NCBI GenBank assembly: GCA_001687465.1
Contig: LVLI01000190.1
Location: 1 to 64,000, forward strand
Origin: Halocafeteria seosinensis
Taxonomy: Eukaryota; Sar; Bigyra; Bicosoecida
Direction: 5' to 3'
Length of the DNA stretch: 64,000 nucleotides
Positions 1-64,000 of the stretch are shown piece after piece; the stretch's first letter is position 1, and every line of letters begins with the position of its first letter. Under the pieces are notes generated by a model, which saw only the letters and a list, made by a program, of their open reading frames with translations, did not search any database and was not told where the DNA came from. Position numbers and translations under genes: made by a program.

Positions 1-2320
1 ATATGAATCCTCGCCGGCTCACATATTACGACATGGGCTAACACGTCCATCCTTTAAGTACTGTAGTGCCCTTTATATCCCTGGAATTCCATCTGGAGGC
101 ATCCAAAGGAAGAAAACCCCACTGTCGCATCGGTGACTGGAATTTCACTTCCCAACCCAGCGATATGAATCCTTTGCCAGCTCACATATTACGATACGGG
201 CTAACCATTCCAGCCTTAAAGAAATGTAGTGCTCTTTATATCATTCTCCAGTTCCATGGGGAAGCATCCGAAGGAAGAAATCCCCCCGTTGCGTCGTGTG
301 GCGTCGGTGATCGGAAATTTCACTTCCCAATCCACCGATATGAATCCTTGCCGGCTCACATATTACGATACGGGCTAACCATTCCAGCCTTAAAGAAATG
401 TAGTGCTCTTTATATCCCTGGGATCCCACCTGGAGGCATCCAAAGGAAGAAAACCCCACTGTCGCATCGGTGGTCTAAAATTTTCAATTCCGAAGCTACC
501 GATACGAATCCTCGCCGGCTCACATATAACGACATGGCCTATCGATTCCATCCTTAAAGAAATATAGTGACCTTTATATCCCTGGAATTCCACCTGGAGG
601 CATCCAAAGGAAGAAAACACCACTCTCGCGTCGTGTGGCGTCGGTGATCGGAATTTTCACTTCCCAATCCACCGATATGAATCCTCGCCACCTCACATAT
701 TACGATACGGGATAACCATTCCATCCTTAAAGAAATGTAGTGCTCTTTATATCCCTGGAATTCGATCTGGAGGCATCCAAAGGAAGAAAACCCCACTGTC
801 GCGTCGTGGGGCATAGTTGATTCCAATGCCCAATCCAGCGATATGAATCCTCGCCGGCTCACATATTACGACATGGGCTAACAATTCCATCCTTTAAGTA
901 CTGTAGTGCCCTTTATATCCCTGGAATTCCATCTGGAGGCATCCAAAGGAAGAAAACCCCACTGTCGCATCGGTGACTGGAATTTCACTTCCCAACCCAG
1001 CGATATGAATCCTTGCCAGCTCACATATTACGATACGGGCTAACCATTCCAGCCTTAAAGAAATGTAGTGCTCTTTATATCATTCTCCAGTTCCATGGGG
1101 AAGCATCCGAAGGAACAAATCCCCCCCGTTGCGTCGTGTGGCGTCGGTGATCGGAAATTTCACTTCCCAATCCACCGATATGAATCCTTGCCGGCTCACA
1201 TATTACGACATGGGCTAACGATTCCATCCTTAAAGAAATGTAGTGCCCATTATATCCCTGGAATTCCATCTGGAGGCATCCAAAGAAGAAAACCGTCGTG
1301 TGGCATCGGTGACCGGAATTCCAATGCCTAATCCAGCGATATGAATCCTCGCCGGCTCACATATTACGACATGGGCTAACACGTCCATCCTTTAAGTACT
1401 GTAGTGCCCTTTATATCCCTGGAATTCCATCTGGAGGCATCCAAAGGAAGAAAACCCCACTGTCGCATCGGTGACTGGAATTTCACTTCCCAACCCAGCG
1501 ATATGAACCCTTGCCAGCTCACATATTACGATACGGGCTAACCATTCCATCCTTAAAGAAATGTAGTGCTCTTTATATCATTCTCCAATTCCATGGGGAA
1601 GCATCCGAAGGAAGAAATCCCCCCGTTGCGTCGTGTGGCGTGAATATTCAATTCCGAAGCTACCGATACGAATCCTCGTCGGCTCACATATAACGACATG
1701 GGCTAACGATTCCATCCTTAAAGAAATGTAGTGCTGTTTATATCCCTGGAATTCCATCTGGAGGCATCCAAAGGAAAAAACCCACCCCGTTGCTTTGGTG
1801 GCGGGAATATTCAATTCCGAAGCTATCGATACGAATCCTCATCGGCTCACATATAACGACATGGGCTAACGATTCCATCCTTTAAGTACTGTAGTGCCCT
1901 TTATATCCCTCAAATTTTATGCGGAAGCATCCGAAGGAAGAAAACCCCACTGTCGCGTCGTCGGTGGTCTAAAATTTTCACTTCCCAATCCACCGATATG
2001 AATCCTCGCCAGCTCACATATTACGACACGGGCTAACCATTCCATCCTTAAAGAACTGTAGTGCCCTTTATATCATTCTCCAGTTCCATGGGGTAGCATC
2101 CGAAGGAAGAAATCCCCCCGTTGCGTCGTGTGGCGTCGGTGGGCGGAATTCCAATGCCCAACCCAGCGATATGAATCCTCGTCGGCTCACATATTACGAC
2201 ATGGGCTAACGATTCCATCCTTAAAGAACTGTAGTGCCCTTTATATCCCTGGAATTCCATCTGGAGGCATCCAAAGGAAGAAAACCCCGCTCTGGCGCCG
2301 GTAGCGGGAATTTCGGATTC
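1..2320. repeat. Tandem satellite array, ~165 bp monomer
   Basis: About fourteen head-to-tail copies of one monomer. The landmark around CTCACATATTACGA recurs near positions 17, 180, 355, 518, 692, 858, 1019, 1196, 1354, 1518, 1682, 1850, 2014 and 2183, a spacing of 158-177 bp. Some monomers carry a CATCTGGAGGCATCCAAAGG box and others a CATGGGG/AAGCATCCGAAGG box. Blocks also recur as higher-order units: the stretch starting near 33 reappears near 875 and 1371. The last copy decays after about 2290. Small open frames in both strands are by-products of the repeat and I do not call them genes. The array is cut by the window's left edge, so its full size is unknown. It could be pericentromeric, subtelomeric or an isolated satellite block. 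Confidence 0.95.
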
Positions 2321-3500
2321 CCACGCTACCGATATGTATGCTCGATCGTTTAAACATCAAAACGTGGGAAAATTATTTCATCCTCAAGGAACGGTATTTT
2401 CCTTTATAGCTTTCAATGCCTACTGGCTAAATGACTATCTTTCCAGAATTGCTAATCACAACGTGCAGAAACATGGGGTAACCGGTTCTGGTCCTCGCTC
2501 ACTAAAAACGCGGTAAACACGAATGTTGGCAGACCTCATAAAGAATATAAAACCTCTATCTTTCCACCAGGTGCTCTGATGTGCCAAGATCAGTTTGACA
2601 TCGGATTTGAAACGCGGGAACTGGCAGGGGATAAGCATTACCGTCCCATGTTCCGAGTCTACATACTTCATCCAGACCGCAAAGAAGCAACAACTACCTT
2701 GAGATTTACAGATTCGTTCCAATTCGCGGATGAAATACACCCTGCACAGTGTACACATGTGGACAGCGTACATTCAAAACAGCCCCCCGGACAACACCTC
2801 TGGCCCAGACGATAAAATACTGTATCCATGCACCTGACCTCACGCACTAACTTACATGCTATGCATCTCTTTATGTAGATGTATGTCCTGAAGGAAATAG
2901 GGGCACAGTGTCATTATAAAAAGCTTCATACGAGATGTCCTGTCCTCTCCCAGCCTGTGAACCCCTATATTTTTTGTCCCCAGGGAGCGCCCCCATACAT
3001 TTTCCTTTACCCTTTCCACGGCCCCCAGCCTCGGCAATGTGGAAGGTGCTCATAACACTCCCTATACGTCAGAAAACTAAATCAACAACTTAGCATCTAT
3101 CTCGACGAGACTAACTGTCGTACTGCAGCTGCGCGAGATTAAAACAACCAATGCATTGGACAAAATAATCTGATCCACATTCACTAATCTCCCAGCATGC
3201 GACTGCAGCCGGGGTCGCAGCGAGCACATTCAACATGAGACCCGTTTCTGAGGAAATTCCATTCCTTGAAAACATCGAACTACAATACATCATGCTTGGT
3301 CACATCGAATGCACCAGCCAAACATTTTAGACATTAAGACGGAGGTCCATTTTAATGTTCGCACCCGTTCTCTTCTCCTCACTGCCAGCGGCATTCTGCA
3401 GCGAAATCGATGTGCGGCCTAGGCTTTGGAGAATAGACCAGTGACCGTTCATATCCTGCAAGTACACGCAAATTACAGGTATGTAATTCTAGAATGTATC
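2321..3500. other. Gene-poor spacer
   Basis: I see no convincing coding region here, only short frames without family motifs. The first 200 bases look like a decayed satellite monomer, with partial echoes of the repeat consensus. Confidence 0.5.
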
Positions 3501-3518
3501 AATTCGAATTTCGANACC

Positions 3519-3640
3519 AGGGTGGTGGGTGGGGGTACCGGTGGTAGGGCTTACCGGGGTGGTGGTGGGGTGAGAGGTGGTGCGGTACCCACTGGTGGTA
3601 AAGTGTGGTTTACCGGTGGTACCGATCGGATCGTACTGGC
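3519..3640 (+). repeat. GGT/GGTACC-rich low-complexity patch
   Basis: A purine-rich strand with many GGTGG and GGGG runs and repeated GGTACCGGTGGT-like words. It starts right after an ambiguous base (N, about 3515). The G-runs could form a quadruplex. The N suggests that the assembly was uncertain here. Confidence 0.6.
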
Positions 3641-3951
3641 CTGAGAGTCGTGAACGCGAATGCTTCCTTTCCTTTAAATGTTTCCTGCTGTTACAATATA
3701 TCATCACTCTGCCTTCTCAATTCAACAGCTTCTTCCTTCAACTCGCTAAGGCTCTCTGGAGCATGGCACGCATTGGATTCGGCGATTTGCTGCGCTGCCG
3801 TGAGCATGTGATATCCTCTTGGTTTTCAAAGAACAGGGAGAGTACGTTATGTACGTTGAATTCTTCCTTACCAATATGATACTTGCAGATAACCCTGTAT
3901 AACTGCTAAAGCATCTGCGACGCCTTTCGCCTCGTGGATCGAGTCTGGAGA

Positions 3952-4245
3952 CTAGCTTGAAAAGGCAGCATGCTTGACCTTGTTGAAAACAGTAGTACTG
4001 TAGTGTGTATTATTGTTCAAAACTGTCAAAACCCGCTCCCGGAGACCCATGTTGGGTCTTATCTGACGAATAGATTCGGTAAGCGCAATAGTTAAAACCC
4101 GGCTAACTTCCTCAATAGTATTGTTCAAATCTGTTCGCGTTGGAAGTAACCCTACCCAGTTGACAAGATCCTTCAACTGTATCTCACCGTGAGCCTTCAT
4201 GGTGGTCTTTGCCACTGCACTAATAATTTGACCTGGGGCAAACAT
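3952..4245 (-). CDS. Hypothetical ORF beside palindrome
   Basis: An ATG-started frame of 97 codons that ends 13 bases before the 48-bp palindrome at 4259. It contains no family motif I recognise. The predicted protein is mixed alpha-helical, without a signal peptide or membrane segment. It may be the surviving piece of a gene disrupted by the neighbouring insertion, or a chance frame. Low certainty. Confidence 0.25.
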   Translation of the reverse strand: MFAPGQIISAVAKTTMKAHGEIQLKDLVNWVGLLPTRTDLNNTIEEVSRVLTIALTESIRQIRPNMGLRERVLTVLNNNTHYSTTVFNKVKHAAFSS

Positions 4246-4258
4246 TTGTGAGAGGGTG

Positions 4259-4306
4259 TATCACCCGCCAACGTGAAATCAATTGATTTCACGTTGGCGG
4301 GTGATA
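4259..4306. repeat. Perfect 48-bp palindrome
   Basis: The two 24-base arms are exact reverse complements with no spacer. The outer arm words are TATCACCCGCC and GGCGGGTGATA, with ATCAATTGAT at the centre. The right half overlaps the left terminal repeat of the AT-rich element that follows. A spacerless palindrome could be a head-to-head junction of two element ends, or an extruding cruciform. Confidence 0.9.
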
Positions 4307-4366
4307 GGGCATTTTAACCAGTATATAATAATTTATGCCGGATTTTAATATAAAATGCCGGATTTA
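4295..4366 (+). repeat. Left terminal inverted repeat
   Basis: It matches the reverse complement of 5247-5318 with about eight differences in 72 bases. Two ATGCCGG words fall within it. Confidence 0.8.
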
Positions 4367-4590
4367 TTTAATAAAAAATAATAAATAATGCCGGCTATAA
4401 GTTAAATTGTATGTGTAATTTTCAGTGTAATTTTCAATGTAATTCATCGCTAAATTGTGGGTGTGATTTTCAATGTAATTCATCGCTAAATTGTCGGTCT
4501 AATTTTCGTACCCTATTAGTAATAATTTAGNTTGTATTTAAATAAAAAATTGATTTTTTATTTTGTTATTTGAAATAATNAAATAATAAA

Positions 4591-4845
4591 ATGCAACTTT
4601 CACTCCCCACTTTTGAACCAACCGAAGAAGAGCTAGAATGGGCTAAAACAGCTTGCCAAAAAGCTCTTGAAAAAATACCTTCTTTAACAGCAAATGGTAC
4701 TAAACCTGATAGTCACCCTGAATCAATATACCAGAAACTTTTAGAAATGGTCAAAGTTTTACGTTTCTTCCAGCAGAATTATATTTCCCAAACCAAATAC
4801 CCTACTCAAAATAATGATTCATATAGTATGAAACATCTTGGATGA
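4591..4845 (+). CDS. Small ORF inside AT-rich element
   Basis: An 84-codon frame with A/T-ending codon preference, unlike the surrounding genes. The predicted product is acidic and helical (an EPTEEELEWAKTACQKALEK stretch near the N-terminus) and resembles no family I can name. A frame shifted by one base continues directly after it, from 4844 to about 4919, ending in a CRVSQGAFIASALALG stretch. The original protein may therefore be frameshifted. It could be organellar, plasmid-like or viral in origin, but nothing decides between these. Confidence 0.35.
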   Translation: MQLSLPTFEPTEEELEWAKTACQKALEKIPSLTANGTKPDSHPESIYQKLLEMVKVLRFFQQNYISQTKYPTQNNDSYSMKHLG

Positions 4846-5246
4846 AGGCTAATTACGAAGATAATTGCCGTGTATCTCAAGGTGCTTTTATTGCTTCCGC
4901 TCTAGCTTTAGGGCGTTAATTCCCCGTTATGGAATTATAAGGTGGGCTATCTGTCACATTTGTGTGTGTGTAATTATAAATGTATAAATGGAACTGAAAG
5001 TGTTTTCTTTAACTTTCGCTCTTCCTCACCTAAGGTTATTAAGCGGAAAGTAGGTATAATCACGGTGTGATAATACTATAAATATAAAAGTGATTTTTAT
5101 AAACCGGCTGTCGGTTCTGTCCCAATATAAAAATATTCACTTGGACTTTTTTTAGCGTTTTTTTCCCTGTTATATAGCGATAGTCCCTACATGGATGGAG
5201 TGTCACAAGTACCTCCAGATTTCTATATGGTATTTTTATATAGGAA

Positions 5247-5318
5247 TAAACCCGGCATTTTATATTATAATCCGGCATAAATTGTTATATGCCGGTTAAA
5301 ATACTCTATCACCCGCCA
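5247..5318 (-). repeat. Right terminal inverted repeat
   Basis: It is the inverted partner of 4295-4366 and ends in TATCACCCGCCA, the same word that forms the outer arm of the palindrome at 4259. Confidence 0.8.
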
Positions 5319-5329
5319 GTCCAGTAGTC

Positions 5330-5532
5330 CTAATGAAGTCATTGGAGAAGCACTTCGTAAACAAAAGTATTTTGATGTTGGTAATGACGAGATGGGAGGT
5401 GCCATTGGTAAATGGCTCAAGTTCTCAAGCGCGTATATTACCATGCGAGAAGACAAACCAGAACAAAGTGCCAAACATGAAGCTGGGAAAAGTCGAAAAA
5501 ACGAAAAGAAGATCAAGCGATAGAAGCCTTTC
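5330..5532 (+). CDS. Open frame after the element, 3' part only
   Basis: An open frame reads through PNEVIGEALRKQKYFDVGND and GGAIGKWLKFSSAYITMRED and ends in a basic tail with a stop near 5522. It has no start codon of its own next to the element boundary. It may be the end of a protein cut by the insertion, or of the same foreign segment. I do not recognise the family. Confidence 0.25.
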
Positions 5533-5615
5533 GGCTTAACTACCAAACATGAAGCTGGGAAAAGTCGAAAAAACGAAAAGAAGATCAAGCGATAGAAGCC
5601 TTTCGGCTTAACTAC
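5471..5615 (+). repeat. 72-bp direct duplication with hairpin
   Basis: Two adjacent, essentially identical copies (about 5471-5542 and 5543-5614). Each ends in AAGCC-TTTC-GGCTT, a 5-bp stem with a 4-base loop. The hairpin resembles a bacterial or organellar 3' stem-loop, which fits the idea that this region did not originate as ordinary nuclear DNA. Confidence 0.8.
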
Positions 5616-6019
5616 ACCGATAGTGTTTGAAGGGAACGGCTACCTGGATCATTTCAAATTTTTTCAACACTGGCTTTCTGGCTGTTCCTCCCCATCAAGA
5701 CGAGTCCCAGCTTCACACAGGTAGTCTGAGTCGCTCCGATACATCGAACAAAAAGCATAGGGGACGGAGTGGAAGGGAAGAACCAAGGGAGTGGGGGACA
5801 AAAGGGAACTTCAACAAAAATGCTGAGGAGATGCGGCGAATGCATCATATTGAACCTTTATCTGACGGGTTGTCCTGTGTGTATGTTTACAGACGGAATA
5901 GCGGCGTCTCTGCGTTGTGTCGTTGCTTCGATACGTCTGTTGTGTTTTGTGGAATAGCTTGGCCCTCTGACGTGGCGCAACACGGTTAACTCGTTCTTTT
6001 TCCCGGATACAAGCGTATA

Positions 6020-7732
6020 ATGACCACTTACGACAAGGTAGCCACCGACGGTAAGTCTCAGGAGTCTCCATCGACTCAGACGAGCCCCGTCAAGAAGCGC
6101 CGGAGTAGGAGTGCGTCGAGAAAGACGCCAAAACGAACGGCAAAATCCTCCACCAAGGAGGAGGATACAGATCATACCATATTTAAATGGGATTCCTGGG
6201 GCGATTCCTTGGATCCTGACAAACTAGATGCCATCACTAGAGAAGAGCAGTGGAAGGAGACGAATGAGGCTGAAACATGCGCCAAAAATGCTGATGAGTC
6301 CACAGAGAAGAAACTTAAAGGAGCCGGAGTTCAAGCCAGCGAGCCTCTATTTAAACAAATTCGAGAGCATATCAGTACGTCTACGTTGCTGTTAGAGCTA
6401 CGAGTTGTCCTCTGTTTATTTGGGGCCGTCTGTACTCACTGCAGAAAAATACGGCAAGTCGGACCGGACAAAAGCGTTCAGGACCCTCGCCATTGCATTG
6501 ACGTTATTTGCCGCCACGACTTTGTTGTGGATGTTTATGTGGCATAGCGCATGTGGTCCGAACTCCCCAGATGGAGAGGAGTGTTTTGAAAAATATGGCA
6601 CTGCCTGGCGACTGGCATGGATTGTGTTTCGCGGTCTAGCATTGGTATGTACCTTGATCGTTTTTGCCAGGTTTGTGAGGTGTAATCATTTAGGAAAGTG
6701 GTAAGTTGCTCACAGGTGCGGATATTTGTCATATTCCACGATTGCTGCCATCTGTCCTTCCTTCCTACCCCTCGAGAAAACCGGCTGGTTGGAATTTTTG
6801 TCGGGGGCATTGTGCTTACCCCTTTTGAATATTGGCGGGGAACACACGTATTGCATCACAGGTGAGTGAAACTCGATCGGAAACCGGTTGTTTCGATTTC
6901 GGTCTCACATGAGTTTTCGATAATTGTTTGTTGCAGAGTGTACGGAAATTCGGCACTCCACGATCCGGCGAGGACCACGAGATTCACACGACAAGAGTAT
7001 GAGAATATGCCGCTATGGAAGAAGACCTTGTGCCGCTTCTTTCGCGATCCCTTTGTATTTTTCATTGTTGCACCGGTAATGGTGTTCATGATTGTCTACC
7101 GGTTCATGCGTGGAGGCATGATTGTAAGTGGATATTGTGGAGCGCGCAAGTTTTCATCTCGGGAAGTAGTTAGTATGGTCGCTGTCTCAGGTGAACGTTT
7201 ATAAGGCATTGGAATGGGCTCTTTTCTTTTATCTAACTGGAGGCGGATTCTGCTGGCTTCGCGATGAGTTCTGCGCTAGCATGGTCGCTGGTGCGGTAGG
7301 GTTCATGCTGTTCCATTTACAGGTAAGATGCGTTTTGCTGCGTATATGGTAGTAGCATCTGCTTGACATGTTACTAAAACTGTGCGACTGCAGCACCACG
7401 TTAATATATCGTACTTCGAACCCCCGGAAAACCATACTGTCGAACAGGCGGCAATCTATGGCAGCACACATCTCCATATCCCATGGTATCTTAAGTGGTT
7501 CAGTTTGGGGATCGAGTATCATCATATTCATCATTTCAATATGAGAGTTCCCTGCTACAATCTCCAGCAGTGCCACGAGGAGGCACCCGAATACTTTTGG
7601 AAGGATGTGCCCACTCTTCCACCCCATAAAGCCTTTCGTGGCCTGTTCAATACGATGTGGAATCCAGAAAGGTATCGATATGAGAGTTTCTGGCCTTATG
7701 AGCCGGTACTTCAAGCAACTCTAGGGGAATAA
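6020..7732 (+). CDS. Membrane fatty acid desaturase (delta-12/omega type)
   Basis: Six exons splice in phase: 6020-6374, 6445-6674, 6716-6861, 6937-7123, 7191-7322 and 7394-7732, giving 462 residues. The three histidine boxes of membrane di-iron desaturases are visible: HDCCH, then HVLHH about 36 residues later, and HHIHHFNMRVPCYNLQQCHE near the C-terminus. The last box with its following NxxxPCYNL..CHE context is typical of DesA/delta-12 acyl-lipid desaturases. Hydrophobic segments flank the boxes, as expected for an ER or plastid membrane enzyme. The first ~110 residues are hydrophilic, rich in Ser and Lys, and longer than usual. They could be an added cytosolic tail rather than a transit peptide. 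The second donor (GTGAGG at 6675) was chosen because it alone keeps the HDCCH frame. Regiospecificity cannot be read from sequence. Confidence 0.88.
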
Positions 7733-7824
7733 AATAGAGCAGAACGTAGGGATGGTATGAATGTCAAATTCATCCACGTGTGACGTAGTATTTTTTTTGC
7801 CCATCCTAACGCTGCTATGGAGTG

Positions 7825-10800
7825 CTATTTACCATTATACGTAGAGTTCTTACCGTCAAAACCTATTTCGTCCAAAACTGACCGTGGCAGCGCATAGCTA
7901 TCTCCGTTCTCCCCGGGCGAACTAGGGTACTGATTCCCGACCTGACTGGCTAATTGCCCAAGAAGGTGCGTATCCGGGGAGACACCAGGCGATTGCCACG
8001 CTAATGTGGACCACAGGCTGCTTTGGCTTCCGAATGGATATCCATCTGATTGGAACCGGTTCTCCTCCAGTGTATCATCCTGTTTATTCCGGTTTCTTCC
8101 CGGTGAAAAGCTTAAGGTTTCACCCATTATAGCACTTATATTTGGACTCGAGGATGGCGCATCGTAGTGACTAGCGGTTCCGGAATGCGCTTTGTCGTCA
8201 CAGCTTTCATCATACTCATCGTCCACGTTTTCTTCGCATAGTGACACAGAAGGATTGAAAGGATGGTCCGAGGAGAGAGAAAATACATCGGGATGCTGTT
8301 CCAAGAATTTCTTGAGACCACCCCACTTTTCCTTCAGGATTGAAGACAAAGAAGAATTGCTCGTAGCCTCTTGCAACAATTTGCCGATTTCTCCCACTGG
8401 AAGTGATCCTTTCTCGGACAGTACCTCTTTTGCTAAGCGCACAACCGCGGATGACGTAACTTCGGAATCCAACAAGAAAGCGATATAATCAAGTTGGTGC
8501 CACAGGTCTTGTTTTCTGACACCAAAGCACTCCGCATAGAGGGACTCTATACTATCTGGGAGAACAAGCTTTTTCTCTGCGGCTGACTGGCCCTCGGGCA
8601 ACTCATTCCAAATGTGCCGCATGCGTCCTTTTGCTGCTTCTAAGGAGTTTTCTATATCCAAACTGTCGTTATCGCTTTCTTGGCTATGTTGGAAAAACCG
8701 GTTACACACGTCTGGAAGAATGTGGTGCATGGAGGACATAAAACCAGACTCTGAGTTGTGTGAATTGCGGCTGGAAGCCGCCACGAAAAGTGAAACAATC
8801 ATTCGCACGCCTTGCGGACAAGCGGACGTCATCAGTTGTCGGAACGAGTCTATGCTCAAACACTCATCAAGGGTGTTGCAGCAAGGGTCAAGGACGTCTC
8901 CAATCACGGCCTTCTCGCGAGACGAGTCTTGCATTATCTTGCTGCAGAAGTTGTTAAACGCATCATCAGAGTTGATGTAACGTAGAAGCTCGGCAGCAAA
9001 ATCTTCCATTTCCGACCGGGCATTTCTTCGAGTTACTTTTTCACGGATCGCGCTTAATTCACTTTCTTCAATAAATGAAGAAGAATGGTCTTCTTCGTTC
9101 TCCGTGCATGCCTGCTCTAACTCAGCAGCACGTGAGTCACAGCTCTTCGCAACCTGTAACAGTCTTTGAGTCAACATATCCTCAACTGCAACGGAGCCTT
9201 TTCCTTTGTCCTTGCTACTTTTTTCTGACTTGCGCTGATTCCTTGATACCTCACTAAGCTTTTCAGCAACGTTTTGAGCGTTTCGCAAGAAGGAGCTTCG
9301 GCTTCGACGCTCCCACTCCACCAATGGGACCTTGCCTTCGAACGTTAGAGCATGGGTATCCCATGGAAATGTACTTAAATCCAGAAGAAGCCACGCTAGG
9401 GCGTGAAGAGGGCTTAAGATGTGCTGTCGTCGCCTGCTAAACACGTATAACATTGAAGTGACCAAAGATGACCACGGCATAATCACCGCATATTCCTGGG
9501 AATCTTGCTTATCGAGGTATTTCCGGAGCTCTATGTTGAAGTACGTATCAGCGAGCATGATCGATCTGCGCAGCAAAAACTGTGAGTTTAGCGCTTGATC
9601 TCCCATCACCAGTACTGTAGCAAGTGCCAGACCGTGCATATCATTGGACGTGAGTGAGCACACAGTTCTGCCGACTTTGCACGAGATCCTGTCTCTTGAG
9701 TAGCCTCGCTGTTGGGGCGACTGTGAGAAGCGTCGTCCCCTGTTTGGGTTTGGCTCTTCTACACAATAAGCCGGAATATTCAAACTGGACAATTGACAAG
9801 GGACACGGAGAGAATGAAGCACAATGTCACTGGGAACATACGCCAGATCTGTTTCACGGTTCAAAGGGGACCTCTTCGAAAAGGAAGAAAATAAATGTGA
9901 CCGGCGCGACAAGCTATCGCTTAGCATGTCTTTCAAGACACCTGAACGGTCCAGTATTCTCAGCGCTTCATCCGAGACGTGACGTCTATGCGATTTTTTT
10001 CTCAGGGCTGGATGCTCATTCCCAGCTGAGAGTGCTGTCGCGGATTTATTGTGTCGTTCAGAGATGGACTTTGGTGAACTTGCCTCTGCACGTTGGTCTA
10101 TCGCTTCCGAGCCATATTGACCTGCCGTACTCGAAGTTATCCTACGCGCAATCCTCTCTGAAGTCGATTTATCTAAGCCCAACTTAGTTAAGTTGCGTCT
10201 CACTGATTTCTCTATAGACGCATCACCAGTTGTGCCGGAATTTTCGTGGTACTTGTATCCACCTTCATTGCTCGCCCGACCTTGACCCCTTTTTTTCTTC
10301 TTCGCACTGGAGTTGTGAGGATGGGGTCCTCCATTGCCTTCACTGACCCCAAATGGGGAAGCAGTACTGGAGTCCGTAGGCGCATCCGGACGTTGGAAAA
10401 GTTGTCCAGAACTACAGCTCCTGTCGAATGATCCTACGGAAGAATCGAGTATTGAAGCTGCATCGGATAGAGAGGCACATTGCCTTGTATATGAGTCGGT
10501 CTGAAAGGAGGAATACGTTGTCCGGGCTGAATCGCAGTGCAACTTGTTCGTCATCCACAGACATCTATCGTATTGGGAGTAATGGTCATCCAACTGACAT
10601 TCATATAAGGTATCGTTCAGATCATCAAATAACCTTTGAATATACCACGAGTTGTCCATCCACCAATTTCTTGCGACAGCCCCCGCGTCCAGCAACAGGT
10701 GAGCAACGGTGGAACTCCAATTTCTTGCAGATCGTCGGCTGAGAAACACTCCAATTTCAAACGGATGCCCTCGGTACGCAGCTCCTACTACAGACTTTCC

Positions 10801-12681
10801 AAGAGCGATGCATTGGCCATTGATGGCTTGCTTCACAGTCTGTGCGAGGAACGCACTACTTCTTAGTCGAGCCGACCTTTCAGGCGGACTTGGAAGCATG
10901 GCTAATATGAGGGCCTCTATCTGTAGGGCATAAGACGGTGGATACTCTTTGTCAAACAACTTCAAAGAGTCAAGTATTGCTTCTTCAATGTCATCCACCG
11001 ACAAGTCATCAATATCCTTCGTTCCTTTGTCTGAACCCTCCAAAAGTTTCCAATTCTCATTATACGCGTCGTCATCATCCTGTTTTTGATACACACTATC
11101 TGAAAATGCGCCTTGAGTATCGACGGAGTTTTCTTTGGTGAAAGAGCCAACGTAGCTACCGTCCTTGTGCGGGATATACTCATACGACACTTCCGATTTT
11201 TGACTTGCCCATCTGGTTTCATGCATAGCATCGGCAGCCTCTGCTGCGAGGGAGCCGGGGCGCTTTGGAAAAGACGTTTTAGACTGAGAGGAGCTGTCTT
11301 CGTTTCGAAAATCTCTCAATTTGTTAGCTTCGTCCTTCAAAAACTGCGAACTGTCCCGATGGTCACTTCCCTGTCGGTACTCCTGACTGAACGTTGGGAA
11401 ATTACCTCCACCAGAGGCATAAGTCCGAAGGGGAGATCTGGCATTGTTGCTTGCACGATGATACGCTGGAGACAAATTGGGTCGAACTACTTTGGGAGGA
11501 GGTTTGTATTCATCTCTACTAAGAAAAGCGACCACTTCTGGACAGCCGCGCACTGCAGGGATGTCGGTGAGCTTCCTCAGGTAATAGTGAAGTTGTCGAC
11601 GCCTGCACATCAACACAAATTAGCAAAACATATCATGAAATGACGTCAAGCCTACTGCTACCTACCTTTCACGAATGAAATCAGGCTGCAATACGCCCAT
11701 GATCTTCTTTGGGGGCAACCGGGGCAGCATCTCCGTTACGTGGCCAGGCAACTTCTTATGTAACGTCTGGTGTAAGGTGCTAAACTCTCGGAAACGCTTT
11801 CGAACAACCCATTCAGCAAAACCATCGGACACGCGAATATGGTAGAGTGTGAATGTTCCGCTGGGGTCAGTCGTATCCTTGTCAATAGTTGCTCGCAATG
11901 TTGTCGTAGTGCTGTTCTTTTGCCCACTACCGGCAACGTATTCATTCGACATCGCATCGGAGTCTTCCATAACTGTTGAGAACGCTAAGTTACCGTTTCT
12001 CTTTGTAAGCCAGTCATTGATAAACTTCACTGAACCATCTAGCCGCACATCCGTTGACACCTTGCGGTTCATTACTTGGTTTTCGTTCCCAGGGAAATTC
12101 TGTTGGCTTCCTTGCTGTGCACTAACTCGATGGAAAATTCTATGTAATGGCTCTCCTGGGCGCTGGGTGCGCTCAGATGTGCCATCGTTAAAATCTGATC
12201 CACGTTGGGTGCCATTACTGGCCGCCGGATCACCTTCAGAGATGCGGTTGCAGTTTTGCATACTTTCACTGTCGTCGTTTGTAATACTATGTAGAACTTC
12301 CCGCGAAGGTTCCTCTTCCTCGTATAGTGAGGAATTTCTCAAATGGTGTTGATAACCATCGACACCGTAGTACTGAGCCTCTCTGCATCACATTTCACAC
12401 CAAAACAGTTTTCCTGCCGAGAGCATGCACCGGATAACAAATTGAATCTCACGCTCCACCAGCTCTATAGACGCCAGGAAGATACTGCCAACCCTTTACA
12501 AGGCTCGAGACAGCATATTTCCTCCAACTTCATGGTATCTAATGGCATGGCCTGCTACTTCAACTTCGACGAAATGCTTCCGACTCTTACCTGGATGTGC
12601 TCCCTTGTTCCATACCGATGGAACCTGGGTACCTCGCGGTCGGAAGAAGGATTTAGTAAAGGATTGGGTATGCGGTATCAC
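7825..12681 (-). CDS. PX-domain protein with nucleotidyltransferase/PAP-OAS-like region
   Basis: Exons run from about 12681-12500 and about 12398-11669 to 11602-7825; the junctions keep phase (…DFIRER joins RRQLHYYL). The 5' end is uncertain because no in-frame ATG precedes 12500, so a further upstream exon is likely. The N-terminal part carries a PX (phosphoinositide-binding) domain: WVVRKRFREFSTLHQTLHKK, then LPPKK. The ~1260-residue C-terminal exon is Ser-rich. It has a segment resembling nucleotidyltransferases (YPPSYALQIEALILAMLPS..GKSVVGAAYRGHPFEIGVFL) and a later segment close to the PAP/OAS1 substrate-binding fold (LLRRSIMLADTYFNIELRKY…LSPLHALAWLLLDLSTFPWD). The usual GS…DxD catalytic signature is absent, with FEIG at that place, so it may be a pseudoenzyme tethered to endosomal membranes. 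The PX call is firm. The transferase relationship is inference. Confidence 0.75.
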
Positions 12682-12999
12682 TCGTGACAGACCCCATTAA
12701 AGGATAAAAAATGAGTCAAGCCAGGAGAAACTTTCCCTTTCTTTGTTCAAGTTAGAGGAGTCTACACGGTGTATAAATCAACGCAACTCATGCACATACG
12801 ATTCACAATGCACCGCCTTAGTTTTTCGTGGATTCCTACTGATCAATCTCTATACATGCACTCATAAATGAAGGGGGCCGCATGAACCTGTAAATGGCAT
12901 AAAAGATTGTCCGGTTCAGTTGTCCTTGGTGGGTTTTGTAGCCCGTATGTGCCATACGAGGAGTCTTATTACACGCAATCAAAGTGTACAAACAAAGAA

Positions 13000-15222
13000 A
13001 TGTGGAGAAACGAGTGCAAAATCACAGCATGGGTCGCTCATGTGATATTGGTTATAGCCTGCCTTACAGCGAGTGAAGGAATTCCTCTTAAACAGAAGCT
13101 GGAGCAAGGAAGATATTCAGAACTCCTGGAAGATATTGAGCGAGCACAACGAGATACGAACTACAAAGGTAAAGATGAGGGTCTTCTTCAATACTGGATG
13201 TGGCATTTTAAAGGGCACGCTCTGTATGGACTGGGTCGAATAACCGAAGCAAGGGAATCCTTCGGGAAAGCAATTCGGAGTCCACATGCTTCGGCCTTTG
13301 ATTACGAGAATTATGGTTCCCTCCTGCTCTTTGAACACCATCATACCGAGGCGGTCGCTGTACTTACTTCATATTTGAGAAGTTCTGCAGCTCAGAACAG
13401 CTCAAGAAGTCTCGTTCCTCTGTATAGCATATTACATCGAGCCATGTGCGCATCCTTATTATGGGCTGACTTGGAAGCTCTAGAATTCCTCCTCGATGAG
13501 CATATTGAGAAAAGCGTTGCAAACGGAAGAAAGCCACTAATCAAGTCTAGTGAATACCATGTTTCCTCCATTGAACTACGACAGGAGCTCACCTCTGTGA
13601 TTGCACTAGGGTATCCATCGAGAGCAAATCTTCCTGCCAAACATCTACTCTCGAACAGAATACGGGAATCTCCCTTGCGGCTAGGTGGGTAATCGTTGTT
13701 ATAGTTAAACGATTTTATTTACTCAGAGATAACATATGTATACGTTTCTCGAGGAGCAGGTTTCCTTTCAGGGAGCTTCGGCAATCATCCTGTGGGAAGA
13801 TTGGTATCCGATTTGGTGTCGAGCCTTACATTCCCGGGGATACAGGTTACGGTATTCTCTCGCTCTCGAATTAACGAAACTTACACGTGGTTTGCTAACA
13901 TCGTAAAGGCCGTAGAGGTTGTCGACATCCACGACGTCGATGCACAGACAGCTGCTAACATTATCAACAACGCCGGGGTTGAGATCCTAATTGACCTTGA
14001 TGGACATACGCTGCACGGTTCTCCAACCATTCTGTCGCACCTGAGTTGTGTAATTGTTGAATATTTAGGATACCCAGGAACCACATCGCTAGATTCCGTC
14101 GACTTCATGATCACAGATTCTCAGGTCATTTCCGTTGAAACCGGACCGCAGTACTTTACTGAAAAGCTCGTGATTGTCCCAGAAACTTACCTGGTCAGTA
14201 GCATTTGTACTCTTCAGCCCCACATAGAATTGTTACCTCCTGCAAGCTTCTTGGAGATCGATGATTTCTCACGTCTATCTTCGGAATTCGGTTCGGTAAG
14301 AATTATATCGAGAGGCATAAATTTGTCTTGAAAGAAAACACGATTTTGTCCTCTCTGAAATACAGACAGAGCCAATTGTGCTATCAATGCTCTGCCCACT
14401 CCACCGCGTCACCCCGGCAGCGGTTGAAACTTGGTCTAACATACTGCGGTCAGTCCCTGAAGCGGTGCTATGGTTGACCGTTCCGAGTACACAGGCTGTA
14501 AGCGAGCATACATAACGCGTAGACGGAAGTTGGTTTCGCGGAAACTTCCAAGTGTCATTACGGTGCAGGCAATTCGCAGACTGAGAGAGCAATTCGTCGC
14601 GCGGGGTATATCATCCAGCAGAATACTATATAATGCTCAGACAGACCATGTTGACCACGTGCGGAGGCGATCTCTTGTTCACCTTTTCCTAGACTGCTTC
14701 ATGCGTTCTGCACACTCCTGTAAGTTGGATCAATTATTGTCAAAACCACGGTTGATAGAACCTAATCGTGCATTATCGCATGATACCGCAGCAACAGTAG
14801 ACACAGTGTGGGCATCAACGCCTTCGCTGTCACTCAGGGGAGAGACAATGGACTCTCGAGGTACATCGACAATACAAAAAAGTGTGTTCTGCGGTAGCAA
14901 CACAGGAACAGCACTCCAAAATGCTTGTTTGATTGGAAAACTCCACCCCTTAGATACCACTTCCGTAAGGGAATACGAGGATTTAGCTGCTACTATAGCT
15001 GTGGCTCCAACGCTCTTGAAACTTCTACGCGAAGAACTGATTAGTTCCCGAAAGCTCAAGCTTTCGAAGATATACAATCCATCGTTAGCCGCTACATCTT
15101 TTGTCAAAGCCACGCGATTGATGACAGAAGCCTGTTCGTTTCCGAGCAACCGGGATACGAGACGAAGACCATGTGGATACCACATCGTTGCCGACCCAGA
15201 AACGGTCCACCTGCGAACATGA
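13000..15222 (+). CDS. O-GlcNAc-transferase-like glycosyltransferase (GT41) with signal peptide
   Basis: Six exons keep phase: 13000-13684, 13727-14295, 14366-14497, 14569-14719, 14792-14860 and 14906-15222 (661 residues). An N-terminal helical, TPR-like region (…HFKGHALYGLGRITEARESF) is followed by the two-lobed catalytic domain of the OGT/SPINDLY family. Visible motifs are GSFGNHPVGRLVSDL, EILIDLDGHTLHGSPTIL, YLGYPGTTS.DSVDFMITD, and the UDP/nucleotide-lobe end LSLRGETMDSRGTALQNACL followed by EYEDLA. The His of NHPVGRL is present. Unusually, the ATG at 13000 opens MWRNECKITAWVAHVILVIA, a hydrophobic secretory signal, whereas characterised OGT and SPY proteins are nucleocytoplasmic. The protein could act in the ER or secretory path, or the segment could be a membrane anchor. 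The sugar donor (GlcNAc or fucose) is not decidable here. Confidence 0.88.
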
Positions 15223-15314
15223 AGCGCCGTAACCCTATTCTGCAGATGAAGAGTATGCATCGAGCGTATTGTGTTGCTAGAGAGCAGGCTATAAGTATGA
15301 AGTCGACTCAGTGA

Positions 15315-16243
15315 TTAGCGCTGAGCTTGGCTGGACCGCGTTCTTGCAGGTTTCTTCGCACCTCCATGCTTCTCAGAAGCAGATCGCTTCCGTTTGGAGG
15401 TCGAAGTAGAGTTTCGCTTTGCCGCTTTCCCCTGTTTCTCATCTGGGCGCAAATATGCCTTGCGTTTGGATGCTGGCAATCGTTCAATGGAGTATCGGAG
15501 CATCACCCGCGGCATTACCCTACAGTGCTCGTCCAAGAATTCCTCAAGTTTTGACACATCCTTCTTGCCTACTTCGCGTAGCATCCAACCGCAGGCCTTG
15601 TGTATGAGATCATGCGTATCTTGGAGAAGCAATGCGGATATGCTTAGTGCATCCTCTAGGTCGCCTTTGCCGATGAAGTAGTGGGTGGACAGCATTCCGA
15701 TGCGTCTTTCCCAAAGGTCTTCAGATTTTGCAAGCCGATATAATACATCTCTAGATGATTTAGTTTCATACAACCAAGCTCCTACGATCTTGGGAGCTGT
15801 AGTATCCACCAGATCCCAATTATTGATGAATTTCGTGTGGTTCAAATAGAATTCATAGATCTCTTTTCTCTCCTGCTTGGATGCTCGAGGCCATCGGTAT
15901 ACTAGCACCAGGAGTGCTCCCAACCGCTCCTCGTGGTATTCCGACGAGAGCAATTTATCCACTTCGGAGAGCGACAACGATTCCACGAAGTCTTTCTGAG
16001 ATACGATCTTGCGGATCCATGGTACTCGAAGACCTGCAAACGAGAGAAGTACATGTATTTCGCTTCATGAGGTACAAGGCGATTCACTGAATACAATCTT
16101 GTCGCACCTAGGAATTTATCCCCTTCCGCGTATTGGCCCTTTGCCGTCTTGAAGAAACGCGAATAGAACGGAACGAGTTTGGAGTCGGCTACCTCTCGCA
16201 GTTTACCGCTGAGGTGTTTGGCAGTGATAGCTCGAGGCGCCAT
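15315..16243 (-). CDS. DNA alkylation repair protein, AlkD-like
   Basis: Two exons, 16243-16108 and 16033-15315, join in phase (KFLG joins LRVPWIRKIV). The first in-frame ATG gives MAPRAITAKHLSGKLREVAD. The sequence follows the ALK/HEAT-repeat family of DNA alkylation repair glycosylases (COG4912). It has the phrase FLGLRVPWIRKI, repeated helical pairs, NNWDLVDTTAPKIVGAWL and WERRIGMLSTHYFI. The Trp/Asp pair in NNWDLVD corresponds to the catalytic-face residues of the family. The last ~55 residues are Lys/Arg/Ser-rich and resemble a nuclear-localisation or DNA-binding tail not found in bacterial AlkD. The likely role is removal of alkylated purines in the nucleus. The function is inferred from family, with good motif agreement over the whole length. 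Confidence 0.85.
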
Positions 16244-16608
16244 ACTGCAACAGTGACTTTTCAAAAAGGCGAAGTTATCAATGATCAATGTCGAGGTATC
16301 AAAAGGTGTAAACTATGGGGCTCATAGTATGAACAATACAATTGCTTCACAACTCAGTTGAATTGGAATACCAAAGCACCACAAGCTGAAACAGCAACAC
16401 GAGCTAACGGCCATATTATCATTATGATGATGAAACACAGGAGCTTTGATGTGACATCATACACTGGTTGTGGTGATGTAGCTACTATGTTCCGCGCGAA
16501 TTGTCTATATATGTATAGCCACAACTCTGGTTAGCTGCAAATCATAACCATAACCATAACCACAACTGATATTGTGGGAGCAGTCAGAGTCCGTTCCTAT
16601 TTTCCTGA

Positions 16609-19537
16609 CTATCCCTGTTCGTCGCCCTCATCGTCGTAATCTACTTCAGTCTTCTCTCCAAGACGAACCTTATAAGCCCATTCTTTCATATCATGTTTAA
16701 GTTTACGTTCGTCGATGGTAAGCAGATGCCGACCGGCAAGGAGTTGTGTCCCAGCCACCCATACATCAGTGACGCTGTACAGCAAAGCACATTGAGAAAG
16801 ACATCCACTATACTAATATGACAGTATAATGGCTTACCAGTGACGATCCATTGCGTAGACCAGATGGGAGATGACATTGTAAAGCGGCATCTGCTCCAAT
16901 CCATCTAGACGAACAGCAGTCATGTCCGCAAACTTTCCTATCTCCAAGGAGCCGGTATCTTTCTCTAGTCCCAGTGCCTTAGCGCCGTTGAGTGTTGCCA
17001 TTTTCAATACCTGCTCGTGTACATTAGAGGAGCGCCAGAAGACATAAAGTTATCAATAACACCAAACAACATCGGAATTGCCAAAGTAACATACATTGAA
17101 CGCAGGAGCGGCCGTGGCATCCTTGGAGACGCCCTTCGCTAGTATCGCCGCAAGCTTCATCTCTCCAAACATATCAAGACTGTTATTAGAAGCGCTTGAA
17201 TCTGCAAAATGGAAGAAGAAAGTCACCGGGACAGTTGGTCTTTGACACATAGAATTGACAACCATACCTGTCCCGATGGCGACGTTCACACCTGCTTTTT
17301 CTAACTCCCAAATAGGAGAGAATCCCGATGCCAATTTCATGTTGGACGAAGGGCAGTGCACAATATTGCAACCAGTTTCAGCAACCCGAGCAATTTCTTC
17401 CTCAGTTAACTGCATACAGTTTGATACAAACCGAGGGTTACCGTAAAAACTGCTCTGAATGAATGTGGAATAGGAGTCCATTCAGGACTATTAAAGCGTA
17501 CCTGAGTCATGTGTACTGCTATCATTCTACTAGTGATCAATCCTAGTTTGTCGAGGTTCTCAAATGGGCGGCATTTATTGTCACTGAGATGTTTCGATGG
17601 CCCGTCAATCCCCTCTGAAGACTCCCGGGTCTCTGATTCGGTTTCATGCAAATGAAGGTGGATGGGCACATCAAATCGTTCAGCAAGCTCCTTAACACGC
17701 AGAAAACTCTTTTCGCTGACTGTGTATGGAGCATGCGGTGCTATAGAAAATTGAATCCGTCCTGCGTTACGTAACTTCGAAAGAAGTAGCTGCCACGATC
17801 AATTCTTCCCTTAAGCGGATGGCTTACCTGTAGGGTCGCGCTTCTTCCAGTAACTACACAACTCCACTGCTTTATCGAGGCACTCTTCGGCATTCTGGGA
17901 ATCGGAAGTGGGGAACTCAATGCATACTGCGCCGACTCGGGCCCGAAGTCCCACTTCATACAATTCTTCAGCGACTGTCCCTCCAAAAAAATGCATGTCA
18001 TTAACGGTAGTAACCCCGCTGCGAATACACTCTGCAGCGGCGAATCGAGTACCATGAGAAGTGTACAAGGGCGATAGAAGCCTGGCTTCTGCAGGCCAAA
18101 TGTCCATCGTTAGCCATTCCATAAGCGGTTTGTCATCCGCGAGTCCACGCATGTTGTTTAGGGCCAGGTGCGTGTGTGCGTTGATTAGTCCCGGAATGAG
18201 AGCATGGTGGCTAAGGCGAACCGTGCGATGTGCCTGGTAGCGTTCGCTTACGTCAGCCGAAGGAAGGACGTCAACGATACGTCCTTCGCGAACGACTACA
18301 CAATGATTCTCCAAGGCTTTATTTTCGGGTTTTACCGGTACTACATAACTGCACGTATAGCCACCAAGGTTTGGTATCTTTTTACCACTGAGCTCTGTTT
18401 AGCCATCTCAGAGGTATATCACTTACTGAGCGTGTACGATTAGGTCAACAGTTTCAATTTTAGACTCTGATCGGCCGGTCGATCCGTCGGTGCTCTGTTC
18501 AACCTCTTTATACCGTTTAATCTCTTGGAATCTTGCGTATGACAGCGAGGCAAGCTTCGGTACGACGCTTCCGATAATCTGGAAGATCTTCGGGAGGTTT
18601 GTAGCTTGCGCCTTCTTGAAATCCGCAACGCTAAAATCCGTCGAAATTCCATGGGCATAGTTATCGACAACAGATACCATGGCGTATGGCAAGCCGACTT
18701 CTTGACAAGCTGAGGCTTCGTGAGCTCCCGTCATTCCAATTACATCACCAGCTTCGGCAAACATGCGAACTTCTGCTTTGGTTTCGAACCGTGGACCACG
18801 ACTGTTGACGTACACGCCTCCAGCATGAACTCCTATATTCAGCGATCCTAGTGCTTGTAGGAGATGCTTATGAAGGTCCCCGTCGATTTTAGGCATAAAG
18901 TGTCCCCGGTGGTCAGCATGGACTGCATTCGCACGAATGTAAGTGTCCGTCCAGTTAAAGCAACACTGCACAGAATCGACGTACCTGGCCGTGTATCATA
19001 GGGGCAATAGTAGTCATCTGGCAAAAGCACCGTCCCAAGGGCTAACCCGCTCTTGAGAGATCCTACTGAACAAATTCCAACCACATGTGTACAGCCCTGC
19101 AGACCAAATCGGGATCATCCAGTCCATCCGCTGTCCTGTCCTCAGGGCGGAAGTCGTACTGTACGTACCAGATGCTTGAGAGCAATGGCAATGGCCGAGT
19201 AGTTGATGTCGGCCGGTTGGGTGTAGCGCTCGCCGGCATTCGCTTCATGGCGCTGTGTAAACACTAAATTAACCTCTTCTTCCTGACTGCGTTCATTGGC
19301 CTTGATTACGCATGTTCTATACACCACCCTTCCCATGGGAGTCTCCACATCCTCGACGCGAGCCTTGCCGAGCGTCTGGGCTATCTCCTGCTCCTTGGGG
19401 GACGCCGAAACGGCGGTGTCCTGGAGATGTAGGAGACTACTACCGCCAATAATGCCCACCACGGGGCCTTGAGGCGCTACGATGGAGCCCGAGGAGCGTC
19501 TCCTGCTGCCTCGGGAGGATGAGTGAGAGTGAGACAT
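16609..19537 (-). CDS. Fused methylthioinosine phosphorylase-type / MTA-SAH deaminase
   Basis: Nine exons, all in phase: 19537-19169, 19096-18985, 18922-18427, 18348-17828, 17761-17502, 17409-17268, 17201-17095, 17010-16838 and 16774-16609; 781 residues. Residues 1-~318 are an MTAP/MTIP-family phosphorylase (VVGIIGGSSL, VNLVFTQRHEAN, GVYVNSRGPRFETKAE, VIGMTGAHEA). Residues ~319-781 are an MTA/SAH deaminase of the amidohydrolase superfamily: VDLIVHAHYVVPVKPENKAL, metal HTH at 384-386, HLHLHE at ~534-539, HCPSSNMKLASG, and metal Asp634 in IGTD. A consensus intron (18426-18349, GTAAGT…GCAG) removes the phosphorylase stop at 18423 and restores the typical deaminase N-terminus. The deaminase has no ATG of its own in phase. 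The loop VSVVDNYAHG has Asn248/Ala250 where human MTAP has Asp220/Asp222, suggesting 6-oxopurine use. Predicted path: methylthioadenosine to methylthioinosine to hypoxanthine plus methylthioribose-1-phosphate. Confidence 0.85.
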
Positions 19538-19731
19538 AGTTGGTCAAAATTGTCTTGTTTTTTGTAGTACAACACCCACTATATTGGTATCAAAACTTTT
19601 GGGTATTGTACGTGTTATTATAGAGTGAATAGAATTAGAAATTGACCGTAAACGGCCCGATTTTTGATTTGAAGTGGCTCCGGAAAGAACCCTTATACGC
19701 CTTCCATACATAATATACACCCCTAACCAAG

Positions 19732-21783
19732 ATGTCAGGGGAAAGCAGAAGTGCCCAAGATATCTATAACTCTCTCAAAAGAGCTGCTCAACGAGAGGAA
19801 GAGCAGAAATCGGCCTCCTCATCGACAGCTGGAAGTACGTCCTGGTCCAATACAGAGATGATTATTCCTTTTTTTTTAAAAAGAAAAGGAGAAGTGGAAC
19901 AATCATGGTTGGATGATGCAGGGAATGATCCATGGAGACACTTTCGAGAGATCATGCAGCAGCGTGCCAAAAAGCGGCAGGAGGAATTGGAGGCTCAACA
20001 TCCGTCATTTAAAGTAATTCCAACCTTTTTCAGGAAGTCATCCAAGCAGTACGTGACTCGCCATTGACGTATCTAGAGATATACTTCTTTTTTAATATTT
20101 GAACCGGTTCATGTTGGATGGTCAGCGTGGAAGACTTATTGGAAGAATCTGAACAAACAGAAGGGATGGATCCCACGGTAACTGTTTATCCGATGAAGCA
20201 ATTGGCTCATCAAAAATTGATTGAAAAGAAAACTCAAGAGCTTCCCGATGAAAGAGTAAGCATATACCCTCTGTCTAACTAGTAAGCGATGTATCGGTGC
20301 TTTATCGACTCATGCAGGATCTTCAAGACATTGTTCGACTTCTTACCGAGGTGTCCAATTCTGAGGAGTACGAGTCGGATGAAGCGAAAAAACAAACAAC
20401 CTACAATAAAGAAGAGCTTGATTTTATTAATTACGATCAATTCTGTCGAGTCAGGGACCGTTGCTCTGCCAAAGCGAAGCGTTACTTTGCTCCTTCGGTT
20501 TTTTTGAAGGTGCGTTTGTGTGTTCTTACTGGTAATTATGCGCAGCGGAACCCACTACTCGCAAATATGCAGTTTGCGCGAGATAGCAGACATAGGATAA
20601 ATGCGCAAGTCTTTTTCCAGTACGTGTTCGCACGACTATCGGTGGAGCAGATTCGCGTCCATCTGAGGTATGTATCATGTTACTACCTATTCCGTGCTAC
20701 CATGTCTCGTTTATTTCTTTTGAGAACAGCACGTATGATTCAACCACGGATGATCACTTGCGCGAAGAAGATCTTGAATGTTATATTGATGACTTAATAC
20801 CTGTGATTCGAGGCCTGGAAAAACTGGATGAATCTTTCCACCAGTACTATATTTTTACCGCCGTGCGCAAGTTTATGTTTTGTCTTGACTCTAAGAACCG
20901 TGGGAAAATTCCAGTGAATGAGGTCGCCTGCTCTCGAGTAATGGCGGAACTATGTGAGCTTCGAAAGGATTTGGAACCCGTGAACGACGAACCATTGGTG
21001 TACAGCGACCAGAGCGAACCCAGCGGCTGGTTCTCGGCAAATGGAGCCCTTGCAGTTTACACGGCCTATGCAGAACTCGATAAAGACGGCGACGGATTGT
21101 TAACGGCGGATGAATTGTCGAAATATGGCATGGGTACTTTGACAAAGTGCTTTGTTGAGCGGGTGTTCCAAGAATACCATACATTTGAGGGCTATATGGT
21201 AAGTGGAGAGAGACGCAATTGTATATTGCCATCCGGTTCGTTTGAAAGCAGAGCAACGACTGTACAGGACTACAAGGGATATCTGGATTTTGTACTCGCC
21301 ATGGAGCTGCGCCGAAGTGAAGCGTCCGTGAGGGTAAGCCTTTCTTGCGTAGGTTGGTGCTGCTGAAGCCGCGGGGTGACCCGTTATTCTTGTACGCCAG
21401 TATATTTTCCACGTGCTTGACACTGGCCATAAAGGGTATCTTACGTTAGACGAGATGACCTATTATTTCAAAGAAGTTACTAAGGTAATCCAATCATTTG
21501 GACAAGATCCGCCTTACGTCAAAGATGTCATCGTAAGTTTCCTATCTGTTGAGTACTAACGGTGCGCAGTACTCTGTTAACACATGATCGTTTGCAGACG
21601 GAGTTGCTGGATATGACCAAGCCGGCGACACCGGGCATCATAACATTTCAAGACTTGCAACGGTGTCGGCTTGGCCACATTGTACTTCATGTGTTGACGG
21701 ATGTTCAAGGATTTTGGCAATACGATAATAGAGAACACGCCGGCATGACCCCTCAGAGCCCCGCCCACGATGAACTGGGATGA
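19732..21783 (+). CDS. PP2A regulatory subunit B'' (TON2/PR72 type)
   Basis: Eight exons keep phase: 19732-20048, 20126-20255, 20318-20509, 20573-20667, 20730-21198, 21268-21333, 21401-21532 and 21598-21783 (528 residues). The protein follows the B'' family of protein phosphatase 2A regulators: YFAPSVFLK-FARDSRHRINA, REEDLECYIDDLIP, FHQYYIFTAVRKFMFCLD, then the EF-hand DKDGDGLLTADELSKYGMGT, FVERVFQEY and the late YLTLDEMTYYF. The plant FASS/TON2 and animal PR72/PR130 members target PP2A to the cytoskeleton and centrosome. One EF-hand loop (Asp-x-Asp-x-Asp-Gly) looks calcium-competent. The stop codon lies only 24 bases from the stop of the convergent ferroportin gene. Confidence 0.9.
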
Positions 21784-21807
21784 ACGAAACTCCCATCGTA
21801 CTCCTCT

Positions 21808-24008
21808 TCACCGGCATAGCTCAAACAGAGTCTGGAGCATTCTGACAAAGCCAGTTCCAGCACAAGAGGGCGGTCGCTGACTAACTTCTTGAATATCGTC
21901 ACTTGCAGCTTTGGGGCTGGTTTCGGAAGAGGTAGTTTTGACTCCAAAGGCGTCATACCCTCCCTTATCCGTGTACCTCCCATGGATTAGAACGGCCACG
22001 AAGACTAGGAATAGCGATACCAGCGTTATGTAGCCGAACGATGCTGGATTGGACACAATGACTCCCATTAATGGCTCGAGTAAACCAAAGAGCATGTTTA
22101 GACTGCTCTGTACGCCATTGATAGTACCGCGGCTTTGCCTGGGGACCGCTACCTGCAAGAGTTGGTTGACGGGTAGATCAAAGCCCCAAAGACCCCAGCG
22201 AGAAATGGAGACTCCTAGCATTAGCATTATCGATGCCCAAATGGGTACTCCATGCAAGGACTTTAGTTTTTCTGGTAATCCCGTCTGCTCAACTTTTGTA
22301 TCGCTGATGAACAGTCCCCCATAGAATTCTGGATCCAGCGTATATGGCACTATGGCCGTGCATAGGCTTACAGAGAGAAGCATTAGCCAAACTGCCAGCA
22401 GGGCTGCCCGATCGAGCCCCACCTTTCTCTTGAGACTGCAGTGCAAATACAGACGAAAAACAGCCGGACACAAGTATGAAACTGTTTGATGTTAGCAAAG
22501 AAGGAGAGAATAATATCCACGTACTATCTGAACGAAATTGTAGCCAAGATTCCAAAGACTGCTCCAAGCCCTCGGAAAATTGCAATGACGTAAGGTGGCA
22601 CACCAGCCCAATTCAGTACAACAGTCATAATGGAACCGAACTGAAGAACGGATACAAATAGGAGTGCAAGAGCCAGCCCAGCAGGCATTATCTTCTGCTT
22701 GGAATACACCGCCCAGCCATTTTTGAGATCTTTAAAGGGAGCCAATGCGAGGAACAGTGCTTTTCTGCAGTAACTTCGGGCAAGCTCAGTGGTTTCTGTT
22801 TCATCCGCTACTTCCTCTTCCTCTGCTTCTCCGTCCATTTGATCAGCTTCCTGTTGCTCAGCCTCTACCGCTATTATATCCTTATGCACTCTCGCAAGTA
22901 ACACATATTCAAAGTAAAGGGAACCCAAGTTGGATACCGCAATAAACAGAGCTCCTGTGATGACAGAGTGAGCAAACTACTTTTTTCCTGTACCAATATC
23001 AGTGGTAGCGCGACCACGCACCTCCGACAGTCGACCATGTAAGAACTAGCGATACAATGATGGGTGCTCCAATTTTGCATATCAGATCTATCCGTCTCAT
23101 GACACTATTCAATTCTGCACGATGCAAACTGCAATAGAGGGGAGGTCAATAAACGTTACCATCCTCTTCCCCTACCTGACAGAGCATCATCATCTCTTCC
23201 AGCAACAATAACAGCCCAATCTTTCTCTACGGCCACGTTGCTTCCGATAGTGGCGACTCTGTGTGTGTGCGAAGTCACCCGCATTATAGAAATAGGGAAC
23301 ACATGAATTAACGTCGTCGGCACCACTTACTTTGCAGTACATGCGAATAGAATAACGAGCACGGCCATGAGGCCGAATGGCGCTGTGAGGGTTGTCGAGT
23401 TAGCCTCTTCATCGTTGCTTTTGTTGTTCTGTTGGCGATTGCCTTCGTTGATCCAATACAGTAGAATCGAGCACAGTGCACTCAACGCAATTCCCGAGTT
23501 CTGTCCTAACAACGATCTCCGTACCACCGCTAGTCGGTCGTGTTTCATGTTATCTACCCACTTGCCAACGAGTCCCCCAAAGATCACTGCCGCCAATGTT
23601 TCAAAGAATGTAAAGACGGCTGGTAACAGAACCGATCCAGGCCAAGTTGCAGCCAGGATAAGAGCAGCTCCAAACTCCCACATTCTCCATCCAAAGGCAC
23701 TCATAAAATCTGCACACACACACACACACACCATACATACGTTTACGTGTCTTCATTTCTGTATGTATGTCTTCACAATTCCACCATCACCTACGACTGC
23801 AATACATCTTCCGTCGCGCCGCTCGTCTTCGTGGGGCGTTCCCCATTTGTAATGGAGCTGGTCCATGGTCCTCTGCGTCCGTATGAGTGCCTCCATCATC
23901 GTCATTATGGTCATTTCCGTCGTCTCCTGCTGAGGCGGCTTCATCGTCACTGAGCACTAGTTCATCATCATACTCCTCTTTTCCCGGGATTGTTGTCCTC
24001 TCTGCCAT
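21808..24008 (-). CDS. Ferroportin-like iron exporter (SLC40 family)
   Basis: Exons from 24008-23795 through 23709-23331 and four shorter ones to the stop at 21808 splice in phase. The N-terminus is acidic and hydrophilic. The membrane part starts CSHFMSAFGWRMWEFGAALI, matching the YLSxWGDRMW opening of ferroportins. Other matches are the loop EKDWAVIVAG, NSVMRRIDLICKIGAPIIV, NLGSLYFEYVLLARV and, in the last exon, SRWGLWGFDLPVNQLLQVAV followed by RGTINGVQSSLN. About a dozen hydrophobic segments are visible. An acidic linker (EAEEEEVADE) sits in the central cytosolic loop, where the animal protein also has a long loop. The expected role is Fe(II) export from the cytosol at the plasma membrane or an internal membrane. 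A (TG)n tract directly precedes the second exon's acceptor. Confidence 0.88.
23711..23732. repeat. (CA)n microsatellite in ferroportin intron 1
   Basis: About ten CA units. On the coding strand this is a (TG)n run that ends in the splice acceptor GCAG. Length variation could influence splicing. Confidence 0.85.
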
Positions 24009-24085
24009 TTTTATTTTTATTATACATGTATGTACGTATTTCCTACCTAGCAAACAAACAAACAAACAAACAAACAATACATGTA
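24009..24085. promoter_or_regulatory. 77-bp divergent intergenic region with (AAAC)n
   Basis: It separates the start codons of the ferroportin gene (-) and the membrane-anchored unknown gene (+). It holds about six AAAC units (24052-24076) and a TA-rich TTATACATGTATGTA stretch. The 5' leaders of both transcripts must lie here, so it probably acts as a shared promoter. Confidence 0.5.
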
Positions 24086-25389
24086 ATGATTACGGCACTG
24101 ACAAGGAGGGACCTCGTTCGTTCCAGAGCCCTACAGAGACGAGGGCTCTCTCAGAGCCCGGTTGTCAGACAGTCACAGGCGCCACAAGAGGAGCCTAAGA
24201 AGGTTCAGGGGGAGCAGGAGGCTTCCTCCTCCTTTGCCACCCATCCTGGGGTCGTCATTGGAGGCCTGGCGTCCCTCTTGGGCCTGTATTTGTACCATAA
24301 CCGAGAGCGCAACTTGTCGAAAAAAGCCGTCGTGGAACGCCTGGAGGAGGAATGCCCCATTGCCCCCAGTGAAATACGGACGCTTCGGGAGAGTAATCGC
24401 ATTAGGTATGTCTTCTTTTTCTTTCTCCCTCACCGTCCTGGTTTGGGTTTCCTTCAAGGTCACGACGATGTGGTGCAGAGCACCGGAATTCCGAGACTTC
24501 GTCAAAGATTGCAAGGAATACTTCCCCGAAGGCACGGCTACTTTTATGCAATTCGCTTGGCTGGCACATAAACACCTGGGAGAGAACCCGCATCAGCAAG
24601 AACAGCACCAGTCTCGGAGGAGTCGGAATCAACCAATGACGGCGTTCGAAAAGAAAATCCGCAATCATGTATGTAACTTCGAGGGCAATGTGTTACAACC
24701 AAGCGTCACAAGTCATGAACGTTGTATTTTTGCAGCACGTTCTCGAACGCGTAGCTTTAACGATGCAACAACGATATGAAAGAGAGAAACAGAGGAACTC
24801 GCAGCGGACGTCATCAGATGAACAAGAAGTGGCAGAGTACCAACAAACAAACATAAACATTGATTTCGCGGGCGCTAATACCCAACCTTTGAGTGTTAAG
24901 GAGCTGTTGATATACTATGCTGTACTCGTAGATGAGGATGTTGATACATGCTTGAACATCATTACTGATATTGTCAAGGACAGTTGCGTTGAGCCGGCGT
25001 TTCAATACGATACTGTGGAGGATATCATACATGCTGAAGGGGGACAGAAGAACCAACCTCGAAAGAGTACAAAGGAAGATTATGCACGCAGGCCCAAGGA
25101 TATTGAATTGACTTACGATGAAATGGTGCAGACCATCAATGTACTGCGTAATTGCTGGCAAGTACCATTAAAAACGAGAACCATCGAAGTAAAAAGTTAC
25201 CCTCGCCCCATATCCCGCGAGCGGACCGCCGAGGAGCACCTGAAGCAAGCAATGGTGTTTGCAAAGGTGAAACAGGACGATGTAGAGAACAGAGGTGGAT
25301 TCACACGGGATGAAGTACATGATATTGTGTTCAGTAGTGCAGTATGTGCATGGGGTGAATGTGAGGCCATGAGGTCTAACCCCAGGTAG
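24086..25389 (+). CDS. Unknown membrane-anchored protein, possible mitochondrial
   Basis: Three exons keep phase: 24086-24405, 24479-24668 and 24736-25389 (387 residues). The N-terminus is basic with no acidic residues for ~35 positions (ITALTRRDLVRSRALQRRGL), resembling a mitochondrial presequence. It is followed by a single hydrophobic helix, VVIGGLASLLGLYLYH. The remainder is soluble and helical. It includes EFRDFVKDCKEYFPEGTATF, a run of Gln/Arg, and paired helix-turn stretches near the end (ELTYDEMVQTI and GGFTRDEVHDIVF) that loosely resemble degenerate EF-hands. I cannot assign a family. It may be an inner- or outer-membrane protein with a cytosolic or matrix domain. Confidence 0.7.
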
Positions 25390-25467
25390 AATCAATCAAT
25401 ACACAACTATGTGGTCTGTTACATTATGCATGTTCTTCCATCCTCCGCCAAGCTAATCGATGACCGA

Positions 25468-27009
25468 TTATCTCAAAAGCATCTGCGCAGATGTCATTGC
25501 CACTCCGGCGCAACTGCAACCAAGCGTCGTCGCTATCGTACCCGCATCTGCTTTGGCTTCGGGTATCAATTCACATAAAGCGACCCACATCATCGCACCT
25601 GCAGCAAATCCTAATCCAATCGGAAGAATTGGCAAAAAATACTCTACTAGTGCAAACGCTGGTACTGCCATAACAGGCTGAGGCAGCGAGGTGAAAATGC
25701 ACCACAATGCCGCATCAAGCAGCGGTACTTTATGTGGAACAAGAACTAGAGACGTCTGCAAGCAGTCAAGTAAGTACGACGGATCTTTTCCGATATCGGT
25801 TAGTTGAACACAAACTTCCTTTTACTTACCGCGAGACCTTCGGGTATATTATGTACGGCTAAAGTAGCCGCAATAAATAGCCCAAACGTGTCACCAGAGT
25901 CTCCACCAAAACTGACGCCAATAGCTACCTGATAGAACACGACATTAACCTCTCTTGACTAAAGGGTCGGTTTCTATATAACACAGTAGACTTACGCCTT
26001 CTGAAAATGAATGCACTGTCATAACAACCATAACGAGCAAAGCTTTCCGCGCATCGACGCCTGATAAGAAAAGTAGCCGCTGGTTTCCCAGGAGGGGTTG
26101 ATACTAGTACCTCCACTTACCTCTTGCGTCTCCAAATTTCAAGTCTTCATAATCGCCTAGGAAATACTTTGTAGCGATGATAAATATGAGGCCGAGGAGA
26201 GACCCTAATGCTACTCGAGCCATTGGATTCATACCCCATAAAACAGGTACATCCGCAAAAATGCCTTCAATACCGAGTCCGAGACTAGCAGAGAGCATCA
26301 TACCCGCAGCACATGCATTACACACACCAAGCCAATACTTTGGAATACTGGTAACAAACAGAAACGGCGCAACTCCCAATGCCGTCGCTACTGCGGTTAG
26401 CCACCCTGACCACCACACTTGTGCACTCTTGCCCCAAATTGCGGAAGTGGTCCAAGCCAGGTCCTCCTGGGCCGGAGAGAAATCATCATTCGCTCCATTA
26501 TCATTAGCTTCTCGTTCACTACTATCCGCGTTGCTTTTCGGTCTGACAAGTCGTGGCTCCACTCGGAGTGGAAGTATTTGCAGGAGATAAAAACTTAGCA
26601 ACGTGGTCACTATGACCGCCAAAAGAGCTACTGTGCTTTTCGCACTGATCCGTCCTGACTTTACTGGTTCCGAGTCTGTCCTATTGTTCTCTTCCCCTGC
26701 GTGCGTCTCTCCATTGTCACTGTTCGTCGTTTTTGGCTTCATGCCAGCTTGATTCACACGTAAATGGCTTCTGGAGCGTCTTCGTATCGATACTGTTTTC
26801 CCTCTATTGTAATACACGGACGCTCGAGACAGTTCTCCTGGAGACAGGGGAGAGTCTCCCTCGTCTCCTATCGTGCTGTTAGGAGGGGTGTTCACGGATG
26901 CACTATGACCGTTCGTATAGCGATCGAGACGCTTGCTCATCCCCTCTTGACCGTGTTTCCTTCGGTATTCATGCCTCTTTTTCAGCAGCCAGGCCGGGTC
27001 AGTCTCCAC
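25468..27009 (-). CDS. ZIP-family metal transporter
   Basis: The last exon (about 25756-25468), two middle exons (about 25980-25830 and the boundary near 26120) and a long first exon reaching at least 27009 splice into one ZIP (SLC39) protein. Signature helices are visible: [40 protein letters not shown] with the metal-binding HSxx[10 protein letters not shown] with the paired HNxPEG, and [20 protein letters not shown]. The [18 protein letters not shown] and [12 protein letters not shown] phrases point to the ZIP11/GufA branch. A hydrophilic N-terminal region with a TM helix ([18 protein letters not shown]) precedes the core. The first codon shown is GTG, so the true start is either further upstream or at the internal Met near 26940. 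Likely substrate: zinc or related divalent metals. Confidence 0.85.
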
Positions 27010-27398
27010 AACAACAGCACAGACAAGACAGGAGGGTGGAGGCGGTACTGTATAATGCTAGTGGCTTAGGTATAGCAACACCCAGGTTACCGTTGTTCAC
27101 AGTATATTACGCGGGAGACCTTGGAAATTCAGGTCTCAACTTCAAGGAATCCACAACACAAGGCAACTTAACTTGAGACAAGTTGATTGAGTATGGTGTA
27201 ACAATCGTATATTTGTCTTTCTTTTTTTTTTTCCCCGCCCGCTGAAGAATGAATGGTTTCTTCGGATAGAGGAAAACGTGATAGCTGTGCCCACTGTAGC
27301 GCCCGACTCGCTAGATACGGTAAGTGCGGGGATATCTAACGTATTTCTTAATCTCATTACTAGGTTTTCTGTGATACACAGGAAAGTACAAGGGTTTA

Positions 27399-28560
27399 CA
27401 TGGACTCCATAATGTCATCGCACTCGTTGACTAAGCGTTTCAAAGAATCGTAATCTAGTTCTATATTCTTGCTTTCAGCGGTGTCCTCATGAGGCTCTCT
27501 GGTATCCAAACGCAGGACAACGCGCGGATCATACATCCGTGCCATGGATTGGCTTGATAAGACCAACTGCGGGAATGCAAAGTAACAGCGAAGTAGGATA
27601 ATCATATCCAAACGATTTCATGCCTCGACTATTGCTTACTCGAGCACTCCAGTCAAAGTTCTCCAGAGTCCTCGTCCCACCTGCCCCTGATGAGCACAGG
27701 GAATGTGTGGCCGATTGCCTATTGGCATTTTTTAATTCTTCATATCGTGATTCAAACACATTAACGATCCCTGTCTTGACTTTATTATCAAACGTCTTTA
27801 TAGCCTCGTCATTGTCCGTAAGCTGCTCAAGCAACACATAGAAACCAATCATATGTTGCACTACTATTGACGAAGAACTCGGAGATTGCATGCACGGTGG
27901 TTCGTACCTCCTTGGTCGTTGAGTATCTTCCCACCATTGTACGCAAATATTCGACGGCTTGGCGAGCAAGTTTTGATAAATCCGCAGTCTCCACTCCAGT
28001 CCAGCCAGGAGCTGTTATGACAGAAGGGTCCCGATGCCACTCTAACCCATACTCGTCCACTGCCGCATGTAAAAACTGCACACAGAAAATCGGAAAAGAC
28101 TAATTTTCTTCCTAATGAAGTTGGCAATGCGATAGAACATCATGCATTGCAAACCTTGGGTATCGGATCCTTTGTCGTGGTTCTTCTCTGTTGTATACTG
28201 CTCGAAGCGCCCGCATCTTCCATTCCTAGACTGTTGAGCAATGTATTGAAGCGCTCTCTATCCATAATACTCCATAATTGAGGTAGTTTATCGGCATTCA
28301 TGAATTGAGTGCTCCCCATCAACTGGGAGAGACTGCCGCTTGATGTCATTTTTTCTCTCACACTCAGACAAGACAACACACCAGATATGAATCTGTCATA
28401 AATGTTCACCTTTTTCCTTGATGTGATGCTGTCATCCAAACAAACCTGTCGACAGCATGTATCATGATGTAATGGGGAGGACGCCGTTGTGAAGTTCGAC
28501 TGGAAGTCTTTCTGCGCTCAATAATAGCTCGTCCCGAAGGTTTGACAGCACTCTACATCG
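27399..28560 (-). CDS. Unknown multi-exon helical protein
   Basis: At least four coding exons can be traced: about 28437-28155, 28078-27930, 27855-27635 and 27570-27399, with splice-like boundaries in phase. The upstream exon is uncertain. A candidate frame near 28555-28447 reads SGRAIIERRKTSSRTSQRRP. Recognisable segments include SITSRKKVNIYDRFISGVLS, VDEYGLEWHRDPSVITAPGW, AVEYLRTMVGRYSTTKEVRT and YDSLKRLVNECDDIMESM at the C-terminus. The sequence looks helical and soluble, without a signal peptide or membrane segment. I considered tethering-complex subunits but see no decisive motif. Exon ends are approximate. Confidence 0.5.
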
Positions 28561-28636
28561 CTGAGACTTGTTTTACAACGAGAAAGAAGGTGCACTAACA
28601 CGTGAGTGTGCTTGTTGGTTGGAGAGGAGGGCAAAG

Positions 28637-30268
28637 ATGGGAGCTAACGCCAGTAAAGAAGGCTCTGTGACACCAAACTCTCCTCAGAATGCTATCAACG
28701 AGGTGGATACCCAGCAAAAACAGCAAATTCCGAAAGGATGTCCCATGCACGAAGAAAACGCTGGGAAGGAACAGGAGGGACCAACGCAACCAGGAGAAAT
28801 CCCCAAGGGATGCCCCATGCACTCTGAGAATCAGGTCAACAACGAGCAAGTTCCAGCGTCTCAATCAGGGCCCGTATACAATGTATACAGCCAAGAAATC
28901 AATCCTGACAACAAGATGCCCCAGAACCCGAACCAACAACTGGCTCCGGGGCAACAGGAGGCGCTGTCAACCCAACGACAGAAGAGCACGATTCCCAAGG
29001 GTGGGGAAAACGATACGTGGACGTACCCAAGTGAACAAATGTTTTATAATGCTTTGGTACGGAAAGGTAAAGCCGACGGCGTGCAAGAGCAGGATATGAA
29101 AGCTGTGATTACCATTCACAATAATATGAATGAGCGAACATGGGAAAAAGTGAAAGAATGGGAGAATTTGCACCAAAGGTGAGCACCTGTAGTTCTCTTA
29201 CGTCATTGCAGCTTCCGGCCACTGTACACGTGTTCTTATACAGCGAGCATGATGAGGGTGGTCCTCGTTTACGGCGATTTACGGGAAGGCCTTACGAGTT
29301 GTCTCCAAAGGCAAAACTGAAGAGCTATATAGGGTATGTAGCTAGAAATGACTTCGCCGCTGCCAATTGTTCATATTTCTCTGGATTTGCAGGTTTGGCT
29401 ATCCCTTTGATCGGCATGATTGGTATGTTAATCGAGGAGATAAAGAAGTCCGTTATGTGATCGACTACTATTATAACCCAAATGTAGGTGCATACACGGG
29501 TCAACATTGCAATTACGTCAAAGTGTTAACAGTCAGTATTGCTCTCCCGACAGACAAACGCTGCTGAGGATCCCTTGGCGCCAATATGGGTAGATGTGCG
29601 TCCGGCTCTGGAGACTCCTAGAGGTAAGAGTTTGAGAGGAATAGCTGGCTGAATCGCTTTTCTGGTATGCTTTCATTTTCTGCAGACGTTTTTGATAGAG
29701 CAAGGCTACTCCCTACACGGTTGAAGGACGCATGGCAGCGGGGCTTTTGGTACTCTGAAGGACTTGATCCTAATACAATGTCTACGGAGACACATACTGC
29801 TCTAACTATGTCGACTGGGGGTAGAAAAGGTATCAAGCAACGTGAAATAGACGAAAAGATGCAAAAATTCCACCAAGTCGAAGAGAAATGCCGTCCCTTG
29901 CTTGACAAGTTGGAGAACTCGAACTCAGATAACGAACGGCGGCAACGGATGGTTGCATTGAACTATTGTATGGGCCAAATTGTATGCCCTGAAGACGCAA
30001 AGCGTTTCAAAAAGGTATGCCCTCCATTTATGGTTTGATGAGTGTTTACTTGCTGACATGGTTTGAATTTTCCCGTGGGTTGCAGCTGGTACACGAGCAT
30101 GGAGAAGAGGGCACCGAGGGAGAAGCTGGTGGAGAAGAGGAGAAGGTGTACATGCAGATGACCGAGTGTGTGACCGAAGAGATGAAGAAGATTAATTTAC
30201 TGCACCAGTCAAAACAGAAGTCTGGCGGTAGTCACGGCGAGGGGAGTGACGAACTAGAGGCGCGATGA
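28637..30268 (+). CDS. HCCS: Holocytochrome c synthase (cytochrome c haem lyase)
   Basis: About six exons in phase. The N-terminal exon (28637-29178) carries two copies of the haem-binding CP motif as KGCPMH (near residues 33-37 and 57-61). It is followed by WTYPSEQMFYNALVRKGK and NNMNERTWEKVKEWENLH. Later exons give PRLRRFTGRPYELSPKAKL, then YPFDRHDWYVNRG, VRYVIDYYYN and IWVDVRPALETP. These are the core signatures of the family, which attaches haem to apocytochrome c in the mitochondrial intermembrane space. The His in DRHDW is the known haem ligand. The family usually ends soon after the DVRPAL segment, but here it continues ~170 residues with Cys-containing helices (VEEKCRPLLDKLE and LNYCMGQIVCPEDAKRF) and an acidic tail. 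This may be a fused accessory domain. Confidence 0.92.
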
Positions 30269-30330
30269 AAGAACCATGCGATTCACCCTGACACAGCACG
30301 TGTTTCCCGTCAACGATTGAGACTGGAGCA

Positions 30331-32349
30331 CTATGTACATTCTTGAGACGGCGCGGGCACAATCGTTTTAGCTTGTGCAGCGAACTCCTGCACATGATGC
30401 AACTGCGACTGCTTTCTTTGACTGTATCCAGAGATTGCGTCAGCACTAAGGCTGGGCAAGGATGCATAGGCTTGCATAGGACATAAATGAAGAAGTTGCA
30501 CCAGTAGTTTATCTGTTCCATGTATCACTTTATCCCCTATTGAGTTTGGGACTTGGTTGTGTAAACAAGAATGATACATCATTCCAATTTCATCCATAGC
30601 CTCGCAAAATTCGTTCTCCAGTTGCCCTGATTCGTTGACGTGGCTCCCAAGGGAAGCTATAATGTGCGTTGTCGTGGTCGATAGGCGAGGCGCCACCCCA
30701 AATGCGTCTACGCAGTTTCTGCACAAGCGCAGTGCAGTGGCAGTAGGTATGCGCACACCGCTGTCCACTATATACTCTTCCAAGGCGAGAGCTATGCTCT
30801 TCCATAGTTCTTGGTCGCATAGTCGGAAGCCGCTGTTCAGAATTCTAATAAGCCGGGAAAATAAGTTCCAAGGAATTTCTTGTTCGAAAACAGTCCTTGA
30901 TTGCTTCAATCCTCCTGAACAAATTGTGTTTCTTAATTCGTACAAAAGCCGCACCACATGCTGCTGCTTCATTGCAGACTCTTCATGTACGTACAACATT
31001 AATTCTAAAGCCTCTGTGGCTAACTCAATATCTTGGACGGTCCCCTTCTGATGATGGCCCTTTAACCGTATCCATACTGTATGACAAAGAGCACTACACA
31101 TAAAGTACAAAGCTCTCCCTTCTTCTGCAATTTTCTCCCCGGAAGTTTTGGTGGAAGGCAGCATCGCCCGGCAGGCTTCATGGTTATGAATGAGCCTTCC
31201 CGCAGCAGCAATACCATCGCTTACAACTCGCGGTGGGAGATGACCGAACTGTTCTCCCCATCGCTTTGCTACTTGTATGAATTGAACACGATGGAACATG
31301 CCAGTAATAGCTGACGCTTGTAATAAAAATAATCGTTGATCCTCAGGGAAGCTGGACGACATCCGATGAACAAAGTCGGCTTGGGCGTCCTGAAGGCAAG
31401 CAAATACCTGCACCGGTAAGTGCAAAGGAGTGATCAGACAATTTCCTGGATTCTTTGCCAACGTGGTTCCATTGCGACCATTGAGGCACTCTCGTAACTT
31501 CTTCGTACATGTTACATGATTTGCTTCGGTACATCGCCTAAACACCCTGGATAGTTCTTGCCGGAAGGTCAAGGAGAGGTCCTGGCAACCCATATCTTCA
31601 TACACCATTCGTGAACTCAACCAAGACAAGAACAAGAGGTCATGCACTTGTCTGTCTTCCCCTAAAACAACATCTTTTACCAAACTCATAGAGTTCCAAT
31701 CAAGCCGAAGCGGCCATGGGTACTTTGATCTACTTTGGCGGCGTTTGGCTGTACCAGTTCGCTGACGACGGTACGAGATGTCTTCGAGACTCAGGAGTGC
31801 CGACAAGAGCAGACTTCGGGTCAACTTGTGGGACTCGCCTTGCGGGCGTTCTTCTTTGAGGAAGACTAAGACATGAACGATATCCTTTAATTCCAAGGAA
31901 TCGAAATGATCCAGTAGGCCAGGAGCTAATTCCACGAGACTTTTCCATATAAATTCCATGGCGTCCACTTGTCGAGGCGTGACCGCTGATTTTGATTCCC
32001 GCGGCAATGCTTTGACACAGAGCGCCAGCAGTTCTCGGGCATCGTATTTGGCTTTTGAATAGAGTCTTCTGCTTAATAAAGCCACTAAATTCCGAGGCGC
32101 AGGAGCCAGGTTTGCAGAATTCCTTTGCACCAGAGTTTCCACATGCTTCTCCAGTGCGTCGTCAATTGTCTCCTGACAGACAGTGCAACTGCTGAATGGC
32201 CTCGAATGAGGCATAGGCATCGTCATCGTCCCAAAATACCGTGTATATATCTTGAAAGACAGGGTGGAATTCCTCTTCCCGAGTGATACTGTTTTAGACG
32301 CATATTTGGGTTGTATTGTCTTGATTCTGAACACCATACGTCGGATCAT
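30331..32349 (-). CDS. Unknown helical-repeat protein, probably mitochondrial
   Basis: A single uninterrupted exon of 672 residues, the longest intronless gene in the window besides parts of the RCC1 and XPB genes. The N-terminus is basic and lacks acidic residues for 40 positions (MIRRMVFRIKTIQPKYASKT), as in mitochondrial presequences. The rest is built of amphipathic helices in pairs (RRLYSKAKYDARELLALCVK and DSLELKDIVHVLVFLKEERP), resembling the organellar helical-repeat proteins (FAST-kinase-like, OPR or PPR-related) that handle organelle RNA. I cannot see a RAP domain or a canonical 35-residue repeat, so the class is only suggested. Its start codon is 35 bases from the divergent glycyl-tRNA synthetase start. 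Confidence 0.7.
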   Translation of the reverse strand: MIRRMVFRIKTIQPKYASKTVSLGKRNSTLSFKIYTRYFGTMTMPMPHSRPFSSCTVCQETIDDALEKHVETLVQRNSANLAPAPRNLVALLSRRLYSKAKYDARELLALCVKALPRESKSAVTPRQVDAMEFIWKSLVELAPGLLDHFDSLELKDIVHVLVFLKEERPQGESHKLTRSLLLSALLSLEDISYRRQRTGTAKRRQSRSKYPWPLRLDWNSMSLVKDVVLGEDRQVHDLLFLSWLSSRMVYEDMGCQDLSLTFRQELSRVFRRCTEANHVTCTKKLRECLNGRNGTTLAKNPGNCLITPLHLPVQVFACLQDAQADFVHRMSSSFPEDQRLFLLQASAITGMFHRVQFIQVAKRWGEQFGHLPPRVVSDGIAAAGRLIHNHEACRAMLPSTKTSGEKIAEEGRALYFMCSALCHTVWIRLKGHHQKGTVQDIELATEALELMLYVHEESAMKQQHVVRLLYELRNTICSGGLKQSRTVFEQEIPWNLFSRLIRILNSGFRLCDQELWKSIALALEEYIVDSGVRIPTATALRLCRNCVDAFGVAPRLSTTTTHIIASLGSHVNESGQLENEFCEAMDEIGMMYHSCLHNQVPNSIGDKVIHGTDKLLVQLLHLCPMQAYASLPSLSADAISGYSQRKQSQLHHVQEFAAQAKTIVPAPSQECT

Positions 32350-32384
32350 TGTATGCCATCTATCCTAATGAATCTTTACACCCA
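32350..32384. promoter_or_regulatory. 35-bp divergent start-to-start gap
   Basis: It separates the ATG of the helical-repeat gene (-) from the ATG of glycyl-tRNA synthetase (+, 32385). A shared bidirectional promoter, with overlapping 5' leaders, is required unless an upstream exon exists. Confidence 0.4.
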
Positions 32385-34542
32385 ATGAGCCGTGGGAAAG
32401 CCACCAACAATACATTGGCAGACATTGTCTCCCTCTGTAAACGCAGAGGAATTGTGTTGCCTTCCTCCGATATTTATGGTAGTGTAGGAGCCGGATACGA
32501 TTATGGGCCCATAGGTAGGTGAGCATAATGCAATATAACAACCGTTCTATGACACGCGTATCTTGCTTGTGCGCTGGGAAAACAGGCACCCAATTGAAAA
32601 GGAATCTGGAAGCAGCTTGGTGGCATGACTTTGTCCAGTCCAGGGAGGATATACACGGCTTTGATTCAGCCATAATGCTTCACCCCAAAACATGGAAAGC
32701 TACTGGACATGTCGATACATTCGTGGATAAGTTTCTCCAATGCAGCACTTGCAATGCGCGCTTCAGGTAAGGACAAGGGCACCTTCGCGTTTTTGAATTA
32801 CTACTAATTGTAGTACCTGGATGCCGAGATACAGAGTGGATGAAGTGTTTCCGGAGGTGGTAGAGGAGGATGATTCAGATGCCGCAATTGAGCAACAGCT
32901 CCAAGAACACGATTATCAATGTCCTTGTGACAAGAAGGCGAGAGGAACTCAACACGGACTTTCGGGTCCTGAAAATTTTAACCTTTTATTTGAAACGAAA
33001 CTAGGAGCTACGGAGGATTCATCATCGGTGTATCTCAGACCCGAAACCGCGCAAGGAATATATACTCAGTTTAACAACATCACGAATACTGTGAGACAAA
33101 AACTTCCTTTCGGTGGGTACAACGTTGTTGTACGAATTGAACGGAAGCTAAAGACGGTATTGCAGAGCTGAAACTCGTCTGCAGGCATCGGACAAATCGG
33201 GAAGGCATTCAGAAATGAGATACGTAACTCCCACTTCTTATACCGTTCCAGGGAATTTGAACAATGCGAACTTCAATGGTTTTGTCGCCCGGACGAAGCA
33301 GACAAGTGGTTACAATACTGGGTTGCACAATGCTATGATTGGCTGGTAGAGCTTGGCATCTCCGAAGCTAACCTAAAGTGCTCCAGTGTTATTGAAGACG
33401 TGAGTGGGTAAACAATGTAACTCCTTTCCGCCTTGACTTGCGAGCAAATACTCAATGCGTTTCAGGAATTGGCTCACTACGCTGCTTCCACGACAGACAT
33501 TGAATTTAAGTTTCCCTTTGGTTGGGGCGAGATATGGTAAGGGAACTTGTGTATCTTCGACTTATCAAAAAAAAAAGAAAGAAAAAAAAAGTAAATGCTC
33601 CCACTACTGTTGGATTGTGATGCTGACAGGGGAATCTCGAATCGCACAGACTTCGATTTACGAAATCACAGCAACAGCTCGGGCAAAGACTTGCGCTATA
33701 TGGAAGCTCACGAAGACCCAGAAGTAAGTTCCTGTTTCCCGTTACCAAGGGGTTGAGCTGCACTGGGTCGAGCTTTTCATCTAAAGTCCATAGGTGTAAG
33801 AGGGTAGGTTTATTGCAGTGCTACAATAACCGTGTCTTCTCAAGGTTCGGCTAGTAGCCTGGGCCCGAGAGACAGGGGCCGTTGTCGGTCGTAGGAACTC
33901 GCTGTAGACACGGCGAGGTATTGACCATTGCCTGACGATGAACGGTTATATAACGCTATGTTCAACAACAAGTGTTTGTTTTTTATTCCTACTTCGTATG
34001 CAGAAATACTACCCCTACGTTATAGAACCCTCTGTGGGTATTGGACGTCTGGTCCTCGCACTTTTAGTAGAAAGCTATCAAACGGAATCTGTAGTGGATG
34101 GAAGTAAGTAGTACCACACACTCACATTTGTGCTCGTGGCCGCAATCTTCTCTCAAATTGCACAGATTGCAAGCATAGTGAGCGATCAGTTCTCAAATTG
34201 CATCCGCGGTTGTCTCCTTTCAAGCTTGCTATCTTGCCGTTGTCAAAGAAAGAGCCACTTACTAGCATGGCCTCTGGCATCTATAAGAGGCTCATAAAAG
34301 AGTCGTCGATCGACTTCGACTCAAGTGCCTCTATTGGGAAGCGATATAGGAGACAGGACGAAATAGGCACTCCCTACACAGTAACTGTCGACTTTGACTC
34401 AGTTCACGATAGCTCGGTTACAGTTCGAGACAGAGATTCGATGGAGCAGGTTCGCATTCCTATGGAGCGGCTCTTCAGCCTGATGTCGAGGGGATTCTAT
34501 GCAGAGGACTTTCAACACTTATTTCGCGAAGTAAGTTCTTGA
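32385..34542 (+). CDS. Glycyl-tRNA synthetase, class II
   Basis: Exons in phase encode an alpha2-type glycyl-tRNA synthetase. The start at 32385 gives [20 protein letters not shown], then [21 protein letters not shown] (motif 1 region) and [20 protein letters not shown]. After a variable insert ([20 protein letters not shown]) comes [18 protein letters not shown], then [15 protein letters not shown] (motif 2). A later exon has [20 protein letters not shown] (motif 3), and the C-terminal anticodon-binding domain starts [20 protein letters not shown]. The enzyme charges tRNA-Gly in the cytosol, mitochondrion or plastid. No clear targeting peptide is seen at this start, so the cytosol or dual use is likely. 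The short CxxC-rich insertion ([10 protein letters not shown]) is normal for this family. Confidence 0.9.
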
Positions 34543-34576
34543 GATGACACAACGCTTCGATCTGCCATGTGGCTAG

Positions 34577-35856
34577 CTAGCCATGGATCAGATTTTGAGA
34601 CAATGCCTCTACTGCGGGCTCTAGTTGGCTTTGGCTCATACCACGCAGCCTTGCATTGTCGAGCGAATCTCCGCTTTCATCCATCGGCGGAGCAGAGGAG
34701 CTTGCCACTTGCGAAACGCACACCCAAGCACCGCGTAGGTTTTGTTTCCATACTCTCAAGACACCATCATCTCCAGAGGAAGCTAGTACAGATCCAGTGA
34801 CGTTCCAGCGCACCCTCCATACTTCAGCATAATGGTCCATCAAGGAAGGGAAGCAGTATATGTAACAGTCTACACCTTTACCCATATACATAAGCCCGGA
34901 CACATCATCAACGACCGTGCCAGCAGTGTCCGGTACATCTTTACTGTCCCGTACAAAATCCGCAGGCTTTATCTGCCAAATACGGATAGTGTGGTCCCGC
35001 GACGCAGTGGCTATCCGATGGAAGCTCCTCCCCATAGATGGTGCCCACGCAGTATCATGTATATGATCTGTATGACCACGGAGTTCGGCAAGCTTCAGCC
35101 ATTTCCCTTTTTGCTCATTGTGTGACCAAATATTTGCCGTCTTGGAGGCGCCGCCAACAACTAACGTGGCATCGTCCTCCCTGGAATCATTCCATGAGAG
35201 ACATCGAACACCCGCCGAGTCTGCCAGAAACTCATTTTGCATTTGCCATTCAGTTAGTTTTAGAGGATCTGGTGCTTCATAGACTCTGACGTGGCCATCC
35301 CCGGAGCCAATTGCAAGTCGTAAACCAAAATGAGACGGTGCGAATGCAATATCATTTACCGCCAGTCTTGCATCTCCCAGTCCTGTTGCCTTTTTCCACT
35401 TGTAGTCTATCTTCCCTGTCTCTTCATTTATCAATTCCTGTCCTTCCCATATGATAGTGCTGTGGTCCACGGAGCAGGATGCCAAGACCTGCCAAGTCGA
35501 CAATCTCGAGTCTCTCTCGGTCCAGAGCAAAGATAAACGCACGCAACCCTCAACTTACCGACCCAAACTCGGGATGAGCCCATGCTAACTTCAAAATCGG
35601 TCCTTCATGCGCTGCCTGCAGACGTCAGACGCCGAAAGAACCCTTGTATACAGCGAGGCTGTACACAACTAGAATCCATACATACAGGTACAGTCCATAG
35701 TTTCTTCCAGCTCCCATCTTCCTGCTTCTCAAACACATTAATCTTCCGATCCGAGCCACACGTAGCTAACCAGGTGCCGTAGTAGTCGTAGCAGACATCA
35801 TGGATGTAATCTGAATGTCCAGCATCGATTCTCGCGGAGATACGCGACGACTGCAT
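34577..35856 (-). CDS. Nucleoporin SEH1-like WD40 protein
   Basis: Three exons (about 35856-35690, 35625-35562 and about 35511-34577) splice into a six-bladed WD40 protein. Landmark segments are [94 protein letters not shown] and [16 protein letters not shown]. The blade order and the phrases HPEFGSVLASCSxD and VYEAPDP are typical of SEH1 and the related SEC13, with closest feel to SEH1. SEH1 works in the Y-complex of the nuclear pore and in the SEA/GATOR2 complex at the vacuole or lysosome. The C-terminal ~45 residues are hydrophilic and unrelated. The start Met at 35856 matches the family's start position. Confidence 0.87.
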
Positions 35857-36080
35857 GGATCATACTCCCAATAAACACGATTTTTACGTTTTGATTTGGG
35901 TGTGGAACGCACTTACCATTGTTGGCACGACCTTCTCCCCTGTGTTCTAAGGTCTGAACATCTATAACAAACACCTAAAACAGCTGTATGTGTACGTAGA
36001 CTTCTTCCAAGACCCATGCGAGACAGTATTATAGATAAAACAAGGTCTCCACAGTACGACGATCGATACGAGTTTGTCGT

Positions 36081-36152
36081 GGGCGTTTAGCTCAGGGGTA
36101 GAGCGTCTGTTTCGCATACAGAAGGTCGAGGGTTCAATTCCCTCATCGTCCA
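36081..36152 (+). tRNA. tRNA-Ala(CGC)
   Basis: A full 72-nt cloverleaf without an intron. The D stem is GCTC/GAGC, the anticodon stem TCTGT/ACAGA around loop TTCGCAT (anticodon CGC), and the T arm GAGGG-TTCAATT-CCCTC. The acceptor stem GGGCGTT/ATCGTCC carries the G3-U70 wobble that identifies alanine tRNAs. It also has one U-U mismatch at 6-67. The discriminator is A, and CCA is not encoded. Confidence 0.95.
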
Positions 36153-36154
36153 CT

Positions 36155-36180
36155 TTACTTTTTTTTTTTTTTTTTTCTTT
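36155..36180 (+). terminator. Pol III poly-T terminator
   Basis: A run of more than fifteen T residues starts a few bases after the tRNA-Ala 3' end, as expected for RNA polymerase III termination. Confidence 0.85.
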
Positions 36181-36497
36181 CGTGATTGGTATCAGTTCTC
36201 GTCAAGGTTGTTATCCACTGACTAAACTGTTAAGAGGTGTACCACCACGCGTTAAGGCTTTTGCTTCATTCTCGTTTCCGTGTGTGATAGGCCAATGGCA
36301 CCGCTTGACGAGGGTGAAACAGGAGTTCACGTGTGTGTAGGAGTTTACAGTTCACGCTTCGACTGTATATTCTTTAGAAGTATACTCTTTAATTCTCTAT
36401 GCTAATTCTATTTTTGGCTTCCGTACTACTTGGGGTCAACGCGGAAGTTAACCCTGTGCAATTTGAGTAACTCCACCACCACCGTTGGTGACGAGAA

Positions 36498-39400
36498 CTA
36501 CAGTGAATCTAACGCCGAAGACTCGTGTCGCTTCGGTGCCCCGTTGGCCTGGTGCGATTGTGCCCGCATCATCTTCCGCTCCTTTTCCATTTCTTCGTCC
36601 GCCTCTCTAGCAGCTCGTTTTTGCTGATTGGCAGAATACTCAATATACCTGATTCCACTGCCTCCCGATAGAGCTGCCATCGACCCCTTTTGCCGTACTC
36701 CGCCCCCTATTCCTTGGGAGTTATGGCGGGGGGCATCTGTTCTCTCGCTAAGGTCTGCATTCGTTAAGACACTATAGAATGATCGTGCTCTCAGAACACC
36801 AAGGTCCGTACAGAGAACATACCGTTTTCAAGACCATCACAGTATTCGGCATATTGCTGTTGTTCTTTTCTCTCGTCGTTTTCTACATTGCCGGACGTCA
36901 ACACATCCTGAAGAATCTGAAGCCGTTCCTCCGGATCTACCATGAATGGACAACCTTCCTTCAGCTCAGCTTCAGTCTTGCGAATATGGGGAACGCTAGT
37001 TATCACTTTATATGCATACCCTTGATCAACAAGGTATCGGCGTCGTTTGTTGCTAAATTTTACCTCAATGGTATCCGTAGAGATTAACGTGTAGAAAAAT
37101 GCGTTGAAATCTGCAGACCATTCTCGGAGCAACAGACACAAGAGTACCGCAACAAATCCATTACTACACAAAAGCTGTACGTTCTTACGGCTTGATGACT
37201 TTTGTTGTCGACCACGGCGTAAGATTCTCCCCATTCGTTGGGCTTCTTGAAGACGGCTACCGTAGTGGCTACTAATCTGGATAATTACGTTGGCGTCGGG
37301 CACATCTAGAGCGACATCGCCAACTTTAGAGAGAAACAGTACGTTCACATCGTCCGAAGTCCGAAACGCATTTATGTAAGCCTGACGGTCCCCTTCAGCT
37401 GTTTCACCCGATATTACCGGAGCACCAAACTTCTTGGCATATAGTTTTAGGGCATACACGGATTCGGAGAATACAATAATTTTATCTCCCGCTGCAGAGA
37501 AAGATACATCAAATGCGTACCTTTGCTGGAATGACCAATTGGAAAACAGAAGCCAAACATTGTGTACGTACCTCTTTCGATATGATTTCGTAAGAGTCGA
37601 TGCATTGTATAGCACTTTATTGGATTCATAGTCGCGAGAACCTGGGACAAACAGAGTGGGGGAGAATGTAGCTATCCCGGCTTTTAACGTCAAGACTTGG
37701 CGTAAACATACCCTTTGAGTATCAACACTCTTGCTTCGAAGATATTCGTTATAATATTCGCGCGCCATTGGGCACCAAACTTCACATACTTGCACATTGG
37801 CTAAGTAGCCCGCTCGGGTTAAGTCCATCCAATTAGCTTCATAAAGCTTCGGTCCAATGAGATGACTCAAATCACGGTCCCGACCATCCTCTCGAACGAG
37901 TGTAGCTGTCAATCCTAGTCGGCAATGAGCGCGAAGCCTCAAAACGCGCCGAAACGTATCAGCCACCACTTGATGAGTTTCGTCCAAAATCATGAGCCCC
38001 CAATCTCTGCAAGCAATGCTGTATAACAACTCGCGAGTAGCCGCAGCCCGACGAGTTGTGCCTCCAATCATGCTATACGTAGTAAACACGACGCAAGCGA
38101 CATCTGGTTCGGGAAGAGCAGTCTTAACTTTGGCTGTTAAACGAATCAGATACGACGGGTTGATTGTGGAAAACTGTTTGAACTGTTCCACCCATTGATC
38201 CACAGAAGTTGTGTTTGGACATAAGACGAGAGCACTCTTCTTCATTGTGGACACAGCAGCGATACCTACAAGGGTCTTTCCAGCACCACAAGGTAGCACG
38301 ATCATACCACTACGCGCCCGTCCATTTCCAAACATTTTGGCTAAGCTCTTGGACTGGTAGGGCCTCAATGATTCAGGACGACGAAGCTCAATATCCAAAC
38401 TCGGACTAAATATGTCTCGGCGGAAATCATATTCGTGCATCACTGGGTATGGAGGGTCCATTGTTAAACACGCTTTCTTCACATCATCCACCCTTTCCGG
38501 ATCTATCTCGACGCGAAGGACTTTGGAATCACTATCTTTGACACCCAGTTGTACCTCTCGTCTTGCCTCTTCACGGGCCTGCTCATATTCTTGTCGAGCT
38601 GCATCATCCGTGAAGCCCCATTCCACACCAGGTTTCGAAAGAGAGTCGTCGGCATTGTCCCCTTCGTCATCCTCAACGATGAAATTGTCCGGATACCGAT
38701 TCTGCTGGCGCCGCTTTTCCCGCTGGTCCATTTCATATTTTTCTTCCTTGAGGTCCTCAAGTTCACCTTCTTCCACGTCATCCCCGTAGTCTTCATCGCT
38801 TGCATCAGCATCCTCTTCGTCGTCTTCGTTTTTCTCGTCGAACTCCGAATCACTATCTAAACCACCATCCTTAGACGAAGCCTTGTTTGGATTCTTTCTC
38901 GACGTTTTTACTTCAGGAAACTCCTCCTTAAAATGATTATCCTCACCGTCATCATCACCTTTATCTTGTTTTTCAGCCTCTCGAGTAGCCATCTCCGTAT
39001 CTATGTATTCCTCGTTACGCCGGTGCCGACGTTTGTGGCGTGATACTTTGGCTTCTTCTTCGTCCTCGGGAATGGTTGGATACTGCTCTTCCCACTGCGA
39101 TTTGGCAACTTCCAATTTGTCTTTTCGTCTATATCCCGAGTTTCTATGCTTGTAGGAATGTAGAGTTTGAGATAAGAATGATGTCCGGCTCCTCGAGATG
39201 CTGCCCCTAGTACTAAATGGGGAACTAGACATGCGGTCAAAGTTAATAACAACTCTACTGAGCGCATCATGCAAGATTTCTCGGGCCGAACGGATGTACG
39301 GTTGGCTTGAGTCATCCTTACCAACAAACCGTTGATTGCTGTCTAGACCCAGACGCCGCACGTCCAACGAAACCTCAGAATCACACCTACTTAGGAGCCT

Positions 39401-40489
39401 CTTGGTAAGATATTCAGCCTTAGAAACGAACCTCTCATGCTTAAGAATATAATTATCATCGGCGTGTGACCCGAAACGTGAGAATACAGACGGGGACAAC
39501 GAATCTACATGAGAATTCTCTTCATTGTCGTTTTCCGACGGCACCCGCTTCCCTCCTACTTCCTGATCATTTTCTTCCTCTTCCTGGACTTCTACATCGC
39601 TCTCGTTTTTCTCTTCATCACTATTCACTTCTCCCGTATCACGATCCAGAAAGTCCGTATTCGCCCGCTCAGTCATTTCACTTGACTTCTGCTTCAAACT
39701 TCCGTTCTGCAAGTGGCTGCTGTCAACTAACCCCTTCAAACCAAGGGATTCTTCTCGCTCTTGTAGTTCCTTCTTTACTATAAACCCTTCATTTGTATAC
39801 CCTGTTTCGACTGCCGCATTACCGCTGCTCTCCAATCGCTCCGCCTCTTCTCTTAATTCCTCCTCTGACCTGTGAACTCGCGATTTTGCAACCAATGGGT
39901 GCTTCGTCAAGAACCGCAGGACGGCCGGATAGCGGCTCTCTATATAGTACCTTCCACGCTCTAACACTAGCTTAACTTTCCCATAGCCCGCTGTACATGT
40001 TACTACGAAATCCTCCACGCGTTTGTCGACACGCACTTTGGACAGTTTATTTAATGCCTTCAAGATGATATCAGAGGTCAGTCCCATGGACGCCGCGGCG
40101 AATAAAGCATTCTTGTCCAATTTGTACTCATGAATGAATTCAGGACGAGACACTGGTTCACATATCGCTACTAAAAAGTCCCTCGCTTGTTCATAGAGGG
40201 GCGAAAACGCTTCCAATAATATTATTCCATCAGCTCGAACCCAAAATGGTCTGAGTTGATGATCCGATTTCAGGCCCAAATGGCGATAATCAAAAGCTAA
40301 CGGGTTCCCATTTTCATCCCGTGGACGTGTCTGTTGAATCGTCGAAGACTCGGAAAGCTCCATAAGTCGATGCACCAAGGCATCATCTTCCACCAAAGCA
40401 TTCTTGGACGCACTCTTCTTGGTTTTCTTCACAACTTTGGCAACCTGTTTGCCTCTTCCTCTTCCTCCACCACGCCCAGTCCGCGGCAT
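36498..40489 (-). CDS. DNA repair/TFIIH helicase XPB
   Basis: A long first exon and about four short introns near the C-terminus. Start Met at 40489. Motifs, in order: a Lys-rich N-terminus (VAKVVKKTKKSASKN), the damage-recognition region (FDYRHLGLKSDHQLRPFWVR), Walker A (VLPCGAGKTLVGIAAVS), motif II as DETH (LMILDETHQVVADTF), the RED motif (TLVREDGRDRDLSHLIGPKL), motif IV-V (KIIVFSESVYALKLYA, LFLSKVGDVALDVPDANVII) and motif VI (EAQRMGRILR). The protein end, GGSGIRYIEY, is the family's C-terminal signature. Two stretches in the 3' part read through in frame but are introns: spliced frame LATMNPIKCYTMHRLLRNHI matches XPB only after removal. A ~280-residue Glu/Asp-rich insertion lies between the N-terminal region and the helicase core. 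XPB is the 3'-5' translocase of TFIIH in transcription and nucleotide excision repair. Confidence 0.93.
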
Positions 40490-40559
40490 TTTACCGTTCT
40501 ATACGAAAGAAGAAACTTATCCACATAACTAATTGCAGCTTTCGATTGACAACACTTCC

Positions 40560-41000
40560 AATTTCATTCAATTCGTACACTGGAAGTTCTTACAGTCTGC
40601 CCCGGGCCCGGCGTCCGGCCCGGGTCTTGAGGAATCGTTCAGAACTTCAGCACTTCTGGTCAAGAAGTTCTGACAAATCGTTTGTTGAAGCAGGAGACTG
40701 CTTCACCAAAAGAAGTTCAGGGTAGCCGGCTTAAATTTGTCAGGGTTACCCTGCTCGACCCTCCGTCGAATCTCGCGTGTTAGAAAAACCCGTCTCGAGC
40801 AACATATTCTGTGGCCTATCCTCGAACGAGCGGAAACGGCACTACGGTGTCTTGGGAAAATGCGTTATGCCTTGGACCTAGAGTTTAGCGTGAATTACAG
40901 ACATATTTTGAGAGAAACTGTGTTTTCATTTACTGCTGCAGCCAACACGTGCTCAAATGCACCGCAATTCTTTGAAAACAAGACTCATTCCTACTCTTTC
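40560..41000. other. Intergenic region, GC-rich hairpins
   Basis: No gene is recognisable. The GC-rich stretch near 40600 (CCCGGGCCC and CCGGCCCGGG) and two further self-complementary segments (about 40648-40685 and 40690-40712) could form stem-loops. They are close enough to the XPB start to be promoter structure. Confidence 0.4.
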
Positions 41001-41006
41001 AGGACT

Positions 41007-43261
41007 TTAATAACCACCTTGGTCACCAAACAGTTTCTGGATTTTGTCATTGTTGGGATTCTTCGGTCTGCAACGCGAAGTGGTGACATGGAAACTAGAA
41101 ATAAACTTATCTTTTGCGCCACAATCTACGTACCCTAGGATATCAGGTCGTTGCCTTTCCAATTCTTCCCATATCCACTTCGAAGTAAGCATATGCGCTG
41201 TTTGAGATGGATGACCACCCCCAATGGATTCGAACAAATTATATCCATGATAATCCGGCCCAAGAGATTCCCACCACTTTACGGTTGACTCATTAATCGG
41301 ATAAGGCAAGTACGTCAGATCAAACGAGGAAAAATTTTTGTTCGGTGGTCCATTGGGTTGAGTTTCTTTGATAATGTCGATGTACTGCTGGTTCTGCTTC
41401 TGCGCAAGGTTGGCAGTAAAGTTCCTCCACTTAGGATCAGGGTTCAGGTATCCCCAGCACGGGTTCTGAATGTCGACATGGCTTGTCAGTAGACGAATGC
41501 CCAAGAATGGTGAAGCACTATCAGGGTACTTACTGATCCTAAACAATTCAGGAATTCCCAAACCTTTGCATACGTTACGGGGGCCAAATCGGGATGCTGA
41601 CGATGTGCCATTGTGTCCCACATCATTAAACCATCAAGAACCTGGAGCAAATGGTAAGCCGATAATTTCGCAGCTTACAGCTTGAGTACTCACTAAGAGC
41701 AACGTACCCCGATAAAAACGACGTGACTTCCGCGAGGTAGCGTTCCGTTGTCCAAGTACCTCAGTGCCTCGAGGACTTTAAATTTAAATTGGGCGGGGCT
41801 GGTCATATGACTAGACCCTGGATGGGGGTTGCACACATCATTGCCCACGAGGGCATAGAAAACGACCATCGGCCTATCCGTCTTCTCATTTCTCGCTATG
41901 CCCTCGACTATTCCACTGTCATACTGCGCAACACTACGTGGACAGCTACCTATATAACATAGCCATAAAGCGGAGGGATGTGCATGTACGTACCATACTC
42001 GTTGTACGAGCTCCATTCACAGCAATGTTCTGAAAGTCGCGATGGTTGCATCGATTGCGCTGGCGGAATCGTTCATACACAGATATCATTGGCAAATGGC
42101 TGGCTTCGCAAGTAGACGTGTTTAGCGCTGTAGCATTTTCAGGTTCAAATCCTGTCACCCATGAACACTGCGGCCAATCGAGTTCGTTCAATGCCATATG
42201 TAGATAGGAATCAAGACTATTGAGCACCCTTGGTGTAGGTATGCCGAAATGGGCTCCAGCACTGTCTCCCAGGATTGCCACGCCTCGCGGAGAGGATTGT
42301 CCGCAAAGCTCGTCTTCATAGGGTTTACCGGAGCTCGGGTCGACGCCGTGAATTCCGTTACAATTGTTGTCAATTACAGTGCTCGAATCGGAGGCCCTCC
42401 CTGGATAGATCGTGGAATCTGCACGTGGGATCCAAACATATGAATATAAACCACTGGAGATTAAGCATGACGAGAAGCGTGTACCTGAATCATTACAATC
42501 CTTTCCTCTCCAGTCGCTCCCACGAAGATATGGCCAAGTCGAGTACCTGTCCCCATCTTCGTCAATCAGCGGCAAGTGCTCAGGTTTGGAGGGAGGCGAG
42601 GGTTTAAACGTGGACTGCACTTGTCGATTCTTCTGTGACATCTTCGGGGAAGACGGATTAGATGTTGGTTTGACATTCCACGCTTCCCAAAGCTTCTCCG
42701 AAAGCAGTACTTCCACGAGAAGCTTTTGCGTCGGGCTGAGTGATTCCCATGAGTTCGATTCTGTTTCAAAGTCTTTGAGAAGCACGGAGTAAGTGGAGTT
42801 GGGTGAATATAAATTGCAACTCGCGTTGGTGCAAATGCCAACATCTCGACAGATTTCATCTGGGGTTTCCTCATGGTCGTCTGCGGACGGGCGAATCCGC
42901 TTCAAGCCCTGGCAAACTGGAGAATTCCAGTGCGTGGAGCACGCCGTATTGACACCAGCTTGGAGAGCATTAATAGAAGCATAGCGTCTCTGGGTCAAAG
43001 GAGGGTCTGGTGGCAGAATGTGGGAATAATTCCTGTAAAGTCATTTAATCCAAAAACAGTGCTCGGAGGGTGTTGAAGTAGCTGACTTGGACCCTATATA
43101 AATACTTACAGCAAGAGTCCAAGGATTATTGTGCATCCTGCGCATACATTGCCACCTCCATCGGAGCTGACCTCTTGAGAAGGGGACGCATAAAGCGTCT
43201 GAGCGCTCAGAAACACGGCTAGAAGAGCGCTGGAGAGCGCGATCCACCCACTAGCAGCCAT
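41007..43261 (-). CDS. Acyloxyacyl hydrolase-like secreted lipase
   Basis: The first exon (43261-43110) encodes a signal peptide (ALSSALLAVFLSAQTLYA) and the start of a saposin-B domain (NVCAGCTIILGLLL). The next exon (43032 onward) completes it with the conserved cysteines (VNTACSTHW, VCQGLKRIRPSAD and EICRDVGIC). The GDSL/SGNH esterase domain follows: VAILGDSAGAHFGIPTPRVL with the nucleophile Ser, YALVGNDVCN with the block III Asn, and a C-terminal GGGHPSQTAHMLTSKWIWEE with the catalytic His. Animal acyloxyacyl hydrolase removes secondary acyl chains from bacterial lipopolysaccharide, and this domain pairing is characteristic. Here it is likely secreted or vacuolar. In a microbe that eats or defends against bacteria, it could digest lipid A. 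Substrate is not decidable. Confidence 0.87.
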
Positions 43262-43690
43262 GTGCAACTCAATAAGCAAATACACCTACGCGAAGTTGCA
43301 AAGAATAAGGAGAAAAACTACTGAGCACGGAGAAGAAATTCTGATACAAAAGCAATACTACTCCAATGCTTGCATCTAAACTTGGTATATTCTAGGTGAA
43401 CTGCATAATGCTTCATCGGGAGGACGCGGATCGGTACTTAAAGCTAGTGAGTTAAACGACGTTTGGCCAGGGTGAACCAGCTTTGTCGGAAAAGACCCAT
43501 GTTCAATACCGTAGTTAGCGGTGTTGAAGGTACTTGTACTATAGAACATAGCAAGGGCGTTATGAGCAGCTATAAGAGTAAGTGTATGTGATAAGTACTT
43601 GTAGTGTATGTCCGCACCCAGCTACATCGATAGTGATCAAGTGTGGAGTTCCACGAATAGTCTTATTGATAAAGCGTCTCGCGGAAACTT

Positions 43691-43939
43691 CTACCGCCAC
43701 TGGGTAATTTGTCTATCCAGTGACCAACCGTATGTCCTGCGGTAACCGACTTCCACGTCGAAGCGATTAGGAGAACTGCGCTTGATTTCCAATACCTGGT
43801 AGAATCTCCCATGCTGGTACACGACGTCCACGTCAGGAAATTTCGACCTTCTTTTAGCAACAGTAATTGTAGTGATAATTGTAAGCCATAAACGCTGCCA
43901 TCCAAAAGGGTCCTGCCTTCCAGAGCCCTGAAAACCCAC
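43691..43939 (-). CDS. Possible terminal exon, unknown product
   Basis: A frame of 82 codons opening after an acceptor-like TTTTCAG and ending in FDVEVGYRRTYGWSLDRQI. It lies just 3' of the second exon of the proline-rich gene and could be an alternative terminal exon or a relic of another gene. No family is recognised. Confidence 0.25.
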   Translation of the reverse strand: MGFQGSGRQDPFGWQRLWLTIITTITVAKRRSKFPDVDVVYQHGRFYQVLEIKRSSPNRFDVEVGYRRTYGWSLDRQITQWR

Positions 43940-43985
43940 AGAGTAGGCTTCACCGCCACGTGTGCGTTCGAGTAGAAGTCTAAAA

Positions 43986-44573
43986 CTAAAACCATCGGCA
44001 ACAGTCTAAGCAGTGTCCTATCCAGCATGGGAGCCAGCATGGGCAAAGAAGGAAAACCTACGTTGTCACAAGAAAAGCCAATCGGTAGGAGTTAGGGTGG
44101 ATAAGAATACTGTAGTTCCGGGACTGACTTACGATACAATGTAGTCCATGATTCGGAATATCCTGTCGTTGAGTAACCACCACGGTAGTGTGACTTTGCT
44201 GAGGTGGCGGCGATTGCATCCCTGGGTGCATTCCAGGTTGCATCCCGGGATGCTGCCCGTACCATCCAGGGTGTTGTTGTGGATGCACACCCGGCTGTTG
44301 GTGTTGCGGCGGCATACCTTGCTGTTGCTGATGTTGTTGGGGCATGGTCTGTGGAGCCGGGGCCACCTGAGCCTTAGAACCTTCATGTTTTTGGGTGTGG
44401 TACTGAGGCTGTTCTGACTGTTGCTGGTTCTGCCTCTGGTTGTAGCTATCTTCATAAGGAGGTGGCGGCTCTTGAACGGCACCAGAAGGAGGAAAATAAG
44501 GGCTTTCTTGATCTTGTGTTGGTGGATTTTCCGGGTCAGCTTTATCCTTGTCAGCCGTTTGGTAGGAGCTCAT
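43986..44573 (-). CDS. Proline/glutamine-rich protein with NHGLHC tail, copy 1
   Basis: Two exons, 44573-44133 and 44057-43986, give 170 residues. The N-terminus is MSSYQTADKDKADPENPPTQ and continues with a PPPYED motif (a WW/PY-type ligand, near residue 40). A Gln/Pro/His/Gly-rich low-complexity middle follows. The conserved tail is TVVVTQRQDIPNHGLHCI joined to VFLLCPCWLPCWIGHCLDCC. The last 20 residues are Cys/Trp-rich and amphipathic, suggesting membrane association or palmitoylation. Copy 2 lies at 45895-46559 in the same orientation with the same intron position. The function is unknown; the architecture resembles small proline-rich membrane adaptors. Confidence 0.82.
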
Positions 44574-44899
44574 CTTCGCTGAAACTAGCACCTGGGATAT
44601 GTAGCTGCGAGAAAAGACCGGCAGTTGAGTCCTGGTCAGCGGCAGACACTCCGGAGACAGGCTGCCAATCTACCGGTATGTACCTCTTACGTCTAATCTG
44701 GGTCCAACAAGGGCAAGGGGTCACCCACGTTTCAATAAAACCCTCTTCATTTATCCATGTTCAATACAGTCAACACAATCAACTATTCCCTCCGTGTAAC
44801 TCTATGATCTGAATCCACCGTCCGGGCGGGGGCGCGCGTAAATTTGGTGATGCGGAGGCGGCTCTTCCTCTCAATGTATGATGTTATATTGTACTTATT

Positions 44900-45370
44900 G
44901 CATTTAATAACCACAAACTCTCATTTTTGTTATTTGGGGATACAAACGCCGACGACCTTTAATGGAACTTTGTTTCAAGAGTTTTTCAATGTACAAGCGA
45001 TTTCCAAATAGCGACGTTCTGTGCCCTAAGACGAGCAGGACCCGCTCGCGCAATATCGCAAGAAGCCGTTGCCATGGCTCGCGGAGAGTCAGAACGCGCT
45101 ACAGGAAACGATCGGACTCCCGGATGCGAACTACAAAGGCTACTGGAGCAAACCGAAGCTACAAAAACACCCGGGCAAGATGGTGCAGAGAGTAGCTACA
45201 CAACTCTGAAAGGGACGGTGAACCCACAACAGAAAGCGTTACTGACAGCATGCCAAGCGGACGGAGCAGCAGCATGGCTATACGCTGCACCAAGGAAAGG
45301 ATTTACACTAACCGACGCCGAGTACATGGTAGCACTGCGTCTACGCCTAGGGCTCCCCCACACTATACGG
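44900..45370 (+). mobile_element. Decayed non-LTR retroelement, upstream half
   Basis: Frames rich in Arg/Ala end in ACQADGAAAWLYAAPRKGFT and DAEYMVALRLRLGLP, a C-terminal reverse-transcriptase-polyprotein signature of LINE-like elements, where it is normally followed by a Cys/His knuckle. Frames upstream are broken by stops and shifts. The continuation is about 2.4 kb away at 47760. Confidence 0.6.
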
Positions 45371-45537
45371 TATGGCACATTTATCTCAAGTATTTCAATT
45401 TTTGTTGCGTCTGAACGCTCTGACCGAGCGAAGAGACAAAGCGCGTGATATGGGCCTCACTGCACTTCGCCTTCATGGTTTTGACGGCTCCTATACACTC
45501 CTAGTATCAGTTAGTGGTCCGGTAGGAGCGATACTAA

Positions 45538-45565
45538 TACACACACACACACGTGACGTGTGTGG
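45538..45565. repeat. (AC)n tract with ACGT hairpin
   Basis: ACACACACACAC is followed by GTGACGTGTGTG, making a potential stem. It lies in the noncoding spacer between the two proline-rich genes. Confidence 0.7.
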
Positions 45566-45894
45566 TAGTTTAACATCATGTTCTCAACCCATGATAAGTA
45601 CGGTACTTCTCCGTTTGAACTAGAACCGACCACGGGCACATTTGAGAAATAACAAACAGTTTGGAACGGTATAATAAACAACAATATAGGTAGCTGGTAT
45701 AAACGGTAAACGGAGATTGGAGGATACAAACGAAAGAGTTTTATTGAGAGACGAATCATATTATACCCACGGGTATGGCAGTTCCGTTGAAACTGACTGA
45801 GAACCATCAGCTGTCTATAGCGTATCCCCTGATCTCCAGCACCAGGAGAGCGACTTGCATAATGTCAATTTGCATTGCCAGTTACGAATCCAGT

Positions 45895-46559
45895 TTAGAA
45901 CCAGCGGCAACAGTCTGAACAGTGGCCTATCCAGAATGGCAGCCAGCATGGGCAAAGAAGGCACACCTGTAGCGGAAAGACAAAATCCGTTAGATAGGTA
46001 GGAGTTATTCCACTGTTTTATGGGAGAGAAGAAGACTATCTTGACGTTGACTTACGATACAATGCAATCCATGATTCGGAATATCTTGTCGCTTTTCGAC
46101 CACCACGGTAGTTTGACCCTGCTGGGGCGGTGGCTGTTGCATCCCTGGCTGCATTCCAGGTTGCTGCTGTGGGGGATACATGCCAGGCTGCTGCTGTGGG
46201 GGATACATGCCAGGCTGCTGCTGTTGAGGATACATGCCGGGCTGCTGCTGCGGGGGATACATGCCAGGCTGCTGCTGCGAGGGATACATACCAGGCTGCT
46301 GCTGGTACTGCGGCGGCATACCTCCATGTTGAGGATGTTGTTGCGGCATGCTTCCTGGAGAATTTGGGGGCGGGGATACCTGACCTTGAGAACCTTCACT
46401 TTTTTGGGTGTGCTCTGACCGCTGGTTGTACCCATCTTCATACGCAGGCGGCGGCTCCTCAACGGGGGCAGGAGCAGTCAAATACGGGTTTTCCTGTTCT
46501 TGCGTTCGCGGATTTTCCGGGTCAGCTTTTTCCTTGTCGGCAGTTTGGTAGTAGCTCAT
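45895..46559 (-). CDS. Proline/glutamine-rich protein with NHGLHC tail, copy 2
   Basis: Two exons, 46559-46056 and 45966-45895, give 191 residues. It has the same plan as copy 1: MSYYQTADKEKADPENPRTQ, a PPPAYED motif, and the tail TTVVVEKRQDIPNHGLHCI joined to VCLLCPCWLPFWIGHCSDCC. The middle holds at least five tandem PPQQQPGMYP-type repeats (residues ~95-145) that copy 1 lacks in this regular form. Repeat expansion explains the size difference. The pair is a recent-looking local duplication, since exon ends, tail and intron position agree. Confidence 0.85.
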
Positions 46560-47540
46560 CGTTGCGAAATATTATGACTTGTAGCCGCGAGAACAGATGA
46601 TATCCACTATCGCTGAGTCCGTCTCACCTGGGACCATCCAGGGCTTTCTAAGTCTCAGTAAAGAAATGCACTCCCGTAGATTCACTCATAGTTGTGAACA
46701 ATCAACCCCTTACCCTGTATCGAACTGAAAGAATTCCTGCTTTGACTTCCATTGAAGCACTCCTGCTGGTGAGTCAAGACGTCGCACAGAGCCCCCGTGG
46801 TCCAAGCTTCTTCCTCGACAAGGTTCTATGTTCCTTATTCCACAGTCATGAACACTCACTTGGGGATCGAACCACTTTGTATTCTATACAGGTCTTCGTT
46901 CAGTACAACCACTGTGGTGCACTGCCGCTGCTGTGCGCTTCCACGGAACGCCCCGGCAATCATCTCCGTATCGCAGCTTACGAGCACCACCAGCATTGCT
47001 GTACACCCTAGCTCGCCGCACTTAACGAAATGATCTCACAGTTTCATTCTTTGTACCTCAGTGTTTGCTGTGCGAGAATGCGTCGGATGGGCCGGAGCAA
47101 CCACTGCATGTCCTCTCAGTCAAAGCGCCTTTTGCTTGAAAATTAAGTCCGAATACGACTCTGAGTGGTTCTGCATAGCAATCACTTAATTCTCACTTTG
47201 GGCGATAGATTCTCAAAAAGACTAAGCGTTTTGAGTGAGTCCAGTTTCCACTTCGCTGTCGATGAGACAAGAGAGAGAAGGACATTACCGTGCGAGGGAA
47301 TCACAACTCAGTACGTGTATAGTTCCAACAAACGGTTGACGGTGCCAAGGTTTTTGCAACCTCCTAGGAATCACCTCACTGTGGTGGAGGGATTGGCCAG
47401 GGCTCTCAGTGTAGACGAGAGCCTCCGCTTCCTAGACAGCTCAATGGTTTCAAAAGGTACGCCATCTGGGTGGATCAAGTAAATTACACGACGTACTTAG
47501 TACAAAATCCCCGAACAGCTATTGCGAGGATTCCCCATTA
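46560..47540. other. Spacer without supported gene
   Basis: Several frames of 60-105 codons appear on the + strand but carry no motifs and overlap no splice-consistent partner. I see nothing else. Confidence 0.5.
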
Positions 47541-47744
47541 AAGGCGACTAATGTGTGCCAATGCAGGGCGCGTGGGACAAGGAGGGTCCTGTCCCATGGT
47601 GGGACAGGCACGGTTCTTGAAAAGTTGGCTGGGACACGAGATGAGATACATCAGTGCTACAGTCTAATAAGTACCAATATACGATACTATACACTATCTA
47701 CGAAACTTCTATTGATATTTGGCGTACACTTCTACTCTACCGCC

Positions 47745-48260
47745 CTACAGCCCTGTATATCACCCGCCAATGTGAAACCTGTAGCAATCTCAACCAGACG
47801 GAACACGGCTCGTAGACCCGCGAAACGGAGGAGAGGCGAGGCCAGTAATGGACCTGTATCTGGTAGCAAAGGGCCCAACAAGCACACTGTACGTCGATGT
47901 GACAGTGCCAAACCCGCTCACGGGAGACAGACTAACGAGAACACGGGGAAGATCCCTCACTATCGCAGTAGAAGCGGAGAAGATGAAGCGGACAAAATAC
48001 GGGCACCTAAGGGACCACCACACGGGAATTATCCCGTTCGCGATAGGGACGACGGCCGGCTTCGGGGCGTTAAAGACCTTAGTTCCTCAAGAGAATTGCC
48101 AGGAAAGCACCGGGGAACAAGGGGGATGCGGAACTTCCGCAAGCTGATGACAGCCAAACTGTCAGTCACGTGGATGCGCAGCGCATCATGCGCTACAACG
48201 TGAAGATGTTGGACCGGTTCCGCGTAGAGTTCACCCCTCACACAACGTAGCGTAGCCTGT
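47745..48260 (+). mobile_element. Decayed non-LTR retroelement, downstream half
   Basis: One frame reads QCETCSNLNQTEHG, a Cys/His knuckle typical after the LINE reverse-transcriptase C-terminus, then hits stops. A shifted frame reads LYVDVTVPNPLTGDRLTRTR and KYGHLRDHHTGIIPFAIGTT, the conserved tail of such polyproteins. Frameshifts and stops show it is inactive. Confidence 0.65.
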
Positions 48261-48319
48261 AGCAGACACGTCTTCCGGTAGGACCAATACCAATACACAC
48301 TGGTCACTGACATTGTGCA

Positions 48320-49015
48320 GAAAACGCGGATAGCTTTAAAGGAACGAAGAAGTACGGTAGAACTTTAGGCGAACCAGTTGTTGAAAGATATTCACATAAA
48401 CAACGATGAAACTTCGGCTTTTCTGGGCTTTGTCGATGCTCTTTTGACCATCGATGAACCACCGTAAATACGTCAGAACCTGAGAGAATCGAAGTCGCTA
48501 GGAGGAACTGCAAGTCTATGGCAATTGCACAACGTCTAATAATAATTGTATGGCTATTTCTGTGCCCTAGGAGGAAATGTAAGGCTATGGCAATTGCAAA
48601 ACGTCTATTATGGCTATTTCTGTGCCATCTTGATGGCGGTGGAGCACTTGAGGCGCAACAATTGGCTCCCCTCCTAAAAGCGCATGGGAATTCACAGCTT
48701 TTGTGGGACCTACCCTGAGATTGGGATGCCGGAAAACCCGTCCCACCCCAGCCAATCTGTGTGGTATCGAGGAAGTCGCAAGGTGTGGTCGCAAGTGAGT
48801 GGAAGTTTAGATGGCGCCAGGTGCACACAGTTAAGAGAAGCAGTTGTGTATCGGTTAGTGATGGTATTTCCTTCTTGTACAGCGTCTGGAGATACCGATA
48901 ATCCTGTATAGAACGCTTAATGTGTGACGTTCTTCAATCTGTCGGCTGGGGGATTGGAGGTACTTGCTTAACGGGTCGCTGGCTATCTACGCGTTAGTCA
49001 CCGTAAAGAAGGAGG
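48320..49015. other. Spacer with a short direct repeat
   Basis: No supported gene. Two near-copies of a ~65-base word (about 48505-48560 and 48568-48623, sharing GGCAATTGCA.AACGTCTA and GGCTATTTCTGTGCC) lie in tandem. Confidence 0.55.
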
Positions 49016-49021
49016 GTCCGG

Positions 49022-52000
49022 ATGTCGGCTTATGATCAGCAGGATGCGTTGGCCTCTGCGCGGCGAGCAGTGCGCCGCCGAAGCATCGATACGGGCTCTG
49101 TGGAGGAATACCTTCCGGTATCGGAAAGGATTGAACTCAGACGGTACCGGGAAGGAGAGCGCTCCAGTTTTGCACAGACAGCAGAACGGGAAAGCATCGA
49201 ATACGACCACTCTAATTCTGCTGATGTGACCGGAGGTAGCGACGACGAGGAGGAGGATGGCGAAGGCAGCGTGTACGACGCCAATGAACATAGTGAATCA
49301 GAGGAAGAGGAGGTTGCAAACTCACCGGAAGCGGCGAAGGAGCAAGATAGCAGTCAAGAAATAGCTACAAATACTGAGGGCTCTCAAACCTCGGTAACCG
49401 AAAGATACATAGAAACGGCAGAGGTTGCAGATAGAAACGGGGCCACCAACGTGGCTGAAACGAGTACCGGCGGTGAGCAAGAGGGTGTGGCATCTGTTGG
49501 TGGCGGTTATGTACTGTGCCAAGACGGCACATGGAAAATAGCACCTGGCCCACCACCGCGCCCATCCGCAATGCCAGACAGCCATATAAAAAGCAGAGAC
49601 GGTAGGCTACGAATACCCCCAAGCCCACCGCCTCGACCCCCGCGCGACAGTAACGACCCCGGGACCGAAGATTGCACCATCACGGCTGGAGAGAACACGT
49701 GCCACAGTCGCAGCTCCCCGATGCGTGCCTCTGACGATGGTGATACGCAGAATACTAATGCAATACCGGCGCACCCTGACGTAGATGGGGCCAGGCGAAG
49801 AGGTCGCCGTAGAAGCATATCACAGATTATCGCGAGCTCCGCATCGGAGCAAGGGACCACCGAAACGCGTTCGAGGCGAAACTCTTCAGTCAGCACAGGA
49901 AGCCGAGGTCGTAGGCAGTCCCTTTCTTTGGAAATGATGAATGTTGGGTGGCTGCGATCCGAGGAGGGCCACGGCCAAGATGGGGATGTGTCTTCTCTGC
50001 CAGGAAAAAATGTCGGCCCCACTGCCACCGAAACAGGAAATGTCCATGCCTCCCATGCGACCACTGTAGAGGAAACTCTGTCATCAGCTTACGTGGCTCG
50101 AAGTCTCCAATTTATGAAAGATCAGATGACGACACATGCTAACGTTGGTGTGCGCGTTTCTACGAGCTATATGCAAGTTGTGGAAGGAGGCGCTGTAGAT
50201 TTGTACACCCTCGTTCTAGAGAGCGAGCCTCGCGCCCCTGTGAGGGTAATTGCTAGATGCGGAGAAGGCAAAGACCTCCTAATCACTCCCTCAGAAATAG
50301 TATTTTCTCCAGGTGATTGGTTCATCCCAAGGTCGGTTCGGGTAACCGCACTGGATGACTTGTCGTCGACCGGTGAGTGTCGGGGGATCATTTTACACCA
50401 CTGTAGCTCTACCGATGAGAGATATGGGCCCTCATTGCCGGTTCCTCCAATTAAAGTTACGATGATAGACGCAGGTACGCCTTCAATGGTGAGCTTTACA
50501 CAGCTGTGCTACATAGCTGTCAAATGTTCTCCTGTGTCCCCTTCGCAGACTCTGGATTCCTGCATAGCTTTGGTGACAGAACGTTCGGAAAGCTCGGTCT
50601 GGGCGGCTCCGGTATCAAGCATGGAACCGCTTCTCTTGCCGAAGAGGCATTAGACAGTATGATGAGCTTCTGCAATACGCCGGAACTGACTCATTCAGAG
50701 AATAAAGTGATGCACAAGGCGGTACACGAGGCGATTCAACATGTCGGGAACCCATTTGCTGCGTCCACGGGACAATCGAGGTCTGTGGCAGGGGCGCTCA
50801 AAAGCACGTCAATTTTTACGCCACAAATAGTCACGCTACTACCATTTCCGCGGCTGCTACACAGAGTAAGGAAATAGGCGTCCTCTGGCAGTGCAAACTC
50901 AATTGCCAATCTGGGTGCGTTTTTGCAGGTGCTTCGGACTATCAAAAACAAACTTGGGAAGGGGAAGTATATCGGCGGTACTTCTGAAGAATTATCGAGA
51001 TGGAAGCCAATAGAAGATCCTGTAGGAAGGGAGAATGTAGCTCGTCGACTGATTTGCCATCCGAGATTCATTTGGCACATGAACCCCTGGGTTCGGCTTG
51101 CCGTGTCTTCTGGAAACCTCGACCTCGCTTCGGCCGTTGCACAAGATCAAGAAAGGGCAAGGTTCGAACTGCAGGAACGGCTGTCCTGTCAATATGTGTC
51201 GAGCCTTTCGGAACGTCCAAAAGAGCCTCGATTCGTGACTACTAGCTCCAACCAAATTGATCAGAGCGTAGATGGCCTTGACCGCGGCCTCTTAGAGTTC
51301 CAGCGACAGATGCTCGAGACAAACAGCGCAAAGAAGAATAAAAGTATTACAGATGGTAACCACTTGGCTAGCTGGGAATTTGTGGATACTCGTCTTTGGC
51401 AGGACCAGTGGGATTCATCTTTCTCGACTGAGGACTATTCAGAAGAAAACACAGATAATTGTTCGAAGGCGCAAGAACCGAGCAAAACAGACCTTAAACC
51501 CGTTGACGAATTACCCGAAGAATCTTTTCAACATCTCTTCTTTGTGCGAACGGACGGCAAGACTTCGAAAGATCAAGACCGGCCTGGAGGAAGTCAGTCT
51601 AGAGAGGAGTTGGATGAGCCAGTTCTCGAGGTTACCCCTTCTGACCAGGAACATGTGAAAGGTAGTGATACAAAGAGCGGTACTACTCGAGCCGATATCA
51701 TTGAATATTTCGGGCTGTCGAGGATGAAATACCGCAGACCACCTTTATATGCGGCACCAGTTTACGAACGAAGCATCTCCAGAAGGCATCGCGGGCCAAG
51801 CAAGGATGCTGCAATACCTCGGTTGGTTATACCTCTTGATTCGCCTCACTCTCCTTCAGGATCTGTGGGAGATATTAAGACTTCAGACAATGACGAAGAA
51901 GAGAGTCCCAGTACGCAAGAGTACCCGTTCTCATTTTGGGGACCAGCTAGTCCTACGAGCCCTAGAAGTTTTGGGAGCTTCGGAAGTCCTAGGAAGACTA

Positions 52001-55000
52001 CCGAAGGCTCAGACAGGGATGTCATTTCTCCTCAATCTTCGAGTCAAAGTTTCGAAACGAGCGAGTGCGAGTCGTCGGGCGAGAAGGAAGAAAGAAAAGC
52101 ATCCACAGGTGTTGGAAACAGCTCTGCGACAGCTCAGACAGTTAGCCGTGGTGAAACTATCCGTTCGGTGATTGGCCAATTCATCAACAGAAAACTGACA
52201 GACCAAAGCGCAGCGAGAGATTTTTCTAAAAGTCAGTTGCTGCCTAATTTAAACACAGGAAACGTGGCAGAACTAAGACGGCGTCTTTCTCACATGAGCA
52301 CGTCGCGAATTCGACGAATATTGTCCGAAGCTGAGCAAGAGCTTGAGGGGGGTGGCGTTGAGCATCTGATATTTAAAGAGATTCAGCGTTACGAAAGGAC
52401 TATGCCAAATCCCAAACATACTAGCCATGAACTTAAAGGCAATGGAAGCGAACGAAACGCTTTCCCAGATAAAGACTTGTACAATCCAAATCCGGTACTT
52501 CAAGACTGGGATTTATGGAATTTATCAAGAGTTGACGAGCGTGAGAAGCAACTTCATATTCTTCGACACAGTTACGATCACAACCTGCTGTATACGTTTG
52601 ACCCGATTCTACAAAGCTTGGAAAAAGCCCTGGGTCAAACCGGGGAAGACATTGACGAGACAGCTATCTCTATAGTCATACAAATTAGTTTGCGGAAGCA
52701 ACAGCTTAAGGCTGTCGCCGAGCACAGGAGAGTTCTTCACTCATCTGACGATTCCGATACGCGACAGGACACTAACACACCGACCAGTGATTCTGCAAAG
52801 CGTCCTGGTGACAAAAAGACTGACTGTAATGCTCCCTTTGACCGTGCACTGCGACGAAATCGCGTAGCGGGAGCATTGTTATTTGGAACCATGAACAGAG
52901 AGAACGTCAACAGCAGTGGTGATGCCAAAGTGTCTTCAATTGATCGTTATGCTGCACTCGGTCTCAACCCCAAGGAGATGCTTGCTCAATCTTGGAAGGA
53001 ACGACAGGCCAGTAAACGAGGGCAAAATGAACGTTTATTGCGACTTACGCGCGTGGTGGATGAAGTATATACAGATAACCGTATACTAGAATCTAAGAGA
53101 AGAACGCCGCTCGAGAAGACTCCGTACGATGCAGACTATGATCCTCTAGCTGACGGAAGTCATCGTGTACACCATGGCAGTGACATTGTAGAAGCGGTGG
53201 AAGAGTCCGTCAGTTCTCAATCGATAGAAAATGGGTCCACTGCCCCGTTTCTTCGAGCGGATCAACCATTGAAGAATAAGACGGAGCAGTTGGGGCCACA
53301 AGGAATTCGCCCGTCCAATCGAGCTTACGGTGCGGATCAGGTAGGAGGTGATTTTGGATCTGTTGCGGCAGCGGCTCTCTTCATAAACATCAATATAGCC
53401 AGGAGATTTCGCAGGAGTAAAATTGAACAAAGGAGTGAGCAGCAAGAGCTCGGAGTTCTTAAATCCCACACCACTCCGCGCACAGCTAGCACTGGCGATG
53501 TGCAATACAATTTCCGCAACGCTGCAGACTCTGAAAAGACACACAGAGTATTCCGTAAAGGAAAAACTGTGAGAGAGCAAAAAGCGGAGCAAAAAAAACT
53601 GCGCCAGAAGCTCACTGATATTGTCGAGAAACAGCGAGAGGTCGAACGGGTCAAGCAGGAAGAGGTCGACAAGTTCCATTCAGAGGTAGCTAATGATGCG
53701 AAAGCCAAAGATGAAAATGAATTGTCGGCAACAGAAGGGGATAGTCACTCTGAATCAAACGAGCCAAATGACGGAGAGGAAACGCAAAATTTCCATCGTA
53801 TCTCGCAAGCAGCTGCCATGGCCGAGACGGTTACAAGGATTGCCCACATTGCTGTGGGTCAAAATCATACGCTTGGTAAGTTCTGTGTCCCCGCCGTTGT
53901 GCCACTCGTATCAGAGGCAGCTACCGATTCTTCTGCAGCTATTGTCTCTGGAGGTACGTTGCTAGCATGGGGGAAAGGACTCCATGGACAATTAGGCCGC
54001 AGGGATAACGCTGACGCGCGCGTTCCCTCCCTCGTTCGGTCCGTTGTCCATGCTCCGCTAGTGAAGGTAGCTGGAGGTAAGCAATGTTAAATGAGATGGC
54101 TTTCGCCACAGTGCTGGATATGGATACTCGTTATACAGGGGCGAACCACTCGGCGGCTGTATCTGTGGAAGGAGATTGTTTCACCTGGGGCAGATCCAAG
54201 GAAGGACAAACAGGACATGGTACCTCAGCTTATGGAGATGATGACGAGTACGACGAAGACACGGAAATCCCCGATGACGTGAACAGGTTCGGAGGGTTGG
54301 TAAAACTGTATGAGAAGAACACATGGAAAGGGGAAGAGCAGCCATTGGACTTTAAGAAGAATAGAAGGCATGCGCAGTTTTACGATAAGGAAGACGTCCC
54401 CGTCCCAAGAGTTGTCTCGTATCTTGGAAACTGTGGAAGGGTCGTGGATGTAGCATGTGGGGCTGACCATACTCTGTTTTTGCTAGTTAGTGGTGCCGTT
54501 TACTCATGTGGCTCCAATGTTGCTGGACAGTTGGGCCTTGGAGACAAAGCGCCTAAATATGTCTACCATCCCATGAGGGTATCTCTTCCTGAGTCGGCTT
54601 ACCACATAGATGCGGGAACATTTCACAGTACTTGCGTTGTCGGTTCAGGGGATTTGTATACTTTTGGGCTAAACTCGTACGTTTATATGCGGGCCTTATG
54701 AATCATGTATAAACGATTGCTTTTATTTGTTGCTTTTGCAGAAGAGGCCAACTCGGCTTAGGGAATACTGTCAATAGAGCTTCTCCAGCGTTAGTGGAGA
54801 GCATTAGCATTTCTCGTTTTCTTGCTGAAACAATGCGAGGGACACGTACTTTGGACCAACTATCCCAGTCTAGGTGCTGTCGTATACGCAAGGCCAGTTG
54901 TGGCGGATCCCACACGGCAGCACTTACAGAAGACAAGAAAGTTTTGATATGGGGATCAAATGAGTACGTGCTGTGTCGCTGTGATCAACCGCCATTGTTT

Positions 55001-56246
55001 TATCCAGACCTCTCTCTTCTCTCGTCGCAGGCATGGACAACTGGGCCTTGGGAATACGAAGGACGTACATCTCCCGGAAGTGGTGTGGCCTCTGGAAAAT
55101 TCGCAAGCGATTGCGGATGTTGAACTCGGAACAAACCATTCCGTTTTCATCTCTGTAAGTGGCCTTGCTGTCTCTGCGTCATGTCTACCTAGCCATAGTC
55201 AGTATATATCGTATGATATTCAGGAACTGGGAGCACTGTACGTTTGTGGAAACGGAGAATTCGGATCGCTCGGGTTTCCCGTCCACCGAATTGCAAAAAC
55301 GAACAAAAAGTTATGTCGTATCTTCAGGAAGCAGGAGCGGAGCCAATTCGAGGAAAGACCAACCACGGCATCTTCATCCGCAAGACGAGCCATGCCCTTG
55401 GCACGAGGTGTTCGTGAAGAGAAGGAGATGCAAAAGTACTCTATTTTCACAGTTCCTGTGCTTCTAGACTCTTTTGTGGGCATGCACGTACTTTCTGTAG
55501 CTTGTGGTAGCAGTCATACTGTTGTGTTAACTGACTCTGTGCGATCTCCAACGGGGAAGCCATGGAAAATCGAGAAGTCGAAACATCTCCTTGACTATAC
55601 CCCACCGGCTAAGTATCGACAGAAAATAATTGATCACTTCTTGTACGATGACATCGAAAATGGCATGTTTGGGCAGGAGATGCGTAGCAGATCAAGCAGG
55701 CCAGCCTCCTCGAGGAGCGAAGTCGTGCCTGGTGATGAACGAAGGAGCGAAGATGGTAAACCAAAGAAGAAAAGGAGAAAGAAAAAACTGAAAAGAATGA
55801 AGAAGCGGAAACGACAGGTTGGAGGGGATGTACGTGATGGTGAAGGGCGTGGACAGCAACCTCGAGTTTGTCATAGTAACGAAGCAGGCATCCTACCATC
55901 GTTTGGCTTTGTTCGAGAAGGCGAGGAGATAAATGAAACTAATGCCTCACCTGCTTACTCCGGAATCGGATCACCTCACCAAGGCCAATACCGGAGTGAG
56001 TACAGCATTGCAACCGCTACTGATGACACGGATCCAAGATCCACTTCCGCTGTTCGTGTGTTCCGCTCCAACGGCGATTTTACGGCGGAGAAAAACAGAA
56101 ATGAAGAAAGTACCCGTCCGGCCACAGCTTCGCGAGTTGCTCGTAATAAACCTGTGCGTCCTCCAAGGAGGCCTAAGACTGCAGGATACAATCGACGTCA
56201 GCGCCATTTGCAGGCCGTCAGACAAGCCTACCAGAATGCGATGTGA
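49022..56246 (+). CDS. Giant RCC1-repeat protein with Calx-beta-like domain
   Basis: About seven exons give roughly 2,280 residues. The N-terminus is acidic (YDANEHSESEEEEVANSPEA) with Pro-rich stretches. Next comes a beta-sandwich segment resembling Calx-beta repeats (YMQVVEGGAVDLYTLVLESE, then VFSPGDWFIPRSVRVTALDD). An RCC1 blade, SFGDRTFGKLGLGG, follows and then a ~900-residue Ser/Glu-rich low-complexity middle. The remaining blades are near the C-terminus: GTLLAWGKGLHGQLGRRDNA, GDCFTWGRSKEGQTGHG, GAVYSCGSNVAGQLGLGDKA, GDLYTFGLNS plus its next exon, KVLIWGSNE, and LYVCGNGEFGSLGF. The tail is very basic (KPKKKRRKKKLKRMKKRKRQ). RCC1 blades usually mediate protein binding or GTPase exchange. 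The interrupted propeller (one blade ~1,000 residues before the rest) is unusual. The partner is unknown. Confidence 0.82.
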
Positions 56247-56249
56247 TGC

Positions 56250-56860
56250 AAGCTATCCGGATATCGATAATCGCTAAGCGAACGTGCCATCCTGACTATC
56301 CACGGACGTTCTGCATGCTTGAACGCTTTCGGGAAGGATTCACCCTCGCCGTCTACCGCACCATGTAGCTCATCATGAAGACGTACCGTCCATAACTAGC
56401 TATTTTTTGTCATAAACGTCTCCTTACACCGTCATTCATTGGCGTCGTGTTCAGGTACTATTCCCGCTCCTCAGAACTCTTACATTTTGGATGTAGTAAC
56501 AGTGAAATTTATCCAGTAATGGCCCTCCGAAAGATGTAGTCAAACGTTGTACTTCTCACTCGTTTCCATTCTAGCGGGATTGGAGAAAATTCTCATCATT
56601 AAAGTTTGTATGAGGAGAAAAACAGAAAAAAAAAAAGAAGTTGCTTAAAACTGAATACACTCAATAACTCTGCTTCTCTCCGGATGTTCCGAATGACACA
56701 CCACTTCTTCGCTTGTTTGTCGCAACTTGAGATGGGATGAATTCCAAACTCTGGAGTTCAAACTCTAGTTACTCCAGAGTGTCCGGACCAATTTGAGTTG
56801 ATTTTAGTGAACTTGTACCGTAGATATTGTGGATGAGAAACTCTACATACATACACACAG
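56250..56860. other. Intergenic spacer
   Basis: No coding region is seen. A poly-A tract (about 56626-56637) and a short inverted word CTCTGGAGTTCAAACTCTAG/CTCCAGAG near 56750 are the only features. Confidence 0.5.
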
Positions 56861-56863
56861 ACG

Positions 56864-58864
56864 ATGCCTCCGAAAACAAAGCAAAAATCGCAGCAGCGAC
56901 ATCCCAATGGGGGTGATAGTACTCAAGAGCAGCGGCGACGACGACAACAGGCTCTGGAAGAGGCTGAGCGTACCACTTTATTACGGAAGCCCCTGAAGAC
57001 TTTAAGGCTGTTTGCCAAGTGCGTGTGGAGTGGAACGACAAGTACTCTGCTATGGGCCCTTCAGCACCTCGGACTGGTCTTAGCAAGCCTCATGGCGGCG
57101 CTCAGTGCATACTTCCTGTTGCGCTTCCCTCCCCCGTCCATGGAGCTCTTAGCTGACCAGATTAAGCATGTACGGCAGCGCCTTTGCTTCCGAATTTGTG
57201 TGTCTAGCGGCGCACTCATTTGCATTGTATTCTACCGTGCAGAAGGGGGGAGATGTCATCTATTGGACACTGTTGGGCATACTGTCCTCTGTGGGACTAG
57301 GTAAGCCCCCGAGTCAACCTCAGGAATCCGCCAGAGACTGGGAATAATTAGTCTATGCTGTTACAGGTTCCGGACTTCATACGTTCTTATTGAGGCTGGG
57401 ACCGCATATTATCATGGTAGCTAATGCAGCAGTGATGTGCCGATCCATCAAGTTCTCGGCGAAGATATCTGACTACCTCACAAACGAATACGAAGATGAT
57501 GCATTCGATTGCCCAGAGGACCTTAGGTGCGTGGGAATTCTTGGATATTAATGTGGGGATATGAGCTTATTATATGGGTGACAATATCTCCACGTTCTAC
57601 ACAGCGCTGGTGCGGCGGGTGAAGATGTGTCGATCTGGCAAATTCTGCGAAAAGTGGCATTCCCTTGTTTCTATTGGGGCTTAGGCACTGCTTTGGGAGA
57701 ATTGCCACCATATTTTGTTGCTCGCGCAGCCCAACGGGTACGTAAAGACAGCTTTGTAATGCGCAATCGAATCAAGACGGAATACATTGCTGACTGGGTG
57801 ACGGACTGGTTCGCAGAGTGGTAGGAAGCTAGAAGAACTCGCTGAAATAGAGACTCTAGAATCTAGCGACGTTCAACACAATTTTCAGGCTGTCGGCAAC
57901 GGTACACAAAAGGCAGTACAACAAATTAAGGGAAAGCATCATCGCAATCACCACGCTGCTAATATTTCAGCCTTCGATCGGTAAGTGGTCTGCAGAATTC
58001 TGGACTCAAGGCTGTCACAACTAAAACTCTTTCCTTCGCAGAGCGAAAATGATGGTCTATGATAGTATACAGTATTATGGGTTTTGGGCTGTTCTCCTTG
58101 CGGCGTCTATACCTAATCCGCTCTTCGACCTTGCTGGATTAACTTGCGGAACTTTTGGTATTCCCTTCTGGACTTTTTTTGGGGCTACTGTGATTGGCAA
58201 GGCTTGTATCAAAGTGATGATTCAAGCTGTTTTCTATGCCACTGTATTCAATCCGGCTACCCTCGAAGCTCTTAAAGAAAACATCCGTACACTTGCTACA
58301 AAAGTTGTTCATTTGCTAAATGACTTCCAGTCGACATTTGTAGCCAGCCAGTACAAGACATGTTGGGCATCTCACCAAAAGAATAGCATTCTAAGAGGCG
58401 AGGCTGCGTTGAGAGCTATTCAGAACAGCAGTGCAGTGCAGCTAGAAGCGGATAGGAAACATGGCACTTTAGCAATACCCGTGGAAGATTTAAGGCGTTG
58501 TCATGAATGCTGCGAGAAGACGTTTCGAACGGGAGTAGAAGCATGCAAGGAGGGATGCGACGATTTCTTGCACAGCTCGAGCTGGCTCAATCTGGCCTGG
58601 CAAGCATTTATTTTTGCGATGATTGTGTGGTTTTTCATGAGCCTGATTGATAACACGGTTCACGACCACTTAGCATCGAAAGCAGTAGAAGGCGTAGGAG
58701 ACGATGACGATGAGACCACCTCTTCCTCCTCTGAAGCTGAAGTCGAATATGGCGCAGAGGTGTCTTCTACGGTATCAACCCCTCGAGGACGCTCTACTGT
58801 TCGCCAAGAGTCAAGTGCCAGCTCATCCAGATCGAGGAGCGTCCGAAAGAGAAAAAATAAATAG
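56864..58864 (+). CDS. VMP1: Vacuole membrane protein 1 (VMP1/EPG-3)
   Basis: Exons in phase encode the full VMP1 pattern. The N-terminus is basic and Gln-rich, followed by a helix ([20 protein letters not shown]). Then [20 protein letters not shown] joins [20 protein letters not shown], followed by the conserved [18 protein letters not shown]. The last exon has [20 protein letters not shown] and [17 protein letters not shown]. These are the DedA/SNARE-associated fold signatures of VMP1 and TMEM41 proteins, ER-resident lipid scramblases needed for autophagosome formation. A Cys-rich helix ([20 protein letters not shown]) and an acidic/Ser/Arg tail follow the core and are longer than in the animal protein. 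Six to seven membrane helices are visible. Confidence 0.92.
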
Positions 58865-58894
58865 GATGCGAAGAGAGAAAAGTGTATGATCGAC

Positions 58895-59311
58895 CTAGTC
58901 ATTATAACAAGCTATGATGACGCCGATGGTTTCCAGAAACTCCTTAATTGCTTCCGTTCCTTCTGCGGCTGCTAAGCACTCGCTTATAGATAGATCATTT
59001 TTTGCAGCATCGGCTGCATTTTCTGTGTTCGCTTTCTCTTTAACCTCCTTCTTGAGGAGGTCTAAAGCAGCTGTGAGAACGGCCAACACCTTGCCATTGG
59101 ACCCCATCACTGTGTTCTTGAGGCAACTTTTCTCCTTAGCAGAGAGCATGTTCCGCTCTTCCAAGGCTGAGAACAATTCCAAAGCTTCCTGATAGTATCA
59201 ATATAGCGCATATAGAGAAAAATGAACAGTTATTAGCTATGTAAGATGAAATCACATTGCACGTACTGAAATTGCGTCAGAGTTCTCCGAACTTGTGGTA
59301 CTGTTCTCCAT
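58895..59311 (-). CDS. Small acidic helical protein, unknown
   Basis: Two exons: a short first one from the ATG at 59311 to about 59267, and 59187-58895. They join in phase (DAIS joins EALELFSALEE) for about 113 residues. The product is helical and soluble, with SAKEKSCLKNTVMGSNGKVL and a C-terminal GTEAIKEFLETIGVIIACYN. There is no signal peptide or membrane helix. I do not recognise the family. It lies tail-to-tail with VMP1, the two stops being 30 bases apart. Confidence 0.6.
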
Positions 59312-59319
59312 CGTTTCTT

Positions 59320-59925
59320 TGTCCTTTCTTCTTCTAGCTCTGAGAATGGATTACACGGTCAAATGGATATCTATGATTTCGAGGAACACCGGATAAACAA
59401 GCGTTGTGCACATGGTATGAAGGAAAAAAGAATTACACACCTTACTTCGCCTTCTGCGCGCACTAATTCCACTAGCGAGATTATACTTGGATGATCTCTA
59501 TCTAAAGGGTGAACAGCTTCCTAACATATATTTGCTGTGTCCTAATTCATTAATACTTTTCAACGACTGTATCTGCTGAAAGTTGTCCATTGATGCGTTT
59601 CGATGTGTGATCCGTTGCCTCTCATCATCACAGGGAGAATTCGTTGAAGCACATACGGACGATACATACATCATGACACACTCGTTATACAAGTGCTCTA
59701 GATTTTGTGATGTAATAAGAAGTCGCATGAGTTTTGTGGCCCTCATTACAGGGAAGACTAATTTGTAGCCCGTATTATTTGGCCCGATAAAGGCTCCTAA
59801 ACAAGGCCAAGTTCATTGTAGACGTTAGAGCATTTGCTTTACCCATTCCTTAGGTATACTCCCGTCTTGTTTACATGTCCAATGTATCTGTCCAAGATAG
59901 CTACCTAAGCGGAAGGAGGGAGGAA
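59320..59925. other. Intergenic spacer
   Basis: A divergent promoter region between the small acidic protein and the LRR gene. Only motif-free frames are present. Confidence 0.5.
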
Positions 59926-59930
59926 TAACA

Positions 59931-62900
59931 ATGGACGAGAGGAGACTTCCTTCTTTGGTCTCGCCTTCCTACGGGAAGGCAGAAGACGAAGCAACTGATA
60001 TCAAACTAATAGAGAGCATCGACAATGCAGAACTATACGGTATGGATAGATGCCTTTGAATTACAGGCCCTGGTTTTGTACGGTTATCACTCTTGCATCT
60101 AGTTCCCTCTGCAGAGTATCTAACGGCAACGAATGAGGCGACCTTAGAGGCAACTGGCCTAGAGGTCGATGAAGGGGATGACACTTTCAGCCTTGCTTCA
60201 GAGACAACCAAATCATCCACAGTATCGGAGCTTAAGCGAAAAGCGAGTGCAAAGCTACAAGAAAGCAGGCCGAAGTCCGGAAGTAAGTCGGATCGTATAT
60301 CCCATGTAGCATTCGTATGTGAACGTAAACGTTGCCCGTCCACCAGGTTTCAAGCGAAGAAAATCTCTAATGGAGCAACGAAGCATTGAAGAGATAGCGA
60401 AACGGAAAGTAGAGCTAATGAAGGCGCGAATACCCAGTGAAAAGCAATGGCCCTTTAGGTATCTCACAAGCAAAGACTTACAGGAACAGAATATGCCACG
60501 AACCAAGTCGGTAAACTCTCCTTTGCTCAACTATCCGAGAACGGAGTCCAAACGGAGGTCCGAGAGGGTTGAGAGCCGAGAAAAAGTGAGGAAGCTTTTG
60601 AGTCGGTTTTCAACGGAAGGGAGTTCCAAACTAGAGGAGGCTACTCCCCTCTCTTTTCAGACTGTGCATCGAGGGGCGAAACTAGCGTCGTTTGCAAATT
60701 CTGGGGACCAACACAGTGATAGTTTAACAATACCGGCCGTTGCGACAGCACCGGAGTTTTCCTTTACAATAGGCGTAAATCCTAAAGACGACAACGACAA
60801 CTCACAGGGTGGCCAGGCAGTGGCTAAGACGTCAATAGAAGACTCCTACCTCGGAGCAGGATTGAGGGGCGATAGGAAGGGTAGAATTCCGCAAGCGCAC
60901 CAGTACCGCTTACGAAATCTTCAACTCCAAGTGTACAATGCGGCCGACTATCGGTTGCCGGGAACTAGATGGGATCGGAAAAAGTTCAAAACACATGGAT
61001 CTACGGATCAACTGGATAGCAAGAAGTCTTCAAACTATAGGTTGACACCTACTCCAAGTCGCCAATCCCCAACAACCATAGACTCCCCTGCTTCATGTAA
61101 CGCCGATACCCTCTCCGACCGACCAGAGACAGACACAGTTGGGCTTCGGTCATCTTCTCCGGGAAGGGCTCCGTCCGCTCTTTCTAATCGAGGATCAGTG
61201 ATCACCGCATCTACAGTAAAGAGGTCCCGTCTTGCTGAAGAGAAAGAATCTGTCCGTGCAGGTGTAGGACCCCCTCCAGCTGTTGGGAACCAGTACGCTC
61301 TAAAGAACTACCGCTTAGCTTCTCTTGCTCCTGAAATGGCGATTCCTGTGGAATATGAAAACGCGCCGTACTATCCGTTGCTGTTATTCTCCCGATGGCT
61401 GGAGTCTGTACCCGTGTTTCATAACCCCTGTTTCTCTGTAACGGTGACGTTTCGGAATAGGCTCGACGGCGAGCCCAAAGCACCCAGTGTTTCAGCAGAT
61501 TCTCACCTAATAATGAATTCCTTAGCCATACAGAGGCTTCTCTGGGGTGCCGCCTCGTTGCCCGCGGAACCTCATTCTGAGCTCCCGGTGACGCCTTCCA
61601 CCGGCTTGGCTGTACACAAAGTGAATGTGCCCTTGGAACTGTATAGATTTAATGAGGATGCCTACCTGGAGACCGATGAAGAGGTGTTACTGGAAGAAAG
61701 CAGGGCAACATCGTCGTTTGATGAATCATGGGACTTGGCTGAAATTCGTAATCGCGCAGGATGCTCTTGGGTGTATTCTCTGTGTCCGGATGGGACGGAC
61801 AGACCGTGGGGGAACTTGCATCTCTTGAGCAATTCCTCGAGAAAAGTTAACACACTTAGCCGCAAAGAACTGCCAAAACATAAGGCAATCAACGAAATCG
61901 TCGTCCCCTCTGCCAATTCGATAATTGGTTGGCCACTGACAGAAGTAGATTTTAGACCGTGGAAACTCTCACCCGCCCTCTTTCGAGAATTAGATGAGTT
62001 TTGGCAAACAGTTGAAGTCATACGATTCAGCCAACTTCAAGGTTCTTCAGTAACGGAAGTCATACTCGGCCAAATATCTCAGCATTGTCATTGCCTGCGA
62101 CATTTGTCTATCCCTAAGGCTTCTGGGTTAAATAGTGCTACAGCAAATAAGTTGCTCCAAGGACCTGGTTTCGTCAATTTGATTACCTTGGACTTAAGCT
62201 TCTCGGACAATGTCGTCGATAGCGTAGTGTCGTCCGTAGCAAGGAGTTGCAACTATCTACGATCTCTAGATCTGCGCGGTTGTGCTTTCGTGGACGGAAA
62301 GTGCTTTACAGACGTAGCCACTTTCTGTCCAAGCTTGTCAACACTCGATATATCCTGGTGCCCACATGTATCATACCGAGACTTACTCAGACTATTAGCT
62401 TCCTGCCCTTTGCAGCGTCTTGCATGTAGAGGTGTGGGAAGAGGACTTTATGGGAGTTCAGACGCATCGGACTACTTCGAAACGGTGAAGTCTGATGTGC
62501 AAGAACACTTACAAGACGCATCAGTTCCTCAGCCTGAGAACCATCCGAGAGGAATTACATCCAGAATAACGAATGCACAGACCAGCAGAACAAGCAGGAC
62601 AGCAAAAACTGGCTACACCACATCCTCCTTCGATACAGCAAAGGCTTCGTTCTCCCAGAAATGCACAACAGCGTATCGAGAGGCGTTTGTCGAATGGAGT
62701 GCAGTAGTGCGGCATTCTAAATCGAGATCAGATGTAGCAGAAGACGCACAAACCTTAAAGGACACTGTCTCGAGTATGAGAAATTCGTTGCTTCAGGGCG
62801 AGTTCCCTGAAGACGCATATCGTCTTGAAGAACAAGGATACTACGTAAGGATATCTGTCCCAGTGGGAGAGGGACTGGGCAATGGAGAGTGGCTGAAGCA

Positions 62901-64000
62901 GTCGCTAATGGGAGCTAATATACAGCTTCAACTTTCTCTACGGAGACTTGACCTTGAGGGATGTATCGGTGTGTCCGATACGGCGCTAATTTCACTGGTG
63001 TACAACTGCAAGCAGTTGGAGCATCTGCGATGTGGCCACTGTCCGAAGCTAACCGCTGCTTCGACTACCGCCTTAGCAGTTTTCGGTCGACACCTTAAAA
63101 CGCTGAACATGTCGTACTGTTTCAATATTTCTTCGCCAATTGTGGACGAGGACATTACTTACGAGCTCGCTAAGCGTGCTAGGTTATTGAAAGGTCAGAG
63201 TCATATTCCGGCTAAGAAGTATGATCACAGTTTTGTGGAGGGACTCTCGCTTTTAATTCAGAAGGGTCTGAAGCGCCGCGACCGGCGACAATTAGCTATG
63301 GATGAAAAGCTTCCGGTAGATAACGACGGTTTCGACCCTGACGACAGCATAGCGGAGAAAAAGCGAGAAAAAAGACGCCGTGAGCTAGAGGGGTTCCATC
63401 CTCAGTGGACTCTCCTTGAGAGTATCAACTTCTCTGGGTGTCCAGGCATCCAAGAACAGGACATAATTGGTCTCTTACGCACTTGTGGTGATATAAGGGA
63501 TTTAAGCATCGAAGGTCTCCACCAAGTAACAGTGAGGTCATTCCAGAACCTCCACGAAAACAATTTTAGCCTCTCCTCGGTTTGTTTCAGATGGATACCG
63601 GGAATTGATAATGACTCAGTTACACTGCTATCCGAACAATGCCCAGACTTAACAAGGATTGACGTTACAGGATGTACTGGGGTTTCCAATACCGCGATTG
63701 TAGCTCTAGCATCAAACTGCACATCACTGAGGGAAGTGAGACTTAGCTTTTGTTCAGAGGAGATAAGAGATGGGTCTTTACTATTTTTATGCCGACAATG
63801 TCGATCTATCGAAGTACTCGAATGTGCGAAGAGAGTTCCGGACGTAAATATGCCACCGATTCCTCTGCGAGGAGACGAAACTAATTCAGACGATCCAACA
63901 TCATACCCCGCTTTTGGTTACAAGGGGAACATGTTTCTTTTCTTGCTAACCATTGGGCTGTATTGTCCCTTCCTCAGAGAGCTAGACATTTCGGGCCGGC
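59931..64000 (+). CDS. Leucine-rich-repeat protein (AMN1/F-box LRR type), 3' end missing
   Basis: Exon 1 starts MDERRLPSLVSPSYGKAEDE (59931). Exon 2 begins about 60112 (VPSAEYLTATNE), and exon 3, from about 60350, stays open for more than 3.6 kb to the window edge. The N-terminal half is Ser/Arg-rich and includes HQYRLRNLQLQVYNAADYRL. The second half consists of Cys-containing leucine-rich repeats: LITLDLSFSDNVVDSVVSSV, LRSLDLRGCAFVDGKCFTDV, LSTLDISWCPHVSYRDLLRL, LDLEGCIGVSDTALISLVYN and LTRIDVTGCTGVSNTAIVAL. The regular L..LD(L/V/I)..C..(V)SD..(I/L)..L pattern is that of AMN1 and F-box/LRR proteins, which select ubiquitin-ligase substrates. No F-box motif is evident in the part present. Long insertions separate the repeats. 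Confidence 0.85.

Follow-up and report, generated by a model that had tools for sequence, protein, structure and literature searches.

According to the available text of PMC6302742, Pseudomonas aeruginosa deaminates 5'-methylthioadenosine (MTA) to 5'-methylthioinosine (MTI), which then undergoes phosphorolysis to hypoxanthine and 5-methylthioribose-1-phosphate (MTR-1-P). Among eukaryotes, Plasmodium likewise converts MTA to hypoxanthine by way of MTI, using two enzymes, an adenosine deaminase (ADA) and a hexameric family-I purine nucleoside phosphorylase (PNP) (PMC3885546, available text). Fusions within methionine salvage have also been described: the available text of PMC2759508 reports MtnAK and MtnBD of Tetrahymena and MtnBC of Arabidopsis, as well as MtnAK in some stramenopiles and green algae, and it makes no mention of a phosphorylase-deaminase fusion, the word 'deaminase' occurring 0 times in its main text. 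The first-pass annotation of the locus discussed below knew of no described fusion of this pair, and we likewise found none in the available open full-text literature, outside of which most subscription journals lie.

We analyzed a window of 64,000 nucleotides (the whole stretch of DNA studied, positions 1 to 64,000 of Halocafeteria seosinensis contig LVLI01000190.1) containing a gene that joins a phosphorylase to an amidohydrolase. We consider it likely that the encoded protein is a bifunctional MTA-salvage enzyme, which would convert MTA to MTI and MTI to hypoxanthine and MTR-1-P in a single polypeptide. New here are a transcript proving the whole open reading frame (ORF), a wider spread of the fusion, a purine site resembling that of MTI phosphorylase (MTIP), the pathway genes in the genome, and a bacterial gene pair of the same order. 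The two reactions expected are the same as those of the Pseudomonas aeruginosa pair, although separate proteins are used there and one polypeptide here. We take the Pseudomonas MTA deaminase to be PA3170 and the MTIP to be PA3004, with structure 3OZB, and we assume that 4DYK and 4GBD come from this pair as well. Among solved structures, 3OZB was the best relative of the N-terminal half and 4DYK and 4GBD ranked third and fourth for the C-terminal half; however, the deaminase half was nearer to 4DZH than to 4DYK, and the phosphorylase half fell below the MTIP cut-off. As in Plasmodium, the route would run through MTI in a eukaryote, but it would rely on an MTA-deaminase-type amidohydrolase and an MTA phosphorylase (MTAP)-family phosphorylase rather than on ADA and a family-I PNP (PMC3885546, available text). 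Like MtnAK, MtnBD and MtnBC, the fusion joins steps of the methionine-salvage pathway, whereas those proteins join other, mostly later steps (PMC2759508, available text). The features of the locus are as follows.

16609..19537, minus strand: whole fusion coding region; nine exons, 781 residues; once spliced, it translates to exactly the transcript ORF P0001
19169..19537, minus strand: exon 1, N-terminal part of the phosphorylase with the GGSS and QRH motifs (alignment, splice model)
18985..19096, minus strand: exon 2, phosphorylase (splice model)
18427..18922, minus strand: exon 3, C-terminal part of the phosphorylase with VVDNYAHG (Asn248, Ala250), the linker and the deaminase start VDLIVHA (alignments, splice model)
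18349..18426, minus strand: 78-nt intron, GTAAGT...GTGCAG; absent from P0001; splicing it out fuses both enzymes and eliminates the stop at 18423
17828..18348, minus strand: exon 4, deaminase with the HTH metal motif (His384, His386) (alignments, splice model)
17502..17761, minus strand: exon 5, deaminase with HxxE (His536, Glu539) and His583 (alignment, splice model)
17268..17409, minus strand: exon 6, deaminase; its last base opens the Asp634 codon, which is interrupted by the following intron (alignment, splice model)
17095..17201, minus strand: exon 7, deaminase; completes the Asp634 codon and contains the SSASNN region (alignment, splice model)
16838..17010, minus strand: exon 8, deaminase (splice model)
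16609..16774, minus strand: exon 9, deaminase C-terminus and stop codon (splice model)

The gene model runs from a start at 19537 to a stop ending at 16609, its nine exons encoding 781 residues that comprise two complete domains, an MTAP/MTIP-type phosphorylase (residues 25-305) and an amidohydrolase (residues 321-775). All eight introns are of the GT...AG type and measure 62-92 nt in the model, which makes the junction intron unremarkable in both size and sites. The first-pass annotation had proposed that splicing from a GTAAGT donor at 18426 to a GCAG acceptor at 18349 removes 78 nt, bypasses the stop that the unspliced phosphorylase frame meets at 18423, and yields one protein of 781 residues containing both enzymes; each of these points was reproduced, with the acceptor reading GTGCAG and ending at 18349, and both domains were found in one transcript ORF. 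This ORF, P0001, a EukProt entry from TSA record GECG01002812.1 labeled 'type:complete', was the first match in a search that used the phosphorylase half as query and admitted only proteins 0.55 to 1.75 times the length of the fusion. Since its 781 residues are identical to the spliced model letter for letter (781/781), at least one assembled transcript has had the intron at 18426-18349 spliced out. The further claim that the deaminase has no in-phase start of its own also held: there is no Met from the upstream stop through the HTH motif, the first one lying beyond it in NNMRG, and thus a separate deaminase begun in this frame would be without its metal site. Likewise, the junction had been said to read into the usual start of bacterial MTA/S-adenosylhomocysteine (SAH) deaminases, and alignments with 4DZH, 4F0R and 4DYK indeed begin at residue 2 or 3 of the VDLIVHA piece. 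The next ORF downstream on the same strand (window positions 15315-16064, minus strand) matched the DNA alkylation repair enzyme family PF08713 with 185.3 bits.

The phosphorylase half matched Pfam PNP_UDP_1 with 100.3 bits. Its closest solved relative was 3OZB (72.5 bits), named methylthioadenosine phosphorylase in the database, followed by archaeal-type MTAPs (67.4 bits and lower) and by 1CB0 (58.2 bits). We take 3OZB to be the Pseudomonas MTIP of Guan et al. 2011 and 1CB0 to be human MTAP. In MTAP, two Asp residues read the 6-amino group of the purine. Pairwise alignments placed the ATDYD of 1CB0 opposite VDNYA in the fusion and VVNPA in 3OZB, such that the 6-position of the purine would face Asn248 and Ala250 here, Asn and Ala in 3OZB, and Asp and Asp in 1CB0. 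In an alignment of 36 fused matches of our choosing (including P0001 and P0032), Asn248 was present in every one of the 36, and Ala250 occurred in 34, with Cys in its place in the remaining two. The GGSS and QRH motifs of exon 1 presumably form the phosphate site; Arg96 was found in 19 of the 19 rows with a residue there and His97 in 19 of 20, which is thinner evidence given that many rows do not extend to the N-terminal end. The half scored 95.9 bits against the MTIP model NF006599 (cut-off 223) and 127.7 bits against the MTAP model TIGR01694 (cut-off 274.85), and the latter model outscored the former for each of the three fused proteins that were scored (P0001, P0015 and P0003). Because both cut-offs were missed and the MTAP score was the higher, we call this half MTIP-like rather than a member of MTIP, and its predicted preference for MTI over MTA draws on the two residues Asn248 and Ala250 together with the logic of the pathway.

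The deaminase half (residues 321-775) exceeded the cut-off of NF006549, a model named only 'TRZ/ATZ family hydrolase', with 593.7 bits vs 540. It scored 224.2 bits against NF012037, named bifunctional MTA deaminase/SAH deaminase, below the cut-off of 779, and we therefore refer to it as MTA/SAH-deaminase-like rather than as a member of that equivalog. The score against the 5'-deoxyadenosine deaminase model was 318.9 bits, also below its cut-off of 522. The closest solved relatives were 4DZH (428.7 bits, named amidohydrolase), 4F0R (369.5), 4DYK (366.8) and 4GBD (366.2), with 4F0R, named 5-methylthioadenosine/S-adenosylhomocysteine deaminase, being the nearest relative so named among solved structures. 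Residues His384, His386, Glu413, His536, Glu539, His583 and Asp634 were invariant in all 36 aligned proteins; by analogy with TM0936-type enzymes, we assume that the set of HxH, HxxE, His and Asp comprises metal, catalytic and substrate residues. Taken together, these findings suggest an amidohydrolase close to MTA/SAH deaminases that is predicted to deaminate MTA.

The search for other fused homologues that the first-pass annotation had called for was successful: 29 of 32 matches (P0001 and P0032 included) carry both Pfam domains, the other three being oomycete predictions without the deaminase. A domain scan found that at least 49 of 261 proteins match both halves, a lower bound since the 261 were drawn from listed matches (e.g., the best 120 of at least 8000 candidates and the best 120 of 1150), and one in which P0001, some fragments and the doubtful P0032 are counted. 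The fusion is thus not confined to the Halocafeteria gene. The named fused source is Hondaea fermentalgiana (P0015; Stramenopiles, Bigyra, Thraustochytrida), and P0018 is a fused MMETSP/EukProt transcript; the remaining fused records are metagenomic or unlabeled. Among the matches listed, oomycetes contributed standalone phosphorylases (P0150, P0151 and P0153-P0155) and, from different species, standalone deaminases (P0050, P0118 and P0127). Four oomycete models (P0013, P0014, P0020 and P0052) are overlong or joined to unrelated domains, P0020 to a Rab-GAP TBC domain and P0052 to PF25766, PF08620 and PF08621, and perhaps represent merged neighboring genes. The Syntrophobacteraceae protein P0034 (923 aa), a bacterial amidohydrolase of about twice the usual length, may have arisen by tandem duplication of the deaminase domain.

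The one prokaryote-like match among the 32, P0032 (635 aa), was used as query in a scan of genome contigs that returned 57 loci. Eight of these (L014, L016-L021 and L064; titles include Solirubrobacterales and Conexibacter) matched both halves, and all eight are actinobacterial by title. In 8 of 8 the two genes are adjacent, with the phosphorylase first as in the fusion, and lie in different frames, indicating that these Actinobacteria possess the same two families in the same order but as separate proteins. The apparent bacterial fusion is doubtful in view of these relatives, and P0032 more probably reflects a frame error, or else an uncommon exception. The other 49 loci matched one half only, nearly all of them the deaminase in other phyla (the match being to the query alone, with flanks outside its cover); two further near relatives were among those with a single half, the deaminase at L015 and the phosphorylase at L057, where a contig ends. 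Adjacency in the same order at all eight loci supports a shared function of the two halves.

Phylogenetic trees of the deaminase half, which sampled top matches only, were built at two levels of care. The quick tree omitted the partial sequences P0017, P0024, P0143, P0145, P0160 and P0163 together with rows of <380 domain residues (among fused proteins, P0025 and P0028) and thinned the other standalone deaminases to one in three; the careful tree (50 rows) further omitted the long-branch P0032 and P0027, 12 fused and two oomycete rows, and the majority of the remaining standalone rows. In the careful tree, 19 standalone rows (8 named gammaproteobacteria and 11 unnamed) split off with support of 100/99 from 27 fused rows, two oomycete rows and the standalone ORFs P0044 and P0112, whose origin is unlabeled. 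Holding the 27 fused rows, P0044 and P0112 as one clade was not rejected (AU p = 0.261). Against a single clade, the label 'fused' required 4 changes on this tree, 2 of them forced by starred branches, and 0 of 200 bootstrap trees had the fused rows alone on one side, with P0044 placed among them. P0044 and the phosphorylase ORF P0142 sit on contigs of equal length (5836) and could be separate exons of a single fused gene. As for oomycete genes as a candidate unfused ancestor, the quick tree placed four oomycete deaminases among the fused rows and the careful tree left the position of its two oomycete rows without resolution. For the phosphorylase half, the tree omitted rows of <170 domain residues and retained one in three of the unnamed rows above P0205, with P0014 (Phytophthora) and P0153 (Aphanomyces) labeled 'other' in error; it separated a eukaryote-containing side from the other side with a weak support of 77 and required 8 changes in the label 'fused', 4 of them forced, and for these reasons the origin of this half was not placed. 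The data allow one old fusion that was later split in oomycetes, without proving it.

The source genome (30.6 Mb, 605 contigs) was searched for the surrounding pathway in frames read without splicing and with prokaryotic genomes as controls, so that its negatives are weak; intron-split genes can be missed, as happened with an APRT exon that was detected by the APRT model but not listed by PF00156. MtnA reached 370.4 bits when neighboring exons were included (cut-off 279). MtnB and MtnC lie in one 498-aa open frame above both curated cut-offs (L071 1432-2928; G000:C143, around 22784-23398), which constitutes a second fusion in methionine salvage here, like the plant MtnBC in the available text of PMC2759508. 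SAH hydrolase was present, as were two matches to Spermine_synt_N, a phosphorylase gene at C115 that we read as a PNP, an HGPRT-like exon (108.3 bits, cut-off 150) and an APRT-like exon that covered half of the model with 90.8 bits, below the cut-off of 185.85 as a single exon. The only PF01979 match outside the fusion gene was at C63. The six-frame search found no MTAP-type gene above the TIGR01694 cut-off and no adenosine deaminase (PF00962) in unspliced frames. Despite the presence of MtnA, MtnB and MtnC, it also found no acireductone dioxygenase (ARD, MtnD; PF03079), whose gene may be intron-split, missing or replaced; the pathway beyond MtnC is accordingly unproven.

In the reaction sequence that we propose, the C-terminal amidohydrolase half would deaminate MTA to MTI, and the N-terminal phosphorylase half would cleave MTI with phosphate to hypoxanthine and MTR-1-P. 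MTR-1-P would pass to MtnA and then to the MtnB-MtnC fusion, while hypoxanthine could possibly be taken up by the HGPRT-like enzyme. The function assigned in the first-pass annotation is very probably right; both activities and the order of the two reactions are inferred, as is any gain from joining them, for instance a fixed stoichiometry or MTI being handed over locally. The APRT-like exon counts against this reading, as adenine could also be salvaged, and because of it we rejected the notion that an inability to salvage adenine is the reason for producing hypoxanthine. The missed MTIP and MTAP cut-offs and the lack of an ARD match also weigh against it, and the score below the NF012037 cut-off lowers our confidence slightly.

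A general adenosine-nucleoside salvage enzyme, pairing a broader deaminase (for SAH, adenosine or 5'-deoxyadenosine) with a broad 6-oxopurine phosphorylase, is an unlikely alternative. The nearest named solved relative of the deaminase half is an MTA/SAH deaminase, the half obtains 318.9 bits from the 5'-deoxyadenosine deaminase model (cut-off 522), the six-frame search, which may miss split genes, did not find PF00962, and Methanocaldococcus MtiP acts on six purine nucleosides according to the available text of PMC6302742. However, SAH hydrolase is encoded in the same genome, and the separate PNP-like gene at C115 means that inosine may already have its enzyme. The higher scores of the MTAP model for P0001, P0015 and P0003 would fit a phosphorylase half that acts on MTA directly, with a deaminase half for another substrate joined to it only for co-expression. 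We consider this improbable, since the Asp/Asp pair of 1CB0 is replaced by Asn/Ala, as in 3OZB, with Asn in 36 of 36 proteins, and since joining such a phosphorylase to an MTA-deaminase-like half would make no plain metabolic sense.

Almost no weight attaches to the fusion being an annotation artefact, whether of two genes or of a usually retained intron that leaves a phosphorylase ending at 18423. The unspliced frame does stop there, and some retention of the intron may occur, the evidence being an assembled transcript rather than reads. That transcript is nevertheless complete and identical over 781 residues, the deaminase frame is without a usable start codon, and the 29 of 32 matches with both Pfam domains include the MMETSP transcript ORF P0018.

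Returning to the bifunctional MTA-salvage enzyme, we tentatively entertain a broader picture, itself rather doubtful, in which an ancient fused enzyme across Bigyra and related stramenopiles would be the sole MTA route there, MTI would be passed directly between the sites of one assembly and never accumulate, and the purine of MTA would exit as hypoxanthine rather than adenine. The fusion enlarges the set of methionine-salvage fusions (MtnAK, MtnBD and MtnBC), which are treated as evolutionary markers in the available text of PMC2759508. Fused in protists and adjacent as genes in Actinobacteria, the two halves are directly linked in function, and the protein offers a ready system in which to test substrate hand-over. 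If the predicted activities are correct, a bacterial-type detour of MTA salvage would be placed in a eukaryote lineage as one enzyme.
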